Assembly (NCBI GenBank): GCA_027449865.1
Contig: DAIDKV010000190.1
Location: 1-64,000 of the forward strand
DNA: 64,000 bases
Source: Planctomycetales bacterium
Lineage (GTDB): Bacteria; Planctomycetota; Planctomycetia; Isosphaerales; Isosphaeraceae
Reading direction: 5' to 3'
Shown: positions 1 through 64,000 of the stretch, one piece after another
How positions within the stretch are numbered: the first letter of the stretch is position 1
How the letters are laid out: each line of letters starts with the position of its first letter
Position numbers and translations under genes: made by a program
Notes under the pieces: model-generated
The model's database searches: none
The model's input: only the letters and a program-made list of their open reading frames with translations
What the model was told of the DNA's origin: nothing

Positions 1-276
1 CGGGGGTTAGGGGGTGGTTCGCGCTCGGACCAGAGGAGCGATGGCACCCGACGACTCACTTATGAAGATCCCCCGATCTTGGACGCAGGGACTGCCCTAA
101 AGTCCAATTGCTTGCGTGGGTGCGAATAATCCGGGCTAGAGGGCCAACTCAGGAATTTTACGATCGACGTTCTGTTCGATCGGCCCCGGAACTTCCACAT
201 AGAATTATCCGGAAGCATTTCGTTCACAAAATAATACAACATAAGAGAAATTTTCATACGATTCTGCTGCATTCGC
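1..276. other. Left-edge non-coding stretch, no gene seen
   Basis: No ORF here has domain-like content. The stretch from about 150 to 276 is richer in A/T than the rest and lies just downstream of the minus-strand MBL gene. A 7-bp inverted repeat (CGATCGA/TCGATCG, 161-182) and a 6-bp one (AAGATC/GATCTT, 65-80) are present, but neither is followed by a T-tract, so I do not call a terminator. Confidence 0.4.
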
Positions 277-1059
277 TTAGAAAGAAAAGAGCCCGCTCGC
301 CAGCTCTTCCTCCCAATCATCCATGAGCGGCCAGTCCACCGCACAGGTGCCGAAATCGGACATATGGGTATAACCCCTGAGACGCTCGATGGTAGCGTCG
401 AGAAGTCGGTTGTCCTTGCGGAAGATTGGTCCGTGGGAGGGAAGGAGGTATTCGACCTCGGTGTTGCGAATACGGGTGAGGCTTTCGATGTAATCCACGA
501 GGCTGGAGCCGTGGTGAGCGTCGATCACGCCGACACAGCCGTCGCGGAAGATGTTGTCGCCGGAGAACAGAAGGTTCTGCATCCGGAGGGCCAACTGGCC
601 GGCGGTGTGGCCGGGGGTGCTCCAGACGATTAACTCACGGTCGCCGACGGTGATCCGATCGCCCTCGTCGATGGTCCGGTCGACCTTGCATCGAGGCATG
701 GGGATATGGATTCCCTGGGCGTCGATCCGGGCATAGGTGAGGACCTCGTCTCCCTCCTCGATGGCGGGAACGGAGCGCGGGTGGGCGACGACCTCGCATT
801 TCAGGATTTCGCGGGCGCGGGCGAGGCCCTGGGTGTGGTCGACATCGGCGTGGGTGGCGATGATCATCTTGCAGGCCGAGAGGCTGAAGTCCATCTGCCG
901 GATGAGTTCGAGGACGTCGGTGAGTTCGTCGAGGAAGCCGACGTCGATGAGGGCAAACTCGGATCCGCCGTCAATGAGGTAGACATTCACGCCCATCCGG
1001 CGCCCGGACTGATAATTCATCTCCAGGACGCCTGGGAACACATAACGGCGCGGGATCAT
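277..1059 (-). CDS. MBL-fold metallo-hydrolase
   Basis: A metallo-beta-lactamase-fold hydrolase, probably cytoplasmic because no signal peptide is visible. The core metal motif reads HADVDH (family HxHxDH, with Ala at position 2 and Asp at 3, so the first histidine pair is atypical: H-A-D-V-D-H). It is followed by STPGHTAGQ (third metal His region), FSGDN (bridging Asp) and LPSHGP (last His). The order and spacing fit a complete domain of the glyoxalase-II-like type, but the substrate cannot be told. The ORF track starts at 1095. I prefer the ATG at 1059 because a promoter at 1111-1139 would leave only about 9 nt before 1095, while a G-run precedes the second ATG. The protein is 260 residues and stands alone on the minus strand, divergent from the HEAT-like gene. 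Confidence 0.85.
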   Translation of the reverse strand: MIPRRYVFPGVLEMNYQSGRRMGVNVYLIDGGSEFALIDVGFLDELTDVLELIRQMDFSLSACKMIIATHADVDHTQGLARAREILKCEVVAHPRSVPAIEEGDEVLTYARIDAQGIHIPMPRCKVDRTIDEGDRITVGDRELIVWSTPGHTAGQLALRMQNLLFSGDNIFRDGCVGVIDAHHGSSLVDYIESLTRIRNTEVEYLLPSHGPIFRKDNRLLDATIERLRGYTHMSDFGTCAVDWPLMDDWEEELASGLFSF

Positions 1060-1110
1060 TCGGAAAGTCGCCCCCAGGAAGTCGAAAGAGGCCATGCTCA
1101 GGTCGTCGCT

Positions 1111-1139
1111 ATTTTACGATCGGGCACGGTGGCGCTCAA
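1111..1139 (-). promoter_or_regulatory. Predicted sigma-70 promoter of the MBL gene
   Basis: On the minus strand TTGAGC and TAAAAT are separated by exactly 17 bp. The predicted transcription start is near 1104, just upstream of the MBL gene. Confidence 0.5.
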
Positions 1140-1495
1140 CCGAAGAACGGACGGGAACGGGCGGGGGGTTCGAGGCGTCCAAGAACGGGGCAAGAGGCGA
1201 GATCGGCACGACCGCGCCGCGGCCCGGCTCCGACGGCGTCCGGCGACTTGACAGGGCGAGCAGCGCGGGTTAGGTTGAATGGACACCGATTTGATGGAAG
1301 TACCGAGTTCTGCATGAGATCGGTCGATCGCCCCGGATTCCGTCGACCGAGCCGGTTCGATTGAATCGCGCCGCATGGTTCCCTTCCGTGCTGGTTGCGG
1401 CCACTTCGACGGCCGATCTGGCTGAGTTTGGGGTTGCCGCCGTTTCTCAACCTGAGATGTTCCCCCGCGTTCTGTTCCTGACGAGGTTCGCCGAT
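1140..1495. other. Divergent intergenic region
   Basis: GC-rich spacer between the MBL promoter and the HEAT-like gene. I see no RNA gene and no convincing plus-strand promoter. The ORF-track frames through it continue upstream of the signal peptide at 1496 and look non-coding. Confidence 0.35.
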
Positions 1496-3097
1496 ATGGC
1501 TGACGTGCTTCACCGCAGTCGATGGGGATCGCGATGGCCGCGGGCCGTGGCGGCCATCGTCCCGGCCGGCTTCCTCCTGCTGATCTCCGCTCCGGAGGCG
1601 ACGGCTCAGCCGGCGTCACCGAAGGGGCAGGCCGCCCCGAAGAAAGACGCCGGGGACGACGCCCAGGCGAAGGATGCCGCGGCCGCGGCTCCCGACGTCG
1701 CTGCGCCCACGGAGACCCAGAACGACGACAAGTCGAAGCGGGTCGCGCCGATCGAGGTTTTCAAGGACCCGAACGCGGAGGCGGTCCTCGACATCAGCAA
1801 GCTCCGTCCGCTCACGCCGGCCCCGTTCAGCAACCAGGATTTGCTCCGGGTCAAGGAGATGGCGCAGAGCCCGAACAATCGGATCGATACGACGCTGATC
1901 GATCGCGTCGTCCGCGGCCTGGCGGCCCAGCTCACCGATCGAAGGAGTATCCAGTCGCTTCTGGAGGGTCCGACGACCACCGCTCTGCCGCAGCCGGGCA
2001 AGAAGGCCGCGGCGGCGAAGAAGCCTGAGGGCGACGGCGGCAAGACCATTCAGACGGCAACCAAGAACCTCCTCGAACCGATTTTCACGGCCCGAGCCGC
2101 CAAGAACGAGGTTTTCCTCCGGGATTACAGTCAGAGTCTCCAGCGCCACCTGCCGCAGTTACTGAAGAATCACCTGGTTCCTCGGGTGCAGGCCATGATC
2201 GTGCTGGGTGAGGCGGCCTCGCCCACGCTCGACGCTCTCAACCTGTTTCAGTCGGAGATCAGCAACCGGACCCAGGTTCTCTGGGTGAAGCTCTGGGCGC
2301 TTCAGGGAATTAGCAACATCAAGAAGAACGGGAAGGGGTTCGCGGCCAACGTCGAGAGCCAGGCGGCCCGGACGATCGCCGATTTTCTCGAATCCGAGCG
2401 GTCGCTTCCCTGGCTGGTCCAGTTGCGCGGGCTTGAGACGCTTGGGTATCTGCGTCAGTCGGGTCTGGCGGTGGAGGCGTCGAAGGCCCGGATGGCGAAC
2501 TCGGTGATGCTCTTCCTCGCCGCCGACCAGGCCCGAGGCGAGGTTCGGACGGAGGCCGCCCGGACTCTCGGACGGATGCAGGTCAACGCGGTTCCGAACT
2601 TCAACTTCACAATGGTGGCATACTTCGCCGGCAAGGTCGCGGTCGATCTTGCCTCGCAGATCAATGATCTGTACAGCGAAAAGCCGGCTCGCGCGGAAAA
2701 CCCGACCCGCGCGAAGTATTTTGTCGCGATGCTGATCGGACCACTCTACGAGGCGTTCACCGGGGTTGCGGGAGAGTCGAACTCGGGCCTGCTCCAGACA
2801 TCACGGTCGGATCCGAAGGCGACCAAGTATGTCCGGCAGGTCTTCGACCTGATCCGTCCGGTCGCGCAGGAGTCGGTCGAGTTGCTCAACTCGCCCTCGA
2901 AGAACTTTGGTTCGCAAAAGAAGTCGCTCTCGGCGGCGATCGACGCCCTGAAGGACTTCCTGGCGAAGAATCCGCCGGAGACCTGGATGCTGGTTCCGGG
3001 CGGTCGGGACTTCGGTCAGGGCGGAGCGGGGAACGCCGCCGCCCAAAGGGGCGTCGAGGCGGCCCCAGCGATGGCGGGCCTCGGCCGTGGACGTTAA
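1496..3097 (+). CDS. Secreted HEAT-like repeat protein of unknown function
   Basis: I do not recognise a named family. The chosen ATG gives a textbook export signal: basic start, hydrophobic run AAIVPAGFLLLISAP, then ATAQP as a likely signal-peptidase-I site. The ORF-track start lies 45 codons earlier and would bury it. An Ala/Lys/Asp-rich low-complexity linker follows (about residues 40-90). The middle (about 230-370) is a series of helices with HEAT/armadillo-like spacing (VQAMIVLGE, LWALQGI, LRGLETLGYL, TEAARTLGRM). The C-terminus is rich in Gly and Ala. A scaffold role outside the cytoplasmic membrane is inferred from the fold only. The gene overlaps the next by 11 bp and heads a five-gene co-directional chain. 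Confidence 0.75.
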   Translation: MADVLHRSRWGSRWPRAVAAIVPAGFLLLISAPEATAQPASPKGQAAPKKDAGDDAQAKDAAAAAPDVAAPTETQNDDKSKRVAPIEVFKDPNAEAVLDISKLRPLTPAPFSNQDLLRVKEMAQSPNNRIDTTLIDRVVRGLAAQLTDRRSIQSLLEGPTTTALPQPGKKAAAAKKPEGDGGKTIQTATKNLLEPIFTARAAKNEVFLRDYSQSLQRHLPQLLKNHLVPRVQAMIVLGEAASPTLDALNLFQSEISNRTQVLWVKLWALQGISNIKKNGKGFAANVESQAARTIADFLESERSLPWLVQLRGLETLGYLRQSGLAVEASKARMANSVMLFLAADQARGEVRTEAARTLGRMQVNAVPNFNFTMVAYFAGKVAVDLASQINDLYSEKPARAENPTRAKYFVAMLIGPLYEAFTGVAGESNSGLLQTSRSDPKATKYVRQVFDLIRPVAQESVELLNSPSKNFGSQKKSLSAAIDALKDFLAKNPPETWMLVPGGRDFGQGGAGNAAAQRGVEAAPAMAGLGRGR

Positions 3098-3755
3098 CAA
3101 ACCCCCGGCCGGCGCCCATCGAGGCCGGCCTGGGGTCGTCATCGCGGTTCCCGAGATTCGCGACTATCACGAGATCAACAAGGAGATCGTCCGCCATCTC
3201 GATGAGGGGCGGCGGACGATCCGACTCTCAAGCGTGCGCGGCCAGCGTCTGCTGGCCGCCGGTTTGCGTGGAGATTGGTCGGCCACGATCGAGTTGGAAG
3301 GGGACGCGGGCCCCGAACTGGCCGCCGGGCTCGATGCGCCCGGGCTGATCGTGATCGGTCTCGGGTCGGCGGCCGACGGCGCTGCGAGTGGTCTTCGGGC
3401 CGGGACAGTCGTCCTCCTCGGCAGTGCGGGGCCCGCGCTCGGCTATGCGATGCGAGGCGGGCGGGTCGTGGCGGCCGGATCGATCGGGCCGCGAGCCGGC
3501 CTCGGGCAGTCGGGCGGGGAAATCGTCGTGCTCGGCGAGGCCGGTCCACTTGCGGCCGAACGGCAGTCGGGCGGTCGGTTCGTCGTCGGGAGAGGGCGGC
3601 TCGGCCCGCATCCGGGCCTCGGCCAGCGCGGGGGAGAACTGGTATCGATGGCGCCGGAAGACCTCTACCGGCTGGAGGTTCTGGAACCGGTCCGCGAATG
3701 GATTGGGCCGGGGCTTCCTGACATCGACGGCCGGGCCGGGGAGGCGCGGGCGTGA
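3087..3755 (+). CDS. Stand-alone GXGXG-domain protein (GltB C-terminal / FwdC-like)
   Basis: After a short N-terminus (motif REIRDY-like VPEIRDYHEINKEI), residues about 60-190 carry regularly spaced glycine turns (GLRAGTVVLLG, AMRGGRVVAAG, QSGGEIVVLG, QSGGRFVVGRG, QRGGELVSM). This is the pattern of the right-handed beta-helical GXGXG domain found at the C-terminus of glutamate synthase large subunits and in formylmethanofuran dehydrogenase subunit C. Here the domain is free-standing with no amidotransferase, FMN or Fe-S part, so it cannot be a glutamate synthase alone. It probably acts as a structural or partner subunit, but neither gltB nor fwd genes lie nearby. Start ATG overlaps the preceding gene by 11 bp, and its stop overlaps the next start by 4 bp (GTGA). 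Confidence 0.75.
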   Translation: MDVNKPPAGAHRGRPGVVIAVPEIRDYHEINKEIVRHLDEGRRTIRLSSVRGQRLLAAGLRGDWSATIELEGDAGPELAAGLDAPGLIVIGLGSAADGAASGLRAGTVVLLGSAGPALGYAMRGGRVVAAGSIGPRAGLGQSGGEIVVLGEAGPLAAERQSGGRFVVGRGRLGPHPGLGQRGGELVSMAPEDLYRLEVLEPVREWIGPGLPDIDGRAGEARA

Positions 3756-4204
3756 AGCCTTCAAGACGAATCACCGGCCTGATCCTGCTTCTTGGGCCCC
3801 TGCCCCTCTGCGGATGCACCGAGGAACTGGGGCCGGTGGCGATGCCGGTGACGACCGTTCAGGGCGTGGTCACCGAGGGTATCCTGCCGGTCTCGGGTGG
3901 GTGGATCGAGTTCACGCCGGTTGAGGGGACGATCGGCCGGCTTCGGTCGGCCCGGCTCGGCAACGACGGCCGGTTTGTCGCCGAGGGCGTGGCGGTCGGA
4001 ATCAACCAGGTCCGGCTGGTGAACGCGCGGGTCGATGGCCGGCCCTATCGCGGCGTTTTTAGCATGAGCTATTCCACGATCCGCCGGGAGGCCAGGCCAG
4101 ACGACCCGAACCCGATCGCGGTCGACCTCGTGATCGAGCAGGCGAAGTTTCAGAAGCGATTCGAGCGGCTCCAGGCCGGGCCGAACCGGGGAGCGAAGCC
4201 ATGA
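3752..4204 (+). CDS. Small lipoprotein with beta-sandwich (carboxypeptidase-regulatory-like) domain
   Basis: A 150-residue protein starting at a GTG that overlaps the previous stop (GTGA). The N-terminus is a type II signal, ending in the lipobox LPLCGC, so the mature protein should be lipid-anchored at Cys. The rest (TVQGVVTEGILPVSGGWIEF, then GNDGRF and a V-x-L-V strand pattern) looks like the transthyretin/carboxypeptidase-regulatory-like beta-sandwich common in short planctomycete lipoproteins. No enzyme motif is present. The 4-bp ATGA overlap with corA indicates translational coupling. Confidence 0.75.
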   Translation: MKPSRRITGLILLLGPLPLCGCTEELGPVAMPVTTVQGVVTEGILPVSGGWIEFTPVEGTIGRLRSARLGNDGRFVAEGVAVGINQVRLVNARVDGRPYRGVFSMSYSTIRREARPDDPNPIAVDLVIEQAKFQKRFERLQAGPNRGAKP

Positions 4205-5262
4205 GCGCCGGTCCGACGACGGACCCAGTCGAACCGATCGTCAGGGAAGCGCCCGGCGGGGCCCAGATCCGGGCGATCTATCGAGACAGCGCCGGCAACA
4301 TGCATCTCGACTGGCCAGCCGATCGGATCGAGGAGGCCGTTCAGAGTGGAGGCGGGACGCTCTGGGTCGACTTCATGGCAGCCAAGGAGGCCGGGACACG
4401 CGAGGTCGAGACCTGGCTGCATCGCGTTTTCCCGTTCCACCCTCTCGCCGTTGAGGACGCGCTCCGCGAGACCAATCTTCCCAAGGTCGACGACTGGAGC
4501 GGCTATCTCTACGTGGTCTTCCGTGTCCCGCGGATGGAACCGGGCTCCGACGTCCTGGAGATGCATGAGCTGGACATCTTCCTCGGCCGGAACTACCTCG
4601 TCACGTTCCACGTGATGCCGATGGAGATTCTCGACGCTGAACGAGGCGCGATTGCGCGAGACCCGCGCGACCGCCTTCGCCACGGACCCGATCACCTGCT
4701 CTTCCGCGTTCTCGAGCGGGCCGTGGACGAGGCACTCACGGCGATCGAGGAGATGGACGAACGGGTCGATGACCTCCAGGACGCGGTCATCGAGGACGCG
4801 GGTCCGGCCCTTTTGCGCTCGATCTTCCGGATCAAGCGGTCGGCCATCCAGCTTCACAAGACTCTCGCGCCGCAGCGGGAAGTTCTCAACCGCCTGGCTC
4901 GCGACCCCTACGACCCGATCCGCGAGGAACATCGCGTTTACTTCCGCGACCTCTACGATCATGTCGTTCGGATTCACGACATCTCCGAAAGCCTCCGCGA
5001 CCTGATCGCCGGGACCCTCGAAACCTATTTATCGGTGATCTCGAACCGGACGAACGACATCATGAAGACCCTGACGATGGTCACGGTCATGTTTTTGCCG
5101 ATGTCGTTCCTGGCGGGTTTTTTCGGGATGAACTTCTTCGGGGAGCGACTGGCGCTCGACCTCCCGATGCCCCGGGGCTTGCTCTTTGTCGCAACCTGCG
5201 GGATCATGGCGATATCGCCATGTTTCATGTGGGTTTACGCGAAGCGGCGGCGATGGTTCTGA
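4201..5262 (+). CDS. corA: CorA-family magnesium/divalent cation transporter
   Basis: An inner-membrane homopentameric Mg2+ (or Co2+/Ni2+) channel. Residues 1-~285 form the acidic cytoplasmic funnel domain typical of the family (PFHPLAVEDAL, KVDDWSGYLYVVF). The long stalk helix follows, then the first transmembrane helix ending in the signature GMN (AGFFGMNFFGE), and a second transmembrane helix with a short basic tail KRRRW. Length 353 is within the normal 310-370 range. The start overlaps the lipoprotein stop by 4 bp; recJ begins 21 bp downstream. The position inside this chain gives no clear functional link. Confidence 0.93.
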   Translation: MSAGPTTDPVEPIVREAPGGAQIRAIYRDSAGNMHLDWPADRIEEAVQSGGGTLWVDFMAAKEAGTREVETWLHRVFPFHPLAVEDALRETNLPKVDDWSGYLYVVFRVPRMEPGSDVLEMHELDIFLGRNYLVTFHVMPMEILDAERGAIARDPRDRLRHGPDHLLFRVLERAVDEALTAIEEMDERVDDLQDAVIEDAGPALLRSIFRIKRSAIQLHKTLAPQREVLNRLARDPYDPIREEHRVYFRDLYDHVVRIHDISESLRDLIAGTLETYLSVISNRTNDIMKTLTMVTVMFLPMSFLAGFFGMNFFGERLALDLPMPRGLLFVATCGIMAISPCFMWVYAKRRRWF

Positions 5263-5283
5263 GCGAGGCGAGGCAAGGCCACG

Positions 5284-7071
5284 ATGAACGCAAGATGGCG
5301 GCTGCGCCCGCATGATCCGGTACGCGTGCAGGAGCTGAGTCGGCGATCGGGGCTGGCCCCGCTGATTGCTCAGATTCTTCTCAACCGAGGGATCGACGAC
5401 CCGGACCGAGCACAGGCGTTCCTTGACGCGAAGATGGGCGGACTGCACGACCCGGCCAACCTTCCCGGCGCCACCGAGGCCGCCGCCCGGATCGTGGAGT
5501 CCGTCCGGGCCGGACGCAAGATCCTGGTCTACGGCGATTACGACGTCGACGGCGTCTGCGGAACGAGCATCCTCTGGTCGTGCCTGAAGCTGGCCGGCGC
5601 GAAGGACCCGGGCTACTACATCCCGCATCGGGTTGAGGAAGGATACGGCGTCAACATCGAGGCGTTGCGGCGGCTCGCTTCCGAGAATCCCTCGGCGCTG
5701 ATCGTGACCGTCGATTGCGGGATCTCGGCGATCGCCGAGGCGAGCCTGGCGCGTGAGCTGGGCGTCGAGCTGATCGTCACCGATCACCACACGATCGGCG
5801 GCGAGCTTCCCGGGGCGTCGGTCGTTGTCCACCCGAGGCGGCCGGGCGGATCCTATCCGTGCGGCGATCTCTGCGGCGCGGGGGTCGCGTTCAAGGTCGC
5901 CTGGGAAGTCTGCAAGAGCTTCGGCGACGGCAAGCGCGCCAGCCCCCACCTCCGCGAGTTCCTGATCCGGTCGCTCGGTCTGGTCGCGCTGGCGACCATC
6001 GCCGACGTTGTCCCACTCGCCGATGAGAACCGGATCATGGTCCGGCACGGTCTGGCCGGGATCGCCGCGAAGCCGACCATTGGCCTGGAGGCGCTTATCG
6101 AGGTGGCTGGTCATCGGTCTCGCAAGAAGCTGAACAGCGGGACGGTCGCCTTCCAGCTCGCACCTCGGATCAACGCCGCCGGTCGGCTGGAGCGGGCGAT
6201 GATGGCGGTCGAGATGCTGACGACCGACGACCCGCTCCGCGCCCGGCAGCTTGCCGCCGAGCTCGACCGCTGCAACCAGCGCCGGCAGGAGCTGGAACGG
6301 AAGACCATTGAGGAGGCCCGCGCGATGATCGAAGCCGAGGGCGGCCTCGGCGATCGTCGGTCGATCGTGGTGGCCGGCGCGGGATGGCATCCGGGCGTCA
6401 TCGGGATCGTCGCCGGCCGGCTGGCCGAATCCTACCACCGGCCGACCATCGTGCTGGCCAAGGGCGAGGAACTCGCACAGGGCTCGGCGCGATCGATCGT
6501 CGGCTTTGACCTTTACGAGGCGATCCGAGATTGCTCGACCCCGCTGAAGGCTTTCGGCGGCCACGCCGCCGCGGCCGGACTGAAAGTCTTGCCCGAGAAG
6601 ATCGACGAATTTGCCCGGCTTTTCGAGGAGCGCTGTCGAGGAGCCCTCACGCCCGAGCATCTCGAAAGAGTCATCACGGTCGACGCCGAGGTTCCTCTGG
6701 CCGCCCTTACGATCCGGACGGTCGAGGACCTGGACCGGCTCGAACCCTTCGGGATCGGTAACCCGAAACCGGTCCTCGCGGCGAGCCAGCTCGAAGTGGT
6801 CGGCGACCCCAAGCTCATGGGCGAGCAGAAGAACCACCTCTCGATCCGGGTCCGCCAGGGTGAGGCCATCCTCCGCGCGGTCGGCTGGAACATGGCCGAG
6901 CGCGGCAAGGCGCTCCATGCCGGTTGCCGTTGCGCTCTGGTCTTTCAGCCGAGCATCAACGAATGGAACGACCGCCGCGAGGTCCAGCTCGAAATCAAGG
7001 ACTTCTCCATCGACGGCGCCGCCCCACTCCGCGAGCGTCGGGCAGCCCCGGCCGCGATACCGACTGCCTGA
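5284..7071 (+). CDS. recJ: Single-stranded-DNA-specific exonuclease RecJ
   Basis: A 5'-to-3' single-strand exonuclease acting in recombination and mismatch/base-excision repair in the cytoplasm. DHH phosphoesterase motifs are visible in order: DYDVDG (residues 85-90), VDCGIS (Asp 144), DHH (167-169), then a GAGVAFK motif. The DHHA1 domain with GGHAAAAGL (about 425) and a C-terminal OB-fold follow (FGIGNPKPVL, SIRVRQGE). Length 595 matches the family. All metal-binding aspartates and histidines I can check are present. It lies 21 bp behind corA and is probably co-transcribed with it. Confidence 0.95.
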   Translation: MNARWRLRPHDPVRVQELSRRSGLAPLIAQILLNRGIDDPDRAQAFLDAKMGGLHDPANLPGATEAAARIVESVRAGRKILVYGDYDVDGVCGTSILWSCLKLAGAKDPGYYIPHRVEEGYGVNIEALRRLASENPSALIVTVDCGISAIAEASLARELGVELIVTDHHTIGGELPGASVVVHPRRPGGSYPCGDLCGAGVAFKVAWEVCKSFGDGKRASPHLREFLIRSLGLVALATIADVVPLADENRIMVRHGLAGIAAKPTIGLEALIEVAGHRSRKKLNSGTVAFQLAPRINAAGRLERAMMAVEMLTTDDPLRARQLAAELDRCNQRRQELERKTIEEARAMIEAEGGLGDRRSIVVAGAGWHPGVIGIVAGRLAESYHRPTIVLAKGEELAQGSARSIVGFDLYEAIRDCSTPLKAFGGHAAAAGLKVLPEKIDEFARLFEERCRGALTPEHLERVITVDAEVPLAALTIRTVEDLDRLEPFGIGNPKPVLAASQLEVVGDPKLMGEQKNHLSIRVRQGEAILRAVGWNMAERGKALHAGCRCALVFQPSINEWNDRREVQLEIKDFSIDGAAPLRERRAAPAAIPTA

Positions 7072-7141
7072 GTCGGGGTTCACTCCGATGGGGGGATCTC
7101 GCCCAATGACCCGACATCGGGCCCAGAAGCGGAGGTAGATC

Positions 7142-7654
7142 ATGTCTCGTTTCAAGCGGGGATTGATCGGCTGCGTGGTCGCGACCGCGATGGTCGGCGG
7201 CGCCCTGGGTCAGGCGGCCAAGAAGAAGGCCGAGGCGGCTCGCGACCTTTTCCTGGATCTCGACGTGAACAAGGACGGCGCCATCGACCGCGACGAGGTC
7301 CCGGCGAGCGGCCGGGCTGGGTTTGACCGGCTGCTCAAGCGCGGCGACGACAACCACGACGGCAAGCTTCAGGCCGCGGAATACCGGGCGATCCTGATCG
7401 AGCTACGCACGGTCGCCGAGGAGGCGAAGAAGCAGCGGTCGGACCGGTTCCGAAAACTGGACAGCAATTCCGACGGAAAGCTCTCTCGCGAGGAGTTCAA
7501 CGGGCCGAAGGCTCGTTTCGACGCGATGGATCGCAACGGTGACGGCCAACTTTCGAGCGAGGAGTTCCAGACCCCGAACCTGAGAAAGGCAGCCGGGAAC
7601 AAGAAGGCCGCACCCACCCCCGACGCCTCGAAAAAGGTCAAGAAGGCCGATTGA
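7142..7654 (+). CDS. Exported EF-hand calcium-binding protein
   Basis: A 170-residue protein with an N-terminal export signal (basic start, then GCVVATAMVGGALGQAA) and four DxDxDG-type calcium loops: DLDVNKDGAIDRDE, DDNHDGKLQAAE, DSNSDGKLSREE and DRNGDGQLSSEE. The C-terminal tail is Lys/Ala-rich. Such short EF-hand proteins are abundant in planctomycetes; the role is unknown. An excellent ribosome site (GGAGGTAGATC before ATG) fixes the start. The 3' end overlaps the convergent ROK gene by 17 bp. Confidence 0.88.
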   Translation: MSRFKRGLIGCVVATAMVGGALGQAAKKKAEAARDLFLDLDVNKDGAIDRDEVPASGRAGFDRLLKRGDDNHDGKLQAAEYRAILIELRTVAEEAKKQRSDRFRKLDSNSDGKLSREEFNGPKARFDAMDRNGDGQLSSEEFQTPNLRKAAGNKKAAPTPDASKKVKKAD

Positions 7655-8627
7655 GGACGACGCGCGCCCAGCCGGCCGCGCCCACGAAGCCGGCGTCCTC
7701 GCCAAGCTGGGCGTAGGCGAGCCGGATCTTCTGCGCGGGGATCGGGAAGGCCATCCCGCGGACATTTCTCCGGATCTCGTCGAGGAATGGCTGACCGGCG
7801 TTGATCATCCCGCCTCCGAAGAGGATCAGATCGGGATCGATCGTGTGCATCAGCGAGACAGCACCGACGGCCAGGTAATAGGCCGTCTCCTTCATCAGGC
7901 GAGCGCCCAGACCATCACCGGAGTCGGCCGCCTCGTTGATGGCCCGGCTGGTCACTTTCTCGCGTGGAAGCTGGCGGAGCGAGCTGGGTTCGTCGGTCTG
8001 ATCGAGGGCCTCGAGCGCTCGCTTCACCAGCGAGGTCGCCGAGGCGTAGGCTTCGAGGTGGCCGGAGTGGCCGCAGGAGCACATTCGGCCGCCGCTCATT
8101 TCGATGATCATGTGGCCGCACTCAGCACCGTGGCTGTGCCGGCCCTCGTGGATCAGTCCCTCGATGACGATCCCGCTGCCGATCCCGGTCCCGAGGGTGA
8201 ACATGACCAGGCTGTGCGAGCCGCGGCCGGCGCCGGCCCAGAATTCGCCGTAGGCGGCGGCGTTTCCGTCGTTCTGAAGGACGACCGGCTTGTTGAGCTT
8301 CTCGGCGAGGAGGTCGCGGATCGGCAGGTTCTCCCAGCCGTGGAGGTTAGGGGGTTCGAGGAGCATTCCAGCGGGGATGTCCATCGTTCCGGGGGAGCCC
8401 AGCCCAACGCCGACGATCTGATCCCAGGAGATTCCGCTGGCCTCGACGGCCTTGCGGCCCGCCTCGGCGAGATGTTCGATTCCGGCGCGGCCGCCGTCGT
8501 TCGCATGGGTCGGCACGCTGATCGCTGACCGGGGGGCGCCAGAGTCGTCCACGACTCCACTCTTGATGTTGGTGCCGCCGAGGTCGATCCCGAGGTAATA
8601 CGGACTCGGGCCGGTATCGCCGCTCAT
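7638..8627 (-). CDS. ROK-family sugar kinase (glucokinase-like)
   Basis: ATP-dependent sugar kinase of the ROK family, cytoplasmic. DLGGTNIK near residue 15 is the phosphate-binding loop, LQNDGNAAAYGE contains the catalytic Asp, and GTGIGSGIV is the second phosphate loop. The ROK zinc site is partly visible (AECGHM, MCSCGHSGHLEAYAS), but the third Cys of the usual CxCGxxGCxE is His here. The C-terminus has FGGGMINAG. Length 329 fits glucokinase or N-acetyl-sugar kinases; the sugar is not determined. Start ATG is preceded by GGAAAGGTGA. A promoter about 220 bp upstream is predicted. Convergent overlap of 17 bp with the EF-hand gene. Confidence 0.9.
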   Translation of the reverse strand: MSGDTGPSPYYLGIDLGGTNIKSGVVDDSGAPRSAISVPTHANDGGRAGIEHLAEAGRKAVEASGISWDQIVGVGLGSPGTMDIPAGMLLEPPNLHGWENLPIRDLLAEKLNKPVVLQNDGNAAAYGEFWAGAGRGSHSLVMFTLGTGIGSGIVIEGLIHEGRHSHGAECGHMIIEMSGGRMCSCGHSGHLEAYASATSLVKRALEALDQTDEPSSLRQLPREKVTSRAINEAADSGDGLGARLMKETAYYLAVGAVSLMHTIDPDLILFGGGMINAGQPFLDEIRRNVRGMAFPIPAQKIRLAYAQLGEDAGFVGAAGWARVVLNRPS

Positions 8628-8850
8628 CGGTTCACCTTTCCGGGACAGTCGCCCGGGCGTCGAGGGATCGGGCTAAGCCGGCGCGGTGATCCCACGCCGA
8701 ATCGTCGGTCATGTCGGGTCGCGACGGGGCGGCAAGACGACCGGCATTGGCTCGAATCCGGGGAGAAACCTGTCGCCCTCATCGGCCCGGACCGTGACGC
8801 AGTCGCGTCTCGAGATCGACCTGCATCGACCCATTTCGGTCCGGATTCGT
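8628..8850. other. Predicted 5' leader of the ROK gene
   Basis: About 220 nt between the predicted promoter and the ROK start. I see no ORF with real content and no obvious strong hairpin. The stretch 8881-8964 beyond the promoter also holds nothing recognisable. Confidence 0.3.
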
Positions 8851-8880
8851 GGTATAAACCAGGCCATCGCAGGCCGTCAA
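8851..8880 (-). promoter_or_regulatory. Predicted sigma-70 promoter of the ROK gene
   Basis: Minus strand TTGACG, 18 bp, TATACC. The only -35/-10 pair of this quality in the 337-bp gap. Confidence 0.4.
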
Positions 8881-8964
8881 GGCGGGGATTTCCTTCGAGG
8901 CTCCACGGAGAGCCCGGGACGCGGTCGAAGTCCCGGTCCTCCGCGAGCCTGTCGGAAGACCTCC

Positions 8965-9675
8965 TCAGAACTTCGAGCGGTCGCTCCGAGCGATCGGCCG
9001 GACGCTGACTTCCTTGAAAAAGACGGCCTGATTGCCGGTTACGTCGCCATGGTTCTGAAGGCCGATGTAGCCCGAGGTCGGGCGGGGTCCACGTTCCGGC
9101 TCGTATTCCTTGGTCCGTTCGGGGATCTTCGCCGTTTCGGGGTTGAACTTGTTCACCTGGGCCCCGTTGAGATTCACCAAAATTTCTTGACCACGGAGGA
9201 CAATCTCCATCGTGTTCCACTCGCCCGTCGGCTTCGCGGGCCGGCCGGTGCTCTTCGACATGGAATAGATGGCGCCGGTCCCGTGAAACTCGTCGCTGGT
9301 GTCGCTGATCTGGATCTCGAAGCCATGATGCACGGCGTACCAGGGATCCTTCGGCTTCTCGGCGATCCGGACGTAGACCCCCGAGTTCGCATCCTGGCCG
9401 CCCGTCTTGTAGACGACTCGAATCACGCAGTCGCCCAGCTTTTCCTTCGTGTACCAGAGCAGCCCCATGCCGCCCTCGGTCCGAATCATCCCGTCTTCCA
9501 GGACCATCTTTCCTGGTCCGACATGCTCCCAGCCGTCGAGGCTCTTGCCGTCAAAAATCGTCCGCCAGTGAGTGGGCTCGATGGTCTCCTTCTTGCTGTC
9601 CTGGCCGGAGGCAACTCCATCCAGTAAGGTGACAGCCAGGGCGAAGGCAGACAGGGCCAGCAGGTTGTTTCGCAT
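8965..9675 (-). CDS. Secreted DUF1080 (3-keto-disaccharide hydrolase-like) protein
   Basis: A 236-residue exported protein: signal peptide MRNNLLALSAFALAVTLLDG then a single concanavalin-like beta-sandwich of the DUF1080 type. Recognisable parts are WRTIFDGKSLDGWEH near the start, EGGMGLLWYTKEKLGD, NSGVYVRI, YEIQI-like FEIQISDT, and SGYIGLQNHG near the end. Members of this family act on 3-keto sugars or are predicted glycoside hydrolases, and are very expanded in planctomycetes. Start follows GGGAGTATCCTG. It stands alone, divergent from the DUF1570 gene. Confidence 0.9.
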   Translation of the reverse strand: MRNNLLALSAFALAVTLLDGVASGQDSKKETIEPTHWRTIFDGKSLDGWEHVGPGKMVLEDGMIRTEGGMGLLWYTKEKLGDCVIRVVYKTGGQDANSGVYVRIAEKPKDPWYAVHHGFEIQISDTSDEFHGTGAIYSMSKSTGRPAKPTGEWNTMEIVLRGQEILVNLNGAQVNKFNPETAKIPERTKEYEPERGPRPTSGYIGLQNHGDVTGNQAVFFKEVSVRPIARSDRSKF

Positions 9676-9816
9676 CAGGATACTCCCAGTGAATTCACGG
9701 GTCGTAAAGCGACCTCGATCTCAAACGTAGCCGCCTACGGGGTTGAAAACAACGGTCCCGCCCGCCACGCTGAGAGAAGATGGCGCAGACGAACAATCCG
9801 CCGAGAGGATTCCACG

Positions 9817-10821
9817 ATGCAGAGACGCGAGGAGGCGGAGGATTCACGAATCGGGCGGCCGATCCACCGGCGCGACTGGTTGGGGAGGGTCGTCGCGGCC
9901 GTCTCGGTCACGCAATCCTCGTCTCTTCTCGCCGGACCGCCAGGCCCGAAGGCCCTGTCACCCGAGGAGACCGCGGCGGTCGAGTCCGTCCGTGGGCGGG
10001 CACGAAAGGTTGGGCTCGGACCAATCGAGGTCCGATCGACGGAGCATTTCGTCGGCATCGGCGACGCTCCGCCGCGCGACTACATCGATCAGGCCCTTTA
10101 CCGCTGCGAGGCGTTTGCGAAGGACTACCTCGACCACTTCGGGAAGCTTGGTTTCAAGCTCACCTATCCCTCGAAACGGATGGTCGTCGTCGCCTGGAAA
10201 GACGCGGACTCCTACCAGGCTTACAGCGGCGAGGAACGAGGCGCGGCCGTCGGCGGTCATTACGACCTGTCCGCCAATCAGCTTGTGGTTTTTGACTTTC
10301 GAGGTCACCAGGACCAACTGGCCGCCGGCGCGAGACGGATCAACAATCTCACGCTGATCCACGAGGCAGCGCACCTGCTCTGCTACAACACAGGGCTGCT
10401 GACCACCGGCCGGGATATCCCCGACGCGATCAGCGAGGGGCTTGCCACCTACGCCGAAATCTGGAGCCCACCCCGCCCGCGCGATCGATCCTCGATCGGC
10501 CGGGTCAATTCCGATCGTCTCGCCGTCTTCTTGAAGGACGACGCCCAGTGGATCCCTGTCGAGCGTCTGCTCGCCGACGACGAGGTCTTCCGGGAGGAGC
10601 GCACGGTGGACGTCGCCTATGCCGAGTCGTGGCTCCTCGTGCATTCGCTTCTGAAGCGCCCGGAGTCGGTCGCGAAGTTTCGGGCTTATCTGGCGGGATT
10701 TCCCGCGTCGGATGCGAGGATCGACCGCAAGCAATACGCCGTCTCGAAGCTCGGTTCGCTCGGCGAACTCGACGCCGACCTGCGCCGGTATGGCCGTCGA
10801 ATGGTCGAGCGCCGGCGATGA
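9817..10821 (+). CDS. DUF1570-type putative zinc metalloprotease, probably exported
   Basis: The N-terminus HRRDWLGRVVAAVSV resembles a twin-arginine signal (RRxWLG then hydrophobic), so export in folded form is likely. The body matches the DUF1570 pattern: HEAAHLL (HExxH zinc motif) and, about 35 residues later, ISEGLATYAE, which supplies the third Glu ligand as in gluzincin-like peptidases. The rest is helical with VAYAESWLLVHSLL. Length 334 is usual. No protease of this family has a known substrate that I can infer from context. The next gene downstream (secA-like) is convergent, with a 15-bp gap. Confidence 0.8.
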   Translation: MQRREEAEDSRIGRPIHRRDWLGRVVAAVSVTQSSSLLAGPPGPKALSPEETAAVESVRGRARKVGLGPIEVRSTEHFVGIGDAPPRDYIDQALYRCEAFAKDYLDHFGKLGFKLTYPSKRMVVVAWKDADSYQAYSGEERGAAVGGHYDLSANQLVVFDFRGHQDQLAAGARRINNLTLIHEAAHLLCYNTGLLTTGRDIPDAISEGLATYAEIWSPPRPRDRSSIGRVNSDRLAVFLKDDAQWIPVERLLADDEVFREERTVDVAYAESWLLVHSLLKRPESVAKFRAYLAGFPASDARIDRKQYAVSKLGSLGELDADLRRYGRRMVERRR

Positions 10822-10836
10822 GTGCCGCCGGGGACG

Positions 10837-12861
10837 TCAACCGAGGACCGGGTTGAGCCCCATGTTCCGCCGCATCTCGGCACGCTGCTTCTCGTAGTGC
10901 ATGAGAAGCTTGCGGTCCTTGAAGTGCTGGCGTTCCTTGCGACGCTGGGCGCGCTGCATCACGCCGCGCCAGTAGAGGCTGGTCAGCTCGCCCCGGCCTC
11001 GGTGCCGCTTGCGGAGCCGGGCCGCCGGCTTCTCGCCAAACGCCTCGACGATCTCGTCTTCGAGCGAGACGAAGAACTGAGCCAGGCCGGGATCGCCCTG
11101 CCGGGCGCAACGACCGGCGAGCTGTCGGTCGATCCGCTGCGATTCGTGACGCTCGGTCCCAATCACGTGCAGGCCGCCGACGTCCGAAACGCCCTCGCCG
11201 AGCTTGATGTCGGTCCCTCGGCCGGCCATGTTCGTCGCGACCGTCACCCGGGCCTTCTGGCCCGCCTGAGCCACGATCTGGGCCTCGATCTCGTGATTCT
11301 TCGCGTTGAGGATCTGGTGCTCGATCCCGGCCTCGGCCAGGAGCCGGCTCAGCTTTTCCGATTTCTCGATCGAGCGCGTACCGACGAGCACGGGGGCGTT
11401 GGCTCTGTTCCACTCGACGATCTGGTCGGCAACGGCTCGGAACTTCTCTTCCTCGGTCGAGAAGACACGGTCGGGAAGCCAGGTCCGGCGTCCAGGGCGG
11501 TTGGTCGGGACCTTGAAGACTCCGACCTTGTAGATCCGGCGCAGCTCGGCGGCGTCGGTCGACGCGGTCCCGGTCATGCCGGCGAGCTTGTGATACCGCT
11601 TGAAGAAGTCCTGGACGGTCACGCGTGCGGCGGTGATCGTTTCCAGGGTGATTTCCAGTTTCTCCTTGGCCTGGATGGCCTGGTGCAGGCCATCCTGCCA
11701 CTGGCGGCCGGGCATGAGTCGGCCGGTGAACTCGTCGACGATGACCACCTCGCCATCGACGACGACGTAATCGCGGTCGCGGAGGTAGGCGATCTGAGCC
11801 CGGAGCGAACGCTCGACGTATTCGTAGAGGTTGTCGACCGTCAGCGAAACAAACGCCGGATGCGCGGCGACAGCCTGGACCTTGCGACGGCCGGCGGCCG
11901 TGAGCTCGGCCTTGCGCTCGAGCGGATCGTATTTGTAATCCTTGACGCGTACCAGCGTCGCGGCCAGTTGATCGGCCCCGTAGTAAGCGGACGACTCTTC
12001 CTGCGTCGGCTGGTTGTTGGCCCCGATGATGAGCGGGGTCCTCGCCTCGTCGATCAGGATGCTATCGGCCTCGTCCACCATCGCGAAGTAATGGGTGCGC
12101 TGGACCGGTTTCTCGGTGTCGAGCTGCTCGTTGCGGCCGAGAAAGACCTGCTCGAACGACTTTCGGTGGCCGTCGCCTCCCATCTTGAGCCGCTTGAGCT
12201 CATCCCGGAGGAAGTCGAAGCCCAGTTCCTTGGCCGTTCCGTAGGTGATGTCGCATCCGTAGGCGGCCCGACGCGCGGGATCAGGCTGGCCGGTCTGGAT
12301 GCAGCCGACCGTCAATCCGAGCATCTTGTAGACGGGGGCCATCCATTCGGCGTCGCGGCGGGCGAGGTAGTCGTTGACCGTGATGACATGGACGCCCTTG
12401 CCCGGCAACGCATTGAGGAACGCCGGCATGGTTCCGACCAGCGTTTTTCCTTCACCCGTTTCCAGCTCGGCGATGTTTCGGTTGTGGATGGCGATGCTGC
12501 CGACGACCTGCACGTCGAATTGCCGCTGGCCGATGGCGCGCTTGGCGGCCTCGCGAACCATCGCGTACGCCTCGACGAGCAGGCTATTGAGAGAATCGCC
12601 CTGCCGGGCCTTCAGGCGGAGGGCGTGAGCGCGGAGCTTGAGCTCGTCGTCCGAGCATTTCTCGAACTCAGGCTCCATCGCGTTGATGCGATCGACGAGG
12701 AGCGAGTAGCGGGCAAGCCGGCCCGAATGTGTGGGTCCGGCCATCTGCTGAACGCGATTCAACCAAGACGGTCCCAGGCGCGTCGCCATGACAATCCGAC
12801 CCCCCAATCTGGCCGACCTCGCGATCTCGCGGAGAACTCTCGGGGGGAGTCGGCCGCGCAC
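10837..12861 (-). CDS. secA: Short SecA-type translocase ATPase lacking the C-terminal wing and zinc domains
   Basis: SecA motor ATPase that drives preproteins through SecYEG. Clear SecA parts in order: AELETGEGKT (Walker A), ITVNDYLARRDAEWM, YGTAKELGFDFLRD, MVDEADSILIDEARTPLII (Walker B), IVDEFTGRLMPGR, GMTGTA, NMAGRGTDIKL, GLHVIGTERHES and RIDRQLAGRCARQGDPG. After NBD2 the protein ends within the start of the helical scaffold (HFKDRKLLMHYEKQ), at residue 674. A full SecA is 830-900 residues with helical wing, second scaffold helices and a Cys-rich tail; these are absent with a normal stop and no sign of frameshift. It is therefore likely a dedicated or second SecA. It lies 33 bp behind the ftsQ-like gene. 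A second possible start is the ATG at 12789 (MATRLGPSWL). Confidence 0.88.
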   Translation of the reverse strand: MRGRLPPRVLREIARSARLGGRIVMATRLGPSWLNRVQQMAGPTHSGRLARYSLLVDRINAMEPEFEKCSDDELKLRAHALRLKARQGDSLNSLLVEAYAMVREAAKRAIGQRQFDVQVVGSIAIHNRNIAELETGEGKTLVGTMPAFLNALPGKGVHVITVNDYLARRDAEWMAPVYKMLGLTVGCIQTGQPDPARRAAYGCDITYGTAKELGFDFLRDELKRLKMGGDGHRKSFEQVFLGRNEQLDTEKPVQRTHYFAMVDEADSILIDEARTPLIIGANNQPTQEESSAYYGADQLAATLVRVKDYKYDPLERKAELTAAGRRKVQAVAAHPAFVSLTVDNLYEYVERSLRAQIAYLRDRDYVVVDGEVVIVDEFTGRLMPGRQWQDGLHQAIQAKEKLEITLETITAARVTVQDFFKRYHKLAGMTGTASTDAAELRRIYKVGVFKVPTNRPGRRTWLPDRVFSTEEEKFRAVADQIVEWNRANAPVLVGTRSIEKSEKLSRLLAEAGIEHQILNAKNHEIEAQIVAQAGQKARVTVATNMAGRGTDIKLGEGVSDVGGLHVIGTERHESQRIDRQLAGRCARQGDPGLAQFFVSLEDEIVEAFGEKPAARLRKRHRGRGELTSLYWRGVMQRAQRRKERQHFKDRKLLMHYEKQRAEMRRNMGLNPVLG

Positions 12862-12894
12862 GATGTCGAGTCCGAGGCGCGGCGCTCCCCGTCT

Positions 12895-13962
12895 TCAATA
12901 GGACGTCGACTCCCCGGATTGTCCCGAGGCGATTCGGGGAATCCGGCCTTGATCTCCACGTCTGGCCTCGGATCGCGCTGACCTTGGCGCCGGGTTCTCC
13001 TTCCAGTGCCGGTGCAGAACCTCCGTCGGCCGGATCTCCCAGTAATCCGCCTCAGGGATCGAAGGAATCGACCCTTTCCGACTCCAGTCGACCAATTTTT
13101 CCCATTTTTCCTCAGATGACAGCTTGCCCGGCGGTTCCTCGCCGGGGGCCTCGCCCCAAAGTATGGAGGCGCCCTGGTCGTTTTTGAGGAACAACCCGCG
13201 GTGGGCGGGGTCCATTGGGTTGATGTAGCGAATGCTGAGGGCCGGTTCGCGGGCGCGATCGATGGATTTCATCCGGTCGCGGAGGAACGCCGCGAGCCGG
13301 GCCGCCGCCTCGATCCGGCTGTTACCGGGGGCCACCTCGGCGGCACCTGGGCGTAGGTCCCATCGATGGCCGACTCTCGGCTCTCTCGGAGTGGAAAGGC
13401 CGGGGCCGTTGATGGTGACCAGTCCCCGATGCTCGGCGAAGCGGCGGAAATCCTCGTCGAGATCGTCCGGTGGCAAGAGGATCGCGGAGGCATCCACCAG
13501 ATAAAGTCGATCGCTGTCCCAGGGCTTCACCAGAGCGGCGGGTTCTCGATACCGGAGAGCGACGGCCAGGCCCATCGGAGGGAAGTGGACCCGTTCGACC
13601 TTCTCGACCCAGGGACTGTTGCCCTCGAAGACGCGGGCGATCTCCTCGGCCTGAGTGGCGAGGAGAGGAACGGTCTCGGGCATCCGGGCACGCCGGCGGA
13701 CCGCTTCGAGAAATCCTCGCATGCCTCCTCGATACCAGGAGGGCGGCGGCGGAATCAGCTCGATGGAGTGAAAGGGGACCTGATAGGGGGCCTGGGCGGC
13801 CAACCAGTTCTGGGTGGTCCGTGCGAGGAAAAGGAGGGTCCAGGAACCGATCGCGAGAGCGGCCAGGATCCAGGCCAGTCGGGCGACGATCCGGGGGCGA
13901 TCAGGCCGCTCTCCTCCCGGCGCGGGCAAGCCGAGAGGAGGCGGAGGTTCGCGGTGGTCCAT
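12895..13962 (-). CDS. FtsQ/DivIB-like cell-division protein
   Basis: A 355-residue bitopic membrane protein: a Pro-rich cytoplasmic N-terminus, one transmembrane helix (LAWILAALAIGSWTLLFLA), then an extracytoplasmic part. The latter has a POTRA-like stretch ending in NSPWVEKVERVHFPP and the FtsQ-type beta domain (LAVALRYREPAALV, then LYLVDASAILLPPD). This order and the position right after murB, as in the division and cell-wall cluster, support FtsQ. Identity is low by eye and the N-terminal half of the POTRA region carries an insertion, so I leave the symbol blank. The start ATG at 13962 directly follows GTG at 13965; both lie after a G6 run. It sits between murB and secA on the same strand. 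Confidence 0.72.
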   Translation of the reverse strand: MDHREPPPPLGLPAPGGERPDRPRIVARLAWILAALAIGSWTLLFLARTTQNWLAAQAPYQVPFHSIELIPPPPSWYRGGMRGFLEAVRRRARMPETVPLLATQAEEIARVFEGNSPWVEKVERVHFPPMGLAVALRYREPAALVKPWDSDRLYLVDASAILLPPDDLDEDFRRFAEHRGLVTINGPGLSTPREPRVGHRWDLRPGAAEVAPGNSRIEAAARLAAFLRDRMKSIDRAREPALSIRYINPMDPAHRGLFLKNDQGASILWGEAPGEEPPGKLSSEEKWEKLVDWSRKGSIPSIPEADYWEIRPTEVLHRHWKENPAPRSARSEARRGDQGRIPRIASGQSGESTSY

Positions 13963-14043
13963 CACCTGAATCCCCCCGCGGGCGGTGTCGTCCCGATGGG
14001 GAGACCCCGTCCGCCGTGTCCGGTTGATCCGGGCATCGGTTCC

Positions 14044-14925
14044 TTACCAGACCTGGATCTGGAGCTCCAGCTCGTAGCCGAACTGCTGCCAGACCCGTTG
14101 GCGGATTCGGTCGATGAGCTGAAGGATGTCGGCCGATCGGGCACCGGGGTGCGCCACGATAAAGTTGGCGTGGCGATCGGAGACCTCCGCGCCGCCGACC
14201 TGGGTTCCTTTCAGCCCGGCCTGCTCGATCAGGGCACCGGCGGACACATCCGGGGACGGGTTCTTGAAGATGCAGCCAGAGCGTTGGTGAGCATACGGCT
14301 GGTTTTCCTTCTTGATAATCCAGATTCGCCGCATGCGTCGGACGACAGATTCGGGATCCTCGGGCTCCAGCTCGAACTCGGCCGAGAGGATCACCGGCTC
14401 GTCGAGGTTGGACTCGCGATCGGCGAAGCTGAGGACTTCGCGTTCGCGGACCTGGATCTGGTCGGCCGGGTCGAGAACGGTCGCGCGACGGACGATGGGA
14501 CCGATGGCCCCCTGCCGCCCTCCGGCATTGCCGCGAAGAGCGCCGCCGACCGTTCCCGGGATGCCGGTGAGGACCTCAAGACCGGCGAGCCCGGCGCGTG
14601 CCGACTGCGAGATCAGGGCCGTCATCGGGACAGCGGCGCCGGCCTCGACGATGGAGCCACGGACCTTGACATCGGCGAAGTGGGGGCTTTCCAGGAGGAT
14701 CACCAGCCCCTCAACCCCCTCGTCGCGGACCAGGACATTCGAACCGCCTCCGAGGATGCGGAACGGGAGTTCCTGGTCGCGACACCGCTTCAGCAGCGCG
14801 ATCAGCTCGTCCGGGTTCCGAGGGCTGGCGAAGTAGGCGGCCGGCCCACCGAGCCGGAACCAGTTCCGATGCGCCATCGGCTCATCCGCCCTGACGATCC
14901 CGACGAACTCTTCGAATGGATGCAT
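14044..14925 (-). CDS. murB: UDP-N-acetylenolpyruvoylglucosamine reductase MurB
   Basis: FAD enzyme that reduces UDP-GlcNAc-enolpyruvate to UDP-MurNAc in peptidoglycan synthesis. Visible motifs: NWFRLGGPAAYF near residue 20, LGGGSNVLV (FAD binding, about 60), GIPGTVGGALRGNAGG (about 125) and SGCIFKNP (about 215). In the last, the proton-donor Ser of GSxFKNP is a Cys, a variant that I believe also occurs in other bacteria. Length 293 and the lack of the extra C-terminal domain fit the shorter MurB class. First gene of the minus-strand murB-ftsQ-secA set (78-bp gap to ftsQ). Its presence shows that this organism makes peptidoglycan precursors. Confidence 0.95.
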   Translation of the reverse strand: MHPFEEFVGIVRADEPMAHRNWFRLGGPAAYFASPRNPDELIALLKRCRDQELPFRILGGGSNVLVRDEGVEGLVILLESPHFADVKVRGSIVEAGAAVPMTALISQSARAGLAGLEVLTGIPGTVGGALRGNAGGRQGAIGPIVRRATVLDPADQIQVREREVLSFADRESNLDEPVILSAEFELEPEDPESVVRRMRRIWIIKKENQPYAHQRSGCIFKNPSPDVSAGALIEQAGLKGTQVGGAEVSDRHANFIVAHPGARSADILQLIDRIRQRVWQQFGYELELQIQVW

Positions 14926-15181
14926 CGGCTTCGCTTCCCACCTCGATCTCGCATCGCGTCGCCCGGAGCCAGCCGGTCGCGCCCTCCGCCAGGGAAGAGC
15001 CCGACCGCATGGGGGATGGACAGATCGGCCCGAGGGAATCCCAATGACAGGGTGGCCTCCGCCGGTCGCCGTCCCTCGGTATTTGACTTAAGTTTAAATG
15101 CCGCAACATCGTAGCCGCGAATCGTCCGGGCGTCAAGCGACGAATTGGGCCGCCCAGTGGACCTTCGAAGGGAAGTCGCGC

Positions 15182-15919
15182 TCACTCATGGCGTTTCGCG
15201 TTGTCGAGCGTCTGCTTGCCGTCGAGTCTCCAGATACCCCAGGTGTCCTTGGCCCAGGCGACGACCAGCTCCATGCTTTTCTTCGCGTTGCTGTCTTTCG
15301 ATTCCAGGTTCGCCGCCTGCTGAACCGGGATCGGCCCGTTGGTGGTCGCTCCTTCACGGGAGAAAACCATCATCGTTTGCGCCGTGCCGTCGCTGTTCTC
15401 CTGGGCATTGATCTGCACACCCGGGTCGAAGTTACCGATCGCCATTTTGAGGTCGAGGTAATTCTTGTAAACGCCGTTGAGCCACTCCATCGCCTGCATC
15501 TCGGTTCCGGGAAGCGCCATGTTCGAGGCGGTCTGGAGGTCCAGGTCGCGAATGGCTTGAGCCAGAACCTGGGACTGCTGGTCGACGGTTCGCTTCGAGA
15601 AAAGCCAGCCGAAGAAGGCAACGGCCAGCAGGACGACGGCCGTGACTCCGATCACCTTCGGGTCCGGAAGCTTGAGTTTCGAGAGCCTGTCGGAAAGCCC
15701 TTCCAGCCCGGGGATTTCGATCTGAACTCCCCCCTCCCGCGCGACGCGTTCCTTCTTCCTGGAGGTCGCCTTGAGGGCCGGCGGCTCGCCTATCACCGCC
15801 TGGTGGGTCGCGTTGAGGTGAAAGACCTGGAGACACTTCTTGCAAACGAGCCGGGAATTCAGCTTGTCGCGAGGGATGCGCCCTCCCGCGCCACAGCGTG
15901 GACACGCCATCTCGATCAT
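15182..15919 (-). CDS. Zinc-ribbon membrane protein of unknown function
   Basis: I do not recognise a named family. Residues about 5-30 form a small zinc ribbon, CPRCGAGGRIPRDKL then CKKCLQVFHL (CxxC-x16-18-CxxC, MJ0042-like). A charged linker and one transmembrane helix (VIGVTAVVLLAVAFFGWLF, about 90-110) follow, then about 125 residues that should lie outside the membrane. The ORF track starts 19 codons earlier; I use ATG 15919 because the ribbon then lies at the very N-terminus and a G5 run sits 8 nt upstream. The topology (cytoplasmic ribbon, external C-domain) is common in uncharacterised planctomycete proteins. Separate from murB by about 250 bp. Confidence 0.7.
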   Translation of the reverse strand: MIEMACPRCGAGGRIPRDKLNSRLVCKKCLQVFHLNATHQAVIGEPPALKATSRKKERVAREGGVQIEIPGLEGLSDRLSKLKLPDPKVIGVTAVVLLAVAFFGWLFSKRTVDQQSQVLAQAIRDLDLQTASNMALPGTEMQAMEWLNGVYKNYLDLKMAIGNFDPGVQINAQENSDGTAQTMMVFSREGATTNGPIPVQQAANLESKDSNAKKSMELVVAWAKDTWGIWRLDGKQTLDNAKRHE

Positions 15920-16361
15920 GATCAGGACCCCCGTCGTCTTCTGCCGATTGGGATCCCCCGTCCGGCCCGAGGTCATCGCGGTCGCCGTGCGGGACCGCCC
16001 GATCCTCCTCGCAGGAAAGCCGCCCGGGGCCGACTGCCGCTCCGCAGCGCGCGATCGCTCCTGACCAACAGCTTAACCTCTCCCCCGAGATTCGCAACAT
16101 TGTCATATCTCGGCTTCGAAACGGAACTCCACCCGGCTGGTCGATCTCATAACCGAATTAAGCTACGAACGAATCTAAACCTTTTTTTTGGAGCGGCTCC
16201 GCACAGCCGCATCTAAGAGCACAAAGCGGTAGACGAAGGCGCCACCCATCTCGCCAGAGTATGCGACGAAAGAACCCGAGAGTCGCGATGAGAGCGGAAT
16301 CCCGCGACTTTGAGGAGGGCAACACCCCGGCATTATTGCTTTTTATTTCGGACGTTCGAGG
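15920..16361. other. Intergenic region, A/T-rich, no gene seen
   Basis: Divergent spacer between the zinc-ribbon gene and the XRE regulator. It contains a T8 tract (about 16181-16188) and the most A/T-rich DNA of this area. I find no ORF with real content. The plus-strand promoter at its right end is listed separately; no clear minus-strand promoter was found. Confidence 0.4.
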
Positions 16362-16390
16362 TTGACACGTAAGTGAGGATTTCCTACAAT
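16362..16390 (+). promoter_or_regulatory. Near-consensus sigma-70 promoter of the XRE regulator
   Basis: TTGACA, 17 bp, TACAAT: the -35 is perfect and the -10 differs at one base. Predicted start near 16397 gives a leader of about 119 nt before the regulator ATG. This is the strongest promoter I can read in the window. Confidence 0.75.
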
Positions 16391-16515
16391 CAATGTGAAT
16401 GGTTCAGGCCCTCGCCAAACCCAGGCGACATCTCGAAAATGGAATGGCACCTGGATTCGGATCGGAGCGGCTAGGAGGACCATTCTTCCGAAACCTCAAT
16501 GGAGAGGGTGGTACG

Positions 16516-17034
16516 ATGTCGTTGGCTCAACGTGTCCGTGAATGTCGCTATTCGAAGGGATGGGGCCCAGACGAACTGGCGAGCCGCGCCGAGATTTCTC
16601 GAACGGCTCTCTACCAGATCGAGAGTGGCAAGACCGAGTTACCCCGCGCGGGCACGCTCCGCCGGATTGCTCTGGCGCTCGATGTACCGATGGAAGAACT
16701 CCTGGGCAACGGCCTGGAGTCGGAGCCCGCTCCGGCAGGGGTTCGGCCGACTGTCGGACGGTCGAAGTTTGGATGGTCGCCCACGGAAGAGGGCCCAGCT
16801 CGATCGAAGCTGGGGGGTTCTCTCGGTGGATCTTCCATGGCGATCGTCGAGGATGGGCGGGGCTCCGATGGCTTCGCCCGGCCCAGAACTCTTGGCGTGG
16901 AGGCCCCCTTCGTCCGCGAGGGCGAGCTGATGTCGAAACTGCACGACCTGCTCCACTCTCCCCTTGGCGACTGCATCACGAGCGTTGTCGACGACATGCA
17001 TCGTCTCCTTTGCCAGGTGCGCACGACTGGCTAA
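16516..17034 (+). CDS. XRE-family helix-turn-helix transcriptional regulator
   Basis: A 172-residue DNA-binding protein. Residues 1-65 form a Cro/CI-type five-helix domain: LAQRVRECRYSKGW, DELASRAEISRTALYQIESGK (the helix-turn-helix) and TLRRIALALDVPMEELL. A long low-complexity Gly/Ser/Pro linker follows (about 70-130), then a short predicted helix GELMSKLHDLLHSPLGDC that could mediate dimer or partner contacts. There is no ligand or peptidase domain. The start is set by GGAGAGGG 8 nt before the ATG; the ORF-track start lies 39 codons earlier. Driven by a near-consensus promoter. The target genes are unknown. Confidence 0.83.
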   Translation: MSLAQRVRECRYSKGWGPDELASRAEISRTALYQIESGKTELPRAGTLRRIALALDVPMEELLGNGLESEPAPAGVRPTVGRSKFGWSPTEEGPARSKLGGSLGGSSMAIVEDGRGSDGFARPRTLGVEAPFVREGELMSKLHDLLHSPLGDCITSVVDDMHRLLCQVRTTG

Positions 17035-17218
17035 GGGGAAATGGGGCCCGGGATCGCTGGTCCTTCGGATCGGGAGGATCCTCCTCGCCGATCCTGTCCG
17101 GGGAATCCGGACGCGGCCCCGATTTATCGGGTAGATTTGCTGGAGAGCGGTGGGCCTTGTTCCTAAGAGGCCCCCGCCTCACTGCATCCCCTGAGTGGAC
17201 TACCCGAGAGGAATTCCG

Positions 17219-17722
17219 ATGCCGCGAATCCGCGCCCGAGAGGCTCGGCCGCTCGTGCTGGGCCTGGCCCTCCTCCTCCTCCTCGCCGATGCATCCGAGG
17301 CCGGCGAACGACGATTCCGACGTGCCTGGCGACGTCCGGCGCCCGCGCCTGTGCCGACTGCCCGGCGGATCGACCCGGTTTACGGCGATCGGCTCGGAAC
17401 GTTCATGCCCACACCCGCGGTCTACATTCAGGCCAATTACCCCTTCGGCGGCGGATACGCCCCGTTGGGGATCTACGGTGATCATAACCTCTCCGAGTAT
17501 GGACCGTTCTCCAGCTTCCGAACAGTGACGGCTCCTGTCGCAACTTATACTCGCGGCTATGACGGAGTCGTTCGCCCCACCGAATCCATCTCCAACACTT
17601 TCCCCAACCTGCCCCTGCTCGCTCCCCTCGCCTATCCAACCCGGGCTAACAACTACTACGCCCCTCGCGTTCGAAACAACCCGGCCCAGGAAAGCGCCAT
17701 CGACTGGATCGACCACAACTGA
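17219..17722 (+). CDS. Small secreted protein of unknown function
   Basis: No family recognised. The 167-residue product has a clean signal peptide (RPLVLGLALLLLLADASEAGE) and a short mature part rich in Pro, Tyr, Arg and Asn, with no Cys. A GAGAGGAATTCC ribosome site decides the start eight codons into the ORF-track frame. The mature region (FGGGYAPLGIYG, NNYYAPRV) looks disordered or surface-exposed. Located between the XRE regulator and the Hsp70 gene on the same strand, about 185 bp behind the former. Confidence 0.62.
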   Translation: MPRIRAREARPLVLGLALLLLLADASEAGERRFRRAWRRPAPAPVPTARRIDPVYGDRLGTFMPTPAVYIQANYPFGGGYAPLGIYGDHNLSEYGPFSSFRTVTAPVATYTRGYDGVVRPTESISNTFPNLPLLAPLAYPTRANNYYAPRVRNNPAQESAIDWIDHN

Positions 17723-17811
17723 TCGGCGAAAAACGGCTGGGCGGACGCTGGAATTCAACGAGTGGTCGGGCGTCCGCCCTGGCCGGATCGCGGTCGGTCC
17801 CGCCTCAATAA

Positions 17812-17840
17812 CTGACCGCTCTCTGGCGAACAGGTATTAT
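17812..17840 (+). promoter_or_regulatory. Predicted sigma-70 promoter of the Hsp70-like gene
   Basis: CTGACC, 17 bp, TATTAT. The predicted transcription start (about 17847) falls downstream of the ORF-track start codon at 17842 and upstream of GTG 17887, which supports the later start. Confidence 0.55.
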
Positions 17841-17886
17841 TGTGGTTCGGCCGGTCGAGTCGATCACCGCGAGCGGGGGTGTCGTC

Positions 17887-19551
17887 GTGGGCGAAGGTCC
17901 AAAGCGAGTGTACGGGATTGACCTGGGAACCACCTACTCGGCGATTGCCTACGTCGACGAGCATGGGAAGCCCGCCATTGTGCCGAACCAGGAGAGCGAG
18001 CGGATCACGCCATCGGTCATCCTGTTCGATGGCGACCAGGTGATTGTCGGGAACACGGCGAAGGAATCAGCCCGGGTCGAGCCTCACCGCGTCGTTACGC
18101 GGGTCAAGCAGCACATGGGCGACCCAAACTTTGTCTTCGAGCATGAAGGACAGGCCTTCGGTCCCGAGGATATCTCGTCGTTCATCCTTCGGAAGGTGGT
18201 CGGCGATGCGGCGGTCGCCCTGGGCGAGCCAATCACCGACGTGGTCATCACGTGCCCCGCCTACTTTGGCACGGCGGAGCGTGAGGCGACGGCAAACGCG
18301 GGCCGGCTCGCTGGCCTGAACGTTCGGGCGATCCTCAACGAGCCGACCGCCGGTGCCATTGCCTACGGTCTCGAGCGCGGCGAGGACCAGGTGGTCCTTG
18401 TTTATGACCTCGGCGGGGGGACGTTCGACGTCACCATGATCGAGATCAAGGATCGCCTGATCCGGGTGATTTGTACCGGCGGCGACCATCGGCTCGGCGG
18501 TCTCCTCTGGGATGAGGCGATCGTGATGCATCTGGCCGAGGAGTTTCGCTCTCAGACCGGCGAGACCTCCGACCCGCTCGATGACCCGGAGGTTCTCAAC
18601 GACCTGTTCCTCCAGGCCGAGCGAGGTAAGAAAACGCTCACTCAGCGCGAGAAGGCCCCTTTCCGGATCACCCACGCCGGCCGGCAAGCCCGGGTCGAGC
18701 TGGAACGAACGCGGTTCGAGGAGATCAGCCGACACCTCCTCGATCGGACGATCGAGCTGACCCGGGAAATGCTCGGCGAGGCGAGCGCCAAGGGTTATTC
18801 CCGGTTCGACAAGATCATTCTGGTCGGAGGCGCGACCCGGATGCCGCAGGTCCGTGGTCGAATCGTCGAGGAATTCGGAATCGAACCCGAACTTTTTGAT
18901 CCGGACGAAGCCGTCGCCAAGGGTGCCGCGCTTTTTGCGCTCAAGGAATCGCTGCTCGACCAGGTTCACGACTTCCTCACGATACGGACCGGAGCCGAGG
19001 CCGATGCGAACGGGCCGGTGGACCTGGCGCAGGTCTCCGACGAGGAAGTGGCCGAGGCGCTCGACCACCTCGAGCAGGAGCTGGGGTTCACGCTGACGGG
19101 CCCGGTCCGGACGCTGGTCCGCACCCGAATCGTGAACGTGCTGAGCAAGGGGCTGGGTGTGGTCGCCCGCGATGACCGAGGGCGTGACGTGATCGTCTAC
19201 CTGCTCCCGAGGAATGCCGAGGTTCCGCTGGAACGGTCGACCGACTTTGGGACCGATGCCGACGACCAAGCGGCTGTGGATATCCGGGTGATGTCGGGCG
19301 ATCGCGAGAGTACCGACCCGGCCGACTGCCAGGAGGTCGGCGTGGCGACGCTGGAGCTTCCCGAGGGACTGCCGGCGCGGAGCCCGATCCGTGTCCGTTT
19401 TGCGATCAGCCGCGACGGGCGGCTGGATCTCACGGCCGCCGACCTGACCGGCGGGCGATCGATCGAGGTCCGGTTCCAAACGGAAGCCGTTCTGAGCGCG
19501 GAGGAAGTGGCCGAGCGATCGACCGCGCTTCGGCTGCTCAACGTTTCGTAG
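17887..19551 (+). CDS. Hsp70/DnaK-family chaperone without the helical lid
   Basis: Cytoplasmic ATPase chaperone. The nucleotide-binding domain (1-~375) has the usual signatures: YGIDLGTTYSAIAY, DLGGGTFDVTM and ILVGGATRMPQVRG. Between it and the beta substrate-binding domain lies an unusual helical segment of about 50 residues (EEVAEALDHLEQELGF). The beta domain then shows DVIVYLLPRNAEVPL and IRVRFAISRDGRLDLTA. The protein stops at 554, without the 100-120-residue helical lid and EEVD-like tail of DnaK, so it is a divergent Hsp70, not the housekeeping DnaK. No dnaJ or grpE is adjacent. GTG 17887 is preceded by a G5 run at 7 nt. Confidence 0.88.
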   Translation: MGEGPKRVYGIDLGTTYSAIAYVDEHGKPAIVPNQESERITPSVILFDGDQVIVGNTAKESARVEPHRVVTRVKQHMGDPNFVFEHEGQAFGPEDISSFILRKVVGDAAVALGEPITDVVITCPAYFGTAEREATANAGRLAGLNVRAILNEPTAGAIAYGLERGEDQVVLVYDLGGGTFDVTMIEIKDRLIRVICTGGDHRLGGLLWDEAIVMHLAEEFRSQTGETSDPLDDPEVLNDLFLQAERGKKTLTQREKAPFRITHAGRQARVELERTRFEEISRHLLDRTIELTREMLGEASAKGYSRFDKIILVGGATRMPQVRGRIVEEFGIEPELFDPDEAVAKGAALFALKESLLDQVHDFLTIRTGAEADANGPVDLAQVSDEEVAEALDHLEQELGFTLTGPVRTLVRTRIVNVLSKGLGVVARDDRGRDVIVYLLPRNAEVPLERSTDFGTDADDQAAVDIRVMSGDRESTDPADCQEVGVATLELPEGLPARSPIRVRFAISRDGRLDLTAADLTGGRSIEVRFQTEAVLSAEEVAERSTALRLLNVS

Positions 19552-19582
19552 AAGGAATGACTCCCGGGGACTTGAATCTGGC

Positions 19583-21280
19583 TCAGCGCTCCCCCTCGCG
19601 GCGAACCTTGACCTTCCGCCCCTTGATCTTGGCCGCGCGAAGAGCCACGATCACGGTCTCGGCGACCTCGTCCGCGACATCGACCAGCGAGAAGCGGTCG
19701 GCGATCTCGATGGCTCCGATATCCCGGCCGTCGATCCCAGCCTCGCCGGTAATCGCGCCGACGAGATCCTGAGGCCGGACGCCCACTTCACGGCCTGCGC
19801 CGATGAAGAGGCGCGTCATCGAGCCACGGCCGCCGGTCCGAGGGGCGCGGCCGCGAGGCCGATCCGTTCGTGGGGCGGCAGGACGGGCGTTACGCGGGCC
19901 ACGGTCGGACCTCGGGGCCACCTCGGGGATCTCCTCGGGCTCATCCTCACCGGGCCCCTCCGCGCGGTGGGCGAGCTTCACGGCGGCCAGGGCCACCTGC
20001 ATCACATCGAACTCGTCGGAGAGCGATTCCACGACGACGCGGAAGTGGTCGAGGTCGCCGGCGAGGACCGCCTCTCGAAGCGCGGCACGCGTCAGTTCGA
20101 GGCGGCGGGCCCGAAGATCGGCGACGGTGGGCAGTCGAGCGACATCGATCTTCTGGCGGGTCGATCGCTCGATTCCCTGCAATTGCCGGTGCTCGCGAGG
20201 CTCGGCGAGCGTGATGGCAACCCCCTCGCGACCGGCGCGGCCGACCCGGCCGATTCGGTGGACGTATGACTCGGGCTCGCACGGTACGTCGTAGTTGATC
20301 ACGTGTGAGAGATGTTCGATATCCAGGCCACGGGCGGCCACATCGGTGGCAATGAGCAGGTCGATCCCGCCGGCGCGGAAGCGCTTCATCACCCGACTGC
20401 GCTGCTCCTGGGTCATCCCGCCGTGCAGTCCCTCGGCGCCGTAGCCGCGGCCGGAGAGAGTTTCGACCAGCTCGTCGACCTCGGTTCTGCGGCGGCAGAA
20501 GACGATCGCCGATGTTGGGCCCTCGATGTCGAGCACGCGGCCGAGTGCGGCCAGCTTGTGTTCCTTCGGGACGATGTACGCAACCTGCTTGACCCGTGGG
20601 GTCGCGCCCGCCGCGACCTTTTCGGCTCCGATCTTGATTTTGACCGGCTCCTTCAGATGTTTCCTCGCGATTGCGGCGATCCGTGGCGGAAGCGTCGCGG
20701 AGAAGAGCAAGGTTTGCCGGCCGGAGGGCGTCTCGGCAAGGATCGACTCGATATCCTCGGCGAAGCCCATGTCGAGCATTTCGTCGGCCTCATCGAGAAC
20801 GACGATCGCCAGGCCCTCCAGCGCGAGCGTACCGCGACGGATATGGTCGAGGGCACGTCCAGGGGTGGCCACGACCACATCGATCCCACGCTCCAGGCCG
20901 CGAAGCTGCGGACCATACGCCTGCCCACCGTAAATCGGCAGGACCTTGATCCCGAGCGGTCGGCCGTAGCGATGGACCGCCTCGGCCACCTGCATGGCGA
21001 GTTCGCGGGTGGGAACAAGGATCAACGACGACGGACGGGCCCGACTGGCGCCGAGGGCGCCCAGCCGCTGGATCATCGGGAGAGCAAAGGCGGCCGTCTT
21101 CCCAGTACCGGTCGCCGCCTGGCCGACGAGGTCCTTCCCATCGAGAATCGGCGGGATGGCCTCCCGCTGGATGGGAGTCGGCTCCTCATAACCAAGGCCC
21201 TTTAGTTCCTCGACCATTCGCGAATCGAGGCCCAGCGTGCTGAACCCGCCCGCCAATTCCACCAGGCTAATGCCCGACAT
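19583..21280 (-). CDS. deaD: DEAD-box RNA helicase (DeaD/CsdA type)
   Basis: ATP-dependent RNA helicase acting in ribosome assembly and RNA unwinding, typically cold-induced. Motifs in order: Q motif PTPIQREA, AATGTGKT (I), PTRELAMQ (Ia), TPGRALD (Ib), DEADEMLDMGF (II), FSATLP (III), ATDVAARGLDIE (V) and HRIGRVGRAG (VI). A basic, Pro/Arg-rich linker leads to a C-terminal DbpA-like RNA-binding fold (RLFIGAGREVGVRPQDLVGAI to KGRKVKVRREGE), the mark of the DeaD/DbpA group. Length 565 fits. Start follows TAGGAGCGTCGG. Convergent with the Hsp70 gene, 31 bp apart. Confidence 0.93.
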   Translation of the reverse strand: MSGISLVELAGGFSTLGLDSRMVEELKGLGYEEPTPIQREAIPPILDGKDLVGQAATGTGKTAAFALPMIQRLGALGASRARPSSLILVPTRELAMQVAEAVHRYGRPLGIKVLPIYGGQAYGPQLRGLERGIDVVVATPGRALDHIRRGTLALEGLAIVVLDEADEMLDMGFAEDIESILAETPSGRQTLLFSATLPPRIAAIARKHLKEPVKIKIGAEKVAAGATPRVKQVAYIVPKEHKLAALGRVLDIEGPTSAIVFCRRRTEVDELVETLSGRGYGAEGLHGGMTQEQRSRVMKRFRAGGIDLLIATDVAARGLDIEHLSHVINYDVPCEPESYVHRIGRVGRAGREGVAITLAEPREHRQLQGIERSTRQKIDVARLPTVADLRARRLELTRAALREAVLAGDLDHFRVVVESLSDEFDVMQVALAAVKLAHRAEGPGEDEPEEIPEVAPRSDRGPRNARPAAPRTDRPRGRAPRTGGRGSMTRLFIGAGREVGVRPQDLVGAITGEAGIDGRDIGAIEIADRFSLVDVADEVAETVIVALRAAKIKGRKVKVRREGER

Positions 21281-21458
21281 CCGACGCTCCTACCATACCG
21301 CCGCCAGGGAACCAACCCCGCCCGGTCCGTGACCAGTCCGGCCGCGTGAGGCGCGTCGGCGAGGCGCCGACGAGGGTCCATGGCATGGTCGTCGATTGGG
21401 AGCCGGAATACAATCGCGGTTCGGTCGGGATCTTCGCGACAAGACCCGGCCGGCCGCT

Positions 21459-21902
21459 TCAATCCGTCAGGTCGATCTCCAGTGAAGTCGGCTCAGAGCC
21501 GACGGAGACGTCGAAACTTCCCCGAAGCTTCGCCACGGGCGAGGGTAACGGCGAAGCCGAAAACCCCGACGCCGGCCCTGACGGCGCGGCCGAGGAAGGG
21601 CACGGGTCCACCTCCGAATAGACGAGAACCTTGAACCGAACCCGAGAGCCGTCATCCATGGGCCAGACCGGTCGGCAGGAGAAAAATCCATCCGGACCGA
21701 TCACGGCAAGCACATCCGAGGCGCGATTGCCGTCCTGAGAGTAGAAAAACACAACGCCGTTGGTCATCGACCGTCCATTGCAGCGAACGTGGCCTTCCAG
21801 CAGCGATTCGACGGGGGCGGCCTCTCGTACCACCTCCAGTACCAGGCCCATCGGAAGACCACCGAGAAAGACCAAACCCGTCCAGAAGCGAGCGTGGTTC
21901 AT
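21459..21902 (-). CDS. Small exported protein, carboxypeptidase-regulatory-like
   Basis: No firm family. From ATG 21902 the product has a hydrophobic N-terminus (FWTGLVFLGGLPMGLVLEVV) acting as signal or anchor, then a short beta-rich domain: VESLLEGHVRCNGRSMTNGVVFFYSQDG resembles the beta-sandwich of the lipoprotein at 3752. The last part (GSFDVSVGSEPTSLEIDL) continues the strands. A longer in-frame ORF extends to 22091 but its extra 63 residues look non-coding. No good ribosome site precedes the chosen ATG, so both start and gene are moderately supported. Confidence 0.5.
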   Translation of the reverse strand: MNHARFWTGLVFLGGLPMGLVLEVVREAAPVESLLEGHVRCNGRSMTNGVVFFYSQDGNRASDVLAVIGPDGFFSCRPVWPMDDGSRVRFKVLVYSEVDPCPSSAAPSGPASGFSASPLPSPVAKLRGSFDVSVGSEPTSLEIDLTD

Positions 21903-22154
21903 GGCAGCATGTCCGGGATCGAGTCCATGGCGGGAGAGGCGATCGCCATTCCCTTCACCAGGCATCCAGCCCATGCGGGCGGTTCCGTCCGCTCCCGTCA
22001 TCGAAAGCCGAGAAGAGGTACCTTCGACCCAGCCCTCCCGTTCCGTTCCGTCTCGGTAGGTCGTCCGAAGGTCGGTCGCTCGAAGTGCCACGTCATCCTA
22101 GCAAGATTCTTTGACAATCACACCCCTCTACCAGCCTCGACTCGCAAAATTTCT

Positions 22155-23765
22155 TCATCCCTGATTGTGCCGATATTCCTGCGCGGAGACATGCTCGCTA
22201 ATTGTGAACCCCTGTGCGGAACCCTGTAAAATCGACGTGCCCGCGCGGCCCGATTCGCGGACGAATTGGAGAAGTTCTCGGGTAAGCTCGCCGGCACTAT
22301 CGATTCGGGGGACCTTGTTCTGCCCCCCCAGCCGGCCCCGATTTCGCATCCAGCTCTCGAAGGTGCCTGGACCCACAACCTGGAGAGCGGGAGCCGGCAG
22401 GCCGACTCCCGCGATTCGGTGCGCCCGGTAGTCGTCGTTGCGCGCGGCGAGATTTCCATCGAGAAGATCGCGAAAGCGTGCCGCGTGGGTGGGCTCGCGG
22501 AGAAACTCAACGATGAAGAGATGATAGCCTGGCCGCTCGTCGAACATGGGGCCGACGTGCCAGTCGCGAACCATGGCGCCGGTTTCGGAAGCCGCGCGGG
22601 CGACGGCGGCCTCGAGTTCCTCGACGATCAGGTGTTCGCCGAATGCGGAGAGGGTCTGCCTCGTCCGGCCGGTGAATACGAATAACGGGGGATCGGTCGC
22701 GTCGAATCGAACCGTATCGCCAATCAGGTGTGCCCACATACCCGCACACGTGGAAACGACGATAGCATAGTTGCGACCGGGGACGACATCGGCGAGCCAG
22801 TGCCGGGTGGGTCGGGGCGAGTCGAGTTCGTCGACGGGGATGAATTCGTAAAAGATCCCGTTGTCGTGGGCGAGGCGAAGGAGCTGGGTCTCTGGGTCGC
22901 CGAACCCGACGAAACCTTCGGAGCAGGCGTAGGTCTCGACCATTCGGACGCGGGGCGACCCGACGAGGTCATGAAACGCCTCGCGATAGGGATCGAACTT
23001 CACACCACCGTGGACAATGCACTGAAGTTTCGGCCAGACCTCGATCATCGAGGATTTCCCGGTATTCTCCAGGATTCGATGGAAGAGCATGAGGAGCCAG
23101 CTTGGGACACCGCCAACCAGCGTGATCGGTTCGCGGACGGAGAGTTCGGCGAACCGATCGAGTTTGCGGTCCCAGTCGGATTCGAGGGCCAGCTTTCGGG
23201 GCGGAAAGGTGAACGGACGGAGCCAGGGCGCGACCTCGACGGCCGCGATACCGCTGAGGTCTCCCTCGCGGACTCCCGGTGCGACCCTGGACAGCCCGGC
23301 ACTTCCTCCAAGAAAGAAAATCCGGCCTCGGAAGAGATGCGTCTCAGGGTGCGAGGCACACTGGAGCTCGACCATTCGCCGGGCGGTCTCGCGGTTGGAG
23401 CGGACCATCGCGCGCGAGACGGGAATGTATTTTGAAGCTCCCTGCGTCGTCCCGCTGGTGAGTGCCAGATAGGGGATGCGGCCGGGCCAGGTCAGGTTGT
23501 CGAAGACGGGGTAACGGTCGCGAAGGTAGTCGTTCCAGAGCGCCTCGTATGTCCGGATCGGGACGGCCGACTGAAACTCGGCGATCGACCTGATCCGGTC
23601 GAAGCCGTGATCGCGGCCGAACCGGGTTTTTCGGGCATGTCGGACGAGCCGAGCCAGCGTCTTCTCCTGCGCCAGGACCGGATCGGACGCGAGGAAGGCG
23701 GAGGAACGGCGAAGGGCCAGGGCTCGGAAGCCAAGATCGACGAGGTATCTCGGGAAGTCGGACAT
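22155..23765 (-). CDS. GH3-family acyl-adenylating/amide-forming enzyme
   Basis: GH3 proteins activate a carboxylate as acyl-AMP and transfer it to an amino acid, giving an amide (plant JAR1 type); bacterial members are largely uncharacterised. Visible features: an N-terminal helix region (LARLVRHARKTRFGRDHGF), SAVPIRTYEALWNDY, the ATP P-loop YLALTSGTTQGASKYIPV (STSGT-like), YACSEGFVGFG in the second nucleotide motif, and GDTVRFD before the C-terminal lobe (FTGRTRQTLSAFGEHL). Length 536 is normal. The start at 23765 is chosen because it overlaps the methyltransferase stop by 1 nt (TGATG), whereas the ORF track runs 11 codons further. Third gene of the coupled minus-strand operon. Confidence 0.88.
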   Translation of the reverse strand: MSDFPRYLVDLGFRALALRRSSAFLASDPVLAQEKTLARLVRHARKTRFGRDHGFDRIRSIAEFQSAVPIRTYEALWNDYLRDRYPVFDNLTWPGRIPYLALTSGTTQGASKYIPVSRAMVRSNRETARRMVELQCASHPETHLFRGRIFFLGGSAGLSRVAPGVREGDLSGIAAVEVAPWLRPFTFPPRKLALESDWDRKLDRFAELSVREPITLVGGVPSWLLMLFHRILENTGKSSMIEVWPKLQCIVHGGVKFDPYREAFHDLVGSPRVRMVETYACSEGFVGFGDPETQLLRLAHDNGIFYEFIPVDELDSPRPTRHWLADVVPGRNYAIVVSTCAGMWAHLIGDTVRFDATDPPLFVFTGRTRQTLSAFGEHLIVEELEAAVARAASETGAMVRDWHVGPMFDERPGYHLFIVEFLREPTHAARFRDLLDGNLAARNDDYRAHRIAGVGLPAPALQVVGPGTFESWMRNRGRLGGQNKVPRIDSAGELTRELLQFVRESGRAGTSILQGSAQGFTISEHVSAQEYRHNQG

Positions 23766-24358
23766 CACGATCCGTCCACCTCCCTGGGATCGCGGCAAAT
23801 GTAGGCTCCCGAGGGAGGAATGTTGCGGGGCTCGAAGGCGAACTCCACTCGCTCGAAGTAGCGTCGGTAGAGCGGCCAGTAGATCAGCGCCAGCTCCGTG
23901 ATCTGGTTGTAGCTTCCGCCCGACTGCAACACCGATCGCACGGACCGCATGAGCGCCCGCTGCTGCTCCTTGCGGAACGAGGGGAACGGTAACCCCGAGA
24001 TGACGTGGTCGACCCGATCGAGGCCCCGATCCGCGAGAATTCCAGCGAGCTCGCGGGCGTCGCCCTCAAGGATTTCAAGGTTCGGCCGTTCGCGGAAGCG
24101 GTCGCGCAGCAACCGCAAAAAATCAGGGTCGCGCTCGACGACCAGGACACGGCAATCGGGATGGGCTCGCTCGAGGATGGCCCGCGTGATCGGTCCTGTG
24201 CCTGCGCCCAGCTCGACCACGGATCGGGTCGTCGACCAGTCGATGTTGCGGATTGTCGTGCGCGCCAGCCACCGGCTCGACGGCGCGAGGCTCGCGATCG
24301 GGTTGCCCCGGGTGATCTGCGAGAGGAACTTGCCGAGGAAGAGAACGTTGTCGTTCAT
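23765..24358 (-). CDS. Phospholipid-type N-methyltransferase (PmtA/OlsG-like)
   Basis: SAM-dependent methyltransferase of 197 residues with a Rossmann core: VVELGAGTGPITRAIL (motif I), VLVVERDPDFL (acidic residue binding ribose), EGDAREL, and DHVISGLPFPSF in the catalytic region. This arrangement, with the N-terminal FLGKFLSQ and the GLPFPS segment, is typical of PmtA-like enzymes that methylate the head-group amine of phosphatidylethanolamine or of ornithine lipids. A methyltransferase of this kind (OlsG) is known from the planctomycete Singulisphaera. Orthology to OlsG is my inference. Start overlaps the hydrolase stop by 4 bp and its stop overlaps the GH3 start by 1 nt. Confidence 0.82.
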   Translation of the reverse strand: MNDNVLFLGKFLSQITRGNPIASLAPSSRWLARTTIRNIDWSTTRSVVELGAGTGPITRAILERAHPDCRVLVVERDPDFLRLLRDRFRERPNLEILEGDARELAGILADRGLDRVDHVISGLPFPSFRKEQQRALMRSVRSVLQSGGSYNQITELALIYWPLYRRYFERVEFAFEPRNIPPSGAYICRDPREVDGS

Positions 24359-25257
24359 GCGCGGCCGATGAAGATCCTTGGGCTAACGGCGAGAAGTCCA
24401 CCGCGTCCGGCCGGGGCCTCGACCTGGTCGAGATACCGACGCGGATCGAGGCCGGCGGGGAGGACCCGAAGCCGGTCGCGGAGATACAGCGAAATCAGAC
24501 GATTGACCAGCCGGGCTTTTTCGATCTGAGGCGCATGGCCGCACCTCGGAATCACCACCTGGCGAACCCCCGGAATGCGCTCGGCCGCCCGGATCGCGCC
24601 GGGGAGATCGGAAAGGATTCGATCCTCGGCACCCCAGATGATCAGGGTGGGCTTCGAGACTCGTGGCAGGAGTGGGGCGACGGAATGGCCGACTGTCCCT
24701 CGGAGCGTCCGGATCACGCCGAGCTTCCACCGACGCTCCTGGAACCGCGCCCGGAACGCTTCCACGAGATCGTCGGTGGCGTGGTGTCCGTGAAAGAAGA
24801 CGGATCGGATCATCGCATCGGCGTTGCTTCGTCGCACGCCTTCCAGAACCGGTAGATTCTCTCGACCGTGGAATCCTGAGGGAGCCAGCAGGACGGTCCG
24901 CGACACTTTTTCGGGATGGCGGTCGGCATAGGTGAGCACCACCTGGCCGCCGAGGCTCGATCCGACGAGGTGGTACGGTGGGCGCTGGACGAATTCGTCG
25001 AGGTAGACCGCCAGCCGATCGGCGAGATAGTCGACGGTGACCTCGCCGCCCGATCGGAGATGGCGGTGGAGGGCCTCGCCGTCGTAGACCAGGATCTCGG
25101 GGATCTTCAGATCGAAGTGACGACTCAGGGGAACGCGGCTGGCGTACCAGCTTTCCGGCTGCTCGGCCAGGCCGTTGACCAGGACCAGCGGCATTCGCCG
25201 CTCTCCGGTGTCGAGGAGTGGGGGCAGGTCGAACCAGCTTCGGACGTCGGGGGGCAT
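24355..25257 (-). CDS. Alpha/beta-hydrolase-fold enzyme
   Basis: A 300-residue alpha/beta hydrolase: MPLVLVNGLAEQPESW (oxyanion-hole side, HG replaced by NG), the nucleophile elbow GSSLGGQVV (Ser), TLIIWGAEDRIL (acid region) and RCGHAPQIEK (catalytic His). The triad looks complete, so the protein should be an active esterase, lipase or acyltransferase. Start at ATG 25257 is inferred from the domain boundary (MPPDVRSWF) and a promoter about 70 bp upstream; the ORF track runs 36 codons further. First gene of the operon with the methyltransferase and GH3 genes, overlapping the former by 4 bp (ATGA). Confidence 0.85.
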   Translation of the reverse strand: MPPDVRSWFDLPPLLDTGERRMPLVLVNGLAEQPESWYASRVPLSRHFDLKIPEILVYDGEALHRHLRSGGEVTVDYLADRLAVYLDEFVQRPPYHLVGSSLGGQVVLTYADRHPEKVSRTVLLAPSGFHGRENLPVLEGVRRSNADAMIRSVFFHGHHATDDLVEAFRARFQERRWKLGVIRTLRGTVGHSVAPLLPRVSKPTLIIWGAEDRILSDLPGAIRAAERIPGVRQVVIPRCGHAPQIEKARLVNRLISLYLRDRLRVLPAGLDPRRYLDQVEAPAGRGGLLAVSPRIFIGRA

Positions 25258-25326
25258 TGCGCGTTCTCGCACGGGTAGCGTTCGCCCGATCGAAGATCGG
25301 CAACGCTCGACCAGGAATCGGTTTCG

Positions 25327-25335
25327 ATCATAACA
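25327..25335 (-). promoter_or_regulatory. Extended -10 promoter of the hydrolase-methyltransferase-GH3 operon
   Basis: Minus strand TGTTATGAT (TGn plus TATGAT). No good -35 lies 16-18 bp upstream. Predicted start near 25320 gives a 60-nt leader. Confidence 0.4.
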
Positions 25336-25549
25336 TGCCCCGCCGCCGCCACCCAGCCGGGACACGGGATTTCATCCTGTCTTCCGCGATCCTTCGGACA
25401 CTCGACACGAAGGAGCCGCCCACTTGCCCCGATGGCCCGTCGACATCGGGACGATCGGGATGATAGCCTGTCATTTCCGGCCTTGCCCGGAACGAACTCG
25501 ACGGGTCACGTAGCCCGTGGATGTCGATCCCGCCGGACCGAGAGGATCG

Positions 25550-27214
25550 ATGATGGGTCGGATGGGTTGGATGGCGGCCGTGTTCGCCCTCGGCACTGGG
25601 CTCTCGCTGGCCGAGGCGTCGGAGACGGGAAGACGGCCGGATATCGTGGTGATTCTGCTGGACGACCTTGGATTCAGCGACCTCGGCTGTTACGGCGGCG
25701 AGATCCGTACGCCGAACATCGATCGACTCGCCGCGGAAGGCATCCGGTTCACCCGGTTCTATAATGCGGCTCGATGCTGCCCGACCCGGGCCTCGCTGCT
25801 GACCGGTCTGTATCCGCACCAGGTCGGCCTGGCGCTGAACGGGCGGACGCTCACCCACGACGGCGCCACGATCGCCGAATTGCTCCGCGTCCACGGCTAT
25901 CAGACGGCGATGGCCGGCAAGTGGCACCTCTCGGAGACGGCTCCGCTTCAGGGGAATCCGGCCGGCCCCGCGCATCTCGGCTGGCTCAATCATCGGACCG
26001 ATCGCGACCGGCCGTTCGCCGGGCTCGACACCTATCCCGTCGCCCGGGGATTCGACCGCCATTTCGGTCCAATCTGGGGCGTGGTCGACTACTTCGATCC
26101 CTTTTCCCTCGTTGAGGGAACCCAACCCGTCCGCGAAGTCCCCGAGGATTTTTACCTCACCGACGCCATCACGGCGAAGTCGGTTGAGTCCATCCGATCG
26201 ATGGCGACGACCGACCGCCCGTTCTTCCTCTACGTCGCCCATTGTGCCCCGCACTGGCCGTTGCACGCCCGACCCGAGGACATCGCCCGATATCGGAACA
26301 CGTATCGCGACGGCTGGAACGCGATGCGACGCGATCGGTATCGTCGGCAAATCGAACGGGGCCTGATCGATCCCAGGCGCTATCCCCTGCCCTCGGTGAT
26401 GGGCCGCGGACCCGACTGGGACGAACTCGAACCCGAGGAGCGTGAGCACCAATCGGCCCTGATGGCCGTCCACGCGGCGATGGTCGATCGAGTCGACCAG
26501 GGGGTTGGGGCGATCATCGAGTCGCTCCGCGCAACCGGACGGCTGGAGAACACCGCGATCTTCCTCCTGTCCGACAACGGCGCCTCGCCGGAGCGTTATC
26601 TGGACCCCGGCTTCGACCGCGCCTCGACGACCCGGGAGGGCCGTCCGATTCAGTACCGGGGAAGGTTCGACCCGGGCCCGGAGACGACCTGGGGCTACAT
26701 TGGCTCGCGATGGGCCAACGCGGCGAACACTCCATTCCGGTACTGGAAGGCCGAGTCGTTCGAGGGGGGTTGCCATACCCCGATGATCGTCCGATGGCCG
26801 GCGGGACCGATCCCTCGTCCCGGATCGACGACCGACCAGATCGGCCACGTGATCGACCTCATGCCGACCTGCCTGGAACTGGCCGGAGCCGCCTATCCAC
26901 AGACGTTCGAGGGGCACCGCATCCGGCCAGTTGAAGGACGGAGCCTCGTCGCGACTCTTCGGGGTCAGGAAAACGCCCCGCCTCGACCGCTGTTCTTCGA
27001 GCACGAGGGCGGACGAGCGGTGATCGCGGACGGATGGAAGCTGGTGGCTCGTCGCGGCGGGCCCTGGGAACTCCATCACCTCGACCAGGACGCCACCGAG
27101 ACGCGGAACCTGGCGAAGGCCGAGCCGGATCGCGTCCGCGAAATGGAAGACCGCTGGCAGAGCTGGGCCCGTCGGGTCGGAGCGGGTGGGCCCGCCGACA
27201 GGCAGGACCGTTGA
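25550..27214 (+). CDS. Secreted arylsulfatase (formylglycine sulfatase)
   Basis: Type I sulfatase that hydrolyses sulfate esters, probably exported: the N-terminus MMGRMGWMAAVFALGTGLSLAEAS is a signal peptide. Metal and active-site motifs: VVILLDDLGFSDLGCYGG (Asp-Asp ligands) and the maturation site CCPTRASLLTG, matching CxPxRxxxxTG, where the first Cys becomes formylglycine with help of a separate maturase. AGKWHL supplies the active-site Lys, HCAPHWPL and LSDNG the remaining metal residues. Length 554 is normal. Planctomycetes use many such enzymes on sulfated polysaccharides. Start ATG at 25550 is the first of a MM pair; the ORF track begins 11 codons earlier. Confidence 0.93.
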   Translation: MMGRMGWMAAVFALGTGLSLAEASETGRRPDIVVILLDDLGFSDLGCYGGEIRTPNIDRLAAEGIRFTRFYNAARCCPTRASLLTGLYPHQVGLALNGRTLTHDGATIAELLRVHGYQTAMAGKWHLSETAPLQGNPAGPAHLGWLNHRTDRDRPFAGLDTYPVARGFDRHFGPIWGVVDYFDPFSLVEGTQPVREVPEDFYLTDAITAKSVESIRSMATTDRPFFLYVAHCAPHWPLHARPEDIARYRNTYRDGWNAMRRDRYRRQIERGLIDPRRYPLPSVMGRGPDWDELEPEEREHQSALMAVHAAMVDRVDQGVGAIIESLRATGRLENTAIFLLSDNGASPERYLDPGFDRASTTREGRPIQYRGRFDPGPETTWGYIGSRWANAANTPFRYWKAESFEGGCHTPMIVRWPAGPIPRPGSTTDQIGHVIDLMPTCLELAGAAYPQTFEGHRIRPVEGRSLVATLRGQENAPPRPLFFEHEGGRAVIADGWKLVARRGGPWELHHLDQDATETRNLAKAEPDRVREMEDRWQSWARRVGAGGPADRQDR

Positions 27215-27274
27215 ATCGCCCCGATGGCATCCAATCGGCGTACTCTACCCGAATCCAACGAGCGAAGACCTCTC

Positions 27275-28723
27275 ATGCGAATCTTGCGTCGAGTCCTTCA
27301 TAGGCTCTCCCGGATCGGTCGAGGCCGTCGGCAGCGGGTCTTCGCTTTCGTCGAGCGGCGGGAACACCTGGAGAGGCGGTTCAAGCTTGGCATCATCCTC
27401 GCGACAGCGATTCTGATGTTTAGCGTCCTCCGATTCTTCCCCTGGGGCCGATACCTGGCGGCCAGCCTCGAGACGAGAACATCCAGCCTGGCAAAGCGAG
27501 CCTTCGGTCTGGAGAACAGCCGAGCCGAGATCAAGCAACAGTGGGCGAACTATCGTCGGCTGGGGATCGAACGCACGATGCCGCCGATCCGGAAGTTCTA
27601 CGAGGAATGCGACCCGAACTTCCAGCGCGTTCTTCGATACGCCGGCATGGATCCCGACCATGCGCTGGTTCGATGGGGGAATTACAACTGGACGTTCCTG
27701 CTTTCGTCCAAGGTGTATGAGGCTGATGACGAGGGGCGGTCGTATCGGCTCCGGCCAAATTACAAATCGATCTGGCTCACCAAATTGAACACGCTGGCCG
27801 GCGCGCTGGCCTTCTACCTGGTGCCCGACACCCCCGAACTCGCGGAGGCGATCAAGGGGACGACCGCGATCGCCGTGGAGACCTCGCGGCAGACGACCAA
27901 CTCCTGGGGTCTTCGCGGACCCGAACCCGAGGTCAACGCCCCGCTTCGGATCATGGTCCTCGGGGATTCCTATATGCAAGGCATGTTCATCGGCGATGAT
28001 GAGACGCCCCCCGAATGCCTGCGCCGATATCTGGAACGGATGACGCACCAGCGCGTCTCCGTGCTGAACACCGGAGTGATGGGCTACTCGCCCGAACAGT
28101 ACCATGCGGCACTGGTCAAATTCGCCGACCGATTCCAGCCGCACGCCGTGATTGTGAGCTGCTTCGCCAACGATTGCGGCTCGGAGTTCGACGCGGTGAG
28201 CTTTGGAGCCGGAGACTGGTATGAAGGCGCCTACTGGCTCGAAGAGATCCGGGAATTCTGCTCGAAGCGAGAATACACTTACCTCTACGTCACCGAGCCG
28301 TTCGAATATCCCTTCTTCAAGAATCGGAAGTCAGGGAACTACCCCGGTAAGCTGATCAACTTGCTCGAATGCAAGAGCTCTCATGTTCTCGACCCAATGG
28401 ACTCCTTCCTCGACCAGGACCTTCGAGCCCGGAATGCCGACCGCCGCGAGGGTCGAGAGCCTTCGGAGCTGGGCGTCCTCTTCAACTGGAAGCTCAAGGA
28501 CGGACATTTCTCAGCGGTCGGCGCCGAACTCTGGGCCGAGGTCACCGGACAACGGCTCTTGCTGCTGATGGAGGAAGACCAGCTCACCCGCTCCCCTCGA
28601 AAGCCGGCCCGATCACCCGCGACGCCGCTGGCGTCCCTTCGGGGTGACGGACCGGTGCAAGGCGGACCATCCCGAGCACTCGAAACGATCAGGACACCCG
28701 ACGCCGGCATCCCGCGTAGGTAA
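27275..28723 (+). CDS. Membrane-anchored SGNH/GDSL-hydrolase-like protein
   Basis: After a strongly basic N-terminus, one transmembrane helix (LGIILATAILMFSVLRFF) anchors a large extracytoplasmic domain. SGNH blocks are visible: VLGDSYMQGM (block I, Ser nucleophile), NTGVMGYSPEQY (block II Gly), CFANDCGSEFD (block III Asn) and LKDGHFSAVGAELWAE (block V Asp/His). The catalytic residues look intact, suggesting an O-acetyl-sugar esterase or acyltransferase-like role at the cell surface. I use ATG 27275 (GAAG 7 nt upstream); an alternative in-frame ATG lies at 27224. Follows the sulfatase by 60 bp and may share its transcript. Its 3' end overlaps the convergent PEP-CTERM gene by 35 bp. Confidence 0.8.
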   Translation: MRILRRVLHRLSRIGRGRRQRVFAFVERREHLERRFKLGIILATAILMFSVLRFFPWGRYLAASLETRTSSLAKRAFGLENSRAEIKQQWANYRRLGIERTMPPIRKFYEECDPNFQRVLRYAGMDPDHALVRWGNYNWTFLLSSKVYEADDEGRSYRLRPNYKSIWLTKLNTLAGALAFYLVPDTPELAEAIKGTTAIAVETSRQTTNSWGLRGPEPEVNAPLRIMVLGDSYMQGMFIGDDETPPECLRRYLERMTHQRVSVLNTGVMGYSPEQYHAALVKFADRFQPHAVIVSCFANDCGSEFDAVSFGAGDWYEGAYWLEEIREFCSKREYTYLYVTEPFEYPFFKNRKSGNYPGKLINLLECKSSHVLDPMDSFLDQDLRARNADRREGREPSELGVLFNWKLKDGHFSAVGAELWAEVTGQRLLLLMEEDQLTRSPRKPARSPATPLASLRGDGPVQGGPSRALETIRTPDAGIPRR

Positions 28724-29579
28724 GCCCGGCACTCATGCCGATCAGACCCAGAATCCAGGACCCGGGCTCGGGAACGCTCAGTCCCGCCACGGTATCGATC
28801 GTATAACCAGACTGAAGGCCGGTCACAGTGACGCCCGTGTCGGTTGCCGTTCCGGATGTGGTGTCCACAGTGTAAATACGGATCCCGCTCGATGACCCGG
28901 CGTGCGCCAATGTATCGACGCCGTAAATCGTGCCACCGGCGTTCACAAGAGCCAGACTATCGTTGTATTTGGTGCCTAGCCCGCCTGTCCCGACCACGGT
29001 TCCCAGGCCCGTGGACGGATCGATCTGGTACAAGTCGAGCCTCCCCGCACTGTAGCTGTATAAATTTTCATATAACTTACCATTTGATCCGAGAACGAGA
29101 CCTCCGCTGGCGTAGTTAAGGCTCGCGGTGGTCCCTACGGGGTTACTGGCCGGCGTGATCATGGTTACGCCGTTGTTAATGGTTTCGAGCAGGATATTTC
29201 CATTTGCTACACCATGATGGGGATTGATACCGTAGAATCCGACTCCCGGGTCGTAGGTGAGGCCCCAGAGAGCACCGGGCACATTGAGAGCATTCAGGTG
29301 GGTCTGGCCGGACGTCGAGATGGTGTAAAGATTCCCGCTATTCTCATCCGAGGCATACAGCGAGTTGCCTGGACCAACAGAAAGCGATTGCGCATGAATA
29401 TTTTGAGCGGAAAAATCCGCGATCTCGTGGAATGCACCAGTGGTCAGGTCGAGCGTTCCGAAGATTGAGGTGCTCGAGGAACTGGCCGTCGCGTAGACCA
29501 CCAGATCGGCACGGGCCGAGGCGAACGTGGCGCCGAGCATCGCCGCCGCGAAGAAGAGGGTCGTCCGAATTTTTGTCAT
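28689..29579 (-). CDS. Exported PEP-CTERM-sorted beta-propeller-like protein
   Basis: A 296-residue protein with signal peptide (TTLFFAAAMLGATFASARAD), a repetitive beta-rich body, and a classical PEP-CTERM tail: VPEPGSWILGLIGMSAGL then CRRRVS. Exosortase systems recognise such tails. The body has repeated short strands with Gly/Asp turns (GNSLYASDENSGNLYTI, GSNGKLYENLY, GGTIYGVD), like NHL/YncE-type propellers. The start at 29579 follows GGAGCTGATC; the ORF track adds 69 unlikely residues. Overlaps the SGNH gene by 35 bp at the 3' end, which includes the basic tail codons. Confidence 0.85.
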   Translation of the reverse strand: MTKIRTTLFFAAAMLGATFASARADLVVYATASSSSTSIFGTLDLTTGAFHEIADFSAQNIHAQSLSVGPGNSLYASDENSGNLYTISTSGQTHLNALNVPGALWGLTYDPGVGFYGINPHHGVANGNILLETINNGVTMITPASNPVGTTASLNYASGGLVLGSNGKLYENLYSYSAGRLDLYQIDPSTGLGTVVGTGGLGTKYNDSLALVNAGGTIYGVDTLAHAGSSSGIRIYTVDTTSGTATDTGVTVTGLQSGYTIDTVAGLSVPEPGSWILGLIGMSAGLTYAGCRRRVS

Positions 29580-29964
29580 GATCAGCTCCGAATACACCGA
29601 TCGCGCACGTCGTGGTGAGGCCGGTGTTGCCAGGGAACAACACGGTGAAGAAAAACCACCACTTGCCTCGCGATGATCCGTGAGGGGACGTCGCTCATGG
29701 GGGCTTGCTTCACCCGTCGAGAAGGACGAAAAACTTCTGTCAATCCCGCCAGAACAACAGGGTCGTCCTGGATCAACAGATTGCACAACCCTATGGCCCT
29801 GGGACGGGGTGATTCAAGTCTGTCCTAAAAAAACAACACATCCGCCGTTGAGGGCATTTATCGGGTGAGGGTTGGCAGGAGCCGGACTTGACGATGGAGT
29901 GGGTCTCGCCCCATGCTTTCGGGTCGGGAACGAGTCGGACGCGGATGGGGCCGGGGACAAAGGG
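29580..29964. other. Divergent intergenic region
   Basis: Spacer between the PEP-CTERM gene and the epimerase gene. On the minus strand a perfect TTGACA (about 29736-29741) occurs but no good -10 sits 16-18 bp away. An A7 run lies near 29826. No ORF with real content and no RNA gene seen. Confidence 0.35.
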
Positions 29965-30954
29965 ATGCGGATTTTCATCACGGGTGGATCGGGGCTGATC
30001 GGGCGCAACCTGGCCCAGTCGCTGATTGAGTCGGGGCATCGGGCGGTGATCCTCTCGCGTCGGGCCGAGGCGATCCGTCGGGATCCGGCGATGTGGGCGT
30101 ATCAGGTCGTTGAGGGCGATCCGACCGCGTCGGGGCGCTGGCAGGAGGAGGTGGAGGGCTGCGACGCCGTTGTGAACCTCGCCGGGCAGAGTGTCTTCGC
30201 CGAGCGATGGAACCGCGAGGTTCGGGCGAAGATCCGGGAGAGCCGTGTCCGGTCAGCCGAGCAGGTGGCTTCGGCGATCCGGCAAGCGACGACGAAGCCA
30301 AAGGTAGTGGTGCAGGGCTCGGCGATCGGTTACTACGGCCCGCATGGGGACGAGGAACTGGACGAAGCCGCTCCGCCCGGCTCGGACTTTCTCGCGGGCG
30401 TTTGCAGGGACTCGGAGCAGGCTGTCGCCGCCGTGGAGGGGATGGGGGTTCGGCTCGCGATTCTTCGGATCGGGATCGTGCTGGCTCGCGAGGACGGAGC
30501 GCTCAAGGTCATGGCGCCGATCTTCAAGATCGGTCCGGGCGCCCCGATTGGCAGCGGCGGACGGCTCGGCGCGGCGAAGGGCCAGCAGTGGATGAGCTGG
30601 ATTCACATCGACGACATCGTCGGGATTCTCCGGTTGGCGCTGGAGAATCCCGAGGCGTCGGGGCCGATCAACGGAACCTCGCCCAACCCGGTCCGAAACG
30701 TCGAGTTCGCCCGGACGCTGACCGAGGCTTTGCGGAAACCGTTCACGCCCTGGCGATTCTTCGTCCCGGTCGGGCCGCCGGATGCCCTGCTCCACCTGAT
30801 GTTCGGCGGCGTGGCCGAGGTCATCACGACGGGCCAGAAGGTGGTCCCCTCGAAGGCGATGGCGCTCGGTTATCGGTTCCGATATCCGGAGTTGTTGCCA
30901 GCCCTTCGCGCCCTCTTCGGCGAGTGGAGAGTCTCCATCACACGTCGATCGTGA
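29965..30954 (+). CDS. TIGR01777-type NAD(P)-binding epimerase
   Basis: Extended short-chain dehydrogenase of the YfcH/TIGR01777 type (329 residues). Start ATG gives MRIFITGGSGLIGRNLAQ at the very N-terminus, the Rossmann GGSGxIGR motif, and follows GGGGACAAAGGG. Further family features: ILSRR after strand 2, VVNLAGQSVFAERW, SAIGYYG (the catalytic Ser-Tyr region; Tyr-Tyr in place of YxxxK) and the C-terminal DUF1731-like end (FFVPVGPPDALLHLMFG, VPSKAMALGYRFRYPEL). Cytoplasmic; the physiological substrate of this family is unknown. Monocistronic by appearance, ending at a bidirectional hairpin. Confidence 0.9.
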   Translation: MRIFITGGSGLIGRNLAQSLIESGHRAVILSRRAEAIRRDPAMWAYQVVEGDPTASGRWQEEVEGCDAVVNLAGQSVFAERWNREVRAKIRESRVRSAEQVASAIRQATTKPKVVVQGSAIGYYGPHGDEELDEAAPPGSDFLAGVCRDSEQAVAAVEGMGVRLAILRIGIVLAREDGALKVMAPIFKIGPGAPIGSGGRLGAAKGQQWMSWIHIDDIVGILRLALENPEASGPINGTSPNPVRNVEFARTLTEALRKPFTPWRFFVPVGPPDALLHLMFGGVAEVITTGQKVVPSKAMALGYRFRYPELLPALRALFGEWRVSITRRS

Positions 30955-30993
30955 GGGGAACCTGGACCTGGTCACCTCGCGAACGAAGCTCCC

Positions 30994-31017
30994 GCGCTCC
31001 GGGATTTCCCGGAGCGC
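30994..31017. terminator. Bidirectional hairpin between convergent genes
   Basis: A perfect 11-bp stem GCGCTCCGGGA/TCCCGGAGCGC with a 2-nt loop lies between the stops of two convergent genes. No T-tract follows on either strand, so efficiency is uncertain. Confidence 0.5.
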
Positions 31018-31029
31018 CCGGGGCCGGGT

Positions 31030-32667
31030 TCAGTCGTGGACGGCCTGCCGCGTGACGATCGGTACATAACCGACTTCCAGGCCCTTTGGGGGCGTGACGA
31101 TCACGGCGGGATCGAGGTCCGCGAGTTTTCCGACGCGGGGCGGCGGCAGGTACTCGCGGTCCCGGGTCCACGCGCTGTGCAACATCTCCACCCGCTTCTG
31201 GAGGCGCTCTCGCTCGTCGGCGGTCATGTCGGCGTTTAGCAAGGCGGGCTGATCGGCGAACCGATACCAGGAATAGGTCACCACGCTGCCGTCGCCGAGC
31301 TTCGCCTGAAACGGCCCGGCGACTGGCCCGGGGGTCTTCCAGGAGCTACTCGGATCGTCCGGGGTGACGTAGGGTCTCCGGTCAGGACCTTGCCGTTTCG
31401 GGAAGACGACCTTCGCCAGGCCGGTTTCCGCCGGGACATCTTTCTCGTTGACGACCACCCAGCGCCCGGTGGTCGGATCCTGTCGGAAGTATTCAGGCAG
31501 GGTGGCGAGTGCTTTATCGGGGGTCGCCGAGGTCTTCTTCCATCGGTAGCCGTAAGTCGTCTCATCGAGCGCGAAGGGTCTGGCGAACGAGTTCCATTCA
31601 ATGGGCGATCTGTGGTCTCGCTCGGCGTTGAGGGGGTAAATCCGCCAGGTCGCGCCGCCCTTGCCGTCGAAGGTTGCGACACCGGAGGCGGCGAGGTCGA
31701 TGGCGCCGGAGGCCGCTGGTCCACCGTCGAACCAGGCCTGCACCTTGTCCCAGAGCGCGGCCTTGCTGTACGCGGTGATCCGGTGAAGCAGCGGTGAATC
31801 CTGACCCGGTCGAGCCGGGAACCGAGTGGGGGCGACCCGGGCATAGGTGTGACCCTTCGCGTCCCTGGCGGTGTAGGCGGGGATGTGCTGGGTCTCCATC
31901 TGCACGGCTCTGTTCGAGTCGGACGGGCGGCTGTCCAGGAACATTCCGCCGAGCCTGGGATTCTCGACCGTTGGTTTCGACCAGAAGTACGGGAGGAAGA
32001 AGGCAACGGGTCCCTTGAAGTTACCGGTGTTGAGGAAGAGGGTCCAGCAGTGGTTGCCGGTCGGTACGTTCTTGCCCGCGGTGGTTTTCCTGGGCTCGGT
32101 GAGCGGGAGCGGAAGATAGCCGTAACCGAAGAGTTCTCCGGATGTCCCCTGCTTGAGGTTGAGGCCGTCGGGCGGCCAGAGGACCCAGGGGCTAAGCTGA
32201 GCGATGGCGTAATGACCTTTTGGATTCTTCCAGTCGCGGCCCTTGCCGGCGCCCGGACCGTTGGCCCACTCGCTGAAGTTCAGAGCGACCCCGCCCATGA
32301 TGAATTTGGGCGTCTCGGTGGCGAACCGGGTGTCCCGCCACCAGCCTAGGCCGCCCTCGATGTCGGAGTAGAGATTCTTCGGTCTCGGCTCGCCGTATCG
32401 GGCGAACATCCAGGTGCCGAACAGACCGCTCTGGAAATCCTGCCCTGGGTAGTTCTTCAGGAGCGGCCAGGCCGCGACATACATCGAGAATCCGGCATCG
32501 TACTTTTCCGAGACCTTGCTGTGCGGAACGAGCAGGTAACCGGCCATCTCCGCGTTCTGAGGAGTCGTCTGATCGGCCGCGAGACCGGGCGAATTTCCAA
32601 CCCACATCAGGGCCAGACCGGCCGCCAGTCCAATGTGGCGGGAAAGGTCTTTCAAGAAAGCTCTCAC
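31030..32667 (-). CDS. Large secreted protein of unknown function
   Basis: No family recognised. A 545-residue product whose GTG start gives an ideal signal peptide (RAFLKDLSRHIGLAAGLALMWVGNSPGLAA) behind AAGGATTCACCACG; the ATG 14 codons upstream is the alternative. The mature part is rich in Trp, Tyr, Pro and Gly with many short aromatic motifs (NHCWTLFLNTGNFKGPVAFFLPYFW, FGYGYLPLPL, TYGYRWKK) and no Cys cluster, suggesting a carbohydrate-related or beta-sandwich fold. No catalytic motif is obvious. It is followed, reading 5' to 3', by the convergent hairpin at 30994. Confidence 0.7.
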   Translation of the reverse strand: MRAFLKDLSRHIGLAAGLALMWVGNSPGLAADQTTPQNAEMAGYLLVPHSKVSEKYDAGFSMYVAAWPLLKNYPGQDFQSGLFGTWMFARYGEPRPKNLYSDIEGGLGWWRDTRFATETPKFIMGGVALNFSEWANGPGAGKGRDWKNPKGHYAIAQLSPWVLWPPDGLNLKQGTSGELFGYGYLPLPLTEPRKTTAGKNVPTGNHCWTLFLNTGNFKGPVAFFLPYFWSKPTVENPRLGGMFLDSRPSDSNRAVQMETQHIPAYTARDAKGHTYARVAPTRFPARPGQDSPLLHRITAYSKAALWDKVQAWFDGGPAASGAIDLAASGVATFDGKGGATWRIYPLNAERDHRSPIEWNSFARPFALDETTYGYRWKKTSATPDKALATLPEYFRQDPTTGRWVVVNEKDVPAETGLAKVVFPKRQGPDRRPYVTPDDPSSSWKTPGPVAGPFQAKLGDGSVVTYSWYRFADQPALLNADMTADERERLQKRVEMLHSAWTRDREYLPPPRVGKLADLDPAVIVTPPKGLEVGYVPIVTRQAVHD

Positions 32668-32782
32668 CGTGGTGAATCCTTGTCGTTGGTGGACAGATCG
32701 AGGATGCACTCAGAACTCACGGACGCGGAGCCTTGTCAGGCTCAAAGGGAATCGCCCGGCAAGCGCGATCACACAAAAGCCA

Positions 32783-34057
32783 TCAGAACATCCGACCGAG
32801 CAGGACACCGGCCGCGAAGGTCAGGAAGAGGGTCGAGGCTATGGCGGTCATGGCGACGACGGGTTGTTGTTCGGCGAGCCGGGCGAGTGGGGCGAACCAG
32901 CCCGGATATTCGGGCTCGACGTGAACGATCTCCGGGGCTGGAGGGGGCGAGACGGTGCCGGTCTCCAGGATCGCGGACTTCGGCGCGGGGGCGTTCGGCG
33001 AGGCCGGGGCCGGCTGGGGACGAACGATCTCCTCGAGGGCCTTCGCCGCCTCGGCCGCCGACGCGAATCGGTCGTTTGGCTTGTGCGCCATCATCCGGTC
33101 GATCAGCCGGACCAGATTCGGGGGCAGGTCGGGCAGGTGCTCCGTGATCGGAACATGACGTCCACTCAAACGCTTTCCCAACCGTTCGATCGGCGACGAA
33201 CCCGGAAACGGGAGCCGGCCTGTCATCAGATGGTACATGGCACAGCCGAGCCCGAAGACGTCACTCCGGCCATCGACATCCCGGCCGCACGCCTGCTCGG
33301 GCGACATGTAATCGACCGTCCCGACCGCGATCCCATCGGCCGTCGCGAACGACGAGCTGGGGTCGGCCTCCATCAGCACCCCGAGACCCAGATCCAGGAT
33401 CTTCACCCGACCGTCGCGGCCCAGCAGGATGTTCGACGGCTTGATGTCTCGATGTACGATCCCCTGTTCGTGTGCGTGGGCCAGCCCCAGCGCCGCCTGC
33501 GACGCGTATTCGACCATCTCCATCGGCGGGATCGGACCCTTCTTGAGCCGCTCCCCCAGGCTCATTCCCGCGACGTATTCCATCACGATGTAGAGAACCC
33601 GCTGGAACTGGTCGGCGTCGAAGGCGCGGACCACGTTCGGATGATCGAGCCGGCCGACCAGCTTCATCTCACGCTGGAACCGCGCGACCACCCGTTCGTT
33701 CGAGGCGATTTCCGGAGAAATGATCTTGAGGGCCACCACCCGGTCCATCATCGGGTGCCTCGCCTTGTAGACCCGACCCATCGATCCCGATCCAATTCGA
33801 TCCAGGATGATGTACCGACCGACGATCAGCCCGTGTGGCTTGTTGTTCAGGAACTTGCGCGCCTGGTAGGTCGTGAGGATGCCCTCCTTGACCAATCGCT
33901 CGGCGAGGTCGACTGTGTCGAAGGGATAATCTCCCTGGAGCACCTTGACCCGGATCTCCTGGAGCTGCCGGTCCGTCAGGACGCCCGAACTCCGAATGAC
34001 GGGGAGCAAGTCGAGCGGCACGCTCTCGGCCGACCTCGGACGCTCGGAGCTCGCCAT
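32783..34057 (-). CDS. Membrane-anchored Hanks-type serine/threonine protein kinase
   Basis: A 424-residue signalling kinase. An N-terminal alpha-helical module (about 15-75; SGVLTDRQLQEI, LVKEGILTTYQARKFL) is typical of planctomycete kinases. The kinase core follows: IGSGSMGRVY (P-loop), VALKII (Lys 111), HRDIKPSN (Asp 204), LDLGLG (DFG replaced by DLG) and MSPEQACG. A Pro-rich juxtamembrane linker leads to a C-terminal transmembrane helix (AMTAIASTLFLTFAAGVLLG), so the kinase domain faces the cytoplasm with no external sensor. The start is the ATG before ASSERPRS; the upstream 93 codons of the ORF look non-coding and lie over its promoter. Confidence 0.92.
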   Translation of the reverse strand: MASSERPRSAESVPLDLLPVIRSSGVLTDRQLQEIRVKVLQGDYPFDTVDLAERLVKEGILTTYQARKFLNNKPHGLIVGRYIILDRIGSGSMGRVYKARHPMMDRVVALKIISPEIASNERVVARFQREMKLVGRLDHPNVVRAFDADQFQRVLYIVMEYVAGMSLGERLKKGPIPPMEMVEYASQAALGLAHAHEQGIVHRDIKPSNILLGRDGRVKILDLGLGVLMEADPSSSFATADGIAVGTVDYMSPEQACGRDVDGRSDVFGLGCAMYHLMTGRLPFPGSSPIERLGKRLSGRHVPITEHLPDLPPNLVRLIDRMMAHKPNDRFASAAEAAKALEEIVRPQPAPASPNAPAPKSAILETGTVSPPPAPEIVHVEPEYPGWFAPLARLAEQQPVVAMTAIASTLFLTFAAGVLLGRMF

Positions 34058-34175
34058 GAGATTCGACTCCCCGGAGAGAATGGCGGCGCCGAGCACTTCG
34101 CGCCGGGCAGACCGAGGGCGTCGGGTCGCGAGAGGTTCAAGGAGACCCGAGTGCCCACCACCACAGGTAGTCCAT

Positions 34176-34204
34176 ACGTTACCACAAAATTCCTGCCCTC
34201 TCAA
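34176..34204 (-). promoter_or_regulatory. Predicted sigma-70 promoter of the kinase gene
   Basis: Minus strand TTGAGA, 17 bp, TAACGT. Predicted start near 34169, about 112 nt before the kinase ATG. Confidence 0.5.
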
Positions 34205-34338
34205 TCGAGCCCGGCGCGGGCCGGGCCGAAGCGCCTGGCGGACCGCCCACCCCGCATCGATCTCTGGACATCCCCCCGAAGGACCACTACCATGCAGCCG
34301 ATAAACTCCACGTCTCAAACTCGCCCCAGGAACCACGT

Positions 34339-35238
34339 ATGAGCGTTCCGGCCCATCCAGGCCCGGCCCTTCCGGGATTCACTCCGCGTCATGATTTTTT
34401 CATCGCCATCGACAGCGATGGATGCGTGTTCGACACAATGGAGACGAAGCACAAGGAGTGCTTTATCCCGAACATCATTCGATCGTATGGCCTGGCGTCG
34501 ATCTCCAAGTATGTCCGGGAGGTCGCGGAGTACATCAATCTGTATTCGAAGCACCGGGGTCTCAATCGATTTCCGGGGCTGGTCATGACGATGGATCTGC
34601 TTCTGGAGCGGCCGGAGGTTGTGCGTCGTCGGCCGAGGATTCCGTCGCTCGAGGGATTGCGCGGCTGGCTAGCGCGGGGAACGCCGATGTCGAATCCAGC
34701 GCTGGCGGCGGAGGTGGCGGCCTCGGGCGATCCCGATCTTGTCGCGTCGCTCGAATGGAGCGAGGCCGTGAACCGATCGATTGCCGAGATCGTCCGCGAC
34801 GTTCCGCCGTTTCCGTTCGTTCGCGAGGCGCTCGCGAGCATGCAGGGACATGCTGATGCCATCGTTGTCTCGGCGACTCCCGGCGAGGCGCTGGAGCGAG
34901 AGTGGGAGGAGCAGGGACTGCGTCCGCTGATCGCGACGATCGCGGGCCAGGAGATGGGGAACAAGAGGTCGGTTTTGGCGAGAGCGGGGAACGGACGATA
35001 TCCGGGTGATCGGATGTTGATGGTTGGCGACGCGCCGGCGGATCTGGAAGCGGCGAGGTCGGTGGGCGCGCTATTTTACCCGATCGAGCCCGGAGATGAG
35101 GACGCCTCCTGGGAGCGGTTCTTCGAGCAGGCGTTGCCCCGATTTTTCGACGGAACCTTTGCTGGCGAGTACATGAACGAGCGAGTCACCTCGTTCCTCG
35201 GGCGGCTTCCCGATCATCCCACCTGGCGGTTCGGTTGA
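34339..35238 (+). CDS. HAD-superfamily phosphatase
   Basis: A 299-residue haloacid-dehalogenase-type hydrolase, cytoplasmic. Motif I AIDSDGCVFDT carries the nucleophile and acid aspartates, motif II is VVSATPG (Ser or Thr), motif III Lys lies in MGNKRSV, and motif IV is MVGDAPADLEAA. A large cap (about 45-170) sits between motifs I and II, as in phosphoglycolate-phosphatase-like class I enzymes. The substrate is unknown. Divergent from the kinase gene and 141 bp upstream of gnd; sugar-phosphate metabolism is possible by context only. Confidence 0.88.
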   Translation: MSVPAHPGPALPGFTPRHDFFIAIDSDGCVFDTMETKHKECFIPNIIRSYGLASISKYVREVAEYINLYSKHRGLNRFPGLVMTMDLLLERPEVVRRRPRIPSLEGLRGWLARGTPMSNPALAAEVAASGDPDLVASLEWSEAVNRSIAEIVRDVPPFPFVREALASMQGHADAIVVSATPGEALEREWEEQGLRPLIATIAGQEMGNKRSVLARAGNGRYPGDRMLMVGDAPADLEAARSVGALFYPIEPGDEDASWERFFEQALPRFFDGTFAGEYMNERVTSFLGRLPDHPTWRFG

Positions 35239-35316
35239 CGGAAGAAATCGGGAACCGAGGTTATCCGCGGATTTTGGTAAGCCGTTGCCCAGGATGTCGT
35301 CAGGGCGGCGTCGGGA

Positions 35317-35325
35317 TGCTACAAT
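35317..35325 (+). promoter_or_regulatory. Extended -10 element upstream of gnd
   Basis: TGCTACAAT (TGn plus TACAAT), 55 bp before the gnd start. No good -35 at 16-18 bp. Confidence 0.4.
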
Positions 35326-35379
35326 CCCCATGCGACGGGGCACGAACATTTCTCTTCCAGGAACTGGGGACGATCAGAA

Positions 35380-36846
35380 ATGGCGACGGGGACTCAGGGT
35401 GCCGACATCGGACTGGTCGGCCTGGCGGTGATGGGGGAAAACCTCGTCCTGAACATGGAGAGTCACGGCTTCACCGTCGCGGTCTTCAACCGGACCACGT
35501 CGAAGGTTGATGCCTTCGTGGAGGGGCGGGCGAAGGGGAAGAAGATCATCGGCACCCACACCGTCGAGGAACTGGTCGGGGCGCTGAAGCGACCGCGCAA
35601 GGTCATGATCATGGTGAAGGCGGGCAAGGCCGTCGACGCTGTGATCGACGAGGTCGCGCCGCTGCTGGAGCCCGGCGACATCCTGATCGATGGAGGGAAC
35701 TCCGAGCAGGAAGACTCGACCCGTCGAACTCGAGAGCTGGCCGCGAAAGGTTTGCTCTTCATCGGAACGGGTGTCTCCGGCGGCGAGGAGGGCGCGCTCA
35801 AGGGCCCGTCGATCATGCCGGGCGGAAACCCCGAAGCCTGGCCGCACGTCAAGCCGATCTTCCAGTCGATCGCCGCGAAGGTCGCCGACGGAACCCCCTG
35901 TTGCGACTGGGTCGGCCCCGAGGGCGCCGGGCACTACGTCAAGATGGTGCATAACGGCATTGAATACGGCGACATGCAGCTCATCTGCGAGGCGTACCAC
36001 GTCATGCGAGAGCTGCTCGAGATGTCGGCCGACGAGATTCACGAGGTGTTCGCCCGGTGGAATCAGGGCCCGCTGGACAGCTACCTGATCGAGATCACCC
36101 GCGACATCCTGGGTTATAAGGACCCGGAGTCCGGCCAGCCGATGATCGACCTGATCCTCGACGCCGCCGGCCAGAAGGGGACCGGCAAGTGGACTGTGAT
36201 CTCGGCGGCCAATCTGGCCGTCCCGCTCACTCTGATCGCCGAGGCGGTTTTCGCCCGATGCCTCTCCGCGCAGAAGGATGAGCGGGTCAAGGCGTCGGAG
36301 GCGATCAAGGGACCGGATCGGCCGACCGGCCTCGATCGCAAGTCGATGATCGACGCCCTCGAGCAGGCTCTGTACGCCAGCAAGCTCGTCTCCTACGCGC
36401 AGGGGTTCGCCCTGATGAACGCGATGGCGAGGGAATCGAACTGGGAGATCAACAACGGTGGCGTCGCGCTGATGTGGCGGGGCGGTTGCATCATCCGGAG
36501 CGCCTTCCTGGGCAAGATCAAGGAGGCCTTCGACCGTGACCCGAAGTTGGCGAACCTTCTGATGGACCCCTACTTCCGGGGCGAGGTTGATCGGTGCCAG
36601 TCGGGCTGGCGGAAGGCCGTCGGCACGGCGATCGCCGGGGGCATTCCCCTGCCCGCGATGTCGTCGGCGCTGGCGTACTTCGACGGATATCGATCGGGCC
36701 GGCTCCCGGCGAACCTGCTCCAGGCCCAGCGTGACTACTTCGGGGCGCACACGTACGAGCGAGTCGACCGACCTCGCGGCAATTTCTTCCACACCAACTG
36801 GACCGGCCGGGGTGGCACAACCGCCTCATCCTCGTATAACGCCTGA
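35380..36846 (+). CDS. gnd: NADP-dependent 6-phosphogluconate dehydrogenase
   Basis: Oxidises 6-phosphogluconate to ribulose 5-phosphate with release of CO2 in the oxidative pentose phosphate pathway; cytoplasmic dimer. Diagnostic parts: GLAVMGENLVLNMESHGF (Rossmann), FNRTTSK, IDGGNSEQEDSTRRT, FIGTGVSGGEEGALKGPSIMPGG, the catalytic Lys in GAGHYVKMVHNGIEYGDMQ, and the C-terminal RGGCIIRSAFL. Length 488 matches the decarboxylating enzymes of E. coli type (about 470). The end FHTNWTGRGG is the usual tail. It ends at a strong terminator 37 bp downstream. Confidence 0.96.
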   Translation: MATGTQGADIGLVGLAVMGENLVLNMESHGFTVAVFNRTTSKVDAFVEGRAKGKKIIGTHTVEELVGALKRPRKVMIMVKAGKAVDAVIDEVAPLLEPGDILIDGGNSEQEDSTRRTRELAAKGLLFIGTGVSGGEEGALKGPSIMPGGNPEAWPHVKPIFQSIAAKVADGTPCCDWVGPEGAGHYVKMVHNGIEYGDMQLICEAYHVMRELLEMSADEIHEVFARWNQGPLDSYLIEITRDILGYKDPESGQPMIDLILDAAGQKGTGKWTVISAANLAVPLTLIAEAVFARCLSAQKDERVKASEAIKGPDRPTGLDRKSMIDALEQALYASKLVSYAQGFALMNAMARESNWEINNGGVALMWRGGCIIRSAFLGKIKEAFDRDPKLANLLMDPYFRGEVDRCQSGWRKAVGTAIAGGIPLPAMSSALAYFDGYRSGRLPANLLQAQRDYFGAHTYERVDRPRGNFFHTNWTGRGGTTASSSYNA

Positions 36847-36883
36847 GCCAGTCGAGCCATCCGCAATCCCCCTCATTCTCCAG

Positions 36884-36927
36884 ACGCCGGCCCGTCGCCG
36901 AGTCGCGACGGCCGGCGTGTTTTTTTT
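36884..36927 (+). terminator. Intrinsic terminator of gnd
   Basis: A GC-rich hairpin (ACGCCGGCCCGTCGC/GCGACGGCCGGCGT, one bulged C, 5-nt-type loop) followed at once by eight T. Confidence 0.85.
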
Positions 36928-37189
36928 CGAGTGGTGTCACATTCCGGCCACGATCGTGCATACAACACTAAAGGGCTGGGCGAACGATCGCCCGATCCCG
37001 GTGGCTTGCCCAGACTTTCGCGAAATCTTGATGGAACGAGTCGATTTCCTTATGTCCGCCCCGAATACTATATCGAGGCCCCGGACGGGCCCCGGGACTG
37101 GGCGACACGGCGACCGCCGCCCGGCCGATCGAACGATCGAGAATGCAGGCACCGGCACGCCGGCCGGCAGGGGATCCTCCTTGAAGGCC
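36928..37189. other. Leader/intergenic region before the second kinase
   Basis: Between the gnd terminator and the kinase ATG. The kinase frame stays open through this whole stretch and upstream into gnd, and includes ATGs at 37031 and 37052. The translated content before 37190 is Arg/Pro-rich and featureless. TATATC/TACTAT-like A/T patches lie at 37060-37070; no clear promoter. Confidence 0.35.
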
Positions 37190-38497
37190 ATGATCTCGCC
37201 GCTCGAAGAGACGACCGTCCCCGATCCCAGGGGCCGAACCCGCCTCGACCCGACCGACGACCATTGCCTGAGCGAACAGCCCGGCGGCCGGCTGGGCGCG
37301 TACCGGATCGAACGGCTCCTCGGACGAGGATCGATGGCCTGCGTCTACAAGGCCCGTCACCTCGGGCTCGACCGGGTCTGTGCCCTGAAGATCATGAACA
37401 CTGGCCTGCTCGCCCGGCAACCCTCGCTCCGCGAGCAGTTCCGCGCCGAGGCCCGAGCGATCGCGAACCTTCTCCACCCCCACGTCGTCACCATTTACAA
37501 CCTGGGGAACGAGGGCGGCTATCACTTCATCGAGATGGAGTACGTCCCCGGCGGACGGACTCTCCGGGACCTGCTCGTTCAGGATGGGCCGCTGGATCCC
37601 TCGCGGGCCGTCCCGCTCGCCCGTCAAGTCGTTCTGGCCCTGGGCGCGGCGCACGACTCGGGGCTTGTCCACCGCGACATCAAGCCGGCCAACGTCCTCC
37701 TCACGCGACAGGGCGAGGCCAAACTTGCTGACTTCGGCCTGGTCCGCCGTCTCGATGAGTTGACCCAGGGCGGCGCCCCGATTGCCGGAACGCCGACGTT
37801 CATGGCACCCGAACTCTTCCAGGGGACCCCGTCGAGCCCCTCATCAGACATCTATGCCGTGGGTGTTCTGATGTACCACTGCCTTTCCGGCCAGCTCCCG
37901 CTCGCGGCCGAGAACGTGGGTGAGCTGATTCAGCTCCATCGGACCCGAGCCGTCCCCGATATCCGCGAAATCGTTCCCCGGATTCCCGAGAGTCTCGCGT
38001 TGATCCTCACGCGATGCCTCGCCAAGTCGCCGGCGGATCGGTTTGGGTCGGCCGCTGAGCTGGCCGACGCCCTTCATGGCCTGGGCCTCCGTCTCGGCGA
38101 TATCGAGGCTCTCGTCCGCGAGAGCGTTCAGGGGCTCGGCTGCTTTATTCAGGGGCACCGCGACACCTTTCGATTGATCGTCCCACTCCCCGACGATCGC
38201 CTTCAGGAAGTCGTGGTCGAGGCCACCGAGGGAGCCAATCAGGATCCGGTGCTGACGGTCTTCTCGGTCTGCGGGCCCGCCGATCCCGCCTATTTCCAGT
38301 ATGCCCTTCGGCTAAATGCCCAGCTCACCTTCGGCAGCATCTCGGTTCACGACGTCCTGGGGAGCCCGATGTTCGTCATGTCGCGAACCTTCTCCCGAGA
38401 GACGGCCCGCCCCGAGGATCTCCGAGGCGCCATCCTCGAAATTGCTCGACGGTCCGACCGGATCGAGAAGAAGCTCACCCGGATGGATCAGTACTAG
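37190..38497 (+). CDS. Hanks-type serine/threonine kinase with a C-terminal YbjN/CesT-like domain
   Basis: The kinase core begins about residue 37: LLGRGSMACVY (P-loop whose third Gly is Ala), VCALKIM (Lys 67), HRDIKPAN (Asp 163), ADFGLV (181-183) and APELFQG, ending about residue 300. Instead of a transmembrane helix, the C-terminus (about 315-435) is a small alpha/beta unit, DTFRLIVPLPDDRLQEVVVE, VFSVCG and VLGSPMFVMSRTF then a final helix RGAILEIARRSDRIEKKL. This pattern looks like the YbjN/type-III-chaperone (CesT-like) fold; the assignment is by shape. The start is uncertain (alternatives 37031 and 37052). Convergent with the lipoprotein gene downstream. Confidence 0.88.
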   Translation: MISPLEETTVPDPRGRTRLDPTDDHCLSEQPGGRLGAYRIERLLGRGSMACVYKARHLGLDRVCALKIMNTGLLARQPSLREQFRAEARAIANLLHPHVVTIYNLGNEGGYHFIEMEYVPGGRTLRDLLVQDGPLDPSRAVPLARQVVLALGAAHDSGLVHRDIKPANVLLTRQGEAKLADFGLVRRLDELTQGGAPIAGTPTFMAPELFQGTPSSPSSDIYAVGVLMYHCLSGQLPLAAENVGELIQLHRTRAVPDIREIVPRIPESLALILTRCLAKSPADRFGSAAELADALHGLGLRLGDIEALVRESVQGLGCFIQGHRDTFRLIVPLPDDRLQEVVVEATEGANQDPVLTVFSVCGPADPAYFQYALRLNAQLTFGSISVHDVLGSPMFVMSRTFSRETARPEDLRGAILEIARRSDRIEKKLTRMDQY

Positions 38498-38544
38498 GAA
38501 CCGCGAAGTCCGGGGAGGAATCCCTGGAACGATCGGAGAAAGAC

Positions 38545-39102
38545 CTAGAAGTCCGGACGATCGCGATAAGGCGCTTCGATCATCGGACGCATGATCTCCT
38601 CGTCGGGGATGGCGTCGCGAGAGAAGTAGGGGTTGCCGGACGGAGCGCTCGGGACCACGTCGGGGACCGGTTCGGGCGCGACCATCCCCAGACGGACCGA
38701 GACTCTTCGGAGAAGGGCCTTCGAGAACGGCTGGTCGCCGAACCAGTCGACCCGGCAACTCAGGTGCGTGATCGGCTTCCGAATCCGGAGTGTGACGACG
38801 ACCGATCGACGATCGGCTGTCCGTCCCTCGACCTGGAGCACCGCCCCGCTGTGAGAGCGGCGAACGACCTGAATCTTGAGGTCCTCCATCGCTTCGACGA
38901 GCGCCGCGGCCACCTTGGTGATCGGGAACGGATAATCCTGCATTCCCCGGCCAGTGGTGTACCGGAAGGCCAGTTCGGGGCCGTTCGCGGATTCGGGCTC
39001 GTCCTCGATCCTCGGCCCCCGTCCGGTCAACGCGCATCCCGAGCCAACCGACAGCGCAAGCCCGATCGTCATCAAGAAAAGGAACGGGCCACGCATCCGC
39101 AT
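38545..39102 (-). CDS. Lipoprotein of unknown function (DUF3568-like)
   Basis: A 185-residue lipoprotein: signal MRMRGPFLFLMTIGLALSVGSGC with a lipobox-like SVGSGC. The body (YPFPITKVAAALVEAMEDLKIQVV, HSGAVLQVEGRTADRRSVVVTLRI) resembles the short alpha/beta DUF3568 domain. The tail is Pro-rich (PEPVPDVVPSAPSGN). The ORF track starts 31 codons earlier in unlikely sequence. Convergent with the kinase gene (47 bp) and divergent from rpsA. Confidence 0.75.
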   Translation of the reverse strand: MRMRGPFLFLMTIGLALSVGSGCALTGRGPRIEDEPESANGPELAFRYTTGRGMQDYPFPITKVAAALVEAMEDLKIQVVRRSHSGAVLQVEGRTADRRSVVVTLRIRKPITHLSCRVDWFGDQPFSKALLRRVSVRLGMVAPEPVPDVVPSAPSGNPYFSRDAIPDEEIMRPMIEAPYRDRPDF

Positions 39103-39240
39103 CCCGGGACTCCCTTCCCGCCGGTTCCGCCTCGAGGATCGCCACCCTGGCCGAGGGCTGGCCGGCAGGCTACTCCGCCTGCCGATCCCGGTCAAGCCAG
39201 GCCATGGGCCCGTCCCTGGCGTTCGGTTGTCATAGTCGGA
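39103..39240. other. Divergent spacer between the lipoprotein gene and the rpsA promoter
   Basis: Short GC-rich spacer; no gene. With the rpsA leader the gene-free stretch totals 365 bp. Confidence 0.3.
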
Positions 39241-39268
39241 TTGTTTTCGGGAGGTCTGAGCCTATAAT
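39241..39268 (+). promoter_or_regulatory. Predicted sigma-70 promoter of rpsA
   Basis: TTGTTT, 16 bp, TATAAT (perfect -10). Predicted start near 39275. Confidence 0.6.
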
Positions 39269-39274
39269 GCAAGG

Positions 39275-39467
39275 CTGGAAAAGTCTGCTCCTTACGTGGA
39301 GGAGCGGCTTCCAACGGTTCCCCCACCTTGAGTCGCTGAAGAAGCTCGGTGGCCGGGCCGCGAGCCGATTCGAGGATCCGAATCGAGGGCCTCGCAGCCG
39401 GAACCGAGGCTGAGGCGTTGGGCCGTCGCCGTCGCTGGACGTCGGCGGGATTGAAGCGAAATCGAAC
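39275..39467 (+). promoter_or_regulatory. Structured 5' leader of rpsA
   Basis: About 190 nt of predicted untranslated leader with at least two stem-loops: GCTCCT/AGGAGC (around 39300) and GATTCG/CGAATC (around 39365-39390). The second is GC-flanked. In E. coli S1 represses its own synthesis through a structured leader; the same idea is plausible here but only inferred. Confidence 0.4.
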
Positions 39468-41384
39468 ATGGTAGATCGTAACCTGCTCCGCGAATTCGAT
39501 GTCAGCGAAGACGACCTGACCGCCCTGATCGCCGGAGGGGATGGGTCCAGCATGGACCAGTACCTCGGCGAGGGCCAGAACTTCGAGATCGGCAAGATCG
39601 TCTCGGGGAAGGTCGTCGAGGTCGTCGGCGATCAGGTCGTGGTGGACGTCGGCTACAAGTCCGAGGGCCTGGTCCCACTCAACGAGTGGGAAGACGAGCC
39701 GCCCCCGCAGCCAGGGGACAGCGTTGAGGTTCTCCTCGAAGGGATGGAGGACGAGACCGGCGAGATCGTTCTCTCCCGCAAGAAGGCCCACCGGATGCGT
39801 GCCTGGGAGATGGTCATCTCCCGGTATCACGAGGGCGATGTTGTCAAGGGCCGCGTGACCCGCAAGATCAAGGGCGGCCTGCTGGTCGACATCGGCGTCA
39901 ACGTCTTCCTCCCCGCCAGCCAGGTGGACATTCGACGTCCCTCCGACATCGCCGACTACATCGATCAAGAGATCGAGTGCATGATCCTCAAGATCGACGA
40001 GTCGCGGCGGAACATCGTCGTCAGCCGCCGCAAGCTCATCGAGATCACTCGCGAGCAGCAGAAGAAGCAGCTCCTCGAGGAGATCGCCGTTGGACAGGTT
40101 CGGACCGGCACCGTCAAGAATATTGCCGACTTCGGCGCCTTCGTCGACCTCGGCGGGATCGACGGCCTTCTGCACATCACCGATATGTCGTGGGGCCGGA
40201 TCAACCACCCCAGCGACATGTTGAAGATCGACGATCAGGTCGAGGTGATGGTCCTCCACGTCGACAAGGAACGCGAGAAGATCGCGCTGGGGCTCAAGCA
40301 AAAGTCGCCCAGCCCGTGGGAAAACGTCGAGAAGAAGTACCCGGTCGGCACTCGCGTCAACGGCGAGGTCGTCAACGTGATGAGCTATGGCGCGTTCGTC
40401 AAGCTCGAGGAAGGGATCGAGGGCCTGGTCCACATCTCCGAGATGTCCTGGACCAAGCGGATCAACCACCCGAGCGAACTCGTCAACATCGGCGACCGGA
40501 TCGACGTGGTCGTCCTGGGGATCAATCGCGACAAGCAGGAAATCTCTCTCGGGATGAAGCAGACCCAGGTCAACCCCTGGGATCAGGTTGCCGGCAAGTA
40601 TCCGCCGAACACGATGGTCGAAGGGACCGTGCGCAACCTCACGAATTACGGCGCCTTCATCGAGATCGAGGAGGGGATCGACGGCCTGCTCCATATCTCC
40701 GATATGAGCTGGACCCGCAAGATCGGCCACCCGAACGAGATCCTCGAAAAGGGGCAGCGGATCCGGTGCCAGGTCCTCAACGTGGACCAGGACCGCAAGC
40801 GGATCGCGCTGGGGCTGAAGCAACTCCGCGACGACCCCTGGGAGACCGACATCCCCGGTCGCTACGAGCCGGGCGACGTCGTGAAGGGGAAGGTCACCAA
40901 GCTGACCAACTTCGGTGTCTTCGTCGAGCTGGAGCCGGGCCTCGAAGGACTGCTCCACATCTCCGAGCTGGCCGACCACAAGGTCGACAGCCCCGAGGAA
41001 GTAGTGAAGGTCGGCGACGAGATCGAGGTCAAGATTCTTCGCGTCGATCGGACCGATCGCAAGATTGGCCTTTCACGCAAGAAAGCCCACTGGACCCGCC
41101 CCGACGGCGAGCGGGAAGAAGGCGCTGAGCCCACCGAGGCCGCACCCGCTCGCGATAAGGAGAAGGAAAAGGAGAAGGAAAAGGACACCAAGGAGCTCAA
41201 GGGCGGCCTTGGCGGCGGTGGTCTGCTGTTCTCCATGGGATCGTCCACGTCCACCGAGGAATCCGAGACCGCGTCCGATTCCTCCGCGTCCGAGCCCGTA
41301 TCCGAGCCCGAGCCCGCGTCCGAGCCCGAGCCCGCGTCCGATTCCTCCTCTGAGACCGAGACCGAGGCCGGATCCGAGTCCTGA
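39468..41384 (+). CDS. rpsA: 30S ribosomal protein S1 with an acidic repetitive tail
   Basis: S1 brings mRNA to the small ribosomal subunit. Six S1 (OB-fold) repeats can be read in order: GKIVSGKVVEVVGDQ, GDVVKGRVTRKIKGG, GQVRTGTVKNIADFGAFVDL, GTRVNGEVVNVMSYGAFVKL, NTMVEGTVRNLTNYGAFIEI and GDVVKGKVTKLTNFGVFVEL. Repeats 3-6 have the RNA-binding GLLHIS/GLVHIS pattern, repeats 1-2 are divergent as in ribosome-docking domains. The tail (from about 550) is unusual: KEKEKEKEKD-like charge runs, a Gly-rich patch, then a Ser/Glu/Pro repeat to the end. Length 638 exceeds the usual 550-580 because of it. cmk lies 9 kb away, not adjacent. Confidence 0.95.
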   Translation: MVDRNLLREFDVSEDDLTALIAGGDGSSMDQYLGEGQNFEIGKIVSGKVVEVVGDQVVVDVGYKSEGLVPLNEWEDEPPPQPGDSVEVLLEGMEDETGEIVLSRKKAHRMRAWEMVISRYHEGDVVKGRVTRKIKGGLLVDIGVNVFLPASQVDIRRPSDIADYIDQEIECMILKIDESRRNIVVSRRKLIEITREQQKKQLLEEIAVGQVRTGTVKNIADFGAFVDLGGIDGLLHITDMSWGRINHPSDMLKIDDQVEVMVLHVDKEREKIALGLKQKSPSPWENVEKKYPVGTRVNGEVVNVMSYGAFVKLEEGIEGLVHISEMSWTKRINHPSELVNIGDRIDVVVLGINRDKQEISLGMKQTQVNPWDQVAGKYPPNTMVEGTVRNLTNYGAFIEIEEGIDGLLHISDMSWTRKIGHPNEILEKGQRIRCQVLNVDQDRKRIALGLKQLRDDPWETDIPGRYEPGDVVKGKVTKLTNFGVFVELEPGLEGLLHISELADHKVDSPEEVVKVGDEIEVKILRVDRTDRKIGLSRKKAHWTRPDGEREEGAEPTEAAPARDKEKEKEKEKDTKELKGGLGGGGLLFSMGSSTSTEESETASDSSASEPVSEPEPASEPEPASDSSSETETEAGSES

Positions 41385-41417
41385 TCCCTCGTTTCCTCGC
41401 GGACGTCTCGCAATCCC

Positions 41418-41466
41418 AACGGCCGCCGGCGCGATTCCCAGAATCGCCGGCGGCCGTTCGCTTTTT
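41418..41466 (+). terminator. Strong intrinsic terminator of rpsA
   Basis: A 13-bp perfect stem AACGGCCGCCGGC/GCCGGCGGCCGTT, extended by GATTC/GAATC after a 2-nt bulge, then CTTTTTC. Confidence 0.85.
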
Positions 41467-42084
41467 CGAATCCGATGGCGGGACACTCTCCACCCCGGCC
41501 GACCACGGACGTTCGGGCCACTCCCTCGAAAAAGGACGAGAACTCTTTCGTCCTCCTGGATCGATTTCACGGAACCTCCCCTTCCCTACCTGCCAACTCC
41601 GAGCGATCAGCCAATCGACACGGCCCGCACACTGAGACTAACCCCCACATTTCGCGAATCCCTCATATCACCAATACCCCCTAGACTTCCAATTCTCTTT
41701 AAGTCGCCCGGTCGAGCAATCCGATAGTGAGTGGTGCCAAAACGACAGCGGCGAAGGGTGTGGAGGATCGACCGGACCTGGGGATGGTGTGTCACGCTCG
41801 TCCCTGAGTCGCGGAGCCTCGCGGGTAAACCGTTTTGCTGGCCAGAGGTGCCAGTCGGATGGTGATCCAGCGGGGCCATCGGTTGGGACGCCGAGACTTT
41901 GCCGAGGAGCCCCCGCAAGTGGGGATGGTCAGGCACCGAGTTGGCTGGCGGAAAGTTTCGCGGTCGCGGCTCTGTCGCGGCGGAGCGAGGCGGACTGGCC
42001 GTTCGGCTGGAGCCTGTTGGATTCCGTCCCCTGGACCCTGGATCTCTCAGCGGACCTGTTTCGACCGACGCAAAGAGGATCTTC
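41467..42084 (+). other. Long upstream region of the sigma-factor gene
   Basis: About 618 bp without a convincing gene. An A/T-richer patch lies at 41640-41720. A weak TTTAAG...GATAGT pair with 19-bp spacing near 41698-41730 is possible. The ORF of the sigma gene runs open for 62 codons upstream of its ATG, but this part looks non-coding. If transcribed, the leader would be 300-400 nt. Confidence 0.3.
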
Positions 42085-42921
42085 ATGGCCCGTATTCGCC
42101 GACACCGCCGTGATACGGTCCAGAGCCCCCTGGAGACCTATCTCCGGGAGATCAACGAGATGGCTCTGCTGACCGCGGATGAGGAAAAAGAACTGGCCCA
42201 CCGGATCGCGCGGGGGGACGATCAGGCGCGAGACCGGATGGTGCGTGCCAATCTTCGCCTTGTGGTGAACATCGCCCGGGGCTACATCGGCAAGGGGCTC
42301 GCGCTCCAGGATCTGATCGAGGAGGGCAACCTCGGCCTGCTCCGAGCCGTGCAGGGGTTTGATCCGGCGGTCGGAACGCGGTTCAGCACCTACGCGAGCT
42401 ACTGGATCAAGCAATCGATCAAGCGAGCCCTGGTCAACACGGCCAAGCCGATTCGGATACCGGCATACATGGTCGAGTTGCTCTTCAAGTGGCGTCGGAT
42501 GGGCGCTGAGCTTCAGGAATCGCTCGGGCGTCCGGCCAGCGTCGACGAGATCGCGCGAGCGCTGAAGCTCCCAAAGAAGAAGCTGGCGATCGTCAAGAAG
42601 GCCATCAAGGTTTACAACCTGGTTCCGCAGACTGACCAGCCCGAGAATGGCTGGAGCCTCGGCGAGATGCTGATGGACGAACGAGTCCGGACGCCCGATG
42701 TGGTGATGGTCGAGGCGGACAATCTTCGCCTGGTTCTCGACCGACTGGAAGAGATGGACAAGCGGGAAGCGACCGTTCTTCGGATGAGGTTTGGGCTCAA
42801 CGACTCGCCGCCGAAGACGCTCAAGGAGATTGGGGAATCGCTTGGCCTGACCCGCGAACGCGTCCGGCAGATCGAGAACGAGGCGTTGGGGAAGCTCTCG
42901 GCGTCACTTCAGGCCGATTGA
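42085..42921 (+). CDS. Compact sigma-70-family (group 2-like) RNA polymerase sigma factor
   Basis: A 278-residue sigma factor lacking region 1.1 and the large non-conserved region of RpoD. Visible: region 1.2 SPLETYLREINEMALLT, region 2 (RMVRANLRLVVNIARGYIGKGL, DLIEEGNLGLLRAVQGFDP, RFSTYASYWIKQSIKRAL with the -10 recognition part), region 3 (RPASVDEIARALKLPKKKL) and region 4 (ATVLRMRFGLNDSPPKTLKEIGESLGLTRERVRQIE). Region 4 keeps the -35-binding helix. It is shorter than housekeeping RpoD, so an alternative group 2 factor is most likely. Start follows AAAGAGGATCTTC. Convergent with the next gene 18 bp downstream. Confidence 0.92.
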   Translation: MARIRRHRRDTVQSPLETYLREINEMALLTADEEKELAHRIARGDDQARDRMVRANLRLVVNIARGYIGKGLALQDLIEEGNLGLLRAVQGFDPAVGTRFSTYASYWIKQSIKRALVNTAKPIRIPAYMVELLFKWRRMGAELQESLGRPASVDEIARALKLPKKKLAIVKKAIKVYNLVPQTDQPENGWSLGEMLMDERVRTPDVVMVEADNLRLVLDRLEEMDKREATVLRMRFGLNDSPPKTLKEIGESLGLTRERVRQIENEALGKLSASLQAD

Positions 42922-42939
42922 GGCCAGGGCTCCCATGAA

Positions 42940-43731
42940 TCACCAGGTTGTCGAGCCCGCCCAGGTCCCAACGGGCCGGGCTCGCGGGGTTGTCCCGCGA
43001 TGACCTTCGGCGCGGCCTGCGTGGGCCATCTTCCAGGCGGCGAGGGCCACTCCAAAAGCGAGGACCGACGCCATCCCGAGCGGGAGTGCAAGACCTGGAT
43101 CGGACGTCGTCTCGACGGCAAAGAGGTTCGTCAGTGGTTTCTCGCCGGAGAAGTCCTGAGTGAACTCGCCGTGGAACGTGCTGTTCGCCTGGGGGATGAT
43201 TCGGAGGTACGCCTCGGACCCGAACGCCTCGGCGAGCTTCCCTCCCTCGATTTGCATGTTGAGGCCGAACGACTCGGGATCTTTCAGGAGGTCACGGGCC
43301 TGCCCCGCCCGTCCAAAAGCGATCGGCCGACCTGCGAGGAGCAAGCCCTCGTAGGTTTGATTGTTGATGACCACGGTCCCTCGGATCTCGAACCGATTCA
43401 GCGGGCTCTCGATCAGTCGCCCGCTTCGGTCGAGCTTCAATTGCACCCACTGCATGAGCGTGCCGTCGCTGTCCGGCCCCATGGGAATCAGGTCGCGGCC
43501 CGACGGCCCGAGCGAGATCAGGTGAGGGGCGTTGATCAGCGCGAAGGTGCCGGTCTGGGTGGCTGGATCGAAGACATAAGTTTGCGATCCGCTGACGTCT
43601 CCTGCAATTTCGGGGAACGACCGACCCGGTGCCGCCCGGATCAGATCAGCCCGTGCGGGCGTCAGGGCACTGGCGAGCAGTAGGCTCGCGAGGATACCAA
43701 ATCGAGCGGCCTGGTTGCACATCCCTGGCAT
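42940..43731 (-). CDS. Exported, C-terminally anchored protein of unknown function
   Basis: From ATG 43731 (AGAGGG 7 nt upstream) the protein has a signal peptide (FGILASLLLASALTPARAD) and a beta-rich middle with a metal-free look (TYVFDPATQTGTFALINAPH, FEIRGTVVINNQTYEGLLL, NSTFHGEFTQDF). The end is a hydrophobic helix (LPLGMASVLAFGVALAAWKM) followed by a basic tail, resembling PEP-CTERM architecture but without the Pro-Glu-Pro. ALPLG replaces PEP, so it may be sorted by another exosortase-like system or simply be a membrane anchor. The ORF track starts 89 codons earlier in unlikely sequence. Predicted promoter lies about 350 bp upstream. Confidence 0.72.
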   Translation of the reverse strand: MPGMCNQAARFGILASLLLASALTPARADLIRAAPGRSFPEIAGDVSGSQTYVFDPATQTGTFALINAPHLISLGPSGRDLIPMGPDSDGTLMQWVQLKLDRSGRLIESPLNRFEIRGTVVINNQTYEGLLLAGRPIAFGRAGQARDLLKDPESFGLNMQIEGGKLAEAFGSEAYLRIIPQANSTFHGEFTQDFSGEKPLTNLFAVETTSDPGLALPLGMASVLAFGVALAAWKMAHAGRAEGHRGTTPRARPVGTWAGSTTW

Positions 43732-44050
43732 GAGAACGCCCTCTGCTCGACGCGTCGGGTTCTGTCGTCGTCCGGTGAGTCTCGGATCCAGGGGCGCGCA
43801 CCGCCACGTTCGCCATCCAGGCGAATTCGATTCGGGCGCGTCAGAAACTGGACCCAGCTCTAGGGGCCGGGCGACGGCGTGGGGGCCGGCACGGTGTCGG
43901 TCGGGCGAAATTCCTTGGTGTCGATTCTGCAGTGGGTCCCGAGGCAACTCCCGAGCGAGGCAACTCCCTTTTCCTGGACTCTGAGAAGCAAGCTCCACTC
44001 ACGCCGGCCAGGCGGTTGGCCTCCATTTTCAGGGGCGAACCGTCCTACCG
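43732..44050 (-). other. Predicted long leader of the anchored-protein gene
   Basis: If the promoter at 44058-44085 is used, about 320 nt precede the chosen ATG. The reading frame is open over the last 267 nt, but its translation has no domain features. No RNA family recognised. Confidence 0.35.
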
Positions 44051-44057
44051 GCTGGGC

Positions 44058-44085
44058 ATCTTAAACCGATCGCAGATCCTGTCAA
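44058..44085 (-). promoter_or_regulatory. Near-consensus sigma-70 promoter
   Basis: Minus strand TTGACA (perfect), 16 bp, TAAGAT. Points at the gene at 42940-43731. Confidence 0.6.
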
Positions 44086-44104
44086 CGCGAAAATTCCACG
44101 GGTT

Positions 44105-44122
44105 GAAACGGTAGAAACGGTA
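44105..44122 (+). repeat. Tandem 9-bp direct repeat, possible operator
   Basis: GAAACGGTA occurs twice head-to-tail, 20 bp upstream (on the minus strand) of the TTGACA box and about 80 bp before the oxidoreductase gene. It could bind a regulator of either gene. Confidence 0.3.
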
Positions 44123-44200
44123 ACGTGAGCCTTCGGCACCGAGGCACGACCCAACAGCCGATCACTACTTCTTCGAGCCTGGTCGTAGTATCCTGGGCAC

Positions 44201-45277
44201 ATGATCGTCAAGGAGGTCCGATGTCTTCGGGTCGGAGTGCTGGGCTGCGGCCCGATCGCACAGTCTGCGCACCTCGATGCGGTTCGCAAGGCGCGAAACG
44301 CCGAGTTGTATGCGATCTGCGATGTCGCCGACGACCTTAGAGAGCGGATGAAGGCCGTTCACCAGCCTCGGATCGCATACCGCGAGTACGAGGAGATGCT
44401 GGTGGATCCGAAGGTCGAGGCGGTGATCGTCGCGACCGCCGACGCCTTCCACGTCGATGCGGCCCGAGCGGCGATCGAGGCCGGGAAGCACGTCCTGGTT
44501 GAGAAGCCACTGGGACTTTCCGTCGAATCGTGCCGGGAACTTCGAGAGATCGCCGCCCAGGCCGGGATTGTGGCACAGGTCGGCAATAACCGACGATTCG
44601 ATCCGGGAATCGCTTTCGCCAGGCGCTTCGTTACCGAGGAGATTGGTACGCGTATCTCGATCAAGGCCTGGTATCACGACTCACTCTATCGTTACACGAT
44701 GACGGACAACCTGCAACCGATCCCAATCGCGAGCGAATCATCGAGACGTCCGCCGGGGAATCCGAAGGCCGACCGCCGCCGATATTTCCTGCTCACGCAC
44801 GGGAGCCACCTGGTGGACACCGCTCGCTGGTTCGGGGGACCAATCGCGGGCGTCCGGGCCCGCCGACTCGAACGATTCGACGCTTTCTGCTGGTTTGTCT
44901 CGGTCGATTACGAGGACGGTACACTCGGTCATCTCGACCTTCAGATTCCGGTTCGAGGCGATTTCCAGGAGGGCTTCCAGGTCTTCGGCGAGGGCGGGAG
45001 CGTCGAGGGACGCGTACATCTGCCCTGGTTTCACAAGTCGAGCGACGTGGAAGTCTTTTCGGACCAGGACCGCCAGTACCGGCGTGTCCTGGGGGAGGAC
45101 GCACAAACCTACAAACTTCAGGTCGAGGGGTTTGCCGCGACAATCCTCCACGAAGAGCCTCTGGTCGGGGCGACGTTCGACGACGGACTGGCGGCCGTGC
45201 AGACGATGGTCGCCATCGCCCGATCGGTGGAGTCTGGCGAATTCGTCCGGCTGGCGGATGCCAGCGGAGGAGTCTGA
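44201..45277 (+). CDS. Gfo/Idh/MocA-family oxidoreductase
   Basis: NAD(P)-dependent sugar or inositol dehydrogenase-like enzyme of 358 residues. Rossmann start RVGVLGCGPIAQSAHL, YAICDVADD after strand 2, VIVATADAFHVDAARAAIEAGKHVLVEKPLGLSV (the EKP motif with the conserved Lys), and GSHLVDTARWFGG (HxxD-like active-site motif) are present. No signal peptide is seen. A perfect Shine-Dalgarno (AAGGAGGT) sits inside codons 4-6, see findings; upstream of the ATG itself the match is poor. Its stop overlaps the start of the isomerase by 1 nt (TGATG), so the two act together. Confidence 0.9.
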   Translation: MIVKEVRCLRVGVLGCGPIAQSAHLDAVRKARNAELYAICDVADDLRERMKAVHQPRIAYREYEEMLVDPKVEAVIVATADAFHVDAARAAIEAGKHVLVEKPLGLSVESCRELREIAAQAGIVAQVGNNRRFDPGIAFARRFVTEEIGTRISIKAWYHDSLYRYTMTDNLQPIPIASESSRRPPGNPKADRRRYFLLTHGSHLVDTARWFGGPIAGVRARRLERFDAFCWFVSVDYEDGTLGHLDLQIPVRGDFQEGFQVFGEGGSVEGRVHLPWFHKSSDVEVFSDQDRQYRRVLGEDAQTYKLQVEGFAATILHEEPLVGATFDDGLAAVQTMVAIARSVESGEFVRLADASGGV

Positions 45278-46269
45278 TGCACCTCGGAATCATGGCAAGA
45301 ACAATCCCTCGGTCATCTCTGGAGGAGACGCTCAACGCGATCGCTGACCTCGGCATCCGTCAGGTCCAGTTCAACTTCTCGTGCGCCGGGATGCCGACAC
45401 TCCCCGATCGAATCGACGAGGATCTCTGCGTCTGGATCGCCCGTGCCTTCCGCGAACGCGGACTCACCATGACGGCCGTCTCGGGGACGTTCAACCTCTG
45501 TGACCCGGACGCCTCCCGGCTCGCGACGAACCTCCGACGCCTAGGTCTCCTGGCGGCTGCTTGCCGATGGCTCGACACCCGGATTGTGACCCTCTGCACG
45601 GGTACCCTCGACCCGGACAATATGTGGAACGGGCACCCCGGGAACGTCCGGCGGTCGACCTGGGAAACGCTCATCCAGTCGATGCGGGAGGCGGTGAAAC
45701 TCGCCGATCGGCACGAGGTGACACTGGCGTTCGAGCCCGAACGGAACAACGTCGTCCACTCGGTGGCCAGGGCGCGGATGTTACTTGACCAGATCGGCTC
45801 GCCCTGGCTGAAGGTCGTCCTCGACGTGGCCAACCTGATGACGACCCACGACCGCCCGCGACTTGTGGAAATTCTGGATGAGGCTCGCGAGTGGCTTGGC
45901 CCTGAGGTCGTACTCGCGCATGCCAAGATCCCGCCCTACCTGGAGGGCGAGGAGAGAATGTCCAGGATTCGCGAGTTTACCTCGCGGCTGGAGCCGGTGG
46001 ATTGGCTCCATCGGATCGCACTGACCCAGATGGCCGAGCCCTTGAAGGAAGCCGAGGTTTCTCTCTCGGAGGGCGAGGAGAAGTTGCTGGAAGACCCGGT
46101 TCCCGAGGAGCTTCTGTCCCTGCACGAGTACCTCACGTGCTATGTCGGGTCGCTTGGCCACGTTGGATTCACAGGCTCGGCGCCCTATCCCGGCGCCCTC
46201 ATCATGCACGGGATGGCCGAAGAGGACGTGGGCCCGGTCGAGAACATTCTCTCGGGGCTGGTCCACTAG
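45277..46269 (+). CDS. Sugar-phosphate isomerase/epimerase-like TIM-barrel protein
   Basis: AP-endonuclease-2/xylose-isomerase-like TIM barrel of 330 residues. Metal-ligand regions can be read: FEPERNN (Glu), VVLDVANLM (Asp), AHAKIPP (His) and a late LHEYLTCYVGS. A segment (about 215-290; MSRIREFTSRLEPVDWL, VSLSEGEEKLLED) is longer than in typical family members. Its role is likely isomerisation or epimerisation of the keto-sugar made by the upstream oxidoreductase; this is inferred from the pairing. TGATG coupling upstream; polX begins 25 bp downstream. Confidence 0.85.
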   Translation: MHLGIMARTIPRSSLEETLNAIADLGIRQVQFNFSCAGMPTLPDRIDEDLCVWIARAFRERGLTMTAVSGTFNLCDPDASRLATNLRRLGLLAAACRWLDTRIVTLCTGTLDPDNMWNGHPGNVRRSTWETLIQSMREAVKLADRHEVTLAFEPERNNVVHSVARARMLLDQIGSPWLKVVLDVANLMTTHDRPRLVEILDEAREWLGPEVVLAHAKIPPYLEGEERMSRIREFTSRLEPVDWLHRIALTQMAEPLKEAEVSLSEGEEKLLEDPVPEELLSLHEYLTCYVGSLGHVGFTGSAPYPGALIMHGMAEEDVGPVENILSGLVH

Positions 46270-46294
46270 GCTCGCGTACTTCGAGGAGATTTTC

Positions 46295-48022
46295 ATGGAG
46301 ACGGGACGGATTGCCCAGATCCTCGACGAGATGGGGACGATGCTGGAAATCAACGGGGAGAATCCGTTCCGATGCCGGGCCTATCACACGGCGGCTCAGT
46401 CGCTGATGAATCTGCCCGACGAGCTTTCGGAAATGATCGCCGACGGACGGCTGGCGGAAGTCGCCGGCATCGGCGAAACAATGTATACGAAGATCGTGCA
46501 GCTCGCCACGACCGGCCATCTGCCGTCCTACGACGAGTTGCGACGGAAGACACCACCGGGGCTCGTCGCCCTTCTTCGCATCCCTGGGCTTGGGCCCAAG
46601 AAGATCAAGGCACTCCGCGAAGACCTCAGGATCGAGAGCCTCGCCGACCTTCGCTCCGCGGCGGAGTCGGGGAAGATCGCGGGGGTAAAGGGATTCGGCG
46701 AGAAGACGGAGAAAAAGATCCTCGAGGGGATTGCGTTCGTCGAGAAGTCGGGCGACCGCATCCTCCAGAGCCACGCCCTGCGGCTGGTCGCCCCGATTCT
46801 GGAGGCTGTCCGCCAGCACCCGGCCGTCCTCCGCGCCGAGTATTGCGGGAGCCTCCGCCGTCGGGCCGAGACAATCGGTGATCTCGATGTCCTCTTCAGC
46901 TCTAGCAACCCACCCGAGGTGATCGATCGATTCGTCAAGCTGCCGCAGGTGGCGGCCGTCCTGGCCCATGGCCCGACGAAGGCAAGCGTCCGGCTCGCGG
47001 ACGGCGTCCAGTGTGATCTCCGGGGTGTGGAGGACGATCAGTTCGCCTTCGCCCTGCATTATTTCACCGGGTCGAAGGCGCACAACATCGCGATGCGAAA
47101 GCGAGCCCTGGCTCGCGGGCTCTCGCTCAATGAATATGCTCTCTCGGGCCAGAACACCTCGATTCCCTGCCGGACCGAGGCTGAACTGTTCGCGGCCCTT
47201 GGCCTCTCGTACATCCCGCCCGAGCTTCGCGAGGACACCGGTGAGCTGGAAGCCGCCGAGCAGGAACGCTTACCCCGCCTGATCGAGCGGTCGGAACTGC
47301 GGGGGACGTTCCACTGCCACTCCGTCTGGAGCGACGGCGGCGCGACGATCGCCGAGATGGCCGAGGCGGCCCGCGATCGGGGACTGGAGTATCTCGGGAT
47401 CGCCGACCACTCGCGCTCGGCCGCCTACGCGGGCGGGCTCTCGATCGATCGCGTCCGCGACCAGTGGGCGGAGATCGACACACTGAACAGGAAGCTCGGG
47501 CCGAGGTTCCACATATTCAAGGGGACGGAGTGCGACATCCTCGCCGACGGTTCGCTCGACTATCCCGACGATCTCCTGGATGGCTTCGATTACGTCGTGG
47601 CGAGTGTTCATTCGAGCTTTGGCCTTCCTCGGGAGGCGATGACCGCCCGGCTGGTCCGCGCGGTCTCCCATCCCCGGGTGACGATGCTGGGTCACCCGAC
47701 CGGTCGGCTTTTACTGGCCCGCGACGGATACTCCGTCGACCTCGACGCCGTGATCGAGGCCGCAGCGCGAGCAGGGACCGCGATCGAGATCAATGCGAAT
47801 CCCCATCGGCTTGACCTCGATGCCCCGCACTGCCGGCGAGCACGAGACCGAAAGGTCCCGATCGCCATCAATCCCGACGCCCACTCCATCGAAGGACTCG
47901 ACGACCTGGAATTCGGGATCTCGGTGGCGCGCCGGGCCTGGCTTCAGGCTGGGGACGTCTGGAATACCCTCCCGCTCGACGAGATGGACCGAAAGCTGAA
48001 AGAACAGCGTCGACGTCGCTGA
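46295..48022 (+). CDS. polX: DNA polymerase/3'-5' exonuclease PolX (PolX + PHP)
   Basis: Family X DNA polymerase for gap-filling repair. N-terminal helix-hairpin-helix region (INGENPFRCRAYHTAAQSL, LRIPGLGPKKIKAL, VKGFGEKTEKKIL), then the nucleotidyl-transferase core YCGSLRRRAETIGDLDVLF (GS and DxD catalytic pair) and VQCDLRGV (third Asp). The C-terminal PHP phosphoesterase has FHCHSVWSDGGATIAEMAE, IADHSRSAAYAGGL, KGTECDIL, VASVHSSF, HPTGRLL and INPDAHS, with metal ligands apparently intact. Length 575 is normal. Start follows CGAGGAGATTTTC; the ORF-track start is 51 codons earlier and lies within the isomerase gene. Confidence 0.94.
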   Translation: METGRIAQILDEMGTMLEINGENPFRCRAYHTAAQSLMNLPDELSEMIADGRLAEVAGIGETMYTKIVQLATTGHLPSYDELRRKTPPGLVALLRIPGLGPKKIKALREDLRIESLADLRSAAESGKIAGVKGFGEKTEKKILEGIAFVEKSGDRILQSHALRLVAPILEAVRQHPAVLRAEYCGSLRRRAETIGDLDVLFSSSNPPEVIDRFVKLPQVAAVLAHGPTKASVRLADGVQCDLRGVEDDQFAFALHYFTGSKAHNIAMRKRALARGLSLNEYALSGQNTSIPCRTEAELFAALGLSYIPPELREDTGELEAAEQERLPRLIERSELRGTFHCHSVWSDGGATIAEMAEAARDRGLEYLGIADHSRSAAYAGGLSIDRVRDQWAEIDTLNRKLGPRFHIFKGTECDILADGSLDYPDDLLDGFDYVVASVHSSFGLPREAMTARLVRAVSHPRVTMLGHPTGRLLLARDGYSVDLDAVIEAAARAGTAIEINANPHRLDLDAPHCRRARDRKVPIAINPDAHSIEGLDDLEFGISVARRAWLQAGDVWNTLPLDEMDRKLKEQRRRR

Positions 48023-48074
48023 GAATCGCTTGCAATCGGAAGACCGATGTCCGAAGAGTCGAGAAGCCGCGCCC

Positions 48075-48102
48075 TTGCGGGGGGGGGCGCCGTGTCTATA
48101 AT
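48075..48102 (+). promoter_or_regulatory. Predicted sigma-70 promoter of the DUF2203 gene
   Basis: TTGCGG, 16 bp (including a G7 run), TATAAT (perfect -10). Predicted start near 48109. The 330-bp gap between polX and DUF2203 holds this promoter and the leader. Confidence 0.5.
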
Positions 48103-48116
48103 GAACTGGATGACAG

Positions 48117-48154
48117 GGCATGAAAGGTCGGCGGAGACTCCTGGTCTTCATGCC
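48117..48154 (+). promoter_or_regulatory. Hairpin in the DUF2203 leader
   Basis: An 8-bp perfect stem GGCATGAA/TTCATGCC starts about 8 nt after the predicted transcription start; the loop can fold further (GGA/TCC). The leader runs about 240 nt to the ATG. No known riboswitch class is recognised. Confidence 0.4.
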
Positions 48155-48352
48155 ATCGTCGATGTCGATCGGTGCTACGGCAGTCCATTCGCGAAGGACG
48201 GAGCGCCGACTTTTCCACGGACCTCGCGCGCGGCGGCACCGACCGCTTTCCTGTATCGACTCCCGGTCGTGGCACGGATGTTGTAGCTCGTCCACCGGAC
48301 GGATTCTGGTCGTGGTGATCGTTCTCATCGATCCTTGTGCAGGATTACCCAC

Positions 48353-48814
48353 ATGGCCCCAGCAAAACCGACCGCGGAGAAGAGGCGCCGGTACTACACG
48401 GTTGAAGAGGCGAACAAGGCCCTGCCGCTGGTCCGCATGATCGTCGGCGACATCGTCCGCCAGTATCGAGTTGTCGAGGAATGGCAGCAGCGCCTCTCGG
48501 TGGTGGCGAAAGACCGTCGCCGGACGACGAACGACCTTTACTCGGAGGAGCTGGCGCAGAGCCAGTCGGAGCTGGATGCCGAGGAAAGCAAGCTGCTGAA
48601 CTACATTGAAGAGCTTCGGAAGCTCGGCGTGGAATTGAAGGGGGCCGACGGGCTCTGCGATTTCTACTGCCTGATGGAGGGCCGGGAGGTCTTTCTTTGC
48701 TGGAAGCTCGGCGAGCCGGAGGTGAAATACTGGCATGAGCTCGACGCGGGCTTCGCGGGACGTCGGCCCCTCCCGAGTGTCGCCGCCGCATCCGAGGTCG
48801 CGGGACGGCGCTGA
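48353..48814 (+). CDS. DUF2203-domain protein
   Basis: A 153-residue cytoplasmic protein of the DUF2203 family: RRYYTVEEANKALPLVRMIVGDIV is its N-terminal signature. A central coiled-coil helix (SEELAQSQSELDAEESKLLNYIEELRKLG) and the C-terminal DFYCLMEGREVFLCWKLGEPEVKYWHELD follow. No enzyme activity is known for the family as far as I recall. Start follows AGGATTACCCAC. It is preceded by its own promoter and long leader, and followed after 140 bp by cmk-plsC. Confidence 0.9.
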   Translation: MAPAKPTAEKRRRYYTVEEANKALPLVRMIVGDIVRQYRVVEEWQQRLSVVAKDRRRTTNDLYSEELAQSQSELDAEESKLLNYIEELRKLGVELKGADGLCDFYCLMEGREVFLCWKLGEPEVKYWHELDAGFAGRRPLPSVAAASEVAGRR

Positions 48815-48865
48815 CGGATCGATTCGATTCTCGGGCCGGACAATCGCACGGCCCTCGGGATTCGC

Positions 48866-48911
48866 TATAATCACGAGGCCCAGCCTCCGGGTTGTTCCGG
48901 ACGGCTGGGCC
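48866..48911 (+). promoter_or_regulatory. -10 element and 5'-end hairpin upstream of cmk
   Basis: TATAAT at 48866-48871 is followed by a long stem-loop 48877-48911: GGCCCAGCC/GGCTGGGCC plus inner TCCGG/CCGGA, then TTTG. If TATAAT is the -10, the hairpin would begin at the transcript 5' end. The alternative is a terminator of the DUF2203 gene, though the T-run is short. Confidence 0.45.
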
Positions 48912-48955
48912 TTTGTGCTGTCGGACCCGAGGAGCCCGATCGCGGGCGGTTGCGA

Positions 48956-49642
48956 ATGGGACAGGTGGTGACGATCGATGGACCGGCCGGAGCCGGCAAG
49001 AGCACGGTCGCCCGAAAGCTGGCCGAGCGTCTGGGCTGGCACTTCCTCGACACCGGCGCGATGTACCGCGCTGTCACGCTCGCCGCGATCCGGGCCGGCA
49101 TCGACCTCGGCGATGAGCCCTCGCGGGCGAGGCTCGTCCGTGCGGTCTCCGTGGAGCTGACACCCGACTCGGTCCGGCTCGACGGCGTCGATGTCTCGGC
49201 CGCGATCCGGAGCATCGAGGTGACACGAGCGACGGGCACCCTGGCCGATAGTCCTTCGGTCCGCGCCCTGCTCCGGGAGTGGCAACGCGCTTTCGCTCGC
49301 GATCGGAACGTCGTTACCGAGGGCCGCGATCAGGGGACGGTCGTCTTTCCCGACGCCTTCCGGAAGTTCTTTCTGACCGCCTCCGACGAGCAGCGCGCCC
49401 TCCGTCGCCTGGAGGACTATCGAACCAGGGGTCAAACCGTGGCCGGCGATCTCAACGCGGTCCTCCGCGAGATCCAGGACCGAGACGCCCGCGACACCGC
49501 CCGAGCCATCGCGCCCATGCGGCCCGCCGACGACGCCATCGTGATCGACTCCACCGGCCTTGGCGTCGAGGAGGTCGTCGAGGTCCTGTTGGAAGCCATC
49601 CAGAAGGCAGGCGCCGCGGTTCCGACGGAGGCCCCGACGTGA
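48956..49642 (+). CDS. cmk: Cytidylate kinase
   Basis: Phosphorylates CMP and dCMP in nucleotide salvage; cytoplasmic. P-loop IDGPAGAGKSTVARKLAE at residue 8-25, then FLDTGAMYRAVTLAA (CMP-binding), VTEGRDQGTVVFPDA (GRDxGTVVFP motif) and the lid with ARDTARAIAPM. Length 228 is typical. ATG 48956 is preferred over TTG 48950. The last codons overlap the acyltransferase start by 4 nt (GTGA), so the two are translationally coupled, an arrangement also found in other phyla. Confidence 0.94.
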   Translation: MGQVVTIDGPAGAGKSTVARKLAERLGWHFLDTGAMYRAVTLAAIRAGIDLGDEPSRARLVRAVSVELTPDSVRLDGVDVSAAIRSIEVTRATGTLADSPSVRALLREWQRAFARDRNVVTEGRDQGTVVFPDAFRKFFLTASDEQRALRRLEDYRTRGQTVAGDLNAVLREIQDRDARDTARAIAPMRPADDAIVIDSTGLGVEEVVEVLLEAIQKAGAAVPTEAPT

Positions 49643-50370
49643 GTGATCCCACCTCCCCGATCGACCCATCGACGACCACCGCTCCTCCCGGACGCTCCCG
49701 AGCCCGCCCATCGCCCGATGGCCGCGATCGCTCCCCTGCCCTGCTTCTCTGGTACCAGATCGTGCGCTGCGCGGCCGGCACAATGGCCACCGTTCTGCTG
49801 CAATGGCGCGCGACCGGACATCGAAACGTCCCCGAGTCGGGCGGCGTTCTGCTGATCTCAAACCATCTGAGCTTCCTCGACGTCTTCTTCCTCGGCATTC
49901 CCCTCCGTCGCCCGCTCAATTACGTGGCCCGGTCGACCCTCTTCCTCCCCGTGCTCGGCACCCTGATCCGATCCGTTGGCGGGTTTCCGATCCAGCGCGA
50001 GGGCATCGGAGTCTCCGGCATGAAGGAGACGCTCGGTAGACTTCGCTCCGGCGGGATCGTCACCCTCTTTCCCGAAGGAACCCGAAGCGCCGACGGCGAA
50101 CTCGGGCCGCTCAAGCCCGGAATCGCCCTCCTGGTTCGCCGCGCCCGGACTCCCATAGTCCCCGTGGGACTCAGCGGGACGTTTGAAGTCTGGCCGCGAT
50201 CGCGTTTCTGGCTCGCGCCACACCCCATTCGCATCCATTTCGGCAAGGCCATCACGCCCGAGGAACTCGAAGGTCTCGAAAACGAGGCCGTAACCGAGCT
50301 TCTTGCTTCTCGAATGCAAGAATGCCGGCGCGAAGCAGTCAACATGTTACGCTCCGACCTCGCCTGCTAG
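49639..50370 (+). CDS. plsC: 1-acyl-sn-glycerol-3-phosphate acyltransferase (PlsC type)
   Basis: Membrane-associated lysophospholipid acyltransferase for phosphatidic acid synthesis. GTG start overlapping the cmk stop. After a Pro/Ser/Thr-rich N-terminus (about 35 residues) and a hydrophobic helix (LLLWYQIVRCAAGTMATVLL), the family motifs appear: SNHLSFLDVFF (NHxxxxD, catalytic), FPIQREGI, TLFPEGTRSADGEL (FPEGTRS) and IVPVGLSGTFE (late motif). Length 243 fits. The final segment is Glu/Leu-rich. Confidence 0.92.
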   Translation: MSDPTSPIDPSTTTAPPGRSRARPSPDGRDRSPALLLWYQIVRCAAGTMATVLLQWRATGHRNVPESGGVLLISNHLSFLDVFFLGIPLRRPLNYVARSTLFLPVLGTLIRSVGGFPIQREGIGVSGMKETLGRLRSGGIVTLFPEGTRSADGELGPLKPGIALLVRRARTPIVPVGLSGTFEVWPRSRFWLAPHPIRIHFGKAITPEELEGLENEAVTELLASRMQECRREAVNMLRSDLAC

Positions 50371-50540
50371 GGCGAGAGCGATGTTCGCGAGTCTGATTCC
50401 GATACTCGAATTCATCGATAAGAAGCAAGTAAACCCTCAAACAAGGTCTGTTTTTGCCCGTCTCGCGCGGGTCATCCCGCCGTCACCAGAGGGAAAAGAT
50501 TCGGCGGACGGAGCAGGCGTGAAAGGGAGAGAGATTGATC

Positions 50541-51500
50541 ATGACAAACGGCCAATTTCACAGGCGTGAGTGGATTGCTGGGGGAGCGGCGTTGCTGGCC
50601 GGAGGCGCGGCGGTTCTGGAGAGCAAGGCCGGCGCCCGGGCTTCGGGGGTCGGCCAGGGGTCGCCGTTCATCCTCGGCCTGAATACCAGCACGCTTCGGG
50701 GCCACAAGCTCACGATCGTCGAGGAGATCGCGATCGCCGAGAAGGCGGGATACGGCGGGATGGAGCCCTGGGTCGAGGAGCTGGAACGATACTCGTCGAC
50801 GGGCGGTTCGCTTGAGGATCTGGGCAAGCGGTTCCGCGACGCCGGAATCTCGGTGGAGAGCACCATCGGATTTTTCCCCTGGATCGTGGACGACCAGGCC
50901 AGGCGGCAGGAGGGGCTGGAATCGGCCCGCCGGGCGATGGAGATGGTTCGGAAGGTTGGCGGGAAGCGGCTGGCCGCGCCACCGGTCGGAGCCACGGATC
51001 AACCGATGACCGACTATCGGCGGATGGCGGAGCGTTATCGGGCTCTGCTGGAGCTGGGCGATCGGATGGGGGTCGTCCCCGAGCTGGAGGTCTGGGGGTT
51101 CTCGAAGACGCTCTCGCGGCTGAGTGAGGCGGCGATGGTCGCGATCGAGGCCGATCATCCATCAGCCTGCATTCTTCCCGATGTTTATCATTTGCATCGT
51201 GGCGGTGGCGGACTGGGTGGGGTGAAGCTGCTGGCGCCTCGGTCGATCCACGTGTTCCACTTCAACGACTATCCGGCCGAGCCGCCGCGCGAGAAGCTCA
51301 CGGATGCGATGCGGGTTTATCCGGGCGACGGCGTCGCGCCGCTCTCGAAGCTGCTCGGCGACCTGGCCGAGGGCGGGTTCCGGGTGATGCTTTCCCTGGA
51401 ACTCTTCAACCGAAGTTACTGGGCCCAGGACCCACTAACGGTCGCCCGGACCGGCTGCGAGAAGATGAAGGCGCTGGTGCGGGGAGTGGCGAAGTCCTGA
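50541..51500 (+). CDS. Tat-exported TIM-barrel sugar isomerase/epimerase-like protein
   Basis: A 319-residue AP-endonuclease-2-like barrel with a twin-arginine-type signal (FHRREWIAGGAALLAGGAAVLE). The body shows LGLNTSTLRGHKLTIVEEIAIAEKAGYGGME, VPELEVWGFSK (Glu ligand), ILPDVYHLHRGGGG (Asp/His ligands), VFHFNDYP (His) and LSLELFNRSYW (late Glu). This is the secreted sugar-phosphate-isomerase-like group common in planctomycetes. Start follows GGGAGAGAGATTGATC. Monocistronic, followed by the hairpin at 51526. Substrate unknown. Confidence 0.85.
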   Translation: MTNGQFHRREWIAGGAALLAGGAAVLESKAGARASGVGQGSPFILGLNTSTLRGHKLTIVEEIAIAEKAGYGGMEPWVEELERYSSTGGSLEDLGKRFRDAGISVESTIGFFPWIVDDQARRQEGLESARRAMEMVRKVGGKRLAAPPVGATDQPMTDYRRMAERYRALLELGDRMGVVPELEVWGFSKTLSRLSEAAMVAIEADHPSACILPDVYHLHRGGGGLGGVKLLAPRSIHVFHFNDYPAEPPREKLTDAMRVYPGDGVAPLSKLLGDLAEGGFRVMLSLELFNRSYWAQDPLTVARTGCEKMKALVRGVAKS

Positions 51501-51525
51501 AAAAAAGGTGCTCTGGGCGCGCGGC

Positions 51526-51559
51526 GAGGCGGGCGCTTCCTTTCGGAAGCGCCCGCCTC
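51526..51559. terminator. Bidirectional hairpin between convergent genes
   Basis: A perfect 15-bp stem GAGGCGGGCGCTTCC/GGAAGCGCCCGCCTC with a TTTC loop, placed between the isomerase stop and the giant gene stop. No immediate T-tract on either side; an A7 run (51500-51506) gives a T7 on the minus strand about 20 nt later. Confidence 0.55.
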
Positions 51560-51590
51560 TGTTACGATCCGAGTAGGGTTGTCGCGGAGA

Positions 51591-54500
51591 TCAGCGACCC
51601 TTCCGGTGATGGAGCGGGCCAGCGAACGAGAGGGTGAGGCTCGCATGAGCATGCGGATGGGCGGCTGAGTACCGGAAGGCCGGTGTCGCCTCCGCGGTCC
51701 GGATGGCGACGTGGGCGTGGGCGTGAGCGCCCTTCGCCTTGTGGGCCACCTGCCGGGCCCGATGGTGGACCGGCTTGTGGTGAGGGACGGCGTGATGGAA
51801 GGGCCGCCGGGTCGGGTGGGCCTTCTTGTGGTGATGCCGGAAGCCCACCGGCGAGGGAACGGCGATCGGCGTCGTCGGGATCGGGCTGGAGACCACGACC
51901 GGAGATCCGGGGACTGTCGGCAGGGTGACGCCGATCGGCGACCCGGGAGACGGCGACGAGATCGGAGTCGGCTGGTAGGGCGTCGGATTCAACTGGACCG
52001 GGTTGCCGATCTGGAGAACAACGTTGTCGCTATAGCCGATGTTGTTCAGGCCGTTGGTGCTGGAGACCTGGTTAGCCGGCAGGCTCAGGTCGAGCGTTCC
52101 GGGGACGTTCAGCGGGCCCGAGAGGTTGAACTGAACGGTCTCCGGATCGATCCAGGTGAGGCTGGTCGGCTGGACGTTGTTGCTGTCGGCCGAGCCCGAG
52201 AGGACGAGGTCCGACGCCTTGAGCGACGTTGGGCTCACCGGCCACGAGAACGAGAGCGTGATCGAGGTCGGCGACGTCGCCACGACCTTCGTTCCACCGC
52301 TGGCGAGCGGAGCCCCGCCGTTGGGGACGATCGAGCTGGTGACGACGCGGAAGGCCCCGCCGAGCGGTATCCCACCGATCCCGTTGAACTCGTAGGCTCC
52401 GATGTCCCTCGGCCCGAAGCCCGGCAGGCCGAAGCCGTCGTTGCCGATCTTCACCTGCGAGTTGCCGAGGATGTCGGTCGGGATGGCCGACGGCTCATAG
52501 GCGTTGTCGATCGCCGCCGAGGCCGCCGTCAGGTCGAAGTTCGAGCTGACGAAGAGGTTCGCCGGACCATCGCCACCCGGCCTCGGATCGATCGGCTGGG
52601 CGTACTGCGGCGAGCCGACAAAGTTCCCCTGGCTGTCGGGAACCGTGCTGGAAAGGATCGCCGAGCTGAAGCCGTTGCCCAGGTTGTTCGTCGCGGTCGT
52701 ATCGGAGGTCAGGCTGGTGTCCGAACCGTTCCCCTGGAACATGTTGTTCCGGAGGTTGACCATGTTCGGATTGGTGGACTCGATCGCGAAGCCGTTGTTG
52801 GAGGTCGTCTGGTCGTGGTTTTGCCAGAAGATGTTGTTGGCGACGTAAGCCTGCAAGGGCGAACTCGCGGAGTTGAGCAGATAGAGCCCGACGGTGTTGA
52901 AGTTGAAGTCGTTGTTGATGACCTGGGCCGGCTGCGTGGACGCGGAGGTACCACCGGCATCCTGAATCTGCATGCCGATGATGTTGCCCACGATCACGTC
53001 GTTCTCGATCTGAGGCGTCTGGGCCGAGGAGCCCGACGTCTGTACCGCGATGCCGATCCCCGCATCGGCGATGTAGTTCTTATCGAGCAGGATGTTGGAG
53101 TTAATGACCTGGATGGCGCTGGCGGCGGTGTTGATGGTCCCCGAGGCGGGGTCGCCGAGCAGCGGACTGGCGATGGTGAAGCCGGCGATCTCGGTGGAGA
53201 GGCCGGGGAAGCTGCTGAGACCGTTGGCGATGATGGTGGACTGCTGATTCGAGGTCGCCGTTGCGGTGATCTGAGGAGCGCGGATGATCGTCGCCAGCGG
53301 GTTGCCCGTGCTGGTGGTGAAGACGGTGCTATCCGTGCTGGAGGCCGCGGCCGAGAAGAGCCGAACGAACGGCTTCATCGTGACCGATTCGGTGTAGACG
53401 CCGGGCAGGACCGCCACGACGTCGCCGATCACCGCGGCGTTCATCGCATCGGTGATGGTCGGATACGGGTTCTCGCGGGTGCCCTGCGTCGCCCCCGTGT
53501 TGGTGACGTACGAGGCCGCCCCGACGTAGAGGACCGTCGAGAGCGAGGGAACATCGACCACGAACTGCTGCGAGACCGGGCTGGCGATCACATTCCCGGC
53601 GATGTCCTCGACCGGGTCGGAGCCGGTGTTGAGCAGCGTGACCTGGTAGAGGTTGTTGGTCAGCGTGCCCTGGGTCGTGAACGTGATCTGCTCGCGTCCC
53701 GGGCCGCCGGTGCCGGCGTCGAGGTAGGTGACCTGGATCGAGTTGGGGTTGATGGGGACCGTCACCGCGCCGGTGCCGCCGATGGTGCCGTTGGTGCCGG
53801 CGGTGGTGACCTGGATCGAGCTGGCGTTGAAGTGCGTCAGGTCGATGTTCTTGCTGGTGGTGATCGTGAACTGAATGCCGCCGTTGGTCAGCGAGGTGAT
53901 CGTCTGATCGGAGGTCGGGCTGGTGATGGAGACGGTCGGAGGCGTCGTATCCACCACGAACGGGACGGAGGAGCTGGGATTCGACGAGTTACCGCTCTGG
54001 TCGGTGGCGACGGCCTGAACGACGTAGTATCCGCTGTCGGTTCCGGTGAGCGGCGAGAGCTGGCCACTGGAGCCGACGTTGAGGATCGGGAAGAGATTGG
54101 GTAGTCCGCTGGTGTTGGTCACCAGGCCGGTGCCGGCGCCGTCGGTGCCGACGGTGACGGAGAAGTTCCCGCTGGTATCGGTGAGGCCCGTACCGGCGTT
54201 CGGCCGGATGTACTGAGCGTACTGGCTATACCCGGCCGGGAGCTGGCTGGCATTGTAGAAGTCCTGCACCGTCCCGTTGATGTTGAGGGCGATGCCGACG
54301 TTGAGCGTGACCGTCTGCCCGGCGAGGGGGACCAGGCTGGTCGGCTCGGAGATCGAACCGGTGAAGGTGGGAGTGGTGACGTTGGTGATCGAGTCGCCGA
54401 CGATGTTGGAGTCGGACGAGGCGGCCATCTGGAGCGAGCCGCTGTTGATCGAGGGCGGCGTGGTGTTAATGATGAAGGAGTCGTAGAAATTGCCGCCGGG

Positions 54501-57500
54501 ATAGCCGTTGCCCGAGGGAAGGGCGAGCTGGGTGCCGTTCGTCGGGTTGTTGTTGTTGCTCAGGTTCTCGCCGTCGAGGGCGATACCCTGGGTGTTCTGG
54601 ATGACCGGCGAGCCGCTTCCGAAGAGGATCAGGCGGTACTCGTCGGTGGGAAGGCTCAGCCCGGCCAGGGTGATGACCAGGGAATCGGTCGCGCTGTTGT
54701 AGCTTGTCTTGCCCTGGAGGCTGATGAACTTCTGGCTCGTGCCAGGGGCGACGCCCAGCTCCTCAAGCTGCACCGTGTTGCCGTTGAGGGTGTTGGGATC
54801 GATCGGCTCGTTGAAGGCGACGTTGATGGTCTGCGGGGTCGTGTTCGACCCGGTGGTCCCGCCGACCGTGTAGAACGGGATGGTCTTGGTGGTCCCGGTC
54901 GAGGACGACGACGAGGTCGAGGTGGCGACGGTGGCCGTCACGCCGGTGACCTCGGGCGGGTGGAGGTTCACGTACTGGTAGGCACCGATGTCGATGAACG
55001 GGTTGCTGCCGTATCCGACGCCCGGGACATTGGGATCGGGAACCCGGATGTAACCCAGGATGTCGCGGATGCCGGAGTAGGGCTGATAGTTGTAAGTGCC
55101 CGGGACGGTGCTGGTGCCGGTGTAGCCCGTCGGGTCGGTGGTCAGAACCGGCTGGAAGAGGGTGGGGAAGCTGAAGAAGTTCGTGCCGGGAAGCGTGACG
55201 ATCTGCCGAGAGTCGTAGCCGTTGCCGCTTCCACCACCGTAGATTCCAAAGAGGTTGGACTGGCCGGGAACCTCGCCAGCCGGCAGGTTGGCGGGGTTGG
55301 TCCGGGTCTCCACGATCTGCCCGCCGGTGAGCGAAATATTCACGCCCGGATACAGGGCGTTACCCAGGTCGTTGGGTCCGATCTCGCTCCGGCCGGCGTC
55401 GATGGCGGGAGAGTTCGACTGGATATTGTAGTTCTGAGCGGTGGCCGGCAGCGTGCCGCCGACCGGACCGACGTAGTTGGGATTCGCGTCGAACGTTCCG
55501 TACGGGGGCGGCAACTGGCCGCCATCGTTCGGAGCGACCACGTCGGCACCGTTGTTGTAGAACAGGTCGTACTGGATCAGGCTCTCGCCCGCCTGCCCCT
55601 GGATGTTGATCGCGTCGTTGGTGATGTTCGAGAAGATGTCGTTCATCGCCAGCGTCTGGACCGAGGCGAACGAGTTGTCCGGACTATTCGAGTGGACCGG
55701 GGCGACGGTCTGGATGCCGTAGCCGTCGTTGTTGAAGGTGACGTTCTGGATGATCGCGATGAAGGGGCTATCGCCCGTCGTGTCATTCCCCGTCTGAGAG
55801 TTGATCGCGACGCCGACCGGCGAATTCGAGATCGTGTCGTTGTAGAGGTTCAGGTAGACGGGCTCTCCGCCGAGGCTAGTCCGGGCGATGGTTCCCGGCG
55901 CCGTCCCGACGCCGCCATTGGCTCCGGTCCAGTCCACGGCGATCCCGTTGGCGTTCGGGTGGGCGAAGATGGCGGCGTCGGCGAAATCCGCGAGGTTGGA
56001 ATCGGAAACCGTCAACGTCATCGGAGCGTTGAGCTGATTCACCGGCGCCAGGTAGCCGGAGAGCTGCTGCCACCACGAGGCCGTGGAGAGCGTTGGGGTA
56101 CCGGGCTTGCCCGAGAGGTCGTTGTAGGTGTTGAGGATTCCGCCGCCCTGGACCTCGATCCGGGTCATGTAGCTGATGTCGGCGTTGGTGATGTAGCTCC
56201 CGTCGAACGGGTTATACGGGTTGTACTCGGTCTGCGAATTGCCGCCGATGTATATGTATCCGCCGTCGCCCGCGGCGGGAGACGTCAGCGAGGCACCCGA
56301 GTGGTTCGCCTGCCAGGTCGGATCGCTGTTGAGGATGTTGTACATCTGCACGCCGCGAACCGTCGTGCCGACCGAGCCGTCGCGTAGCGAGGTGATGATG
56401 ACCGGCACTCGCTGCTGGCCGGTCGTCTGGTTGCCGGGGATGCCCAGGATGCGAAGGGCCGTCTGGACTCCGCCGTCGATCAGGGGATCGGAGGTCGGAT
56501 CGACGCCGTTGTCCACGCCGAGGGCGAAGCCCGCGCCCGCGCTGTTGCCCGCGGTGAGTCCCTGGGAACCGAGGCCACTGAGCGAGCCGGCGCCGTTCGG
56601 GGTGTTGTCGTTGAGCAGCTTGACGATCACCGACTGACCGGGGCTGGGGATGGTCGAACCATCGGCCAGGAGCGTGCCGGGGAGGGCCGCCTGAATCGTC
56701 AAGGAGACGGTCGGAGGCTGGAGGTTGGTGAAGGCCGAGGTGTTCGGCGTCGGGAGGTTCTGGTTGAAGAAGTTTTGCTGCTGGCCCAGGACCACCGTGC
56801 CTCGAAGGACGTAGGTCAGGTCGGTCGAATCCCAGACAGCGTTGACCGTCTGGTTGGCGTAGCTGCCGCCGTTGACAATGCTTTCCTGGGGCCCGATGTA
56901 CTGGATGCCGGTGGCCGTGGCGTTGCTCACGTAGGAGCGGTTGGTGACGACCGCGAGGCCGTCGATTCCGTTGCCGGTCATCACGTTGTTACGGAAGAAC
57001 GGATGGCCGGACGCCAGCGGCGTGAGCGGGTTCGCTGCCAGCAGGCCGTTGGGCTCGATCTGCATGGCCGCATCGAAGTTATTCTTGAACGTGTTGTTGG
57101 TGATGTACGCGTGGGTTCCCTGCGTGCCGTAGGTGCGACTCGCCGGGAGCGGGAAGTCGCTCTGATAGGTGATGAAGGCCAGGACCGACTGCGAGGGGAG
57201 CGTGAAGTCCTGTGTGTTGACAGCCCCGCCGCCGTACTCGAAGAGGGCGTTGTTGATGACCACGTCGGCGCCCGAGACGATCCCGACGCTACCCCAGAGC
57301 GAGGGCCCGAGTGTCGGCGGGCTCGTGACGCCGGTGACATCGATCGCGGGCACGAAGGGCGTGGAGGCGGTGTTGTCGTAGATCGAGGTGAAGATCACCT
57401 GCGAATCGGTGAGCCCCTCGGCCTGGAAGCTCGTGTAGGGAGCGAAGTTGGTCGGACTGTAGTTGGGGTTGGCGTCGAACCCGTTCATGTAGGTCCGGGC

Positions 57501-60500
57501 GCCGACGTTGAGGCTGGCCGAGGGATCGATGACGTCGAGAGCCGAGCCCTTGTTGAACTTGAGGATCGAGCCGGGCTGGATGTAGAGCCGGTCGCCCATG
57601 ATCTGGGTGTTGCCGCCGGTGTTCTCCAGGAACTGCTGTCCAAGGACGAGTTGGGCGGTGATGACGATCGGGAGCGGCTCGGCGATGGTGTAGTTCTGGA
57701 CGCCTCCAAGATTGGAGGGATTGGCTGGATACGGCACGGCGTTCGTTGGCTCGATGAACCCGTTGGGCTGGGCCATCAGGTAGAAGCCGTTGATGCTGTT
57801 GCCGGTCGTGGTGACGTTGCGAACGAGCGGGCCGCGGGCGGTGTCGTCCTCGCGGAGCGAGTTCATGTCGGCGGCGATGGCGCCTTCCGCGCTGCTGGTT
57901 CCGCTCTGGGCGATGTTCATGTTGGTGAGCATCGGCCGGTCGTTGTACAGCGTGACGGCACTGTAGAAGTTGCTGGTGCCGAGGGGAGAGGGTCCGCCGG
58001 CGTAGCTGATGTCGGTGAAGTTGAGGATCGACATCGCGGACTGGGCACCCGAGAGGGCCATGCCGTTGGTGCCGGTGCCGATCAGGGTGCCATCGACCGG
58101 GAATTGCTGAGCGTTGGCCGACTCGTCGTAGCTGCGGAAGACAAGGCCGCCCCAGTCACCGGCGTGAGGCTGGTTGTCGGGGTTGCCGTTGGTCGCCCCG
58201 GCGATGGCCGCGTTGTTGTACGACGTGAAGTTGACCGGATTGGCGATCGTGCCCTGAGACTGGAGGGCACTACCCTGGTTCTGGACGAACAGCGAGGTCC
58301 CCTGGAACTTCATCGTGGCGCCGGCCTGGAAGACCAGGGTGGTGTCGAACGGAACCGAGGCGCCGGGATTGGTGCTGCCGGTCGGGTCGATCAGCGAGAA
58401 GCTGGCCTGGCTAACCGTGCCCGTGATCGGGTTGCGTGAGGGGAGTCCGGGCTCGGCCACGATCACGACGGGTCCGAGCAGGGCGAGCTGAGAGGCGGCG
58501 TAGAAGGCCGACTGCTGGAATCCGGTCTGGCCGCTGTAGTTGTACAGCGGGTTGTAGTTCCCCGGCTGGAAGAAGGCGGGGTTGTTCAGACCGAGATTCG
58601 GGTTGTGGGTCGGGTTCGCGGCGAGCGCTGTGTTGGTCGGGTCGCCCTCGGGCGCGAGAACCGGGTAGGGAGCGGCCGGACTACCGTTCGAGAGGCCGGC
58701 ACCGTTGGGAACCAGCGGGTTCTCGACGAAGTCGGGGCGAGCATAGACGACGTTGCCGTAAGGAACGACCACGAAGCCGGTCATGAAGGCCCCGCCCGCG
58801 ACGCCGTCGCCGCTGAGCCCGATCCGGGTCTGTCCGCTGGAGAGCTGATCCTGATACTGCGGAATCGTGATGTTCGGATAGGCCGCCGGGGGCGAGAACA
58901 CCGTGGAGTTCTGCGAGGTCGGGTTGCCGAGGAACTCGCCGTCGAGCTGGTTGCCGTAGATGTCGTAGATCCGCGTGTCGGTGCCGCTCTTATCCACCTG
59001 GTTCGGCATGTACACGCGATAGTAATCGGCGGGGAGGGGCGTACCACCGTTGTAGGTCAATACGAGCCGAGTACCGGGGTGGGCACTATCCGCGGGCGTC
59101 CACTGATCGTTGGTCGTGTTGAGGTAGTAGAGAGTGACCGTGGTGTTGCCAACGATCGTGTAGCCCGAGGCCGGATCCGAGGCACCCAAGCCCCCCTGTC
59201 CCAGGGTGCCGAAGTTGCCGTCGGGAGTCGGGTTGAGATTCGTCGTGGTAGCCGGGTTGGTCGAACCGATCAGCAGGACCCTGCTGTTGTAGAACGTCGA
59301 GTTGACGTAGGGGATCGGGTTGGAGAGGTCGATGACAGCGGTGTTCGGCGGGGCCGGGATGTTGTCGCGGGTGTTCGCGCCGTTGGCGGGCGGAAGCTCG
59401 AAGTAGGACTGCGGACCGCCGATGGCCGTCGAGAAATTGGTACTGCCGGCCGGAACGCTCTCCAGCGCCATTCCGGTGATGTAGGCCGGAGTGGTCTGGA
59501 TGGCGATGTTGACCTTGAAGTCGACGCTTCCCTCGCCGGCGACCGAGGAATCGTTGATATAGTTGCCGGCCGCGTCGGTGATGCCGGGATAGTAGTTCGA
59601 GGTTGATCCCGGGAGCAGGTCGTGGGCGTGGGCAGTGAGGGTATAGACACCGGCGGGCAGGCCCGGGGCGAACGACAACTGGATGTAACCGGTGTACTGG
59701 CTGTAGTTGCCCGAGGTGAGCGGAGTTGTCGTCGGGGTGTAGGTCGCGCCGGTGATGTAAGACGAGTAATCCTGCCCGGCCGAGTTGATCAGCGAGTAAT
59801 TGCTGGTGTTCGTCGCCGTGGAGGGATCAAGGGCGCTGAAGATGACGGTCGAGGGCGTGCCGAGGGCGGAGAGGCCCTGATGGATCGGGTCGACCACGCC
59901 GAGGTACAGCGAGCTGAGGGCCGAGAGGTTGGTGGTGGAGGTTGTGCTGCCGGGGAGCGGCAGGAGATTGGTTCCGCTCTGGATCGCCGACGCGGTCAGT
60001 GCGGCGCTGGTGATCTGGGGAGCGGAGTTGTCGATCCGGAAGCTGTCGAGCCGCTGGGAGCTGAGGCCGGAGAGGTTGCCGTTCTGGTACGAGGGCTGTC
60101 CAACCGCGACGGCGACGGCATTCTCGAAGCCTTCGAGGAGGCTGGAGGGTGGAGTTATGGTGAAGGTGCCGTTGGCGTCGGTGGTTGTGGTGACGTAGTT
60201 GACGCCGAGGGTTCCGCTCACGCTGTAGCCGTAGCCGCTGGGGCTGGCGGCGAGGGTGATCGCGCCGTTGTTCGCGGGAGTTCCCTGGAACTGGACGATG
60301 ATCTGGTTGTTGGCGATCGATCCGGGGAACGGAACATAGACCGAGCCGACAAAAGTCGGCTGGTTGTTGGTGGTGTTCTGGTCGTTGGGGATGCCCGTGT
60401 CGGAGGACGGGCTCATGGTGAAGGTGGTGATGACCGGGGCCTGAAGCTGCTGGAGGCCCAGATTCTGGATGAAGTCGTAGGGCTCGTTGGTGGAGGTTCC

Positions 60501-63302
60501 GTTGACCTGGGTGACGTAGGGGCCCGAGGGGAACGAGCCGGTGTAGTAGCCGTAGAGGTCGTTACCGACGAGGTCGGTGACGCCGGATCCGCCGCCGGTT
60601 CCCGCGTTGCCGTTCGGCGTGAGGACGACGACGGCGTAGGAATCGGTCGGCATCTCGCTCTGGGGCAGAGCGCTGTAGTCGAGAGTGACGGTGTAGGTGA
60701 GCGGGTTGTAGCTGATCGTGGCGCGAGGATCGGCGTTGAGGTTGATGTAGTTGCCGATCGTCGAGGGAGTCGGCGGCCAGGTCGTGTTCGATCCCTGGCG
60801 GAGGACCAGGAAATTCTGGAGCAAGGCGGTGGAGGGATCGATGGCCTTGCTGAAGGTAATGGAGACCGTCCGGCCGTTGATCGAGGTGTTGGTGACGACC
60901 GGGTTGGTGGTGTCCTGGAGAGCGAAGGAGATCGGGTTACTTGGGACGAGCGTGTGTCCGTCGGTGGCGACGACCGTGGAGCCGCTGGCCGGGCTCGCGA
61001 CGGTGTAGGAATAGTTCCCGTTAGCAGTGACGCCGCCGGCCCGGGTGAAGCTAATGGGGTAGTCGACGATTGTGGGCGCGGTGGTGCTGTCGATCGGGAT
61101 CGGGGCACCGACGTTGACGGTGACCCCGGTGGGGACCGTCGAGAAGCTGAGATCGGCGGCGCTGAGAGACGAGGCGACGACCGGCTTGTTGAACGTGACC
61201 TGGATCACGCTGGGAGCCGTGGTGACCGTGGAGCCGTTGGCCGGGGTGGTGGTGGAGACCTGGAGCTGGTCGATCGCGGTGAGGGCGTCCACGGCGTTGA
61301 GGAAGCCGTAGCCGCTCTGCTGATTCCAGGAGCCGGCCGACTGGCCGTTCATCGGGGTTTGTGCGGCCGCGCTGATCATGCTCGCCTTGATCTGGGCAGG
61401 CGTCGCGGCGGGGTTGAGCTGCTTCATCAACGCGGCGATCGCCGCGACGTTCGGCGAGGCCGACGAGGTTCCGAAGAACGTCGGCAGGTTCTGCTGATTG
61501 GTTGGGACGGCGTTGGTGTTGGTGACGGGATCGGGAGAGTTCGGCTCGCCGGGGAAGGCGATCGGTTGGGTGGTGTCAATGACCTGGCCGGGCGTGAAGA
61601 ACGAGGTGTTGCCTCCGTCGGACCCGGTGACTGTCGGCTGCTGAAGGGTCACTGGCGAGGGTAGGGCATTGCCATTGGCGTCGAAGAACTGGAGCGCCGG
61701 ACCGAAGGAGCTGAACGGCTCGTTCGGCAAGGGACTGGGGAGCTGTCCGTTGGCGAAGTTCGAGGCGAAGGGCTGGGAAACCCACCAGGGCGTGGCCCCG
61801 ACGCCGATCGTGTTCGGGTCGACCGAGTGGCCAATGCTGCTGGGGTAAATGGTTCCAGCGGCGGCGCCGGTCTCCTGAGTAATGGTGAGCTGGTTGCCCT
61901 CAATGTCGTTGACAAACTCGATATGGCCGGGATTCGCACCCGAGACGACCTGAACGGCGATGTAATAACTGCCGGCGCTGGGGATGGTGATGAGCTGGAG
62001 CGGCGACTGGGTGGCGACGGTGTTGCTGTTCTGGGCAGCGCCGACCACCACGTTGCCGTTGGTGGCGTCGATGACGTAGATGTCGACCTGAGAGGTCACC
62101 TTGCCCGTGGCGCCTGCGGGTTCCTGCGACTGGAAAGGCTGATCGAACTGGAAGGTGATCTCCGTATTCGAGCCGCTGGTCTTGATCGGCAGTTCGTTGG
62201 TCGCGGTGCCGCCGGGGTTGAAGTTCATGAAGGTGCCGGAGCCGATCCCCGTGATCGACCCGCTCATCGGGTTGAACGTCGAGAGATAGCCCTGGTTCGC
62301 GTAGTTGCCGGCGGCGCTGACGTAAGTGGTTCCCTGGGCGGTGACCGAATCGATTGCCTGCGAGATCACGCCGGGCTGGAAGAACGGATCGTTGAACCAG
62401 CGGAGGTCGTCGACGACGACGTTGGAGTGGGCCTGAGTTGCGAGAGCCGTCACCGACTGGGCCATGGAGAGGACAGAGTTGCCGCCGGCCGAGAAGGCGA
62501 GGTTGGCTCCGGGTGCGATGTCATGGATATTCTCCAGCATCGCCCGGCCCTCGTCGGTGCTGCCGGCGGGGCCATCGGTAATGACATTGACCGGGTTGTT
62601 CGCGTTGAGGTCGCCGGTTTTGTACGAGGCGGCCAGGCCGCCCTGGTACTGGCTGACGCTATCGGAGATCACGCCGACGGTCGTTCCGGTCCCATCCACG
62701 GTGAACTGGGTTCGGGCCGCGGCGGCCGACATCGAGGTGACGGCCTCGTTGTAGGCGGTGCCCTGGTACAGCGGGACGGTGTTTCCGGTTGTGGCGAGGG
62801 TTACCGGCGCGTAGTTCACCTGGCCGCTCTGCGTCAGGCCGAGCTCGGCCAGCGCCGGGAGGTCGTTGATCGGCGCGAAGCCCTCGACCAGGTCGTAATA
62901 CGCGCTCGAGGTGCTGACCTGCATCCCGGCGTCTTGAACCTGCGTGAGGAACTGCGAGAAGTCGCCGCCGTAGAGCATTTTCAACTGGAGGCCGACGTTG
63001 CCGCCCTGGAACTCAACGCCAGGGAACTGCTGGGTGAGCGAACTGGTGTTGTCGCCGCTCTGGATATAGGCCTCGTAAATGTTGACGGCCGAGGCGCCGA
63101 GGTTCGCCATCGGACCATTCTGGGCGTCGGCCAGATTGCCGGGATCCGTCGGCTTCCAGATCGGTGTGGGATTGCTGCCACCGCTGAGGAGACGACGATC
63201 CTCGAGCGTTTCGATCCGGGGCAAGCCCTGCCGCGAGGCGCTGGACTTGCCGCGGCGCCGATCCAGCTTGTGATTGCGACCGTTTGACTTGAAGCTACCC
63301 AT
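51591..63302 (-). CDS. Giant surface protein (3,903 aa) with LEPR-XLL N-terminus and a sedolisin/subtilisin-like protease domain
   Basis: Start ATG 63302 follows GGGGAG at 7 nt. Residues 33-41 read LEDRRLLSG, the planctomycete LEPR-XLL-type N-terminal element of very large exported proteins. A protease-like domain (about 200-660) follows: VGVISDS (Asp, about 214), TDEGRAMLENIHDIAPGA (Asp/Glu, about 250, where subtilases have His), SAAGN (oxyanion Asn) and FGTSSASPNVAAIAALM (Ser, about 613). After this come SbsA-like Ig domains (TPANGSTVTTAPSVIQVTFNKPV), long parallel beta-helix stretches (for example DWGGLVFRS, NNIFWQN) and a DUF1565-like GTRENPYPTITDAM. Near the end lies another Ig-like domain, then a His/Lys-rich basic tail (HHKKAHPTRRPFHH). 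I see no frameshift. One gene covers 18 percent of the window. Confidence 0.9.
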   Translation of the reverse strand: MGSFKSNGRNHKLDRRRGKSSASRQGLPRIETLEDRRLLSGGSNPTPIWKPTDPGNLADAQNGPMANLGASAVNIYEAYIQSGDNTSSLTQQFPGVEFQGGNVGLQLKMLYGGDFSQFLTQVQDAGMQVSTSSAYYDLVEGFAPINDLPALAELGLTQSGQVNYAPVTLATTGNTVPLYQGTAYNEAVTSMSAAAARTQFTVDGTGTTVGVISDSVSQYQGGLAASYKTGDLNANNPVNVITDGPAGSTDEGRAMLENIHDIAPGANLAFSAGGNSVLSMAQSVTALATQAHSNVVVDDLRWFNDPFFQPGVISQAIDSVTAQGTTYVSAAGNYANQGYLSTFNPMSGSITGIGSGTFMNFNPGGTATNELPIKTSGSNTEITFQFDQPFQSQEPAGATGKVTSQVDIYVIDATNGNVVVGAAQNSNTVATQSPLQLITIPSAGSYYIAVQVVSGANPGHIEFVNDIEGNQLTITQETGAAAGTIYPSSIGHSVDPNTIGVGATPWWVSQPFASNFANGQLPSPLPNEPFSSFGPALQFFDANGNALPSPVTLQQPTVTGSDGGNTSFFTPGQVIDTTQPIAFPGEPNSPDPVTNTNAVPTNQQNLPTFFGTSSASPNVAAIAALMKQLNPAATPAQIKASMISAAAQTPMNGQSAGSWNQQSGYGFLNAVDALTAIDQLQVSTTTPANGSTVTTAPSVIQVTFNKPVVASSLSAADLSFSTVPTGVTVNVGAPIPIDSTTAPTIVDYPISFTRAGGVTANGNYSYTVASPASGSTVVATDGHTLVPSNPISFALQDTTNPVVTNTSINGRTVSITFSKAIDPSTALLQNFLVLRQGSNTTWPPTPSTIGNYINLNADPRATISYNPLTYTVTLDYSALPQSEMPTDSYAVVVLTPNGNAGTGGGSGVTDLVGNDLYGYYTGSFPSGPYVTQVNGTSTNEPYDFIQNLGLQQLQAPVITTFTMSPSSDTGIPNDQNTTNNQPTFVGSVYVPFPGSIANNQIIVQFQGTPANNGAITLAASPSGYGYSVSGTLGVNYVTTTTDANGTFTITPPSSLLEGFENAVAVAVGQPSYQNGNLSGLSSQRLDSFRIDNSAPQITSAALTASAIQSGTNLLPLPGSTTSTTNLSALSSLYLGVVDPIHQGLSALGTPSTVIFSALDPSTATNTSNYSLINSAGQDYSSYITGATYTPTTTPLTSGNYSQYTGYIQLSFAPGLPAGVYTLTAHAHDLLPGSTSNYYPGITDAAGNYINDSSVAGEGSVDFKVNIAIQTTPAYITGMALESVPAGSTNFSTAIGGPQSYFELPPANGANTRDNIPAPPNTAVIDLSNPIPYVNSTFYNSRVLLIGSTNPATTTNLNPTPDGNFGTLGQGGLGASDPASGYTIVGNTTVTLYYLNTTNDQWTPADSAHPGTRLVLTYNGGTPLPADYYRVYMPNQVDKSGTDTRIYDIYGNQLDGEFLGNPTSQNSTVFSPPAAYPNITIPQYQDQLSSGQTRIGLSGDGVAGGAFMTGFVVVPYGNVVYARPDFVENPLVPNGAGLSNGSPAAPYPVLAPEGDPTNTALAANPTHNPNLGLNNPAFFQPGNYNPLYNYSGQTGFQQSAFYAASQLALLGPVVIVAEPGLPSRNPITGTVSQASFSLIDPTGSTNPGASVPFDTTLVFQAGATMKFQGTSLFVQNQGSALQSQGTIANPVNFTSYNNAAIAGATNGNPDNQPHAGDWGGLVFRSYDESANAQQFPVDGTLIGTGTNGMALSGAQSAMSILNFTDISYAGGPSPLGTSNFYSAVTLYNDRPMLTNMNIAQSGTSSAEGAIAADMNSLREDDTARGPLVRNVTTTGNSINGFYLMAQPNGFIEPTNAVPYPANPSNLGGVQNYTIAEPLPIVITAQLVLGQQFLENTGGNTQIMGDRLYIQPGSILKFNKGSALDVIDPSASLNVGARTYMNGFDANPNYSPTNFAPYTSFQAEGLTDSQVIFTSIYDNTASTPFVPAIDVTGVTSPPTLGPSLWGSVGIVSGADVVINNALFEYGGGAVNTQDFTLPSQSVLAFITYQSDFPLPASRTYGTQGTHAYITNNTFKNNFDAAMQIEPNGLLAANPLTPLASGHPFFRNNVMTGNGIDGLAVVTNRSYVSNATATGIQYIGPQESIVNGGSYANQTVNAVWDSTDLTYVLRGTVVLGQQQNFFNQNLPTPNTSAFTNLQPPTVSLTIQAALPGTLLADGSTIPSPGQSVIVKLLNDNTPNGAGSLSGLGSQGLTAGNSAGAGFALGVDNGVDPTSDPLIDGGVQTALRILGIPGNQTTGQQRVPVIITSLRDGSVGTTVRGVQMYNILNSDPTWQANHSGASLTSPAAGDGGYIYIGGNSQTEYNPYNPFDGSYITNADISYMTRIEVQGGGILNTYNDLSGKPGTPTLSTASWWQQLSGYLAPVNQLNAPMTLTVSDSNLADFADAAIFAHPNANGIAVDWTGANGGVGTAPGTIARTSLGGEPVYLNLYNDTISNSPVGVAINSQTGNDTTGDSPFIAIIQNVTFNNDGYGIQTVAPVHSNSPDNSFASVQTLAMNDIFSNITNDAINIQGQAGESLIQYDLFYNNGADVVAPNDGGQLPPPYGTFDANPNYVGPVGGTLPATAQNYNIQSNSPAIDAGRSEIGPNDLGNALYPGVNISLTGGQIVETRTNPANLPAGEVPGQSNLFGIYGGGSGNGYDSRQIVTLPGTNFFSFPTLFQPVLTTDPTGYTGTSTVPGTYNYQPYSGIRDILGYIRVPDPNVPGVGYGSNPFIDIGAYQYVNLHPPEVTGVTATVATSTSSSSSTGTTKTIPFYTVGGTTGSNTTPQTINVAFNEPIDPNTLNGNTVQLEELGVAPGTSQKFISLQGKTSYNSATDSLVITLAGLSLPTDEYRLILFGSGSPVIQNTQGIALDGENLSNNNNPTNGTQLALPSGNGYPGGNFYDSFIINTTPPSINSGSLQMAASSDSNIVGDSITNVTTPTFTGSISEPTSLVPLAGQTVTLNVGIALNINGTVQDFYNASQLPAGYSQYAQYIRPNAGTGLTDTSGNFSVTVGTDGAGTGLVTNTSGLPNLFPILNVGSSGQLSPLTGTDSGYYVVQAVATDQSGNSSNPSSSVPFVVDTTPPTVSITSPTSDQTITSLTNGGIQFTITTSKNIDLTHFNASSIQVTTAGTNGTIGGTGAVTVPINPNSIQVTYLDAGTGGPGREQITFTTQGTLTNNLYQVTLLNTGSDPVEDIAGNVIASPVSQQFVVDVPSLSTVLYVGAASYVTNTGATQGTRENPYPTITDAMNAAVIGDVVAVLPGVYTESVTMKPFVRLFSAAASSTDSTVFTTSTGNPLATIIRAPQITATATSNQQSTIIANGLSSFPGLSTEIAGFTIASPLLGDPASGTINTAASAIQVINSNILLDKNYIADAGIGIAVQTSGSSAQTPQIENDVIVGNIIGMQIQDAGGTSASTQPAQVINNDFNFNTVGLYLLNSASSPLQAYVANNIFWQNHDQTTSNNGFAIESTNPNMVNLRNNMFQGNGSDTSLTSDTTATNNLGNGFSSAILSSTVPDSQGNFVGSPQYAQPIDPRPGGDGPANLFVSSNFDLTAASAAIDNAYEPSAIPTDILGNSQVKIGNDGFGLPGFGPRDIGAYEFNGIGGIPLGGAFRVVTSSIVPNGGAPLASGGTKVVATSPTSITLSFSWPVSPTSLKASDLVLSGSADSNNVQPTSLTWIDPETVQFNLSGPLNVPGTLDLSLPANQVSSTNGLNNIGYSDNVVLQIGNPVQLNPTPYQPTPISSPSPGSPIGVTLPTVPGSPVVVSSPIPTTPIAVPSPVGFRHHHKKAHPTRRPFHHAVPHHKPVHHRARQVAHKAKGAHAHAHVAIRTAEATPAFRYSAAHPHAHASLTLSFAGPLHHRKGR

Positions 63303-63912
63303 CGACAGACTCCCCGGTAAGCTCGGAAGCACCACCCGATCGAGTCGCCCAAATCCTGGCGCACTCGAACTCGGATATCACTTCCACACCCTCAAGGTGA
63401 CTCAAGTAGACTGCGGAGACCACCGTCCGCCCTCGGACCCGACCTCGGCTGCCCAGGCACTCATACTGCCGAGCCATCGGATCTGTTCCGTGCCGCCCCA
63501 AAAACCTTGATCCCGCCCCGGCCTCCCAACCATTCGGCGCCGACACGCCGCGATCCCCGGGGCTCTCCCCCGCCATCGCCCGCCCGCCGTCCGCCGTTGA
63601 TCTTCTTGTGACGTTGAAGGTGCATCCCGCCGAACCACGCCACCCCACCCAGCCCCTGGAGCCAGGTCCGAGGTTTTCAACAACCTCCAGCAGCCGTGGT
63701 TGGCTACATGCACTCAGTCAATCTTTAACCCTTGGATTCCGTTCGTCAAGCCCCGAGGCGGAAGAATTCGTGGTAGAGGAGTCCGAGGTGGGTTTCTTCG
63801 AATTCGGGGCGATCCGACGCAGGAACTGAGTCCGTACGAGTGTGTCCTCTAGATTCGAGAAGTCAAACTGGGGAAAGGGCGGCAGAGCGGGCATCGGCGA
63901 GACGGAGGAGGC
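63303..63912. other. Upstream region of the giant gene, no gene seen
   Basis: About 610 bp between the giant gene start and the partial gene at the right edge. Several short ORFs occur on both strands without domain content. A weak minus-strand promoter TTGACG, 16 bp, TAAAGA (63722-63749) is possible and would give a 410-nt leader. Confidence 0.35.
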
Positions 63913-64000
63913 TCAGGCGATCGGGGTTGTCGTCTCGATACCGAGGCGTCGCAATTCGTGGAGGAGGGCCGGAGTCTCGTGATAATGGATACCGACGAGA
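63913..64000 (-). CDS. 3' end of a minus-strand gene cut by the window edge
   Basis: The last 28 codons and TGA stop of a gene whose start lies beyond 64000. The readable C-terminus ends with HETPALLHELRRLGIETT. It is too short for a function call. It is below the length of the ORF track. Support: the frame is open to the edge and the amino-acid pattern is helical and natural. It is transcribed toward the giant gene. Confidence 0.45.
   Translation of the reverse strand, partial: LVGIHYHETPALLHELRRLGIETTTPIA

Follow-up and report, generated by a model that had tools for sequence, protein, structure and literature searches.

The window, the whole stretch of 64,000 nucleotides that was analysed, holds three genes read on the minus strand in the order hydrolase, methyltransferase and GH3 protein, whose products carry Pfam matches to an alpha/beta hydrolase, a class I SAM methyltransferase, and the N, M and C domains of GH3. 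The genes and their junctions are as follows, with predicted functions taken from NCBIfam models:

24355..25257, minus strand: olsI, alpha/beta-hydrolase fold, predicted ornithine-lipid O-acyltransferase, 300 aa (NF052614, 419.7 bits)
24355..24358, minus strand: ATGA overlap of 4 bp at the olsI/olsG junction (gap -4), read from the sequence
23765..24358, minus strand: olsG, putative ornithine-lipid N-methyltransferase, 197 aa (NF041658, 306.5 bits; best match and position)
23765..23765, minus strand: TGATG junction with a 1-nt overlap between olsG and olsH (gap -1), read from the sequence
22155..23765, minus strand: olsH, predicted GH3-like N-acyl-ornithine / lyso-ornithine lipid synthetase, 536 aa (NF052613, 847.5 bits)

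The overlaps of 4 bp and 1 nt reported in a first-pass annotation of this DNA are exact, and the overlapping start and stop codons suggest translational coupling of olsI, olsG and olsH in the window; the orthologous genes of Singulisphaera acidiphila, however, lie 67 and 1 bp apart, so the pathway does not depend on tight coupling. Taken together, the features described below make it very probable, from comparison with characterised orthologues, that these genes form an olsI-olsG-olsH operon producing N-methylated ornithine lipids.

Family assignment of the three proteins

Equivalog models exist for OlsI, OlsG and OlsH in NCBIfam release 20.0. The window OlsI and OlsH proteins score above the respective cut-offs (385 and 620 bits), whereas the methyltransferase, at 306.5 bits, falls below the cut-off of 350 and is therefore OlsG-like by the strict criterion, its name and probable activity following from its best match and its place in the operon. 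No other family comes close to the OlsG score, the next being PmtA (67.9 bits, against a cut-off of 250) and, among the rRNA methylases, KsgA (40.9 bits); the PmtA/OlsG-like grouping put forward in the first-pass annotation, which had named rRNA methylases as a competing assignment, is thereby narrowed to OlsG. Of the 39 Isosphaeraceae copies, each flanked by olsI and olsH, 18 score below 350 bits, the window copy among them; since the 17 others sit at this same position in the operon, the simplest interpretation is that the threshold is set too high for some members of Isosphaeraceae.

PmtA, a class I methyltransferase with lipid amines as substrates, is related to the window protein, which could conceivably be a PmtA-type phospholipid N-methyltransferase for phosphatidylcholine, with the GH3 protein and the hydrolase as functionally unrelated neighbours. 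Such a role would accommodate the remote similarity to PmtA, the production of phosphatidylcholine by S. acidiphila (PMC12493201), and the failure to find a second close homologue of the methyltransferase in the window's genome, but the disparity between the OlsG and PmtA scores and the invariant linkage with OlsH and OlsI render it exceedingly improbable.

For OlsG, the gene context is accordingly that of the family, between olsI and olsH, with a better match than to PmtA or the rRNA methylases. The window OlsI shares an operon with OlsH and retains an intact Ser-Asp-His triad (Ser101, Asp212 and His241, in GSSLGG, WGxxD and CGHAP motifs), which is invariant in 17 aligned copies; the SAM motif of OlsG reads VELGAGTG, with ELGAGTG likewise invariant in 17 aligned copies. 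All three nucleotide-binding motifs are present in the window OlsH (TSGTTQGASK, TYACSE and GMWAHLIGD) and align to those of S. acidiphila, with the motif 1 serine (within TSGTT in the window) kept in 21 of 21 aligned OlsH sequences; the equivalent residue of the S. acidiphila enzyme, S115, is essential, its alanine variant being dead (PMC12493201).

The fold family and adenylation motifs of OlsH are those of the plant GH3 acyl-acid amido synthetases (JAR1, GH3.8, GH3.12), whose solved structures were matched in phmmer searches, although the plant enzymes are remote in sequence and act on hormones and benzoates rather than on fatty acids and ornithine. In a FastTree phylogeny built from 64 OlsH and GH3 sequences, the window OlsH fell within an Isosphaeraceae OlsH clade that includes the S. 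acidiphila enzyme; the Gemmatales-type copies formed the next group, and the remaining planctomycete GH3 proteins lay further out.

The orthologous operon of Singulisphaera acidiphila and the proposed pathway

Sinac_1601-1600-1599 of S. acidiphila has been reported to encode OlsI, OlsG and OlsH (Rivera-Najera et al., J Biol Chem, August 2025; PMC12493201). The operon of S. acidiphila DSM 18658 (NC_019892.1; locus L112 of the named-genome scan described below) has the same gene order, strand and catalytic motifs as the window, with identities of 63% for OlsI, 60% for OlsG and 64% for OlsH. Its OlsH, as read from the DNA, comprises 526 aa with motif positions 114, 289 and 353, the figures given in PMC12493201, and the protein compared here is thus the assayed OlsH.

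On the basis of this orthology, the window proteins would share the substrates of their S. acidiphila counterparts. OlsH would join an ATP-activated fatty acid to the alpha-amine of ornithine, yielding lyso-ornithine lipid; for the orthologue, the synthesis of N-acyl ornithine has been reconstituted in vitro with ornithine and a fatty acid in the presence of ATP and Mg, and deletion of olsH abolishes trimethylornithine lipid (PMC12493201). ATP and Mg dependence is thus established for the orthologue, and an acyl adenylate is the intermediate to be expected of the GH3 family. OlsI would then place a second (piggyback) acyl chain onto the 3-hydroxyl of the first to give ornithine lipid, as demonstrated for the orthologue, which in extracts turns the lyso form into ornithine lipid (PMC12493201). 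The S. acidiphila OlsH takes hydroxypalmitic acid poorly as a substrate in vitro (PMC12493201), a point that bears on the origin of this 3-hydroxyl in the whole family. OlsG would complete the head group by adding up to three methyl groups from SAM to the delta-nitrogen; the S. acidiphila enzyme (Sinac_1600) methylates the ornithine delta-nitrogen three times (Escobedo-Hinojosa 2015, as cited in PMC5352709 and PMC7828035), and the same activity is predicted for the window protein.

Much of this scheme had been anticipated in the first-pass annotation, where GH3 was proposed to form the amide bond of an aminolipid, a part taken elsewhere by OlsB or OlsF, and the methyltransferase to finish the head group; both proposals agree with the published orthologous operon (PMC12493201), and the E. 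coli expression and lipid-loss experiments that it had suggested have been carried out on the S. acidiphila orthologue (PMC12493201). Its view of the hydrolase as an enzyme trimming or supplying acyl chains does not hold for the orthologue, OlsI being an O-acyltransferase that adds the second acyl chain. A true lipase or esterase releasing acyl chains for OlsH would suit the complete Ser-Asp-His triad and the requirement of OlsH for some source of free fatty acids; it is nonetheless decidedly unlikely, given the conversion observed in extracts with the orthologue and a window protein score above the OlsI equivalog cut-off.

The head group itself could differ, with the same three-step chemistry applied to lysine or arginine. 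Minor activity with both amino acids has been recorded for the S. acidiphila OlsH, for which ornithine is preferred, and the specificity of GH3 proteins is believed to differ among bacteria (PMC12493201); motif 2 of the window OlsH, moreover, is one residue apart from that of S. acidiphila (TYACSE vs TYPCSE), a change shared with the nearest relatives of the window. An identity of 64% over 500 aa to the ornithine-preferring enzyme, a score well above the equivalog cut-off, and nesting within the clade that contains this enzyme nevertheless make a different head group very unlikely, and ornithine the expected substrate.

Ornithine lipids, the same product class, are also made by OlsBA (Sinorhizobium) and OlsF (Serratia), through amide and then ester acylation of ornithine, by enzymes that are unrelated to the window proteins. 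Neither the OlsB-type PF13444 nor the OlsF-type PF19576 domain was matched in the window's genome (99.4% complete), both searches being positive in control genomes.

Distribution across Planctomycetota and the divergent neighbour

Within a sample of 45 Isosphaeraceae genomes, OlsG was identified in 39, and in every one of these 39 the full olsI-olsG-olsH array lies on one strand; recurrence on this scale, in 39 of 45 genomes, shows that the three-gene arrangement is not due to chance. The six remaining genomes comprise G251, with an orphan OlsH only, and five with no olsI, olsG or olsH, two of which are assemblies of only 77% and 64% completeness; in the other three (G249, G250 and G256, 93-99% complete) none of the three genes was matched.

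Phylum-wide samples gave nothing above the cut-offs outside the window's genome. Confinement of the operon to Isosphaeraceae was considered and rejected as a sampling effect, being refuted by a named-genome scan and by a class sample in which OlsH was matched at E <= 1e-130 in 91 of 298 genomes, with 88 of the 298 passing the cut-off, these belonging to Isosphaeraceae and three other families. The named-genome scan, with OlsI alignment, returned 78 loci, at least 22 of which lie outside the Isosphaeraceae group, retain the olsI-olsG-olsH order and show 43-52% identity to the window proteins; they are mostly from Gemmataceae and Gemmata-, Fimbriiglobus- or Limnoglobus-type genomes. Counts per locus type in this set are approximate, one locus (L164) having been sorted as olsI alone despite the presence of olsG, and of olsH about 1.2 kb on. 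Conservation of the three genes together, on which the first-pass annotation had made its hypothesis depend, thus extends from 39 of the 45 Isosphaeraceae genomes to at least 22 Gemmatales-type loci.

Variant arrangements were also found. Five Gemmatales-type loci (L133, L134, L141, L165 and L166) carry an olsI-olsH pair without adjoining olsG, which would predict an ornithine lipid lacking methyl groups unless some other methyltransferase is active. Conversely, olsI-olsG loci without olsH occur in Zavarzinella formosa and in Fimbriiglobus-type MAGs, and a full OlsH above the cut-off lies elsewhere in four of four genomes checked, so another N-acylating enzyme, considered for these loci, is not called for. 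Such relocated olsH genes are a small exception to the reported pattern in planctomycete homologues, where OlsH and OlsI share one operon (PMC12493201).

Orphan OlsH genes with intact motifs and without adjoining olsI or olsG were observed at four loci: L101 (G254), L102 (G255), L103 (G288) and L104 (G251). The first three are second copies in genomes that bear an operon of their own and the fourth is the sole copy in its genome; the substrates of orphan OlsH proteins may differ from those of the operon enzymes. Adjacent, convergent homologues of OlsI (41%) and OlsH (39%) were seen in a Candidatus Omnitrophota MAG (L173), a record labelled as another phylum, where the OlsH takes a basal position in the planctomycete OlsH clade and contamination is possible. 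OlsI homologues of 44-46% identity are present in Planctomycetaceae and Pirellula MAGs (L143, L167 and L168), genomes in which no OlsH was found, one giving just a 76-bit partial match.

No fourth operon member common to the relatives was found on the coding strand, and the only conserved neighbour is a divergent TIGR01777-family oxidoreductase (SDR; 290 bits, cut-off 207). In 21 of the 23 named Isosphaeraceae loci whose upstream sequence is long enough, this gene is divergent from olsI at a distance of 228-624 bp; it adjoins olsI in S. acidiphila (at about 3745-4695 of L112), whereas in the window it is displaced to about 4.6 kb (29872-30954, plus strand), a block of sulfatase, GDSL-like and PEP-CTERM protein genes (window 25517-29786) intervening between olsI and the SDR both here and in the near relative L131. 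There is a slight chance that the SDR works together with the Ols enzymes, for instance by providing the hydroxylated acyl chain or altering it.

Ornithine lipids in planctomycetes

The pathway is already known from papers of 2015 and 2025, and the window represents a new copy of a known operon; the first-pass annotation was correct on both the pathway and the orthologue, but the idea had been published. The locus accordingly contributes one sequence and one point of distribution, and no new mechanism. The olsI-olsG-olsH operon constitutes a third route to ornithine lipids, which contain no phosphorus and are ecologically important membrane lipids of planctomycetes in peat and soil. It is general among Isosphaeraceae and, to judge from the loci read here, reaches Gemmatales-type planctomycetes, a distribution that fits the reports of trimethylornithine lipids from both groups (PMC7828035).
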